Source: Rhizobacter sp. (lineage in GTDB: Bacteria > Pseudomonadota > Gammaproteobacteria > Burkholderiales > Burkholderiaceae_C). Taken from it: a stretch of 35,566 bases of DNA. The stretch is from NCBI GenBank assembly GCA_017881025.1, contig JADGRJ010000011.1, forward strand, positions 1 to 35,566, in the 5' to 3' direction. The notes under the pieces are model-generated. The model did not search any database and was not told the origin of the DNA. It saw nothing but the letters and a program-made list of their open reading frames with translations. The first letter of the stretch is position 1; each line of letters starts with the position of its first letter. Below, piece by piece: positions 1 through 35,566 of the stretch. A program made the translations under genes and the position numbers.

Positions 1-308
1 ACAGCTGTCGTTCGTCATCCGGCCACCCTGCCCCCGGGCCAAAGCCTGGTGATGGCGACATCCGTCACTCGATGACCACCGAAGCGCGTCGACGCTGAGC
101 CGAAGAGCAGCCATTCGCGGTCGGCGGGAATTGGCCGTTGTCACGTGGTGATCCTGCGGGATGGCGTAAAGATGGCGGTTTCCGTGCTGCTGGGCAAGAT
201 CTGCATCGGGTAGCACCGAGAATTTGGATCTCGTCGCTCGCGTCCGTTGACACTTCCTACGTTTGTCTCACCCGCAGATCTGAGTTCAAGACACTACGGA
301 GAGCCTCT

Positions 309-1118
309 ATGGCACGCAAGAAAGATGGGAGCGACCAGACCGCACTGGTCACCGGTGCGTCATCGGGCATCGGTGAAGCGCTCGCCCGCCGCTTCGCCCA
401 GGGCGGCTACAACCTCGTACTGGTGGCGCGCAGCGGCGACAAGCTGAAGAGCCTGGCCGCCACGCTGTCGGCCGCGCATGGCGTCAAGACCTGGGTGGCG
501 GCGAGCGATCTTTCGCAGCTCGACGCCGCGAAGAAGCTGGCCGCGTCGATGAAGCGGGCCCGGCGACCGATCGATGTTCTGGTCAACAACGCCGGCGTGC
601 TCGCGCATGGTTCGTTCGTAGACATGCCTGCGGGGAGGCATCGGCAGCTGATCGACTTGAACGTCGCCGGCCTGACGGCGATGCTGGCCCACTTTCTGCC
701 CCCGATGGTGGCGCGCGGCCGGGGACGCGTGCTCAACGTGGCGTCGATCGCTGCCTTCGAGCCGGTGCCGTCTCTGGCGACCTATGCCGCCACCAAGGCC
801 TACGTGCTGTCGCTCACGGAATCGCTGTCTGAGGAGCTCAAGGGCACCGGCGTGTCGATCACCGCGCTGTGCCCGGGCATTACCGCGACGCACATGCTCG
901 ACTCGGCCCGGCGAGCCAGCAAGGAATTGACGAAGCTGCCGGGCTTCGTGGTCGGCAGCGCCGAGGCGGTGGCCGACGAAGGCTTCGAGGCATGCGTGCG
1001 CGGCGAGGTGATCCGCGTGCCCGGCGCGTTGAACCTGGCCGCGATCCTCGCCGCGCGTGCCACGCCGAAGTGGCTGCTGCGACGCGTGAGCGGCGCCGTG
1101 ATCCGCCGCATGAAGTGA
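309..1118 (+). CDS. SDR family NAD(P)-dependent oxidoreductase
   Basis: TGASSGIGEALARRF nucleotide-binding motif, NNAG motif and YAATK active site. The ATG at 309 (MARKKDGSDQ) is preferred over the ORF start at 138 because the upstream translation is not SDR-like. Confidence 0.93.
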   Translation: MARKKDGSDQTALVTGASSGIGEALARRFAQGGYNLVLVARSGDKLKSLAATLSAAHGVKTWVAASDLSQLDAAKKLAASMKRARRPIDVLVNNAGVLAHGSFVDMPAGRHRQLIDLNVAGLTAMLAHFLPPMVARGRGRVLNVASIAAFEPVPSLATYAATKAYVLSLTESLSEELKGTGVSITALCPGITATHMLDSARRASKELTKLPGFVVGSAEAVADEGFEACVRGEVIRVPGALNLAAILAARATPKWLLRRVSGAVIRRMK

Positions 1119-1156
1119 CGAGCGACGGCTGTAGCGCCGCGGTCTTCCAGCGCGCC

Positions 1157-4100
1157 CTAGCGCGCCGCAGCGATCCGCACGGTTTCGTCGAGCAGGCGGC
1201 CGTGACGGGCGGCCAGCGCCGCATGCTGCGCCAGCGCGGCGCGGGCCGCCTCGACGAGCTCGCGTGCAGGCCCGGGCCGTCCGAGCTCGGCCAAGGCGCG
1301 CGCGCGAAGGAGGCGCGTGTCGGCCAGGGTCGGGCTCGCGGCGTCGTACTGCGCGGCCTGCACCGGCAGGGCCAGCTGCAGGTAGCGCTCCGCTTCAGCG
1401 GCGTCTTGCCGGGCCAGCGCCGCGCGCGCGCGCACGACCTGCGCCTGCGCGGCGACGAGGGCGAGCGGCCGCTGCAGCTGGCGTGAATCGATCGCCGCCA
1501 GGGTCGCGGCGGCCATGGCGTCCGCGTTGGCCGAGTCGTTGCACTCGGCGCGCAGCTCGGCCTCGCTGAGGGCGGCGCGGAACTCGCTCTGGGTCGCGTA
1601 GGCGCGCGCCGTCGACATCGGTCCGAGCCGGGCGAGCGCTTCGCCGCAACGGCCGTGCGCCGCCTCGAGCTGCGCCCCCACGCTGCGTGCCAAGGCCCGC
1701 GTCTCGGCCGCCGCGCCGGCGGCCGCGCTGTCGAGGTATTGCTGCACCGTGGCCATGTGCTCCGACGCGCGCGCCGCATCGCCGCGCTCGATGGCGGCGT
1801 TCGCCGCGGCGAGCGCGACTTCCGCGGTCGTGCGGCTGACCGGGTTGGCGGCCTTCTCGGCCGCGGCCGCGGCCTCGAGGTGCTGGCCCGCTGCGTCTAT
1901 CAGGCCGTATTGCGCTTCGATGTTGCCCATCACGGACTGGACGTTGCGCAGCCACCGCTGCTGCTGCTCCGCCGGCGCGGAGCGGAGCGCGGTTTCGTTC
2001 TCGCGCGCCACCTTCAAGGCATCGGGCAGGCGCGACATCGCCGCCAACCCGGCGGCGTAGCTCCCGCGAAAGACGACGGTGGTCGCGTGGTACGGCCCGT
2101 TGATGCGTTGCGAGGCCTCGACAGCGCGGCGCGAACTTGCCTCGGCGAGGTCGAACTCGAGCCGCATCTCCTGGATGCGGCCCAGGTTCGCATAGGTCGC
2201 CGTGATCAGCGGATTGGCCAGATCGCCGGCCGCCTCGTAGTTGGCGACGGCGCGCTGGTAGGTGGCCTCGGCGTCGGCCAGGCGGCCGCGGAAGTACATG
2301 ACCATGCCGAGCCGCGTCTGGGCCAGGCCGTAGTGGATGTCGGTCGGCGTCGCGGCGAAGACCTGCAGCGCCGCGCGCGCATGGCGTTCGGCGGCGTCGA
2401 GGTCGGTGCCGTTGAGCAGCTCGGAGAGCGTGATCTGCAGCGTCCCGTACTCGATCGACGAGTGCTCCTTGCGCGCGTCGTAGATGCGCTCGGCGCGGTG
2501 CGCGACCTGGAGGCCTTCCGTCTTGTCCTCGAGCTTGAGGAGAACGGCCAGCGAGGCGTACGCGGCCGCCGTCTCGATGGCATCGGGACCGTGGAGCGAT
2601 TCGCTCAGCGCGACCTGCTTGCGCAGGAACTTGAGCTGCGCCTCCGGCATCACCAGCTCGCCGTAGATCGAAGCGAGCGCCTTGGTCACCTCGAGCTGGC
2701 TCGCCGGTTGCGCCGCGAGCGCCCCGTCGAGCCGTTGGGCGCCGCGGTCGAGCAGCTCGCGCGCCGTCAACTTCTGGGCGGCGAGCGGGCCGGCCTGGCC
2801 GACCGTGTTGCTCGCGAACAGGTCGATCAGGAAGCCCTGCACGGCCTTGGCGCGCTCGGCCTGCTGGCGTGCCTGCGCGGCTTCGGCCAGCGCGCGCGTG
2901 CGCTGGTTCTGCGCCTCGGCCGATGCGAGCCGGGCTTCGTTGGCAGAACGGCTGGCGCGCTCGGACTCGCGCTCGGCGCGCGCGGCCTGCTCGCGTGCGC
3001 GCGACGCCTGGCTCAGCGCCTCGGCTGCCTGGGCATCGGCACGCGCGGCCTGCGCGACCGTCTGGCTCTGGAAGGCGATGGCCTCTCCTTCGGCCTGGCG
3101 CGCACGGTTCGCTTCGCCGAGCGCGAGGTCGCGCTGGCGGCTGGCCTCGGCGCCCATCCACAACGTCGCGGCCAAACCGACGGCGAGCGCCGCGACCACC
3201 GCCGTCGCCGCAGCGACGGCGATCCGGTTGCGGCGCACGAACTTGGCCGCGCGATGGGCGAGCGTCCCCGGCTGCGCGGCGACAGGGCGGTCGTCGAGGT
3301 GGCGCTGCAGGTCGTCGGCGAACGCGGCGACGTTCGCGTAGCGCTCGGCCGGCAGCGGCGCCAGCGCCTTGTCCAGGATGTTGTCGAGATCGCCGCGCAG
3401 CGCCCGGCGCTCGCCCGGCGCGCGCTCGCTCGCCGGCTTGTAGCGGCCGTCGCTCGCGGCGCGCAGGTACTCGATCGAATGGCTGCCGGCCGGGAGCCCG
3501 CTCGGATGCGCCTGCGCGAGCAATTCGTAGAGCACGATGCCGAGCGCGAACACGTCGGTCGCCATGCCGAGCACGCCGCCTTCGAACTGCTCGGGCGCCG
3601 CGTACTGCGGCGTCAGGGCGAGCGCGCCGGCCCGCGTCAGCGCGGTCTCCGCCGCGTCGTCCTGGCCCGGCAGCAGGCGGGCGATGCCGAAGTCGAGCAG
3701 CTTCGCGCGCCCACTCTCGTCGACCAGGATGTTGGAGGGCTTGAGGTCGCGATGGATGACCAGCTGGCCGTGCGCTGCGGCCACCGCCGCGAGCACCTGC
3801 TGGAACAGCTCGATCCTTTCGCGGATCGAGGGCGAACGCGCCGCGCACCAGTGATCGATGCGCTCGCCCTCGACCAGCTCGAGGATGAGGTAGGGCTGGC
3901 CCTTGGCGGTGATGCCGGCGTCGAGCAGCTGGGCGATGCTCGGATGGCGCAGGCGGGCGAGGATCGCGCCTTCGCGGCGGAACCGCTCCTGGCCGGCGGC
4001 GTCGAACAGGCCGGTCTTGAGCAACTTGACGGCGGCCGCCCCTTCGAAGCGGCCGTCGCTGCGCCGGGCGCGCCAGACACTGCCCATGCCGCCTTCGCCG

Positions 4101-4375
4101 ATCGGCTCGACCAGCGTCCACGGGCCGAGCACGTCGCCGGCGGCGGCCGTCGGCGCCAGCATCGCCAGCAGTGCCGGCGCCACCGACTTGCTCAGGAAGC
4201 CGGCGCGCGAGGCGTCGTCGCCGGCCGACAGCAGCGCGCGCAGCTCGCGCGCCGTGTCGGGATCGTTGGCGGCGATATCGTCGAGCCGGCGCGCGCGCTC
4301 GAGCGGCGCCAGGGTGAGCAGTTCGTCGAGGCGCGGCTCGAGGCGGGCCCAGAGATCGGGACGCATCGCACTCAT
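1157..4375 (-). CDS. Serine/threonine protein kinase with TM segment, long Ala/Arg/Glu/Gln coiled-coil and C-terminal TPR-like region
   Basis: GEGGMGSVW glycine loop, AAVKLLK, HRDLKPSNILV catalytic loop, DFGIARLL, APEQ. Followed by hydrophobic segment AVAAATAVVAALAVGLAATLW, then coiled coil and TPR-like helices. Confidence 0.95.
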   Translation of the reverse strand: MSAMRPDLWARLEPRLDELLTLAPLERARRLDDIAANDPDTARELRALLSAGDDASRAGFLSKSVAPALLAMLAPTAAAGDVLGPWTLVEPIGEGGMGSVWRARRSDGRFEGAAAVKLLKTGLFDAAGQERFRREGAILARLRHPSIAQLLDAGITAKGQPYLILELVEGERIDHWCAARSPSIRERIELFQQVLAAVAAAHGQLVIHRDLKPSNILVDESGRAKLLDFGIARLLPGQDDAAETALTRAGALALTPQYAAPEQFEGGVLGMATDVFALGIVLYELLAQAHPSGLPAGSHSIEYLRAASDGRYKPASERAPGERRALRGDLDNILDKALAPLPAERYANVAAFADDLQRHLDDRPVAAQPGTLAHRAAKFVRRNRIAVAAATAVVAALAVGLAATLWMGAEASRQRDLALGEANRARQAEGEAIAFQSQTVAQAARADAQAAEALSQASRAREQAARAERESERASRSANEARLASAEAQNQRTRALAEAAQARQQAERAKAVQGFLIDLFASNTVGQAGPLAAQKLTARELLDRGAQRLDGALAAQPASQLEVTKALASIYGELVMPEAQLKFLRKQVALSESLHGPDAIETAAAYASLAVLLKLEDKTEGLQVAHRAERIYDARKEHSSIEYGTLQITLSELLNGTDLDAAERHARAALQVFAATPTDIHYGLAQTRLGMVMYFRGRLADAEATYQRAVANYEAAGDLANPLITATYANLGRIQEMRLEFDLAEASSRRAVEASQRINGPYHATTVVFRGSYAAGLAAMSRLPDALKVARENETALRSAPAEQQQRWLRNVQSVMGNIEAQYGLIDAAGQHLEAAAAAEKAANPVSRTTAEVALAAANAAIERGDAARASEHMATVQQYLDSAAAGAAAETRALARSVGAQLEAAHGRCGEALARLGPMSTARAYATQSEFRAALSEAELRAECNDSANADAMAAATLAAIDSRQLQRPLALVAAQAQVVRARAALARQDAAEAERYLQLALPVQAAQYDAASPTLADTRLLRARALAELGRPGPARELVEAARAALAQHAALAARHGRLLDETVRIAAAR

Positions 4376-4606
4376 GGACGCATCCTACCCAAGCGCGCGG
4401 GGGGTCGACTTTCTCGACGAGGGCCCACCGCTTGCATGCCGCGCCGCTGCATTGTTGTCGCATGCCATCGCGTCGCGCAGGCTCGGGCCGATGGCTTACC
4501 GCCGATGGTCCGTCGACCCGCCCTTCGCCCCGCCTGCGCCGGGGATGCAAGGGCTGCTCGCATGAGAGTCTGGCACCGAACGACAGAGGGGTCTTGCATC
4601 AGGCAG

Positions 4607-5458
4607 ATGCGCGTGGCCATCTTCGTGCTGGCGACGTTGCTCGGCGCCTGCACGTCGCCCGGCCCTCGCGGCGGCTGGGACCATCGGCTGCGGGGTGATG
4701 CCTTGGTCCTGCTCGGAGAAGTCCATGACAACGCGCAGCAGCACCGACTCCGGTTGGCGGTCTTGCAGCGCGCGTTCGCAGCAGGATGGCGCCCGGCGAT
4801 CGCGATGGAACAGTTCGACCAGGAGCGTCAAGCCGACATCGATCGCGGACGTCGCGAACGACCGGGCGATGCCCAGCACTTGATCGATGTTGCAGCGCCG
4901 TCTGGAACTCGCGCCGGGGGAGGTTGGAACTGGGATTTCTATCGACCGTTCATCGAACTGGCACTGCGCTACGACGTGCCGTTGATCGCCGCCAACCTGT
5001 CGAACGCCGATGCCACCAGGATCGTGCACGGAGGGTATTCGGCGGTCTTTGGCGAGGCGCGGATCGCGGCTCTCGGACTGAGCGTTCCGGTCGCGGCCGA
5101 GGTCCAGTCGGCCCAGGAGCAAGAGATCGACACCGGCCACTGCCACGCGCTGCCGCCATCGATGTGGCCGCGCCTGGCGCGAGCCCAGTTCGCTCGCGAC
5201 GCCGTCATGGCCGACGTGCTGCGCCAGGGCGCCCGGGGCGGGGGCGTTGTCCTGCTGGCGGGCAATGGACACGTACGCCACGACATCGGCGTGCCGCGTT
5301 GGCTCGGCACCATGCAGAACCGGGCATTCGCCGTCGGCTACCTCGAGATCGCCGACGATTCGACGCCCGTCGCGGTCTTCGATGCGGTAGTGCGAACCGC
5401 AGTGGCCGAACGCGCCGATCCTTGTGCAGAATTCGAGAGGCGTCGACTTCGACGCTGA
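4607..5458 (+). CDS. ChaN-family (haem-binding uptake, Tiki-like) lipoprotein
   Basis: Lipobox FVLATLLGAC; LVLLGEVHDNAQQHRLRL; AIAMEQFDQERQADID; NWDFYRPFIELALRYDVPLIAANLS; VVLLAGNGHVRHDIGVPRWL. These are hallmarks of the ChaN family. Confidence 0.9.
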   Translation: MRVAIFVLATLLGACTSPGPRGGWDHRLRGDALVLLGEVHDNAQQHRLRLAVLQRAFAAGWRPAIAMEQFDQERQADIDRGRRERPGDAQHLIDVAAPSGTRAGGGWNWDFYRPFIELALRYDVPLIAANLSNADATRIVHGGYSAVFGEARIAALGLSVPVAAEVQSAQEQEIDTGHCHALPPSMWPRLARAQFARDAVMADVLRQGARGGGVVLLAGNGHVRHDIGVPRWLGTMQNRAFAVGYLEIADDSTPVAVFDAVVRTAVAERADPCAEFERRRLRR

Positions 5459-5480
5459 CGGACTCCCTGAAGGATCGCTA

Positions 5481-5903
5481 ATGGTCCAGTCCACCGAAAA
5501 GCAAAGACATTCGAACGACGCGGGCAAGCTGCTTCTGAGGCTTACCCTGGGTGGACTGCTTCTTTTCCACGGCATCGCGAAGCTTGATCGCGGAATCGAT
5601 TCAATTGCGAACGGACTGATCAACGTCGGGCTTCCTGGCGCCATCGCATACCTTGTGTACGTGGGAGAGGTCGTCGCACCCATTCTCCTCATCGTTGGCC
5701 TTCTGACTCGGCCGGCTGCGCTGGTTGTGGTGATCAACATGCTTGTTGCAATCGCCTTCGCCCATGCAAGCCAATTGCTGTCGATATCCAGGTCCGGCGG
5801 CTACGGTCTGGAACTGCAGGCCTTCTACCTCCTTACCGCCGGTGTCGTTGCCCTGATCGGCGCTGGCCGTTACAGCATGGGTGGAAAAGGTCGCTGGAAC
5901 TGA
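5481..5903 (+). CDS. DoxX family membrane protein
   Basis: LLLRLTLGGLLLFHGIAKL, YVGEVVAPILLIVGLLTRPAALVV, four hydrophobic segments; typical DoxX length. Confidence 0.88.
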   Translation: MVQSTEKQRHSNDAGKLLLRLTLGGLLLFHGIAKLDRGIDSIANGLINVGLPGAIAYLVYVGEVVAPILLIVGLLTRPAALVVVINMLVAIAFAHASQLLSISRSGGYGLELQAFYLLTAGVVALIGAGRYSMGGKGRWN

Positions 5904-6125
5904 CGAATCCCCGCTTGACTTCATGGCGCGTCGGACGCGGCCAGGTCGTCAAGCGCAGTTCGTTCGATGTGAACGGTGGCCATCGGCAAGCGTACGGGTT
6001 CGAGAACTGGTCCGACACGTGCGATGGCAGATCCTCCTCGCCCGCGACTGCCGCGCTCTTGGAATAAACACCGACCGCCACGCGTCCATCGAAGTGCCCC
6101 TCAACCCGCTCATCAAGAGGTCTTC

Positions 6126-6497
6126 ATGAAGTTCCGTCTGCTTCCCGTCATCGCCGTCAGCCTGGCCGCCTTTGCCGCATCGGCCAACGCCGAGCCCGCC
6201 GCCAAAATGGCGGGCGGCATGCTCGTCAACACCAGCGGCATGACGCTTTACACCTTCGACAACGACGCTGCCGGCAGCGGCAAGAGCAAGTGCAACGGAC
6301 CTTGCGCCGCTCTGTGGCCGCCGGCGATGGCGGCGGCAGATGCCAAGCCCGAAGGCGACATGACCATCATCACCCGCGACGACGGCACCAAGCAGTGGGC
6401 CTACAAGGGAAAGCCGGTCTATCTGTACTCCGCCGACAAGAAGGCTGGCGACATGACCGGCGACAAGTTCAAGGACGTGTGGCACGTCATCAAGTGA
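6126..6497 (+). CDS. Secreted COG4315-type repeat protein
   Basis: Signal peptide MKFRLLPVIAVSLAAFAASANA; GMTLYTFDNDAAGSGKSKCNGPCAALWPP and KPVYLYSADKKAGDMTGD repeats. Confidence 0.88.
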   Translation: MKFRLLPVIAVSLAAFAASANAEPAAKMAGGMLVNTSGMTLYTFDNDAAGSGKSKCNGPCAALWPPAMAAADAKPEGDMTIITRDDGTKQWAYKGKPVYLYSADKKAGDMTGDKFKDVWHVIK

Positions 6498-6530
6498 CCG
6501 GGGTGCATCGGCTCTGCTGAACGTCGCTGC

Positions 6531-7085
6531 ATGCGCGCCCAGGACGAAGCCGACATCGTCGCCTGCATCCCCAGCCTGCGCCGCTACGCGCGCGGGCTGG
6601 TGTCGGACCGCGACCGCGCCGACGATCTGGTGCAAGACACCCTGGAGAGAGCCTGGTCGCGGTTCTCGATGTGGCAACGGCGTGGCGAGATCCGGGCCTG
6701 GATGTTCGGCATCATGCACAACCACTTCGTCGACCGCTTGCGCGCGCAGCGCAGCCGGCCCGAAGACAGTGCCGGCGACGATCTGCCCGAGCAGCCGCAA
6801 CGACCGCTGCAGACCGACGCCCTTGAAGTGCGCGATCTCGACCGGCTGCTGCAACGCCTCCCGCCCGAGCAGCGCGAGGTGCTGCTTCTCGTCGGCGTCG
6901 AGGAGCTCGGCTACCAGGAGGTCGCCCTGACGCTCGGCGTGCCGGTTGGTACGGTGATGTCGCGGCTGTCACGCGGCCGGGCGAAGCTGCGAGCCGAGAT
7001 GATCGGGCGAGAGGCGCCCGGCAACGAGCCCCCGGGCCAGGAGACGGTCGGCCCATCGGCCGGCAGGATTCAACGCGTGAAATGA
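6531..7085 (+). CDS. ECF-type RNA polymerase sigma factor
   Basis: Sigma region 2 (RADDLVQDTLERAWSRFSMW) and region 4 (LPPEQREVLLLVGVEELGYQEVALTLGVPVGTVMSRLSRGRAKLR). Confidence 0.94.
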   Translation: MRAQDEADIVACIPSLRRYARGLVSDRDRADDLVQDTLERAWSRFSMWQRRGEIRAWMFGIMHNHFVDRLRAQRSRPEDSAGDDLPEQPQRPLQTDALEVRDLDRLLQRLPPEQREVLLLVGVEELGYQEVALTLGVPVGTVMSRLSRGRAKLRAEMIGREAPGNEPPGQETVGPSAGRIQRVK

Positions 7086-7939
7086 CCATGGCCGACCACA
7101 AACCCGCCGCGGCCGGCAATGGGAGCAACCCGTCGCCGATCACCGAAGCCGATCTTCATGCCTATGTCGATCGCCAGATCTCGCCCGCACGGCTGGCGCT
7201 GGTCGAGCGGTTTCTTGCCGTGCATCCGGAGGAGCGCGCGCGGACGCGCGACTGGCAGCAGCAGAACGAGATGATGCGTGGCCTGCTGAACCCGGTGCTC
7301 AGCGAGCCCGTGCCACTGGGCCTGCCGCTGAAACCGACGGTGGTGCTCTGGCCGTGGCGCGGCTTGGCGGCGGGCGTGCTGATCGCAGTCGTCAGCGCGA
7401 GCTCGGCGTGGTCGCTGCGCGGCGCGTTGGATGCCGACGCGGCACGTCTAGCCTTTGCGAATCCCTCCACCGCGCACTTTGGAACGGCCGCCGCCAAGGA
7501 GAGCGAGCTGAGCGGCTTCGCGCAGCGCGCCGCCATCGCCCACGTCGTATACAGCCCCGACATGCGGCGGCCCGTGGAGGTCGGCGCCGACCAGGAGCAA
7601 GCGCTCGTGACATGGCTGACCAAGCGGATGGGAACCGCCGTGCGCCCGCCGTCGCTGGCCTCCCTGGGCTATGAGCTGATCGGTGGCCGTCTGCTGCCCG
7701 GCGAGAAGGGGCCGGTCGCGCAGTTCATGTACGGTGCGCCCGGCGGACAGCGGCTCACGCTGTACGTGACGCGCGAAGTCGCCGGCCAAGATACGTCGTT
7801 CAAGTACGGCAAGGACGGACCGGTGAACGTGTTCTATTGGGTCGAAGATCACTTCGGCTATGCCATCTCGGCCGGCGCCGATCGCGACGAGCTCATGAAG
7901 GTGTCCCAAGAGGTCTACCGGCAGTTGAAGCCCAGATAG
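7082..7939 (+). CDS. Anti-sigma factor (membrane-anchored)
   Basis: ATGA overlap with the ECF sigma gene; ITEADLHAYVDRQISPARLALVERFLAVHPE N-terminus typical of anti-sigma proteins; single TM segment WRGLAAGVLIAVVSASSAW. Confidence 0.88.
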   Translation: MTMADHKPAAAGNGSNPSPITEADLHAYVDRQISPARLALVERFLAVHPEERARTRDWQQQNEMMRGLLNPVLSEPVPLGLPLKPTVVLWPWRGLAAGVLIAVVSASSAWSLRGALDADAARLAFANPSTAHFGTAAAKESELSGFAQRAAIAHVVYSPDMRRPVEVGADQEQALVTWLTKRMGTAVRPPSLASLGYELIGGRLLPGEKGPVAQFMYGAPGGQRLTLYVTREVAGQDTSFKYGKDGPVNVFYWVEDHFGYAISAGADRDELMKVSQEVYRQLKPR

Positions 7940-8037
7940 GTGGCGCCAGCCGGGAGAGCGGAAGTGGACCCCAGATGCCGAGCAGGGGCTCCTGCATCGG
8001 CTCGCGCGTCATATCCTTGCTGCAGGGCTGCGATCCA

Positions 8038-9138
8038 TCAGGGTTTGAAGACAAAGCCGGGCTTGATCGCCACGTCGTTAGGGATCGGCGGCAGGTCCGA
8101 GAACAACTCGGGCTTGTCCTTCATCACCTTCAGGATGTGCTTCGGCTCGATGTGCTTGTTGACATCGAAGGTCGACTTCAGGATGCCGAGCCGGTTCAGC
8201 CGGTCCTGCGCCGCCCACAGCGCGCGGTAGTTGTTCGCCGACAGGCGTCGGTCGTTCTGCTGGATGTTGAATTGCATCGCGGCCTCGGCCACGTCCTGCT
8301 TCAGCCCGGGGATCCAGCGCGTCGCGACCTGGGCCGCGAGCTTCGGATTGGCGCGCATCCACTTGTCGGCCTCCGAGACCGCAGCGAGGAATTTCTCGAT
8401 CGTCTCGCCGTTCTTCTCGACCCAGCCGCGCGTCGCGACGTTGAAGCCGAGATAGGAGATCACATCGCCACCGCGGACCACCAGATACGCGCCCGGCACG
8501 TCCTTCTGCGCGACGATCGGCCACGGATCCCAGCCGGAGAAGGCGTCGATGCCCTTGGACAGCAACGCCACCGTCATGTCGGGCGGAGGCGTGTTGACCA
8601 GCGTCACATCGGCCGGCGTGAGCCCGGCCTTTTCGATCAGGGCGAGCGCATACAGGTGATTGATCGTGCCGAACGACGCGGCGATCTTCTTGCCCTTCAA
8701 GGTCGCGAGGTTGTTCTTGTCGATGCCCGAGCCCTCGCGTGCGACCAGCGCCACCGTCGCGTCGGAGCCCAGCTTGGTGGCGTTGCCGCTGTAGTTGCCG
8801 AGCGCCACCAGGTCCATGCCGCGGAGCACCGCGCCGATCATCGGCACGCCCACCTGCACGATGTCGCTTTCGCCGGCCTGCAGCGCGTTCAGCGCATCGA
8901 CACCGGTGGCATAGGGTCGCGCGACGGTCACGTCGAGCCCGTGTTTCTCGAAGAAGCCCCGCTCCAGCGCGATCGGCAGGCCGACCTGGTCGATGCCGGT
9001 CACCATGCCGGCCTTCAGCTTCACGAGCGTCTGCGCCTCGGCCGTCCCCGGCGCGGTGGCGGTGAAGGCCAGCGTCGCGAGCGCCAGCAGCGGCATGGCG
9101 ACGATGCGCCAGGGTCCTGGCAACTTGCATTTGTCCAT
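8038..9138 (-). CDS. ABC transporter substrate-binding protein, NitT/TauT/SsuA-like
   Basis: Signal peptide; LKAGMVTGIDQVGLPIALERGFFEKHGLDV; ALQAGESDIVQVG; downstream of ABC permease/ATPase genes on the same strand. Confidence 0.9.
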   Translation of the reverse strand: MDKCKLPGPWRIVAMPLLALATLAFTATAPGTAEAQTLVKLKAGMVTGIDQVGLPIALERGFFEKHGLDVTVARPYATGVDALNALQAGESDIVQVGVPMIGAVLRGMDLVALGNYSGNATKLGSDATVALVAREGSGIDKNNLATLKGKKIAASFGTINHLYALALIEKAGLTPADVTLVNTPPPDMTVALLSKGIDAFSGWDPWPIVAQKDVPGAYLVVRGGDVISYLGFNVATRGWVEKNGETIEKFLAAVSEADKWMRANPKLAAQVATRWIPGLKQDVAEAAMQFNIQQNDRRLSANNYRALWAAQDRLNRLGILKSTFDVNKHIEPKHILKVMKDKPELFSDLPPIPNDVAIKPGFVFKP

Positions 9139-9164
9139 CAAAGTCTCCTCGGGTAAGTGGTTCA

Positions 9165-9497
9165 TCATTCGGCGGACAAGGGCGCCACGCGCTTGACCCA
9201 ATACGGCTGGGCCACCGCGTTCAGTTTCGCAAAGCTGACGCCACGGACTTCGATCGTGTCGTCCTGCGTGCCGGACACGCGGCCATGCTGCTGAAAGGCC
9301 AGCACATGAAAGCGCTCCGGCGTGCATCGCAGGGTCACGAGCACGTTGACCTGGCCCCGCGCATTCGGCGTGAAGCCGGGCATCACCTTGGTCGGGGCCA
9401 CCAGCACGAGGCCGACCTTCCAGATCACGAGCGCGATGATCGCACCGATCACGATACGGCCTCGGGTGGAACGCACAGCGTCGCGGATCATTCCCAT
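9165..9497 (-). CDS. Small membrane-anchored hypothetical protein within ABC operon
   Basis: 110-aa ORF with N-terminal TM segment (RIVIGAIIALVIWKVGLVLV) between ATPase and substrate-binding protein genes, same strand, compact spacing. Confidence 0.7.
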   Translation of the reverse strand: MGMIRDAVRSTRGRIVIGAIIALVIWKVGLVLVAPTKVMPGFTPNARGQVNVLVTLRCTPERFHVLAFQQHGRVSGTQDDTIEVRGVSFAKLNAVAQPYWVKRVAPLSAE

Positions 9498-9515
9498 CTC
9501 GACCTCAAGCCCCCG

Positions 9516-10274
9516 TCATGCCGCGCGCACCTGCTGCAGCACGCGCGCCGCCAGGGCCTTGAAGCCGGCGTCTTCGATCAGGGCATCCCATGACCGCGGC
9601 CGCGGCAGATCGATCGCGATGTCGTCGAGCACCGAGCCGTGGGACAGCACGATGACGCGATTGGCCAGGAACACCGCTTCATTGACGTCGTGCGTGATGA
9701 ACAGCACCGTCGAGCGACGCTGCGCCCAGATCCGTGTCAGCTCTTCCTGAAGCGTCATCCGCGTCTGCGCGTCGACGCTCGCGAAAGGCTCGTCCATCAG
9801 CAGCACGTCGGGTTCGTTGGCGAGCGCGCGCACGACGCCCACGCGTTGCTGCATGCCGCCGGACAGCTCGTTCGGATAGCGCTCCGCCGCGTGGGTCAGG
9901 CCGGCGAGGGCGAGGTATTCGCGTGCGATCTCGTGGCGCCTGGCCTTGGGAACGCCGCGCATCTTCGGTCCGAAGGCGACGTTGTCGAGCACCGTGCGCC
10001 ACGGGAACAGCGCAAACGACTGGAACACGACGCCACGGTCCGGGCCCGGCCCGGTGACCGCGCGGCCATCGACGCGAATCTCGCCCCCGGTCGGCGCAAG
10101 GAAGCCGGCGATCATGTTCAGCATCGTCGTCTTGCCGCATCCGGAGGGCCCGACGACCGACACGAAGTCCCCGGCGTCGACCACGAGCGAGACGTCGCGG
10201 ATCGCCGTCACCTGCTTGCCGGCGAAGGGATCGAAATAGATCTTCTGAAGGTGCTCGATCGTCAGGCTCTTCAT
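9516..10274 (-). CDS. ABC transporter ATP-binding protein (NitT/TauT family)
   Basis: Walker A GPSGCGKTT, signature LSGGMQQR, Walker B VLLMDEP, H-loop ITHD. Confidence 0.96.
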   Translation of the reverse strand: MKSLTIEHLQKIYFDPFAGKQVTAIRDVSLVVDAGDFVSVVGPSGCGKTTMLNMIAGFLAPTGGEIRVDGRAVTGPGPDRGVVFQSFALFPWRTVLDNVAFGPKMRGVPKARRHEIAREYLALAGLTHAAERYPNELSGGMQQRVGVVRALANEPDVLLMDEPFASVDAQTRMTLQEELTRIWAQRRSTVLFITHDVNEAVFLANRVIVLSHGSVLDDIAIDLPRPRSWDALIEDAGFKALAARVLQQVRAA

Positions 10275-11092
10275 TCCGTGACCAGCCCCCAGCGTTGACC
10301 GGTGGCCCGCTCGATCGGCGCCAGCACCCAGCTGTCGACGACATACCAGAGCACCCCCAGCACGATCATGCCGAGCAGGATCTCGACCACCGATCCGGCA
10401 CGGCGCGCATCGAACATCAGGAAGCCGATGCCGCTGGTGCCGACGATGATCTCGGCGGCGATCAACGCGCGCCAGCCGAAACCCAGGCCGTTGCGCAGCC
10501 CGGTCATGATGTTGGGCAACGAACCCGGGAGCACCACTTCCCACAGCACGCGCGCCTTCGACGCACCGAGCGACAGCGCCGCACGGTGCAGCTCGAGCGG
10601 CACGGAGCGCACGCCCAGCACCGTGTTGAGCACCACCGGGAACAGCACCGTGTAGACGATGACGAAGATCATCGTCGTGAGGCCGAAGCCGAACCAGATC
10701 AGCAGGATCGGCAGCCAGGCGATGTCGCCGATCGCCTGGAAGAACAGCAGCACCGGCCACAGCGCCCGATAGGCGCGGTCGCTGAGGCCGACCAGCAGCC
10801 CGAGTGGAATGCCCATCGCCAGACCCACCGCCGTGCCCGCGGCCAGCCGGACCACGCTGTCCTCCAGGTAGGCAGGCAGGATGCCGTTGGCCATCAAGGT
10901 GCCGAATCTATCGATCACCTCGATCGGACCCGGTAAGAACACCGGCGGGAACATGCCCGACCGGGCGACCGCGGCCCACAGCGCCAGCACCGGCACGAAG
11001 GGCACCAGCGACGCGAGCGCGGGGTGATGCGCCGACCACCGGACGTAGGCGCCCCAGATGCGCAGCAACGGCGAAACGGTTGCGGCGTTCAC
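10271..11092 (-). CDS. ABC transporter permease (BPD_transp_1, TauC/SsuC-like)
   Basis: EAA-like loop AALSLGASKARVLWEVVLPGSLPNIMTGLRNGLGFGWRALIAAE; GTG start at 11092; 4-nt overlaps with both neighbours. The 618-aa ORF extends too far upstream. Confidence 0.92.
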   Translation of the reverse strand: MNAATVSPLLRIWGAYVRWSAHHPALASLVPFVPVLALWAAVARSGMFPPVFLPGPIEVIDRFGTLMANGILPAYLEDSVVRLAAGTAVGLAMGIPLGLLVGLSDRAYRALWPVLLFFQAIGDIAWLPILLIWFGFGLTTMIFVIVYTVLFPVVLNTVLGVRSVPLELHRAALSLGASKARVLWEVVLPGSLPNIMTGLRNGLGFGWRALIAAEIIVGTSGIGFLMFDARRAGSVVEILLGMIVLGVLWYVVDSWVLAPIERATGQRWGLVTE

Positions 11093-11868
11093 GCGGCCCT
11101 CACCAGACCCCAGCGCTCGATCGTCTCGCGCTCCAAGGGCGCGAGCAGCAGGCGGTCGATCAGCAGCCACAGCACGCCGATGATGATCATGCCGAGCACG
11201 ATGACCTCGGTGCGATAGAAGTCGCGCGCGACGAAGAGCATGTAGCCGAGGCCGACGTTGGTGGCGATCATCTCGGCGGCGATCAGGCCGCGCCACGCGA
11301 AACCGAGCCCGGTGCGGATGCCGGTCACGATGTTGGGCAGCGCACCCGGCACCAACACTTCGGTAAGCAGTTGCCACTTCGTGGCGCCAAGCGACGCCGC
11401 GGCGTGACGCAATGGCATCGCGATGCTGGTGACCCCCAGCAGCGTGTTGTAGGCGACGACGAAGAAGACTGCGTTGAAGATGACGAAGGTGATGGCACCG
11501 AAGCCGTAGCCGAACCACAGCGTGGCGATCGGAATCCACGCGATGCCGGCCAGCACCGAGAAGAACCGCAGCAGCGGCGTGAAGAAGGTCGACACCGCGC
11601 GGTTGGTGCCCATCGCGATGCCCAGCGGCACGGCGAGGGCGATGCCGATCAGCGTGCCCAGTGCGATGCGGCCGAGGCTGGCGCCGATGTGCCGGATCAA
11701 TGTGCCGTCGTCGATCGCTTCGATGCCCGCCTTGACGACCGGCGCGACCGCGGGAAAGACCCGCGGGCTGACGTCGAAGGCGCGGACCACGACTTCCCAG
11801 ATCAGCAGCAAGGCCAGCAACGGCAAAATGAACCCTGCGGCACCTGCGATGCGACCTGGCCTCCTCAT
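11089..11868 (-). CDS. ABC transporter permease (second, paralogous)
   Basis: EAA-like loop AAASLGATKWQLLTEVLVPGALPNIVTGIRTGLGFAWRGLIAAEM; six or so TM segments; first gene of the operon. Confidence 0.93.
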   Translation of the reverse strand: MRRPGRIAGAAGFILPLLALLLIWEVVVRAFDVSPRVFPAVAPVVKAGIEAIDDGTLIRHIGASLGRIALGTLIGIALAVPLGIAMGTNRAVSTFFTPLLRFFSVLAGIAWIPIATLWFGYGFGAITFVIFNAVFFVVAYNTLLGVTSIAMPLRHAAASLGATKWQLLTEVLVPGALPNIVTGIRTGLGFAWRGLIAAEMIATNVGLGYMLFVARDFYRTEVIVLGMIIIGVLWLLIDRLLLAPLERETIERWGLVRAA

Positions 11869-12004
11869 CGGCGCCCGGACCTAACGGGATCGATGCATGA
11901 CGTCGGCGGTGTCGGGCGCGAAGGTAGGAACTCGCCGAGCAAGGTTCTTGCCTCCCGGGGATCGATTCCGGCAATCGTATACGCGCCGAACTCGGCCGCG
12001 CGGC

Positions 12005-12018
12005 TTGACGCGGATCAA
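12005..12018. promoter_or_regulatory. FNR/ANR-type binding site TTGAC-GCGG-ATCAA
   Basis: Matches the TTGAY-N4-ATCAA consensus, located upstream of the universal stress protein gene. Confidence 0.6.
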
Positions 12019-12195
12019 GAGCCGGCGCGACCAGGGCTTGGCGAGTGCGATGCCGGGAACCAGAATGAACCGGTCCTCGGTCCGAGTGGCAATGTTCGCC
12101 ATTCAGCGCCTCTACGACGCTGTCCACGGTGCAGCCCGGTTGCCGGCTTGGAATCGAGGCGTCCTAGTGGTTCCACAAACCGACAGGAGGACAAC

Positions 12196-12633
12196 ATGTT
12201 CAAGCATCTTCTACTGCCGACCGACGGTTCCCCGGCGTCGAACGACGCGATCCAGGCAGGCATTCAATTCGCGAAGAGCGAGCGGGCCCAAGTGACAGGC
12301 GTCTATGTCATGCCCGAGTTCCACGTGATGACCTATCGGGTCGACATGGTGGAAGACACCAAGTCGCAGTTCGCCGAGGACTGTCGCGCTCACGCGGATC
12401 GATACCTCGGCGTCATCCAGGAGGCGGCGAACACGTCCGGCGTCACCTGCCACACCGCGTCGACCACGAGCGACCACCCCTTCGAGGCGATCATCAAGAC
12501 TGCCGAAGAGAGGGGTTGCGATCTCATCGTCATGGCATCGCACGGCAGACGAGGAGTGCGTGGCCTGCTGTTGGGCAGCGAAACTCTCAAGGTCCTGACC
12601 CACAGCAAGACACCGGTTCTGGTGTATCGCTGA
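12196..12633 (+). CDS. Universal stress protein (UspA family)
   Basis: FKHLLLPTDGSPAS N-terminus; GCDLIVMASHGRRGVRGLLLGSETLKVLTHSKTPVLVYR C-terminus; AGGAGG ribosome-binding site just upstream. Confidence 0.95.
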   Translation: MFKHLLLPTDGSPASNDAIQAGIQFAKSERAQVTGVYVMPEFHVMTYRVDMVEDTKSQFAEDCRAHADRYLGVIQEAANTSGVTCHTASTTSDHPFEAIIKTAEERGCDLIVMASHGRRGVRGLLLGSETLKVLTHSKTPVLVYR

Positions 12634-12743
12634 GCGGAACGGCGAAAGCCAACGATCGGCGTCACCCTTTTCGGCCCCAACCGGAACTCGCGCGGCCGCC
12701 GCGCCGTTCAGCAGTGCAAACCGGTTTTCGTCAGGTGACCGTG

Positions 12744-12965
12744 TCAGGCGCCCGGTTCCGGCACATCGAAAGGCCACGACAGCAAGACCTCGTCGGCCAC
12801 GCGAATCGGGTCGAGGTGACCCCTGAAGGCGTGAACGGCTTGCGTCAGATGCAGCAGCTGCGCGGCGGAGCCCGGCGCCTTTCGATTGGCCAGGCGCGCG
12901 AAGAACGCGTAGTGCCAGGCAAAGCACTCCGTCGGTGACTTCGCTCTGATCCGGTGGTGGCCCAT
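12744..12965 (-). CDS. Hypothetical small protein (73 aa)
   Basis: MGHHRIRAKSPTECFAWHYAFFARLANRK... has plausible composition in an otherwise empty gap. No family recognised. Confidence 0.3.
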   Translation of the reverse strand: MGHHRIRAKSPTECFAWHYAFFARLANRKAPGSAAQLLHLTQAVHAFRGHLDPIRVADEVLLSWPFDVPEPGA

Positions 12966-13210
12966 CGAGCCTATCGAGGCAAGGACCGTACCGCGCCGAA
13001 TCTGACAAACCTTGCCACTCGGCGACCCCTGGCTCGGCCCCGAGTGCCGCCGCCACGCGACCTGCTGTCCGGACGACGATGCCGTCCTAGGGTTACTGCT
13101 AGGCACGCTCCCTGACGGCGGGCCGCCCGGGAGCGCCCAGGGTCGCGCTATCGTGCGTTCGACCCAGCTCCGCTCGCATGCGCGGGCGCCCACGCCAATC
13201 AGGAGACCCC

Positions 13211-14767
13211 ATGTCCGACTCCGCCGACTTCACCGCGATCCTCGCCCACTGGGAAGCACAGCAACCGGACGCCATCGCCATCACCTTCGGCGGGTCGAAC
13301 CGGACCTGGGCCGAGCTGGCTCATCGGGTGCGCCGCGCCGCAGCGGCTCTGCGAGCCGAGGGCCTGGCGCCCGGCGACCGGGTTGCCGTCCTCGATCTCA
13401 ACCACCCTTCGTGTCTGGAGCTGACGCTGGCCTGCGCCCAGATCGGCACCGCGAACGCCGTCGTCAACTTCCGGCTGGCGCCGCCCGAGATCGCCTATGT
13501 GATCAACGACGCGAAGACACGGTTGCTGTTCGTCGGGCCGGAGTTCGCCGGCGCGGTCGAGAAGCTTCGCGATCAACTGCCGACCGTCGAGCGCGTCATC
13601 CGTGTCGGTGGCGCCGATGACGAGTACGAAGCCTGGCTCGCCGCGCACGAGCCCGATGCCAGGGCCTACCCTGCCGCGCCAGGCGACTGTTTCGTGCAGC
13701 TCTACACCTCCGGCACAACCGGCTTTCCGAAGGGCTCGATGCTCACCCACCGCGGCATGCTCGCGCACTCGCGCAATGTGTCGGCCAGCCAGGATTTCGG
13801 CCCCGACTCGCGCGCGCAGGTCGCGATGCCGCTGTTCCATGTCGGCGGGACGAGCTATTCCCTCATGGCGATCAGCTCGGGCGCACGCATCTTCATGATG
13901 CGCACGCCCGATCCGGCGGCCGCGCTGGCCATGCTCGAGGCCGAGAAGATCACGCACACCTTCTTCGTGCCTGCGCTGCTGGCCGTGATGAACCAGATCC
14001 CCGGCGCCGCCGACCGGGACTATTCGGCCTTGAAGGCACTGTCGTACGGCGCATCGCCCATGCCGTTGCCGGTGATGCGCGCCTCGCTGAAGCTCTTTCC
14101 GGGTGTCATGCAGCAGGTCTATGGCATGACCGAGGAGAGCGGCGTCGTGAGCGTCCTCGGCCCCCAGGACCACGCCGATCCTGCCGTGGCGCACCGGCTC
14201 GTCTCGGCGGGCAAGGCGATCGCCGGCGTCGAGATCGAGATCCGCGACCCCGCCACCGGTGCGCCCGTGGCCACCGGCGAGCGTGGCGAAATCTGGGTGC
14301 GGAGCGACCAGGTCATGGGCGGCTACTGGGGCAAGCCGGAGGCCACCGCCGCGACGATCACGCCGGACGGGTGGCTGCGCTCCGGAGACGGCGGGTACAT
14401 GGATGCCGACGGCTACCTCTACATCACCGACCGCATCAAGGACATGATCATCAGCGGCGGCGAGAACATCTACCCGGCCGAGATCGAGCGCGTGCTGGCC
14501 GAGCACCCGCAGGTCCAGGACGTCGCGGTGATCGGCGTGCCGGACGAGCGCTGGGGCGAAGTGCCCAAGGCGGTCGTCGTCGCCGCACCCGGCGCGACGG
14601 TCGACGCCGAGCAGCTGCTTGCATGGTGCCGCGAACGCCTGGCGTCGTTCAAGTGCCCCAAGAGCGTCGACGTCGTCGCCGATCTGCCACGCAATCCCAC
14701 CGGCAAGATCCTCAAGAAAGACCTGCGCAAGCCGTACTGGGAGGGGCGCGAGCGTCAGGTCGTCTAG
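13211..14767 (+). CDS. AMP-binding acyl-CoA synthetase / ligase
   Basis: LYTSGTTGFPKGSMLTHRG P-loop, YGMTEESG, DGWLRSGDGGYMDADGYLYITDRIKDMIISGGENIYPAEIE, PRNPTGKILKKDLR. AGGAGA ribosome-binding site before ATG 13211. Confidence 0.96.
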   Translation: MSDSADFTAILAHWEAQQPDAIAITFGGSNRTWAELAHRVRRAAAALRAEGLAPGDRVAVLDLNHPSCLELTLACAQIGTANAVVNFRLAPPEIAYVINDAKTRLLFVGPEFAGAVEKLRDQLPTVERVIRVGGADDEYEAWLAAHEPDARAYPAAPGDCFVQLYTSGTTGFPKGSMLTHRGMLAHSRNVSASQDFGPDSRAQVAMPLFHVGGTSYSLMAISSGARIFMMRTPDPAAALAMLEAEKITHTFFVPALLAVMNQIPGAADRDYSALKALSYGASPMPLPVMRASLKLFPGVMQQVYGMTEESGVVSVLGPQDHADPAVAHRLVSAGKAIAGVEIEIRDPATGAPVATGERGEIWVRSDQVMGGYWGKPEATAATITPDGWLRSGDGGYMDADGYLYITDRIKDMIISGGENIYPAEIERVLAEHPQVQDVAVIGVPDERWGEVPKAVVVAAPGATVDAEQLLAWCRERLASFKCPKSVDVVADLPRNPTGKILKKDLRKPYWEGRERQVV

Positions 14768-14777
14768 GGTCGAACGG

Positions 14778-15788
<1,011 letters not shown>

Positions 15789-15847
15789 CGGAGGGGTCTA
15801 CCCGGACGGGCCCGATTGTGAAGGTTTCAGCCGGTCGCGGCGCGCCT

Positions 15848-15960
15848 CTACTGCGCCTCGATGCCCGCTTTCTTGACGATCTGCGCGTACTTCGCGAGCT
15901 CGTTGCGGAAGAACGTCATCGCCTTGTCGGCCGGTCCCACATTGATCACGCTGCCCTGCC
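15848..15960 (-). pseudogene. 3'-terminal remnant of a Bug/TctC-family tripartite tricarboxylate transporter substrate-binding protein
   Basis: In-frame peptide INVGPADKAMTFFRNELAKYAQIVKKAGIEAQ* resembles the conserved Bug C-terminus (xxELAKWxxVVKxAGIxxx). No N-terminal or central Bug sequence upstream. Confidence 0.55.
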
Positions 15961-16080
15961 GGGCCATCGCCAGAGGATGCGGCCCGGCAGGTCGAGCGTC
16001 TCCATGGGAATCCTTTCGACGCGCGTGCACGTCGCCTCACGCGCCATGTTGAACCCGGGTCGGGTGCAGCGCGAGCCTGC

Positions 16081-17325
16081 TCAATGTCGCATGCCCGACA
16101 CCGATTCGAAGGTCAGCCCGGAGTGGGCCTCCAGCCGCTCGATCAGGCGGTCGCCGAAGATCGTGGCGGGGGTCCAGAAGCCGCCCGGCGTCGCGGCCTT
16201 GTCGACGTCGAGCGCGAGGCATGCGGCGGCCTGGCCGAGCATCTTGCTGGTCGAGCCATAGCCTGGGTCGCGGTCGCCGGTGACCTTGGTGCGAATCTGG
16301 CGCCCGTCCACCGTCGTGCCGAAGAAGCGGAGGTCGAACGAGCCCTTGCGCTGCGCCTCCGGGCTCGGGCCCTCGCCGGGTTTGGGCAGCGCGAAACGCT
16401 CGAGTGCCGCGCGCAGCGGGCCGATCGCGCCCGCGAGCATGAAGCCGGCAAGGCCCGCGGCCGTGGCGGTGGCAGCGAGCCGGCCATTGAGTCCCCGGCC
16501 CATGAGCATGGCCTCGTCGTAGACGAAGTCGGCGCCATAGGCCCGTTCCGACAGCGCGTTCGTGCGATGGACGACGCGCGTGTTGATGGCGCTCATCACG
16601 AACGGTGCGACCCAGGCGTCGAAGTCGGCATCGAACTCTGCCGATCTGACCTCGGGCTGCCGCACCTTCGGCGCACCCCCGGGCGGGCACAGCGAATACG
16701 GGTCGGCGAGCTCCTGGCGCAGCGCCTTGTCCCCGGCGGCCTCCTTGAAGACGTTCATCAGGCTGGCGACGGTGCCGCCGGAGAAGCCGCCGCGCATCGC
16801 CTTGACGCGCATCTTGACTCGCGTGCACGGCGCGCCGAATCGATTCCTCGCCTCGCGCTGAAGGAAGTACACGCCCATGTCGGAGGGGATGGAGTCGAAG
16901 CCGCAGCAATGGACGATGCGCGCACCGGACTTGCGGGCCGTCGCCTCGTAGCGTTGCACCATGCGGCGTATCCACTGCACCTCGCCGGTCAGGTCGCAGT
17001 AGTCGGTGCCGGATTCGGCGCAGGCCCTGACCAGCGGCTCGCCATGGAGCGCGTACGGCCCGACCGTCGAGACCACGACGCGTGTCGACGCGCAGAGCTT
17101 GCGCAACGCGCCGTCGTCAGCGGCGTCGGCGACGACGAGCCGCAGCGCGCCGGGCTTGACGCCCAGCGAATCGCGCAGCTCCTCGAGCTTCGCCTTCGAG
17201 CGCCCGGCCACCGCCCACTTCAACTCCCCCTGCGTGCCGAACTCCTCCAGCAGGTAGCGGCAAAGGATCTTGCCGACGAAGCTCGTGGCGCCGAACGCGA
17301 TGACGTCGAGAGAGGATGTGCTCAT
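16081..17325 (-). CDS. Saccharopine dehydrogenase / trans-acting enoyl reductase-like protein
   Basis: DVIAFGATSFVGKILCRYLLEEFG Rossmann start; VVVSTVGPYALHGEPLVRACAESGTDYCDLTGE; CCGFDSIPSDMG. Confidence 0.92.
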   Translation of the reverse strand: MSTSSLDVIAFGATSFVGKILCRYLLEEFGTQGELKWAVAGRSKAKLEELRDSLGVKPGALRLVVADAADDGALRKLCASTRVVVSTVGPYALHGEPLVRACAESGTDYCDLTGEVQWIRRMVQRYEATARKSGARIVHCCGFDSIPSDMGVYFLQREARNRFGAPCTRVKMRVKAMRGGFSGGTVASLMNVFKEAAGDKALRQELADPYSLCPPGGAPKVRQPEVRSAEFDADFDAWVAPFVMSAINTRVVHRTNALSERAYGADFVYDEAMLMGRGLNGRLAATATAAGLAGFMLAGAIGPLRAALERFALPKPGEGPSPEAQRKGSFDLRFFGTTVDGRQIRTKVTGDRDPGYGSTSKMLGQAAACLALDVDKAATPGGFWTPATIFGDRLIERLEAHSGLTFESVSGMRH

Positions 17326-17465
17326 GGCGAGCCCATTCTGCTTCAGTCAGCCGGACGCATCGGCAGGTCGTCGAGCGGTCGGTCGGAGGCGCGCCGGATG
17401 GCGACGCAACCGAGCGGCAGCACCGGGCCGGCAGAGGACGCGTTCATCGCGCCCCCTGCAGCGCG

Positions 17466-17702
17466 TCAGCTTCGCCCGGAACGTCGACTGCGCGGTTGCA
17501 ACTTGTCGACCTCGACCAGCTGCTGCTTGAGCAGCACGAGCAAGGACCGGGCGTGCTCCACGGGCAAGCGAAGGCAACTGGTGAGCGGCTGGTCATCCCG
17601 CACCGGCAGAGGCAGAACCGACACGTCGATGCCGAGCTCGATCATGCCCCTGTCGTGCTTGCTCGACCTCAGGCGCTGCACTTCGATGTCGTAGATCTTC
17701 AC
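17466..17702 (-). CDS. Hypothetical small protein (78 aa, GTG start)
   Basis: VKIYDIEVQRLRSSKHDRGMIELGIDVSVLPLPVRDDQPLTSCLRLPVEHARSLLVLLKQQLVEVDKL has plausible alternating hydrophobic pattern; divergent from the TIR gene. Confidence 0.55.
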   Translation of the reverse strand: MKIYDIEVQRLRSSKHDRGMIELGIDVSVLPLPVRDDQPLTSCLRLPVEHARSLLVLLKQQLVEVDKLQPRSRRSGRS

Positions 17703-17741
17703 GCGCGTTCTTCCGCGATGGGGCGACGCCGGATTGTCTCG

Positions 17742-17760
17742 CCTCGCGCGTCGCGCGAGG
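17742..17760. promoter_or_regulatory. Perfect 9-1-9 palindrome CCTCGCGCG-T-CGCGCGAGG in divergent promoter region
   Basis: Direct reading; lies between start codons at 17702 (-) and 17818 (+). Confidence 0.4.
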
Positions 17761-17817
17761 TCGGTCTCCTTCGCCGCCGTTTGGGTATCCTGCCGGTGCG
17801 CCGCAGGCGCGAGCGCC

Positions 17818-18795
17818 ATGGGACCGACTCAGATCTTCATCAGCTACCGCCGCGACGACGCTGCCGGATACGCGCGCGCCGTCAACGACGAGCTGACCCG
17901 TTGTTTCGGTGCCGAGCGTGTGTTCATCGACGTCGACGACATCAACGCCGGGCAGCCCTTCAGCGAGGTCATCCAACGCTCGGTCGGCGACTCGGCGGTG
18001 TTGCTGGCGCTGATCGGCAGGCGCTGGCTCGGCGAGCGCGAGGGCGCCCCGCCGCGTGTCTTCGAAGCCGGCGACTTCGTCAGGCAGGAAGTCGCCGCCG
18101 GGCTGGCCAAGGGCCTTCGCGTCATCCCGGTCCTGCTGGACGGTGCGGCCATGCCCGACCCTGCGCAGCTGCCGCCGGAGCTGCGCCCCTTGGCCGGGCG
18201 CAACGCCTTGGCGCTCGACAACACGCGCTTCGCTGCCGACATGGCCCACCTGGTGCGCGAGGTGCGCGGTGCACTCGGTGAAGAGGCACTCCCGCCACCG
18301 GCCCGAGGGGGGTTCACGAAGTGGTGGCTGGCCGGCGCCGTGTTGGCCCTGGCGGCGATCGCCGCGCTCTGGCAGTTGCGATCCTCGCCCGACGAACGAG
18401 CCATGGCACCGGCGGCACGCCCGGCGGCGCGCCCGCAAGTCAACGGCGAATGGCGCGCGGAAGTCGACTACGACTGGCCCAACGCGCACTACGTCGAACG
18501 ATTCGTCTTCTCGGGCGAGGGCGACGAGCTGAACGGAAGCGCCTCGTTCCTCGGCGTCGCGCGCGGCGTGCTCGAGAGCCGCATCGACGCCGAGGGTGTG
18601 AGCTTCGTCACCCGGACGAGCGAACTGGCGGGGGCCGGCGGCAGCGACCCGGCGGTCGTGCACCGCTACCGCGGCCGCCTGTCCGGCGCCGAGATTCGAT
18701 TCGTCATGCAGACCGAAGGGGGCAGCTCGGCCCACGTGCCGGTCGAGTTCGTCGCCCGCCGGGTGGCGTCGGCCGCGCCGCAGGCCAGCCGCTGA
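17818..18795 (+). CDS. TIR domain protein with central TM helix and C-terminal extracytoplasmic domain
   Basis: IFISYRRDDAAGYARAVNDEL, VFIDVDDINAGQPFSEVIQRSV, DFVRQEVAAGLAKGLRVIPVLLDGA (TIR_2-like); TM WWLAGAVLALAAIAALW; beta-rich C-terminus. Confidence 0.9.
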   Translation: MGPTQIFISYRRDDAAGYARAVNDELTRCFGAERVFIDVDDINAGQPFSEVIQRSVGDSAVLLALIGRRWLGEREGAPPRVFEAGDFVRQEVAAGLAKGLRVIPVLLDGAAMPDPAQLPPELRPLAGRNALALDNTRFAADMAHLVREVRGALGEEALPPPARGGFTKWWLAGAVLALAAIAALWQLRSSPDERAMAPAARPAARPQVNGEWRAEVDYDWPNAHYVERFVFSGEGDELNGSASFLGVARGVLESRIDAEGVSFVTRTSELAGAGGSDPAVVHRYRGRLSGAEIRFVMQTEGGSSAHVPVEFVARRVASAAPQASR

Positions 18796-18826
18796 GACGA
18801 ACCCCCCGCGGCGTGAGCACCGGCGA

Positions 18827-19762
18827 TCACTGCATCGGCTTCGTCAGGTAGACGCCTTCGCGTCCGACGATGACGATGCGCGCCGGCATGAAGATCGTGC
18901 AGTCGTCGCACGGCGCGCGAATCTCCAGCGAACCGTCGGTGGCGATGAGCTCGCCTTCGGCGAAGGTCTCGAAGCCGACCACCGGTCGCACGAAGGCGAA
19001 GCTCTCGTGCTGGATCACGTGCGTGCGCAGCAGCTCGAAGCGGCGCGCCGGCGCGGCCGGCCGCGGCGCGGGCTTGTCGACGAGGCCGAAGTGGGCGAGG
19101 AAGTTCGTCGCGACCTCGGTGGCGACCTCGGCGGTCGCCTGCCTGAAATGCTGGCCGCATTCGACGACGAGGGCGGCGCCCGTGCCGTCGGCCCGCCCGT
19201 GCCCGTCGTACCGGACGAGCGGCGTTCCCGACCCGAGCCCCGCCGGCATGACCAGGTGGACCTCCGGCCGCGCCAGCGAGCGCGCCACGGCGGCATTGCG
19301 CTCGAACGACGGATAGACCCAGAACGGCACCACGTCCTGGCTCGTCGAATGGATGTCGAGGATGTGGTCGGCCGCCGCCACGGCAGACCGCATCTCGCGC
19401 GCGCGGCGCAGCTCGACGCTGTCTTCCTTGCCGTCGAGCCAGGCCGCCGACCAGATGCGGTTGAAGTTGTGCGTGATCTGGCGGCTGTCGAACGGCTTGG
19501 CCGGATCGAAGGTCTCGTAGGCCGCGACATTGGCGAAGCTCAGCGTCAGCGTGCCGATCTTCGGGCGAACGCCGCTGTCGAGCAGGTGGCACACCGCGAC
19601 CATGCCGCAGAACTCGTTGCCGTGGGTGAGCGCGTTGACCATCACGTGCGGGCCGGGCCGGCCCGACTCGAAGCGATGGACGAAGTCGATGCCGGTGTTG
19701 CCGGCGCGGTAGCGCGAGAGGTCGCGCGGGGCGACTTCGAGGGTGGGCAGGGGTGCGTTCAT
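18827..19762 (-). CDS. Succinylglutamate desuccinylase/aspartoacylase family (M14-like) protein
   Basis: Zinc-binding motif NALTHGNEFCG, DIHSTSQ, VVECGQHF. Confidence 0.88.
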   Translation of the reverse strand: MNAPLPTLEVAPRDLSRYRAGNTGIDFVHRFESGRPGPHVMVNALTHGNEFCGMVAVCHLLDSGVRPKIGTLTLSFANVAAYETFDPAKPFDSRQITHNFNRIWSAAWLDGKEDSVELRRAREMRSAVAAADHILDIHSTSQDVVPFWVYPSFERNAAVARSLARPEVHLVMPAGLGSGTPLVRYDGHGRADGTGAALVVECGQHFRQATAEVATEVATNFLAHFGLVDKPAPRPAAPARRFELLRTHVIQHESFAFVRPVVGFETFAEGELIATDGSLEIRAPCDDCTIFMPARIVIVGREGVYLTKPMQ

Positions 19763-19768
19763 GGCCGC

Positions 19769-20374
19769 TCAGAGAGCCGGCGCGTAGCGCCTGACCATCT
19801 CCTCGCGCGTTTCCGGCGCGACGCGGATCCCGGTCTGGTCGCTGATCATCTTGCCCGCCGTCGGCAGGACGGTCCGGTCCACCTTGGCCTCGGGCTCCCA
19901 CAAGCGCGAGCGCAGGAACGCCTTGGCGCAGTGGAGGTAGGCGGCTTCGACGGACACCCGGACCACGAGCTTCGGCAAACGACCTTGCGACGCGAAGACG
20001 GCGATGTCGTCCGCGTTCAGCGAAAGGACCGCCGAGCCGTTGACGCGAAGCGTCTCGTCGAAGCCGGGGATGAGGAAGAGCAGCCCGACCTTGCCGGTGG
20101 CCAGGATGTTCTCGAACGAGTCGAGGCGATTGTTCCCCGGCGCGTCCGGGAGCAGGAGGTCGCCCGATTCCGTCACTTTCACGAAGCCAGGCGGTCCGCC
20201 GCGCGGCGAGGCATCCATGTCGTGCGCCTTGCCCGACGTTGCCAGGATCACGAACGGCGAAAGCGCGATGAATCTGCGGCAGTGAACGTCGAGGCCGGCG
20301 ATCTGCTTCTTGATCGCGCGCGGTTGCGGGGCTGCGTACAGCTGGCGGAGGTCGGCGAGCGACTCGACGTTCAT
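19769..20374 (-). CDS. Pyridoxamine 5'-phosphate oxidase-like FMN-binding family protein
   Basis: SPFVILATSGKAHDMDASPRGGPPGFVKVTESGDLLLPDAPGNNRLDSFENILATGKVGLLFLIPG is typical of the PNPOx-like MSMEG_1061 type. Confidence 0.9.
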   Translation of the reverse strand: MNVESLADLRQLYAAPQPRAIKKQIAGLDVHCRRFIALSPFVILATSGKAHDMDASPRGGPPGFVKVTESGDLLLPDAPGNNRLDSFENILATGKVGLLFLIPGFDETLRVNGSAVLSLNADDIAVFASQGRLPKLVVRVSVEAAYLHCAKAFLRSRLWEPEAKVDRTVLPTAGKMISDQTGIRVAPETREEMVRRYAPAL

Positions 20375-20400
20375 GGGGGAATCGTGCCCTCTTCCTGCGT

Positions 20401-21381
20401 TCACTCGTGGCCGATCACCGGATGCGGCACGTACGGCGCCTCGAGCTCGGCGATGTCTTCCGGCGCGAGCGCGAGCGTGAGCGCGGCGACCGCGTCGTCG
20501 AGCTGCTCGAGACGAGTCGCGCCGACGATCGGCGCCGTCACCTCGCCCTTGGCGAGCACCCAGGCGAGCGCGACCTGCGCGCGCGGCCGGCCGAGCCGTG
20601 TCGCGACCGCGGCGAGCGCCTCGGCCACCTTGCGATCGGCGTCGGCCGTCTGCGCGTAGAGCGTGCGGCCGAAGCCGTCGGTCTCGGAGCGCGCGCTCGC
20701 CGCGTCCCAGTCGCGCGTGAGCCGGCCGCGGGCGAGCGGGCTCCACGGAATCACGCCGATGCCCTCGGCCCTGCAGAGCGGCAGCATCTCGCGCTCTTCC
20801 TCGCGGTAGAGCAGGTTGACGTAGTTCTGCATCGTCGCGAAACGCGCCCAGCCGTGCGTGTCCGACACGTGCAGCGCCTTCGCGAACTGCCACGCGAACA
20901 TCGACGACGCGCCGATGTGCAGGGCCTTGCCGGCGCGAACGACGTCGTTCAGCGCTTCGAGCGTCTCCTCGATCGGCACGGCCGGGTCCCAGCGATGGAT
21001 CTGGTACAGGTCGACGAAGTCGGTGCCGAGGCGTTTCAGGCTGGCGTCGATCGCCGCGAAGATCGCCTTCCGCGACAGGCCCGCGCCGTTCGGTCCCTTG
21101 TGCATCCGGCCGTTGACCTTGGTCGCGAGCACGACCTCGCCGCGCCGCGCGTACTCGAGCAGCGCCCGGCCGACGATCTCCTCGCTCGAGCCGGCGGAAT
21201 ACACGTTGGCGGTGTCGAAGAAGTTGATGCCGAGGTCGAGCGCCTTCTTCAGGAACGGCCGGCTCGCCGCCTCGCCGAGGGTCCAGGTGTGGGCGCCGCG
21301 GTCCGGCTCGCCGTAGCTCATGCAGCCGAGACAGAGGCGCGAGACGTCGAGGCCGGTGCGGCCGAGCTTGATGTGCTGCAT
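20401..21381 (-). CDS. Aldo/keto reductase
   Basis: KLGRTGLDVSRLCLGCMSYG, GINFFDTANVYSAGSSEEIVGRAL, DFVDLYQIHRWDP, IPWSPLARGRL. Confidence 0.96.
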   Translation of the reverse strand: MQHIKLGRTGLDVSRLCLGCMSYGEPDRGAHTWTLGEAASRPFLKKALDLGINFFDTANVYSAGSSEEIVGRALLEYARRGEVVLATKVNGRMHKGPNGAGLSRKAIFAAIDASLKRLGTDFVDLYQIHRWDPAVPIEETLEALNDVVRAGKALHIGASSMFAWQFAKALHVSDTHGWARFATMQNYVNLLYREEEREMLPLCRAEGIGVIPWSPLARGRLTRDWDAASARSETDGFGRTLYAQTADADRKVAEALAAVATRLGRPRAQVALAWVLAKGEVTAPIVGATRLEQLDDAVAALTLALAPEDIAELEAPYVPHPVIGHE

Positions 21382-21457
21382 GGCGCAGTCTAGGCGGGCG
21401 ACGCCTTTCCCGCAGGCACGCCCGACCCGAGGAACTCCGTGCCAAGAGCAGGGGCGA

Positions 21458-21847
21458 TCAAGAAGACGTTGTGAACAATCGACATGGGTCCGCATCGTCC
21501 GCTTCCGGCGCCGTGCGCAAGCGATCGTAAACGGCGTACAAGCGGCGCGCCTCTTCCTTGTCGCGCATCTGACAAGCGAAAGCGGCGTAGTTCTTCCAAG
21601 TGGCCGGCAGCCCGATCCGCCTCGACTCCGAGTCCCGAAAGCCTTGCTTCATCAAGGACCAATCAACCGCCGAGTTTCGAAGACTCAATCTCGTAGGCGC
21701 GCGAAAGGCTCGCTCATACAGCCTGGCATACATGGTGGCGCCCAGCAGTGATGCCTCGTGCGCGTCTGTGAACAAGACCTGCCTTCGGTCCGTGGGGAGA
21801 CGCAAGTCACCGGGTATGTCGGTTCGAGCCGTCGCCGAACATGGCAT
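21458..21847 (-). CDS. Hypothetical protein, possibly C-terminal remnant of a DUF4034-like protein
   Basis: ATMYARLYERAF...VDWSLMKQGFRDSESRRIGLPATWKNYAAFACQMRDKEEARRLY. Only the C-terminal W..MK.GF / FACxxRD pattern is present. Confidence 0.45.
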   Translation of the reverse strand: MPCSATARTDIPGDLRLPTDRRQVLFTDAHEASLLGATMYARLYERAFRAPTRLSLRNSAVDWSLMKQGFRDSESRRIGLPATWKNYAAFACQMRDKEEARRLYAVYDRLRTAPEADDADPCRLFTTSS

Positions 21848-21942
21848 CGAGCCCAGCCCCTGGCCGAGGCCGGGCACCGGCGTCCTTAGGGCGATCGACG
21901 CTGCCGCCGTGCCGGCAATACGGTTCGTCCGCTCTTGCGCGC

Positions 21943-24153
21943 TCAGTCGCTGGCCAGCGAGAGCACCGCCGAGCGGTCGAACTGCGAAAAGATCGACACG
22001 CCGGTGACGGTCCAGGCGACGCCGTACCAGACGCTGTCGGTGCCGGACCAGCGGCGGATGACGATGTCGTAGCTCTCGCCGGCATGCGCCGCGAACTCGA
22101 CCACCTCGTAGCTGTTGTCCCACGACGCGGCCGCGGCCACCTGCGTGCCGTGGCTGTCGCGCACGAGCAGGTCGAGGTCGACGGTGAGCGTCGACGCCGT
22201 CGCCGTGTCGCCCGACGAGGTCACGGCGCTGTCCCACGCCAGCGCGACCTTCACCGTCGGGAAGAAGATCAGGTTCGGCACCGTCACGTGATAGCGGAAC
22301 GTCGCCAGCCCGTCGCTGCCGATGACGCTCGACGAGATCGTGCCGACGTCCCAGCCGCGCCGCGTCGCCGGCGCGTCGCGAAAGCGGCGCTGCTGGGCGA
22401 TCGCGACGCCGGCCTGGGCATCGACCGCGCCGACGCCGTCGCGGCCGTCGACGCGGTTGACGACGTCCTGCCACCAGGTGCCGCCGCGAACGTTGCGGCC
22501 GGCCGAGGCCATCAGGATCGCCCGACAGCCTTCCGGCCACGAGCAGAGGACGCTGTCGACGTCCTGCAGCAGCGCGATGACTCCGGCGGCAGCCGGGGCC
22601 GCGAAACTGGTGCCCGACTTCGTCTGGCCGTTGGCCGAGACACCGGTGCCGTTGGCGGCGAGCTCGGGCAGCTCGCGATCGCCATGGGTCGAGGTCGGGT
22701 TGCGGAAGACCGAGTCGCCCGACATCGCCGCCGCCGTGTCGTCGTGATTGCCGAGCGCGAGCGAGTTGAAGCCCTTGTGGTTCACGAACTCGTCTTCGGG
22801 CGGGCTGATGGCGTCGTCGTCGCCGAGCCAGAAGTTGCCGGCCGCCTGAGAGATCGTCGGATAGGGCCAGCGCAATGCCAGCCAGTCCTTCAGCAGGTCG
22901 TCGGACTGCAGGCCCGATCCGCCGGGCTCGGTGCTGCGGTGAAAGCTCTGGCTCACCACGGTGCAATGCTGATCGCGCACCGCCCAGCGCAGGGCGTCGG
23001 TGCCGGCGCTGTTTGCCGAAAACAGGTCGCAGCCCGGCGCGTGCCCGTGCGGCTTGCCGGACTCGGTGTTCTTGACGATCGCCGAGGTCAGCCGGGCGTG
23101 GGTGCTGGCCGGCGGCGAGGTCGTGAAGCGGCCGGCGAAGGAGAGGTTGGTCGTGACGCTCGGCCCGTCCTCCCAGACTGCGACGCGGATGCCGGCGCCG
23201 GTGAACCCTGCCAGGTGGGCACGGTCCGAGCGCGCGACGGCGATCGAATCGCCGAGGTCGTTGATCGCGGTCGGGTCGTCGAAGTGGATCGCGCCGATGG
23301 CCTTGTTCCCGGCCAAGCGGCGGATCTGCGCGACCGTCGCGGTCGCGCGCACGCAGGGCACGCCTTCGTCGCTGCGCGCTTCCCTGGCCAAGCCGATCTT
23401 CGCGCGCTTCAGGGCGGCGCGCAGCGCGGCCGACGACTTGCGCAACGCCACCGCCACCTTCTTCTCACCGTCGGGCGGCTCGATCGAGCGACGGTCGGCG
23501 GGCTTCTCGTAAGGCGCGGCGGCGAGCACGATCCGCGGCCAGACGACGATGTCGATCCGGTCGCTGTCCTTAGCTTTCTCGATTCGCTGGAACAGCGTTT
23601 CGTGCAGGCGACCGAAGCGGGCGGCGCGGCGCGCTTCCAGCTCGCCGAGCCGCTTGCCGATGTCGACCTTGGCACCGCGCTCGTCGAACGCCAGCTCGAC
23701 CGCCGTGCCCCTGGTGCGATGGACCGCCTTGACGACGTCGACGTGGCCCTCGCTCCGCTTCTCGCCGGGCGCGAGGCGAACGACCTGCAGATCGTCGATG
23801 AACAGGCGCACCGCGTGCTCGACACGCAGGTTGTCGGGGACCTTGCCCGAGATCGGCAACACCGAGAAGGCGATGCGATGACGCTCGACCAGCCGTTCGC
23901 CCTTGGTGCCGAGAAGCTCGGAGACGACGAGATGGCAGGCGCCGACGGTCGCCTCGTCGAGGCGAACGGTGACGCCGCGGCCGCGCTTGGCGAGCTCGAT
24001 ACCGGCGCGCAGCTGCTCGCAGCCGCGCATCACGCGGATCGCCGCCTGCGCCGATTGCGGATCGACCGGCGCGCCGAAGGCGAGCTCGATGACCGTGCCG
24101 GGGGCGATGATTTCGTCGGCGGTGATGCTGGATTCAAGAGTCGAAGTGCTCAT
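21943..24153 (-). CDS. S8 (subtilisin-like) serine peptidase with N-terminal Big_5-like domain
   Basis: Triad context VAVWEDG (Asp), STHARLTSAIV (His), SGTSFAAPAAAGVIAL (Ser); oxyanion-like SQAAGNFW; N-terminus VIELAFGAPVDPQSAQAAIRV. Confidence 0.88.
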   Translation of the reverse strand: MSTSTLESSITADEIIAPGTVIELAFGAPVDPQSAQAAIRVMRGCEQLRAGIELAKRGRGVTVRLDEATVGACHLVVSELLGTKGERLVERHRIAFSVLPISGKVPDNLRVEHAVRLFIDDLQVVRLAPGEKRSEGHVDVVKAVHRTRGTAVELAFDERGAKVDIGKRLGELEARRAARFGRLHETLFQRIEKAKDSDRIDIVVWPRIVLAAAPYEKPADRRSIEPPDGEKKVAVALRKSSAALRAALKRAKIGLAREARSDEGVPCVRATATVAQIRRLAGNKAIGAIHFDDPTAINDLGDSIAVARSDRAHLAGFTGAGIRVAVWEDGPSVTTNLSFAGRFTTSPPASTHARLTSAIVKNTESGKPHGHAPGCDLFSANSAGTDALRWAVRDQHCTVVSQSFHRSTEPGGSGLQSDDLLKDWLALRWPYPTISQAAGNFWLGDDDAISPPEDEFVNHKGFNSLALGNHDDTAAAMSGDSVFRNPTSTHGDRELPELAANGTGVSANGQTKSGTSFAAPAAAGVIALLQDVDSVLCSWPEGCRAILMASAGRNVRGGTWWQDVVNRVDGRDGVGAVDAQAGVAIAQQRRFRDAPATRRGWDVGTISSSVIGSDGLATFRYHVTVPNLIFFPTVKVALAWDSAVTSSGDTATASTLTVDLDLLVRDSHGTQVAAAASWDNSYEVVEFAAHAGESYDIVIRRWSGTDSVWYGVAWTVTGVSIFSQFDRSAVLSLASD

Positions 24154-24385
24154 CCAAGTCTCCGGATCTGCGGCGTGTTGCCGCTCGGGATGTCGGACGC
24201 GGAGTCTCTGCCTGCACCGGGTCATCGTCAACCGCGCGGGCGCCGGCTTCGATCGAGGCGATGAGCTGGTCGAACGCCTCTGCCGACGCTCTTGCGAGAG
24301 GCCGCCGACGTCGCTGCGCGCCTTTCATCTGCATTGAGGAAGCAGCATCGCGCCCATGGCCGTTCTACCCAGTTTTGGGGATTGT

Positions 24386-24413
24386 TCGCATGCCTGCGAG
24401 CGAGTTCACTCGC
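24386..24413. promoter_or_regulatory. Two abutting 14-bp inverted repeats: TCGCA-TGCC-TGCGA and GCGAG-TTCA-CTCGC
   Basis: Direct reading; immediately upstream of the AGGAGG ribosome-binding site of the 763-aa gene. Confidence 0.35.
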
Positions 24414-24433
24414 GACTTCTCAGGAGGTCCAAC

Positions 24434-26725
24434 ATGGCTGAACGAATTTCTGACTCGAAGCCCGAGGGCAATGACCGCAACTCGTACAAGCTGGAGCTGG
24501 TCGGCCTCACCGCTGCGAGCGACCGGCCGAACCTGGCGGTGCAAGTACTCGATGCCGCCAACGCCGTGCTGCACACGCAGCCGGTCCAGGCCGACGGCAG
24601 CTTCAAGATTCCACCTGCCGTTCTCAAGCGCGCCAACCGCGTGACGATCGGCACCGCCGACGAAAAGGGCGGCGTCCAGGCCGACGCCTCGGTCAGCTAC
24701 CGCGCGAGCGAGTTCGCGGCACAGCTCAAGGACGGGACGCTCGCCCTAGCCGAAGGCACTTGGTCGCGCTTCAAGTTCCAGTGGGTCTGCGTCAGCGGCA
24801 AGGTGCAGGCGTGCTGGCGGCGCCCTTGGTGGTACGACAGCATCATCACCGCGGCGACGACGGTCAAGGGGCGGGCGAGCACGCAGGCACGCGGCCTGTC
24901 CGCCGCTTCCAGCGCTGCGCTGGCGTCGCTGCAGGAGCGCAACACGCCGTCGCTGAACGACCTGCTCGTCTGGCCGTTCCGCTGCGCGACGGTTTGCCTC
25001 GGCAGCGTCGAGGTCTATCGCCGCACCTGCTGCTGCTGGCCGATCGTCTACGCGGACCCGCGCATCGACGACCTGATCCGCGACCTCGAGAACTACGTCG
25101 AACGGCTGCCGAAGCTGCCGCCGCCGAAGCGCGTCTTCCCGCCGCCGCCGCCGCCTCCGGGCGATCCGCTGCAGACGCCGTTCTTCAAAGGCGGCGCGCT
25201 CAACGAGCTGGCACTCAACGCGACCCAGGACCTGCACGCGCTGCACGCCATGCCCCGGGAGCAGGCGGCGCAGTACATCAATTCGCGCGCCTACCTGTTC
25301 CATCGGCTGTGCAGCTGCAGCTCGGCGAGCAAGGTCGGGAGCGGAACGATCCAGCCCGACGGAAGCTTCAACATCTGCTGGCATGAGCCGCTGCACCTCC
25401 TCCTGCCCAACTGCTACGAGCAGTACGCCTACGTCGTCAAGCAGACGATCGGCGGGAGCACGACGACGATCTACGACGGCCTCGCCGCGGGCGCGTGGTA
25501 CGGAGCCGGCGACCACCCGACGCTCACCTCGTACAACGGGCTCGCCTTCACCTGCAACGAGACCGGCAGCGGCGACGGCAACGCCGAAGTCTTCCTCGAC
25601 CTGATCGGCGATACCGAGAGCCACGAGCTGACGACGCCCGCGTCGACCGGCTGGGACCGCGTCGCCACGCCCAACGCGACCTCCGGCCTGCTGTTCCCCA
25701 ACATCGGCCCGAACAACAGTCACCTGCGCAACCTGGGCGGGGGCATCGAGCTGAAGTTCGTCTTCACGCTCGGCATGCGCGATCCGGCGGTCGGGGCGCA
25801 CTACTACCGCGTCAGCGTCTGCGAGGCCGATGCGAACGGCAACCCGACCGGCTCCCGCTACTACTACGGCGACGGCCTGGCCTGGGAGAAGATCGTCGGC
25901 GCCGACATCGTGCCGGAGTCGCTCGGTCCGGTGACGGTGGGCAGCGAGGCCAATCTCTACCGCATCCCGTACAGCGACGAACCGTGGGTGGGCTCGGTGC
26001 GCCACCACGCGCTGGTCAACACGATGATCGCCGCGCTCAACGTGCCCGCCGACACGCCGGCGAATCTGGCGCTGCCGGCCATCAACCATCTGATCACGCT
26101 CGAGGTGTTCGATGCAGCCGGCGCGCGCCTGCGGCCGCTCGGCACGCCGGCATCCGGCCAGTCGGGAATCGAGCACGCCAAGGCTTTCAAGTACCGGCGC
26201 TGGTTCCAGCCCGCCGGCAGCCCTGGCGACGACACCGTCGAAGTGCCGTTCGCCGCGCTGACACACTTGTTCTGCTGGGACAACCGCGCCCCGGTCGCCG
26301 ACATCGAGCGGCTGGTGATGAACAGCACGGCGTCGAACGAGGAATGCCAGTTCCTGCAAGGTCCGGGCGACTCGACCTTCGCCATCGAGTACCGCGCCTA
26401 CGTGGCCGAGGAGCGCTTCCAGTACGGCCACGGTATCAGCTGGATCCGCGGCCTGAACCACTCGGCCAGCAACGGCGGCGAGGGCGTGCTGGCGACGCCG
26501 CTCAGCCCGGCCAACGTCGGCAAGCCGCCGTCGCCGCCGGTCAACAGCGGCAGCAACGCGTTCTCGCTCATGCTGGCCCGGCCCGATCTCGTCCCGCCCG
26601 AGGTGCTGCAGCGCTGCTCGTTCGCGGTCACGCTGACGACATACGCCAAGACCACCAATGGCTCCAACCTGGGCTACTCCTGGTACGACCAAGAGACGGC
26701 GGCGTTCGCGCTCGAGATCGACTGA
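24434..26725 (+). CDS. Large Cys-rich hypothetical protein (763 aa) with polyproline linker
   Basis: Long ORF with AGGAGG ribosome-binding site and amino-acid composition consistent with a real protein; contains CVSGKVQACWRRPWWYDS, RRTCCCW, LFHRLCSCSS, FPPPPPPPGD. No family recognised. Confidence 0.9.
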   Translation: MAERISDSKPEGNDRNSYKLELVGLTAASDRPNLAVQVLDAANAVLHTQPVQADGSFKIPPAVLKRANRVTIGTADEKGGVQADASVSYRASEFAAQLKDGTLALAEGTWSRFKFQWVCVSGKVQACWRRPWWYDSIITAATTVKGRASTQARGLSAASSAALASLQERNTPSLNDLLVWPFRCATVCLGSVEVYRRTCCCWPIVYADPRIDDLIRDLENYVERLPKLPPPKRVFPPPPPPPGDPLQTPFFKGGALNELALNATQDLHALHAMPREQAAQYINSRAYLFHRLCSCSSASKVGSGTIQPDGSFNICWHEPLHLLLPNCYEQYAYVVKQTIGGSTTTIYDGLAAGAWYGAGDHPTLTSYNGLAFTCNETGSGDGNAEVFLDLIGDTESHELTTPASTGWDRVATPNATSGLLFPNIGPNNSHLRNLGGGIELKFVFTLGMRDPAVGAHYYRVSVCEADANGNPTGSRYYYGDGLAWEKIVGADIVPESLGPVTVGSEANLYRIPYSDEPWVGSVRHHALVNTMIAALNVPADTPANLALPAINHLITLEVFDAAGARLRPLGTPASGQSGIEHAKAFKYRRWFQPAGSPGDDTVEVPFAALTHLFCWDNRAPVADIERLVMNSTASNEECQFLQGPGDSTFAIEYRAYVAEERFQYGHGISWIRGLNHSASNGGEGVLATPLSPANVGKPPSPPVNSGSNAFSLMLARPDLVPPEVLQRCSFAVTLTTYAKTTNGSNLGYSWYDQETAAFALEID

Positions 26726-26758
26726 GATGAGCGGTGACAAAACGGAGTCGATGGCGAG

Positions 26759-27163
26759 ATGAGCGCCGACGTCGACTTCTGGCCGCGCCTGGTCCTGGCG
26801 ATCCTCGTGACCTGGCGCGTCACCCACCTGCTCGTGCGCGAGGACGGGCCGGCCGCGACGCTCGCCCGCCTCCGCGCGACGCTGGGGCCGGGCGCATGGA
26901 GCGGGATGTTCGCCTGCTTCTACTGCATGAGCCTGTGGGTGGCGGCGCCGCTCTCGCTGTGGGTGGCAACGCGGCCGCTCGACGCCTGGATGGTCTGGCT
27001 GGCGCTCTCGGGGGCGGCATGTCTGTGCGAGCGCATCGGCCAGCCGGAGGTGGTCGTGCAACCGTTGCCCGAAACGAACCTGGGAGAAGACGATGGGATG
27101 TTGCGGACTCAGGCGGAGCCCGCTGCCGGCCGCACTGGCGGCGGCGCCGCGCCCGGCGCCTGA
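26759..27163 (+). CDS. DUF1360-like small membrane protein
   Basis: VLAILVTWRVTHLLVREDGPAATLARLRATLG ... FACFYCMSLWVAAPLSLWV ... WLALSGAACLCERI matches the remembered DUF1360 pattern. Confidence 0.8.
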   Translation: MSADVDFWPRLVLAILVTWRVTHLLVREDGPAATLARLRATLGPGAWSGMFACFYCMSLWVAAPLSLWVATRPLDAWMVWLALSGAACLCERIGQPEVVVQPLPETNLGEDDGMLRTQAEPAAGRTGGGAAPGA

Positions 27164-27362
27164 CGCCGTGGGCCATCGCCTCGCGGAGGCGACGGCCGGC
27201 GGCCGCGGCGTGACGCTGCGATACCGCGACCGGTCGCGGATCCTCGTGCGCGGCCCCGTGACCGGCCGCGCCTACGAGTTCTCGCCGCGGCAGCCAACGC
27301 CATCTGTCGACATGCGCGACGCCGACGTGCTGATGCGAACCGGCCGCTTCCTGCGGGCCTGA
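27093..27362 (+). CDS. Small hypothetical protein with N-terminal MGCCG motif
   Basis: GGGAG upstream of ATG; C-terminus VTLRYRDRSRILVRGPVTGRAYEFSPRQPTPSVDMRDADVLMRTGRFLRA looks like a folded conserved core. Confidence 0.65.
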   Translation: MGCCGLRRSPLPAALAAAPRPAPDAVGHRLAEATAGGRGVTLRYRDRSRILVRGPVTGRAYEFSPRQPTPSVDMRDADVLMRTGRFLRA

Positions 27363-27564
27363 GCGTCGCCGAAGCTCAGAGCAGGACGAAGCGGCCGGCG
27401 GCACGCACACCGGGGCCCTCGTGACAACTGCGCAACTTCGTCTGCACAGACATAGTTCTGCGCGCGTGTTCTTACGGTTCAGAACGAGGTTCGCCTGCTT
27501 CAAGAGCAGCCCGACATCGCCCTGGCCTAGAAGCCCGGCATCGCGCGACCGCTACGTGCACCAC

Positions 27565-28794
27565 TCAATCGCTCGATGTCGGCCGCCGGCCCTTTCTCGC
27601 TCGCCAAGTCGCCAGCAGCAACGCGCCGCCGCCGATCCAGGCGATGGCCGGCAGCCACGTGAGGACCGGTTGCCACGCCGCGTCGTTGCGCAACGCGGCA
27701 GCGATCGCAGCCATGCGGACCAGCGCGCCGAGCGCGAGCACCGACGACAGCGCGCCGCTCGTCGTCCCTTCGCGGCCGGTACGGCCGATCGCCAGCGCGG
27801 TCGAGAAGGCGCTCATCAGCACGCAGGCCCATGCGCCGCCGGCGACGAACTGCATCGTCACGAGGATCCGCAAGCTCGTTGCTTCGACCGTCATCACCGC
27901 CGCTGCGGCAGCGACCAGCGCGCCGATGGCCATCACCCGCCAGCCTCCGGCGCGCCGGGTCAGCGCGCCCGCCGGCATCAACAGCAGGTTGAAGCCGACC
28001 CAGAACACCGGCACCAGGTACTGCAGGTCGGCCGGTTGCGCGAATTTGAGGTAGAGCGGCGACGTGTTCAGGAACACATGGCCCTGGAAAGCGACGCTGA
28101 CGAGGACCGCCGCGACGATGAAGATCGCGAGCGCCGGGGCCGTGGCAAGCCTGGCGGTCGACGCAGAAACGGCCGGCGCCGCCGGCCCCGGCGCAGCCGG
28201 CGACGCGCTCGATCGCGCGAGTGCGCGCTCGGCGGCGACGATACCAAGCGTCACCGCGGCGAGCGCGACGCTCGAGACGATGAACGGCAGCCGCGGGTCG
28301 ACACCGCGCAACGTAACGCCGAGGTAAGGCGCGAGCGCGTTCGCGAGGCCGATGCCGAACAACGACAGCGCGACCAGCCATGGCTGCGACGGCAGCGACG
28401 CGTGCCGCCCGACAAGGGCGAGCGGCGGCGCCCGCAGCGCCGACGAGCTCGCCGCCCACAGCGCGACGAGCACGATGAACGCGCCGGCCGAGTGTTGCGG
28501 CGCGACCAGCGGCAACGCGACGAACGCCGCGCACGACAGCAGCGTGACAAGCAGCACCATGTTGCCGACGCGGCCGACAATTCGCGCGCTGCGATCGGCG
28601 GCGACGCCCATCGCGTAGTCCGAGAAAACGAAGATCAGCTGGTCGAGCATCAGGATCCAGATCACCGCCGCTTTGGCGATGCCGGCCTGCGCTGCGAGCT
28701 GCGGCAGGAAGATCACGTAGACCGTCCACGTCAGCGCAAAGAAGAACTGGACGACCGCGAGGTAGAGACCGACGCGGCGCTGGGCAGCAATCAT
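27565..28794 (-). CDS. MFS transporter
   Basis: About 12 hydrophobic segments in two halves separated by an Ala/Pro-rich linker; DYAMGVAADRSARIVGRVGN loop typical of MFS. Confidence 0.88.
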   Translation of the reverse strand: MIAAQRRVGLYLAVVQFFFALTWTVYVIFLPQLAAQAGIAKAAVIWILMLDQLIFVFSDYAMGVAADRSARIVGRVGNMVLLVTLLSCAAFVALPLVAPQHSAGAFIVLVALWAASSSALRAPPLALVGRHASLPSQPWLVALSLFGIGLANALAPYLGVTLRGVDPRLPFIVSSVALAAVTLGIVAAERALARSSASPAAPGPAAPAVSASTARLATAPALAIFIVAAVLVSVAFQGHVFLNTSPLYLKFAQPADLQYLVPVFWVGFNLLLMPAGALTRRAGGWRVMAIGALVAAAAAVMTVEATSLRILVTMQFVAGGAWACVLMSAFSTALAIGRTGREGTTSGALSSVLALGALVRMAAIAAALRNDAAWQPVLTWLPAIAWIGGGALLLATWRARKGRRPTSSD

Positions 28795-28894
28795 TCAGTG
28801 TCCGGGCTGCTGCACCGCTGCGTACGCGCATCCGGCAGCATCGACGGGTCAGTGATCGAGGGCCAGCGATTGTCGCGCTGGACGAGCGCCCCGC

Positions 28895-28919
28895 GCTGAG
28901 ACGAACCCCGCAGCGTGAG
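28895..28919. repeat. Copy 2 of short interspersed motif GCTGAGACGAACCCC-GCAGCGTGAG
   Basis: Near-identical to the sequence at 18791-18817 (GCTGAGACGAACCCC-CC-GCGGCGTGAG). Confidence 0.5.
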
Positions 28920-28962
28920 GGTGGCTAAACTGACGGCCCTATAAACAGACGCGGAGACTTCG

Positions 28963-29988
28963 ATGTCACTCAAGCACTTGACCACGGCGGCGCTCACGAT
29001 GGCCAGCCTCGGGCTCGCGACGACCGCTCAGGCAGGCAAGACGCTGGACGCGGTGAAGGCACGCGGCCAGGTCGTCTGCGGCGTCAACACCTCGGGCCCG
29101 GGCTTTTCGTCGGCGGACAGCCAGGGCAAGTGGTCCGGCCTCGACGTCGACTTCTGCCGTGCCGTCGCCGCGGCCGTGCTCAAGGACGCCGACAAGGTCA
29201 AGTACGTGCCGCTCAATTCGCAACAGCGTTTCGCCTCGCTTCAGGCCGGCGAGATCGACGTGCTGTCGCGCAACAGCACCTGGACGCTGTCGCGCGATGC
29301 GTCCCTCGGCGTGGTCTTTACCGGCATCAACTACTTCGACGGCCAGGGTTTCATGGTGCCGAAGAAGCTGAAGATCGACAACATCAACAAGCTCAATGGC
29401 GCGACCCTGTGCGTGCAAGCCGGCACCACCAGCGAGAAGAACGTGGCCGATTATTTCGGCGCTCACAGCATGAAGTACAAGTCGGTCGTGTTCGATACCG
29501 CCGAGGCGATCACGAGCGCATTCTTCGCCGGCCGGTGCCAGGTCTACACCACCGACATGAGCGATCTCGCCGGCGCTCGCACGAAGGCGCCGAAGGCCGA
29601 CGACTACGTCATCCTGCCGCAGGTGATCTCCAAGGAGCCGCTCGGCGCATCGGTTCGCCGCGGCGACGACGAGTGGTTCGAGATCGTTCGCTGGACCCAG
29701 TTCGCGCTGCTCGAGGCCGAAGAGAACGGCCTGACGCAAGCCAACGTCGACCAGCAGAAGTCGACCAACAAGGACCCCGGCGTGCAGCGCTTCCTCGGCG
29801 TTTCCGAAGACATGGGCAAGCTGCTCGGCCTCGATGCGGAGTGGGCCTATCGCATCGTCAAGCAGGTGGGCAACTACGGTGAGAGCTTCGAGCGCAACCT
29901 CGGCGCCAAGTCGCCGCTCAACCTGCCACGCGGTGCCAACAACCTGTGGACCAAGGGCGGCCTGATGTACGCGCCGCCGATTCGCTGA
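28963..29988 (+). CDS. aapJ: General L-amino acid ABC transporter substrate-binding protein
   Basis: Signal peptide; KTLDAVKARGQVVCGVNTSGPGFSSADSQGKWSGLDVDFCRAVAAAVL; NSTWTLSRDASLG; TTDMSDLAGAR; GLMYAPPIR C-terminus; followed by AapQ- and AapM-like permeases. Confidence 0.92.
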   Translation: MSLKHLTTAALTMASLGLATTAQAGKTLDAVKARGQVVCGVNTSGPGFSSADSQGKWSGLDVDFCRAVAAAVLKDADKVKYVPLNSQQRFASLQAGEIDVLSRNSTWTLSRDASLGVVFTGINYFDGQGFMVPKKLKIDNINKLNGATLCVQAGTTSEKNVADYFGAHSMKYKSVVFDTAEAITSAFFAGRCQVYTTDMSDLAGARTKAPKADDYVILPQVISKEPLGASVRRGDDEWFEIVRWTQFALLEAEENGLTQANVDQQKSTNKDPGVQRFLGVSEDMGKLLGLDAEWAYRIVKQVGNYGESFERNLGAKSPLNLPRGANNLWTKGGLMYAPPIR

Positions 29989-30020
29989 AGCGGGGCGCCG
30001 CATCGCGGGAAGGCGATCCG

Positions 30021-31181
30021 GTGTCTGTCGCCGCCATCGGTGACGAGGCCTGGCGGACACGGCAGCGCGCGCGCCTGCGGCGCGAGTGGTTGTTGCAGGG
30101 CGCGCTTGCGCTCGTCGTCCTCGCCCTGCTCGCCGGCCTCGCGCAGAACGTGGCCGCGAACCTCGAAGCGCGCCAGATCAAGTCGGGCTTCGGCTTCCTG
30201 CGCGATCCGGCGGGCTTCAACATCGGCGAGCTGCTGTTCGAGTACAGCGCCCGCGACAGCTATCTGCGCGCCTTTGCCGTCGGCATGGCCAACACGCTGC
30301 GCGTGTCGGTGGCGGGGATCGTGCTCGCGAGCGTGCTGGGAGTGATCGTCGGCCTGATGCGTCTGTCGCACCACGGGCTCGTGGCCTGGCTGGGCAGCGC
30401 CTACGTGGAGGTCTTCCGGAACACGCCGCTGCTGATCCAGCTGCTCACGATCTATCTCCTGGCGACCGAGTTGCTGCCCGATTCCTCGGCAGCGCTCTCG
30501 ATAGAGGGGGTCGCGTTGCTGTCCAAGCAGGGGCTGCAGATCGCGGTGCCGGCCTCGGGCACGCTCGCACTGCTGGCCGCGGTCGTGATCGGCCTGCTGG
30601 CGGGCGCCGCGGCGTTCGTGGCGGCCAGGCGCTGGCTGATGGTCGGCGCCGGGCCGGTCGGATGGGTTGCCGGGCTGGCGAGCGCACTGCTGGCCTGGCT
30701 GGCCTTCGGCGCGATCGGCGGCTGGTCGCGCCCGGAGGTCGACGGCTTTCTGATCAGCGGCGGCGCTTCGCTGACGCCGGAATTCCTCGCCCTCTGGCTG
30801 GGCCTGTCGCTGTTCACGTCGGCGTCGATCGCCGAGCTGGTGCGCGCCGGTGCCCTGGCCGTTCCGGTCGGCCAGTGGAACGCCGCGCTGGCACTCGGGC
30901 TGACGCGAGGCAAGGCCATCGCCGGAGTGATCTTTCCGCAAGCGCTGCGCCTGGCGATCCCGCCGCTGGCGAGCCAGTACATGAACCTGATCAAGAACTC
31001 GTCGCTGGCGGTGGTGATCGGCTATCCGGACCTGGTCTCGATCGGCAACACGTCGATCAACCAGAACGGCCAGGCGCTGGAAGTCATCGTCATCATCATG
31101 GCGGTCTACCTGTCGCTCAACCTGGTGGTCGCGGTCGCCATGGGCGCGGTCAACGCGCGCGTGACGCGCGCGCCGCGATGA
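30021..31181 (+). CDS. aapQ: General L-amino acid ABC transporter permease
   Basis: GFLRDPAGFNIGE, FAVGMANTLRVSVAGIVLASVLGVIVGLMRLS, YVEVFRNTPLLIQL; GTG start proposed at 30021. Confidence 0.9.
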   Translation: MSVAAIGDEAWRTRQRARLRREWLLQGALALVVLALLAGLAQNVAANLEARQIKSGFGFLRDPAGFNIGELLFEYSARDSYLRAFAVGMANTLRVSVAGIVLASVLGVIVGLMRLSHHGLVAWLGSAYVEVFRNTPLLIQLLTIYLLATELLPDSSAALSIEGVALLSKQGLQIAVPASGTLALLAAVVIGLLAGAAAFVAARRWLMVGAGPVGWVAGLASALLAWLAFGAIGGWSRPEVDGFLISGGASLTPEFLALWLGLSLFTSASIAELVRAGALAVPVGQWNAALALGLTRGKAIAGVIFPQALRLAIPPLASQYMNLIKNSSLAVVIGYPDLVSIGNTSINQNGQALEVIVIIMAVYLSLNLVVAVAMGAVNARVTRAPR

Positions 31182-32269
31182 ACGGCACGATCGCTCTCGC
31201 CGCGCCGGCGCCGAGCCTCCTGGACACCGCGCGCCGGCGCTTCTTCTACGGTCCCGGCGCCAGCATCGTCACGATCGCGGCCGCGACGCTGCTCGCGTGG
31301 CTCGGCTGGCTGGCGCTCGACTGGGCCGTGATCCGCGCCGTCGCGCAGCCCGACTACGCGGCCTGCAAGCTGCCGGGCCGCGGCGCGTGCTGGGGCTTCG
31401 TCGCCGAGAAGTGGCGGCTGATCGTCTTCGGGCGCTACCCCTACGAAGCGCAGTGGCGCCCCGCGCTGGCCACTGCGGCGGTCGTCACGATGCTGGTCGT
31501 CTCGGCGCTGCCCGCCTTGTGGACGCGGCGCGGCGCAAGGGGGCTCGCCGTCGGCTGGATCGCGGCCCTTGCCCTCTTCTTCTTCCTGATGTTCGGCGGC
31601 GCGCTCGGCCTCGGCGTCGTCGGCACCGAGCGCTGGGGCGGCCTGCCGCTGACGGTCATCCTGACCCTGATCGGCATCGGCGCGTCGGCGCCGATCGGCG
31701 TGCTGCTGGCGCTGGCGCGGCGCTCGCAGCTGCCGTTGCTGCGCTCGCTCGCCACCGCCTACATCGAGCTGGTGCGCGGCGTGCCGCTCCTCACGGTGCT
31801 GTTCGTCGCGACCTTCGTCTTTCCGCTGGTGCTGCCGCCCGGCTGGCGAATCGATCCCTTCTGGCGCGTCGCGATCGGCCTCGTGCTGTTCCAGGCCGCC
31901 TACATGGCCGAGACGGTCCGCGGCGGCCTGCAGACCCTGCCGCGCGGCCAGCTCGACGCCGGGACCTCGCTCGGCCTGCGCTATTGGCAGCTGCAGCGCG
32001 CGGTGGTCATGCCGCAGGCGCTCGTCGCCGTGATCCCCGCCTTCGTCAACAACCTGCTGTCGACGTTCATGGACACCTCGCTGGTGACGGTCGTCTCGAT
32101 GTACGACCTGACCGGCTCGCTGCGCCTGGCGCTCGGCGACCCCCGGTGGCGCGATTTCTTCATCGAAGGCTATCTGTTCATCGCCTCGATCTACTTCGGG
32201 GCCAGCTTCGCGATGTCGCGCTACAGCCAGTGGCTGGAACGGCGGCTGAAAATCGACTTCGCCCGGTAG
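31178..32269 (+). CDS. aapM: General L-amino acid ABC transporter permease
   Basis: ATGA overlap with aapQ; AYIELVRGVPLLTVLF; AGTSLGLRYWQLQRAVVMPQAL; AYMAETVRGGLQTLPRGQ. Confidence 0.92.
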   Translation: MNGTIALAAPAPSLLDTARRRFFYGPGASIVTIAAATLLAWLGWLALDWAVIRAVAQPDYAACKLPGRGACWGFVAEKWRLIVFGRYPYEAQWRPALATAAVVTMLVVSALPALWTRRGARGLAVGWIAALALFFFLMFGGALGLGVVGTERWGGLPLTVILTLIGIGASAPIGVLLALARRSQLPLLRSLATAYIELVRGVPLLTVLFVATFVFPLVLPPGWRIDPFWRVAIGLVLFQAAYMAETVRGGLQTLPRGQLDAGTSLGLRYWQLQRAVVMPQALVAVIPAFVNNLLSTFMDTSLVTVVSMYDLTGSLRLALGDPRWRDFFIEGYLFIASIYFGASFAMSRYSQWLERRLKIDFAR

Positions 32270-32273
32270 CGAA

Positions 32274-32289
32274 CGTGCCCGCCGGCACG
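32274..32289 (+). terminator. Terminator-like hairpin CGTGCC-CGCC-GGCACG just after aapM
   Basis: Perfect 6-bp stem, 4-nt loop, 4 nt after the aapM stop; no clear T tract. Confidence 0.35.
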
Positions 32290-32708
32290 AGCATTCCGGC
32301 CCATGCGCACAACTGAGGGCTGCTCGGATCTCTCGCCCAGTCCGCGCCCAGCGCGATCGCCGAATCGCCGCTGGGGTTTCCCGGTCAAGTAGACCAAGTC
32401 CATTCCTTCAGCCGGATGCGAAGTGCATGGGTTCGGCAACTCCTGAGGCGAGGATTCGCTGCCGCACTCGAGCTGAGGGGCACTCCTCGGCGGCATGGCC
32501 CACGCCGGGGGCCGAGGATGTCCTACGCGGCTGGGCAGCGGCACGGCCTACCGTAGCAATGAGAGCGAGGACGCCCAGCATCGAGCCGGGCTTCCGACAC
32601 TCGGTCATCGGTTGGGCAGAGCGCCTCGTATAGCGGCCGAATGTGCGCAGATGCCGTCCCGGCGCCGTGCTTGCAGTAGTGCACCGGGATTTTTTCGATG
32701 CGCGCCTA

Positions 32709-32733
32709 TGTTGCCAAGGCCCCGATGGCAACA
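32709..32733. promoter_or_regulatory. Inverted repeat TGTTGCCA-N9-TGGCAACA
   Basis: Perfect 8-bp arms about 80 bp upstream of the collagen-like gene. Confidence 0.4.
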
Positions 32734-32810
32734 CACTGATTCGCGACAGGTTGCTCGCGACCGACTCGAAGCCATTCCAAGCGCTACCCGTCGACACGAA
32801 AGGATTTCCA

Positions 32811-33152
32811 ATGAACCGTTCAATATGGATTGCCGCACTGCTTGTCCCGTTGAGTTTGGCGGCTTGTGACAGACCCACGGTCGTAAACGCTCCTCCCACG
32901 GTAGTCGCGGTGCCGGGACCTGCAGTCGCAGTGCCGGGACCCGTAGTCGAGGTGCCGGGACCCGCAGTCGCAGTGCCAGGCCCCGCTGGTCCGCAAGGCG
33001 CAACCGGCATGCAAGGCAACGATGGCAATACGGGTGCGACGGGTAGCCAGGGCATGGACGGCAGCAAAGGCAACAAGGGCGATACGGGCAGATCGGGCGA
33101 TGGCACGACCGTTGTGGTGGTCCGGCCCGCTGCGTCGGCGCCGACGAACTGA
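32811..33152 (+). CDS. Collagen-like-repeat lipoprotein
   Basis: Lipobox LVPLSLAAC; VPGPAVAVPGPVVEVPGPAVAVPGPAGPQGATGMQGNDGNTGATGSQGMDGSKGNKGDTGRSGDG (Gly-X-Y repeats). Confidence 0.85.
   Translation: MNRSIWIAALLVPLSLAACDRPTVVNAPPTVVAVPGPAVAVPGPVVEVPGPAVAVPGPAGPQGATGMQGNDGNTGATGSQGMDGSKGNKGDTGRSGDGTTVVVVRPAASAPTN
32907..32990 (+). repeat. Four tandem 21-bp units (GCGGTGCCGGGACCTGCAGTC type)
   Basis: Direct reading; encodes (A/E)VPGPxV x3 then AVPGPAG. Confidence 0.8.
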
Positions 33153-33210
33153 GTGACGTAGCCCGGGCCGGAGGCGGTGGACCGGCGCGCCCGAGCCCGA
33201 CCTTCAACAC

Positions 33211-34194
33211 TCATTCGATCACTTCGTCGGCTCGCAGAAGGAGCGACTGCGGAATCCGCAGGCCGAGCGACTGGGCGACCTTCAGATTGATAAAGAGAAA
33301 GTACCGGTTCGGCTGCTCGATCGGCAGATCGCCCGGCTTCGCGCCCTTGAAGATCCTGGCGATGTAGGTAGCCGCGAGCTTGTGGTTCTCGCCAATGTCG
33401 CCGCCGTACGACATCAGGCCGCCGCCCCGAACCAGACCGCCGAATTCGTAGATGGCGGGAATCCGGTGTGTCGCCACGTAGTCGATGACCCGTCGCCGGT
33501 TCAAATTGGTCAGTGCGTCCGTCACCATCATCAGTGCATCGGGCCGGACGCGATCCATCGCCGTCAGTGCGACGTCGAAGTCGTCCGGCTCGCGCACGCC
33601 GAGAGGATCGATGCCGATGTGCAGCACCCGGGCCGCCCTTTCGATCTCCTGGTAACGCAGCGTCATACCCCGGTCGTCTGCATTCCAGAGGACGGCGACC
33701 CGAGTTGCAGTCGGCACGACTTCCTTCAACAGCTCGAGCCGCTTCGCGCTCAGCGCGGCGGATTGATCGTTGATCCCGGTCAGGTTGCCGCCGGGCCGCG
33801 CAAGACTGCCAACGAGCCCGACTTCGACCATGTCCCCAGCGTTGACGACGACGATCGGAAGGGTAGAAGAGGCTTGCTGCGCGGCCCTCGCGGGCCCTCC
33901 TCCCATCGCGAGGAGCAGATCGACCCTGAGCGCGACCAGCTCAGTGGCCAACGGCACGAGCCGTTCGCTCCGCAGCTCAGCCCAGCGGTTTTCGTAGACG
34001 ATGTCTTTGCCCTCGACATAGCCGAGAGCTTCCAGCGCATTGCGCAGTGATTCAGGCGCCTTGCCGTCCGGCGGCCGCGCAGCCTTGCTCAGGAACCCGA
34101 CGCGCCACACCTTCCCGGTCTGCTGGGCTCTCGCGCCAAGCGGCAGGCCGAGCAAGCCCCCTGCGGCCATGCTCGTGAATCTTCGTCGATCCAT
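33211..34194 (-). CDS. ABC transporter substrate-binding protein, ABC_sub_bind (PF04392-like)
   Basis: MDRRRFTSMAAGGLLGLPLGARAQQTGKVWRVGFLSK signal and start; LRNALEALGYVEGKDIVYENRWA; LARPGGNLTGINDQSAALSAKRLELLKEVVP. Confidence 0.93.
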   Translation of the reverse strand: MDRRRFTSMAAGGLLGLPLGARAQQTGKVWRVGFLSKAARPPDGKAPESLRNALEALGYVEGKDIVYENRWAELRSERLVPLATELVALRVDLLLAMGGGPARAAQQASSTLPIVVVNAGDMVEVGLVGSLARPGGNLTGINDQSAALSAKRLELLKEVVPTATRVAVLWNADDRGMTLRYQEIERAARVLHIGIDPLGVREPDDFDVALTAMDRVRPDALMMVTDALTNLNRRRVIDYVATHRIPAIYEFGGLVRGGGLMSYGGDIGENHKLAATYIARIFKGAKPGDLPIEQPNRYFLFINLKVAQSLGLRIPQSLLLRADEVIE

Positions 34195-34251
34195 GGTCGA
34201 CTCTAGTTCAAAAGGCATCGTCAAGATGAGCTCGTCAGCCCGGCGATGAGA

Positions 34252-34630
<379 letters not shown>

Positions 34631-34632
<2 letters not shown>

Positions 34633-35368
34633 AAGGCGCCGGCCGCGTCTTTGTCGTCAGGGTATCGAGCAGTTGGGCCGTGAGCATCTTGGCCAGCGCG
34701 TCCAGGCCGCTCTCGAAGACGCCGCCGATCTCGTCGGTCCGGGCCATCACCGCGTCGAAGCTCGGGTAGATGAACTTCGGATCGGCGACGATCATGAACT
34801 CCTTGCCCGGCTTCGCGTCGGCGCCGAAGTAGAGGTTCTCGTCGTAGAGGCTGTCGTCGATGCTCTTGACGTAGAGCTTGGCCTGGACGTTGACGCGAGG
34901 CAGGTAGTCGGGCGACAGCTTCGACGAGTACACGCCCACCTCGTCGACGCGCAGCTGCAGGATCATCTCGGCGTCGGTCTTGAGCTTCTGGTAGTCGACG
35001 TCGTCGGGATCGTCGACCGGCCGGGCGATGTCCGTCAGCACGTCGACCTTGTAGCCGCGAGCGGTGAGCGCGTCGACCACCTGCGTCGTCAGCCTTTGCG
35101 CCAGCGTCAGGCGGCGTGGCGCCAGCGCGTCGTTGAACCGCTTCGCCTTCTCCTTGCTGTCGAGCATGAACGCGACACTCGAGATGGGCACCAGAACGTT
35201 CATCACCCCGTTCTCGTTCTTCAAGGTCAGCGTCTGCGGCTCGGTCGCCGGGATCAGGGCGATCTTGCGCAGGATCGGCTTCTCGGTCGAGACCGGCTTC
35301 GCTGCGCAGGCGCCGAGCGTTGCAAGCGTGAAGACGACCAGCAGCGATCGCAGGAAATGGACAGGCAT
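34631..35368 (-). CDS. Hypothetical lipoprotein
   Basis: [25 protein letters not shown] lipoprotein signal; well-formed 245-aa protein. Alternative ATG at 35377. Confidence 0.82.
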
Positions 35369-35487
35369 GGTGGCCATTCGACGAGTGTTCCGGGGAGTCG
35401 CATTCTGCGGTACCGCGACACCACGGAACGAGTACATCAGACCGCGTTCGCCACCGCTTCCGCCTGCTCGGCCGCGGTGTCGACGTT

Positions 35488-35514
35488 CGGCCCCCTACCG
35501 TCGGTAGAGGGCCG
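35488..35514 (-). terminator. Hairpin CGGCCCTCTACC-GAC-GGTAGGGGGCCG downstream of right-edge CDS
   Basis: 12-bp arms with one mismatch and 3-nt loop, 11 nt after the stop of the minus-strand partial CDS at 35526. Confidence 0.5.
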
Positions 35515-35525
35515 TCGGCCTCGAC

Positions 35526-35566
35526 TTACCTGGAGAGCGCCCTTGCGGCCTTCTCGATGAGCGACG
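35526..35566 (-). CDS. Partial CDS, C-terminus only (...SLIEKAARALSR*), runs off the window
   Basis: In-frame plausible C-terminal helix ending in TAA, followed by a terminator-like hairpin. Confidence 0.35.
   Translation of the reverse strand, partial: SLIEKAARALSR

Follow-up and report, generated by a model that had tools for sequence, protein, structure and literature searches.

The window, a stretch of 35,566 nucleotides, comprises an entire contig (G000:C26) from a Rhizobacter sp. genome of 4.33 Mb in 425 contigs, estimated to be 98.6% complete. It contains a gene for an S8 subtilase that is divergent from three consecutive plus-strand genes, the facing start codons lying around 280 nt apart (Table 1). 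The plus-strand genes encode a 763-aa protein, here termed BIG, a DUF1360-like protein and a small Cys-Cys protein, MGCCG (MxCCG where relatives are included), which are together referred to as the triad. When the open reading frames were rechecked, all four, with their strands and overlaps, were as given in the preliminary description, and codon-position G+C was coding-like for each and carried the signature of the host. BIG is separated from the DUF1360-like gene by 33 nt, and the latter overlaps the MGCCG gene by 71 nt, an arrangement that makes co-transcription of the three plausible; a promoter and terminator scan found neither.

Table 1. Genes of the locus, with positions in the window
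Feature	Coordinates	Strand	Start codon	GC3	Basis
S8 subtilase (PF00082), 736 aa	21943..24153	-	ATG 24153	0.92	Pfam 1.3e-10; divergent neighbour, outside the conserved cassette
BIG, 763-aa modular Cys-rich protein	24434..26725	+	ATG 24434, preceded by AGGAGG	0.92	Coding signature, homologues, profile links, hydrophobicity
DUF1360-like small hydrophobic protein	26759..27163	+		0.90	Sub-threshold PF07098; G118 homologue above cut-off; phrog_781
MGCCG protein	27093..27362	+	ATG 27093, preceded by GGGAG	0.87	Three-sequence alignment; AlphaFold, C-terminal half; MSCCG homologue in G118

The four gene products

The S8 protein scores 41.6 bits against its Pfam family (gathering threshold 21.8) and contains the His (STHARLTS, 350), Asn (QAAGNFW, 436) and Ser (SGTSFAAP, 513) motifs; the Asp motif, residues 324-330, reads VAVWEDG, where a weak alignment to furin places Glu at the catalytic Asp. 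Pfam gives no match at E<1 for the N-terminal Big_5 domain initially proposed here. PopC of Myxococcus xanthus is an S8 protease without a signal peptide (PMC6434023), and the window protein likewise has no obvious one, but the window S8 gene has no PopD-like partner beside it, and the analogy was rejected as the 66-aa ORF upstream (24134-24334) has a GC3 of 0.67 and lacks a coding signature.

None of Pfam, NCBIfam, PHROGs and PADLOC has a family whose cut-off BIG reaches, bearing out the first impression that it lies outside recognised families. Its N-terminus has a sub-threshold match to Big_6 (22.8 vs 27.6 bits), and its modules read like those of carboxypeptidase-regulatory-like and Ig-like beta-sandwich proteins, from which it differs in having no above-threshold domain, long Cys-rich inserts and, in a hydrophobicity scan, no signal-like hydrophobic stretch at its N-terminus. 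The Cys clusters and polyproline stretch originally remarked upon are real, and are conserved in close relatives; in a ten-member alignment, Cys 374 and 638 (window numbering) are invariant, and nine of the ten members have Cys 188 and 293. A full-length AlphaFold prediction from four sequences is beta-rich at low confidence (pLDDT 40.5, poor), and a Foldseek search with this model, which returned generic beta-sandwich matches only, was set aside.

The DUF1360-like protein of the window carries a C-x-x-C-x-S-L-W motif and scores 12.9 bits against PF07098, below the gathering threshold of 21, being assigned to the family via its homologues. That of another genome of the same order (G118), 43% identical to the window copy, reaches 22.2 bits, above the cut-off, and both this protein and its counterpart in a Rhodoferax metagenome-assembled genome (MAG) match phrog_781 at around 5e-7. 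A fixed pairing of this family with BIG and MxCCG was not found in the literature searched, in which a single paper names DUF1360.

MGCCG has a sub-threshold, chance-like family match only. It is modelled as a flexible Cys-Cys head with a compact C-terminal domain (residues about 40-89), for which the AlphaFold pLDDT exceeds 90 and which consists of four strands, a helix and a further strand. This domain model has no significant match in the PDB; its nearest folds, which serve as a lead only, are uncharacterised tailed-phage proteins (E 0.02). Myristoylation was rejected because the G118 copy begins MSCCG and residue 6 departs from the motif. Conservation of the paired Cys as a by-product of overlapping reading frames was also rejected, because in G118 there is no overlap between the MSCCG and DUF1360 genes.

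Recurrence of the triad

The triad is found in identical order and strand in the window, Luteimonas panaciterrae, the Rhodoferax MAG and G118. Close relatives of BIG (58-72% identity) are present in the first two of these other genomes and in a Gemmatimonadetes MAG. Both Luteimonas and Rhodoferax have DUF1360-like and MGCCG genes after BIG in the same order, mutually overlapping by 26 nt, while the Gemmatimonadetes partners are not assessable because the contig stops at the BIG gene. The G118 locus is more diverged: its BIG was undetected by tblastn against the window, and is linked to the window protein through profile comparison alone (hhalign, 475 columns, probability 92.7%, E 4e-7). The locus nevertheless keeps the two partners, with the gene order BIG, DUF1360, MSCCG and then a 445-aa protein. 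An MGCCG alignment search found MxCCG in two of 250 same-order genomes, the window's own and G118, in both cases adjoining BIG; given the presence of BIG in seven genomes, the chance of such adjacency in both is approximately 7e-4. Across the three triad genes dN/dS is 0.23-0.59, indicative of purifying selection. A recent transfer argued from low dS was not used as proof, because GC3 near 0.9 depresses pS.

BIG, the DUF1360-like protein and MxCCG constitute a real conserved cassette, recurring across orders in unrelated bacteria, and it is undescribed in the libraries searched. The four-gene cassette of the preliminary description, with its expected co-occurrence beyond close relatives, thus stands for the triad, which reaches as far as G118, but not for the protease: S8 has no match in the Luteimonas, Rhodoferax, Gemmatimonadetes or G254 genomes, each of which has BIG, although the MAGs may be incomplete. 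S8 is a local neighbour and not a cassette member.

Amino-acid ABC transporter genes are found near the triad both in the window (28963-31181) and in Rhodoferax (L004, 1-3598), on opposite sides, possibly reflecting a shared insertion neighbourhood or chance.

The BIG superfamily and its neighbours

In profile searches BIG was detected in seven of 264 same-order genomes, representing five of 123 genera, with none in the other same-family genomes listed; it is also present in Xanthomonadales, the order of Luteimonas, and in the one Gemmatimonadetes MAG. Members are around 690-770 aa long, and are connected by profile matches: profile A5 matches the BIG of genome G170 (4.6e-28), the G118/G170 pair matches a pair associated with papain (1.8e-14), and A5 matches the papain-associated pair directly but more weakly (1.3e-4). 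BIG founds a patchy superfamily. The tree groups the window, Rhodoferax, Luteimonas and Gemmatimonadetes proteins, with that of G254, which is present without DUF1360 or MxCCG partners, as their sister, a topology implying either loss of the pair in G254 or its repeated gain. Carriage of the cassette on a phage, plasmid or virus was rejected, as searches of phage, plasmid and viral sets with BIG and MGCCG were empty; likewise the DUF1360 protein had no match in viral or phage sets, and the S8 and 445-aa proteins had none in plasmids.

Peptidases of different families directly adjoin BIG: S8 in the window, a calpain in G915 (PF00648, 2.3e-20) and a papain in G145 (PF00112, 2.1e-12), with a relative of the last in G062 assigned by inspection. 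At G170 the neighbours are a 401-aa gene with a transglutaminase-like reading and a 997-aa gene with an HEICGH stretch, both motif readings only, because Pfam and NCBIfam support neither. Adjoining peptidases are absent from most BIG loci, including those of Rhodoferax, G118, G254, G214 and G891/G909. If approximately 20 flanking genes count as independent and a peptidase background of 3% is assumed, adjacency in the three firmly assigned lineages has P of about 0.02, and in four about 0.003, both post hoc. The preliminary theme of a protease with a candidate substrate consequently receives some weak support from the unrelated peptidases that adjoin BIG in other lineages, but S8 itself is not kept with the triad.

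Other neighbours vary. In Luteimonas, genes for a CHAT-TPR protein and for a sigma factor of ECF type lie a few genes upstream. A 445-aa Cys-rich family without a Pfam assignment (L020, 7960-9297; L017, 12145-13479; L023; L024) occurs by BIG, adjoining it in G118 and G915, and has distant relatives in two other genomes; a 1203-aa ORF of G424 contains a region related to this family and, by eye, a regulatory-like module too.

Possible roles of the cassette

The preferred, though tentative, reading is that the triad is an operon of three genes, spread horizontally, and that its products form one complex. BIG, as a string of beta-sandwich modules with a polyproline hinge, would act as a scaffold, an N-terminal Big_6/transthyretin-like module being followed by a carboxypeptidase-regulatory-like one ('C-V-x-G ... 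P-V-C-x-x-x-V-E-V-Y') and then by further beta domains. The DUF1360 protein would anchor BIG at the inner membrane, MxCCG would be a small adaptor, and the neighbouring peptidase, whether S8, papain or calpain, would be an exchangeable partner, either processing BIG or accompanying it. Of this, the conserved gene unit, purifying selection, the patchy distribution and the differing peptidase families beside BIG are observed, and operon transcription, complex formation, anchoring, the adaptor role and any tie to the peptidase are inferred. The order of the triad, the rarity of MxCCG, the dN/dS values, the low-confidence beta-rich model, the adjacency of three peptidase families and the patchiness of BIG are all consistent with this proposal. 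Against it stand the divergent orientation of S8 and its absence where the triad is conserved, the predominance of peptidase-free BIG loci, the post hoc peptidase count, the lack of a confident BIG structure and the solitary BIG of G254.

Level with this proposal in probability, and plainer, is the alternative that the triad is a genuine operon serving the envelope or the surface, all its peptidase neighbours, S8 included, being coincidental. Such coincidence would account for the lack of an S8 counterpart in the triad's relatives and for the peptidase-free loci named above, but sits less easily with the papain, calpain and S8 genes that immediately flank BIG in three distinct lineages. The cassette provides DUF1360, a family of unknown function, with a recurring gene context, and connects that family to a large protein superfamily which the searched libraries lack; unrelated peptidases adjoining one scaffold-like family represent a testable pattern.

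The exchangeable-partner proposal could be extended, though this is unlikely, to make BIG, as a Cys-rich beta-domain scaffold, the constant platform of an unrecognised bacterial system that recruits S8, papain, calpain and perhaps other peptidases, with DUF1360/MxCCG as a membrane module in one branch, the whole acting as a modular protease-delivery or protease-triggered machine.

The suggestion of a contractile particle has a single locus in its favour. A distant BIG homologue in G778 (L016, 1-9303) adjoins sheath, tube and Pvc16 genes, as in an extracellular contractile injection system, and the triad proteins could correspondingly be accessories or cargo of phage-tail-like particles, in keeping with the phage family formed by DUF1360 relatives and the tailed-phage resemblance of the MGCCG domain. 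This is possible, on one line of evidence, but improbable, as a search for the tail sheath PF04984 in the nearly complete window genome, in which the controls were detected, found none, no contractile cluster accompanies BIG at the orthologous G915 locus or at the other loci, and BIG is missing from phage and viral sets. The related idea of encapsulation found no support.

Also possible on a single line of evidence, and less probable again, is a module for defence or cell death that a protease would trigger by acting on BIG, in the manner of gasdermin loci, as suggested by those of fungi, in which S8 or CHAT proteases alternate beside one protein family (PMC10989679), by the CHAT-TPR gene of Luteimonas, by the patchiness of BIG and by the match of S8, alone among the core genes, to a PADLOC model (generic subtilase, 5.5e-9), but opposed by the failure of BIG to match the gasdermin family or, like DUF1360 and MGCCG, any PADLOC model, by mostly housekeeping neighbours, by the scarcity of adjacent proteases and by the absence of S8 where the triad is conserved.

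Elsewhere, the contig is rich in signalling genes, encoding a Ser/Thr kinase with TPRs (1157-4375), an ECF sigma factor whose gene overlaps the 285-aa gene after it (6531-7939) and a cyclase-FHA protein (14778-15788). A TIR-domain protein (17734-18795; PF13676, 6.2e-12) has weak matches to defence TIR models.
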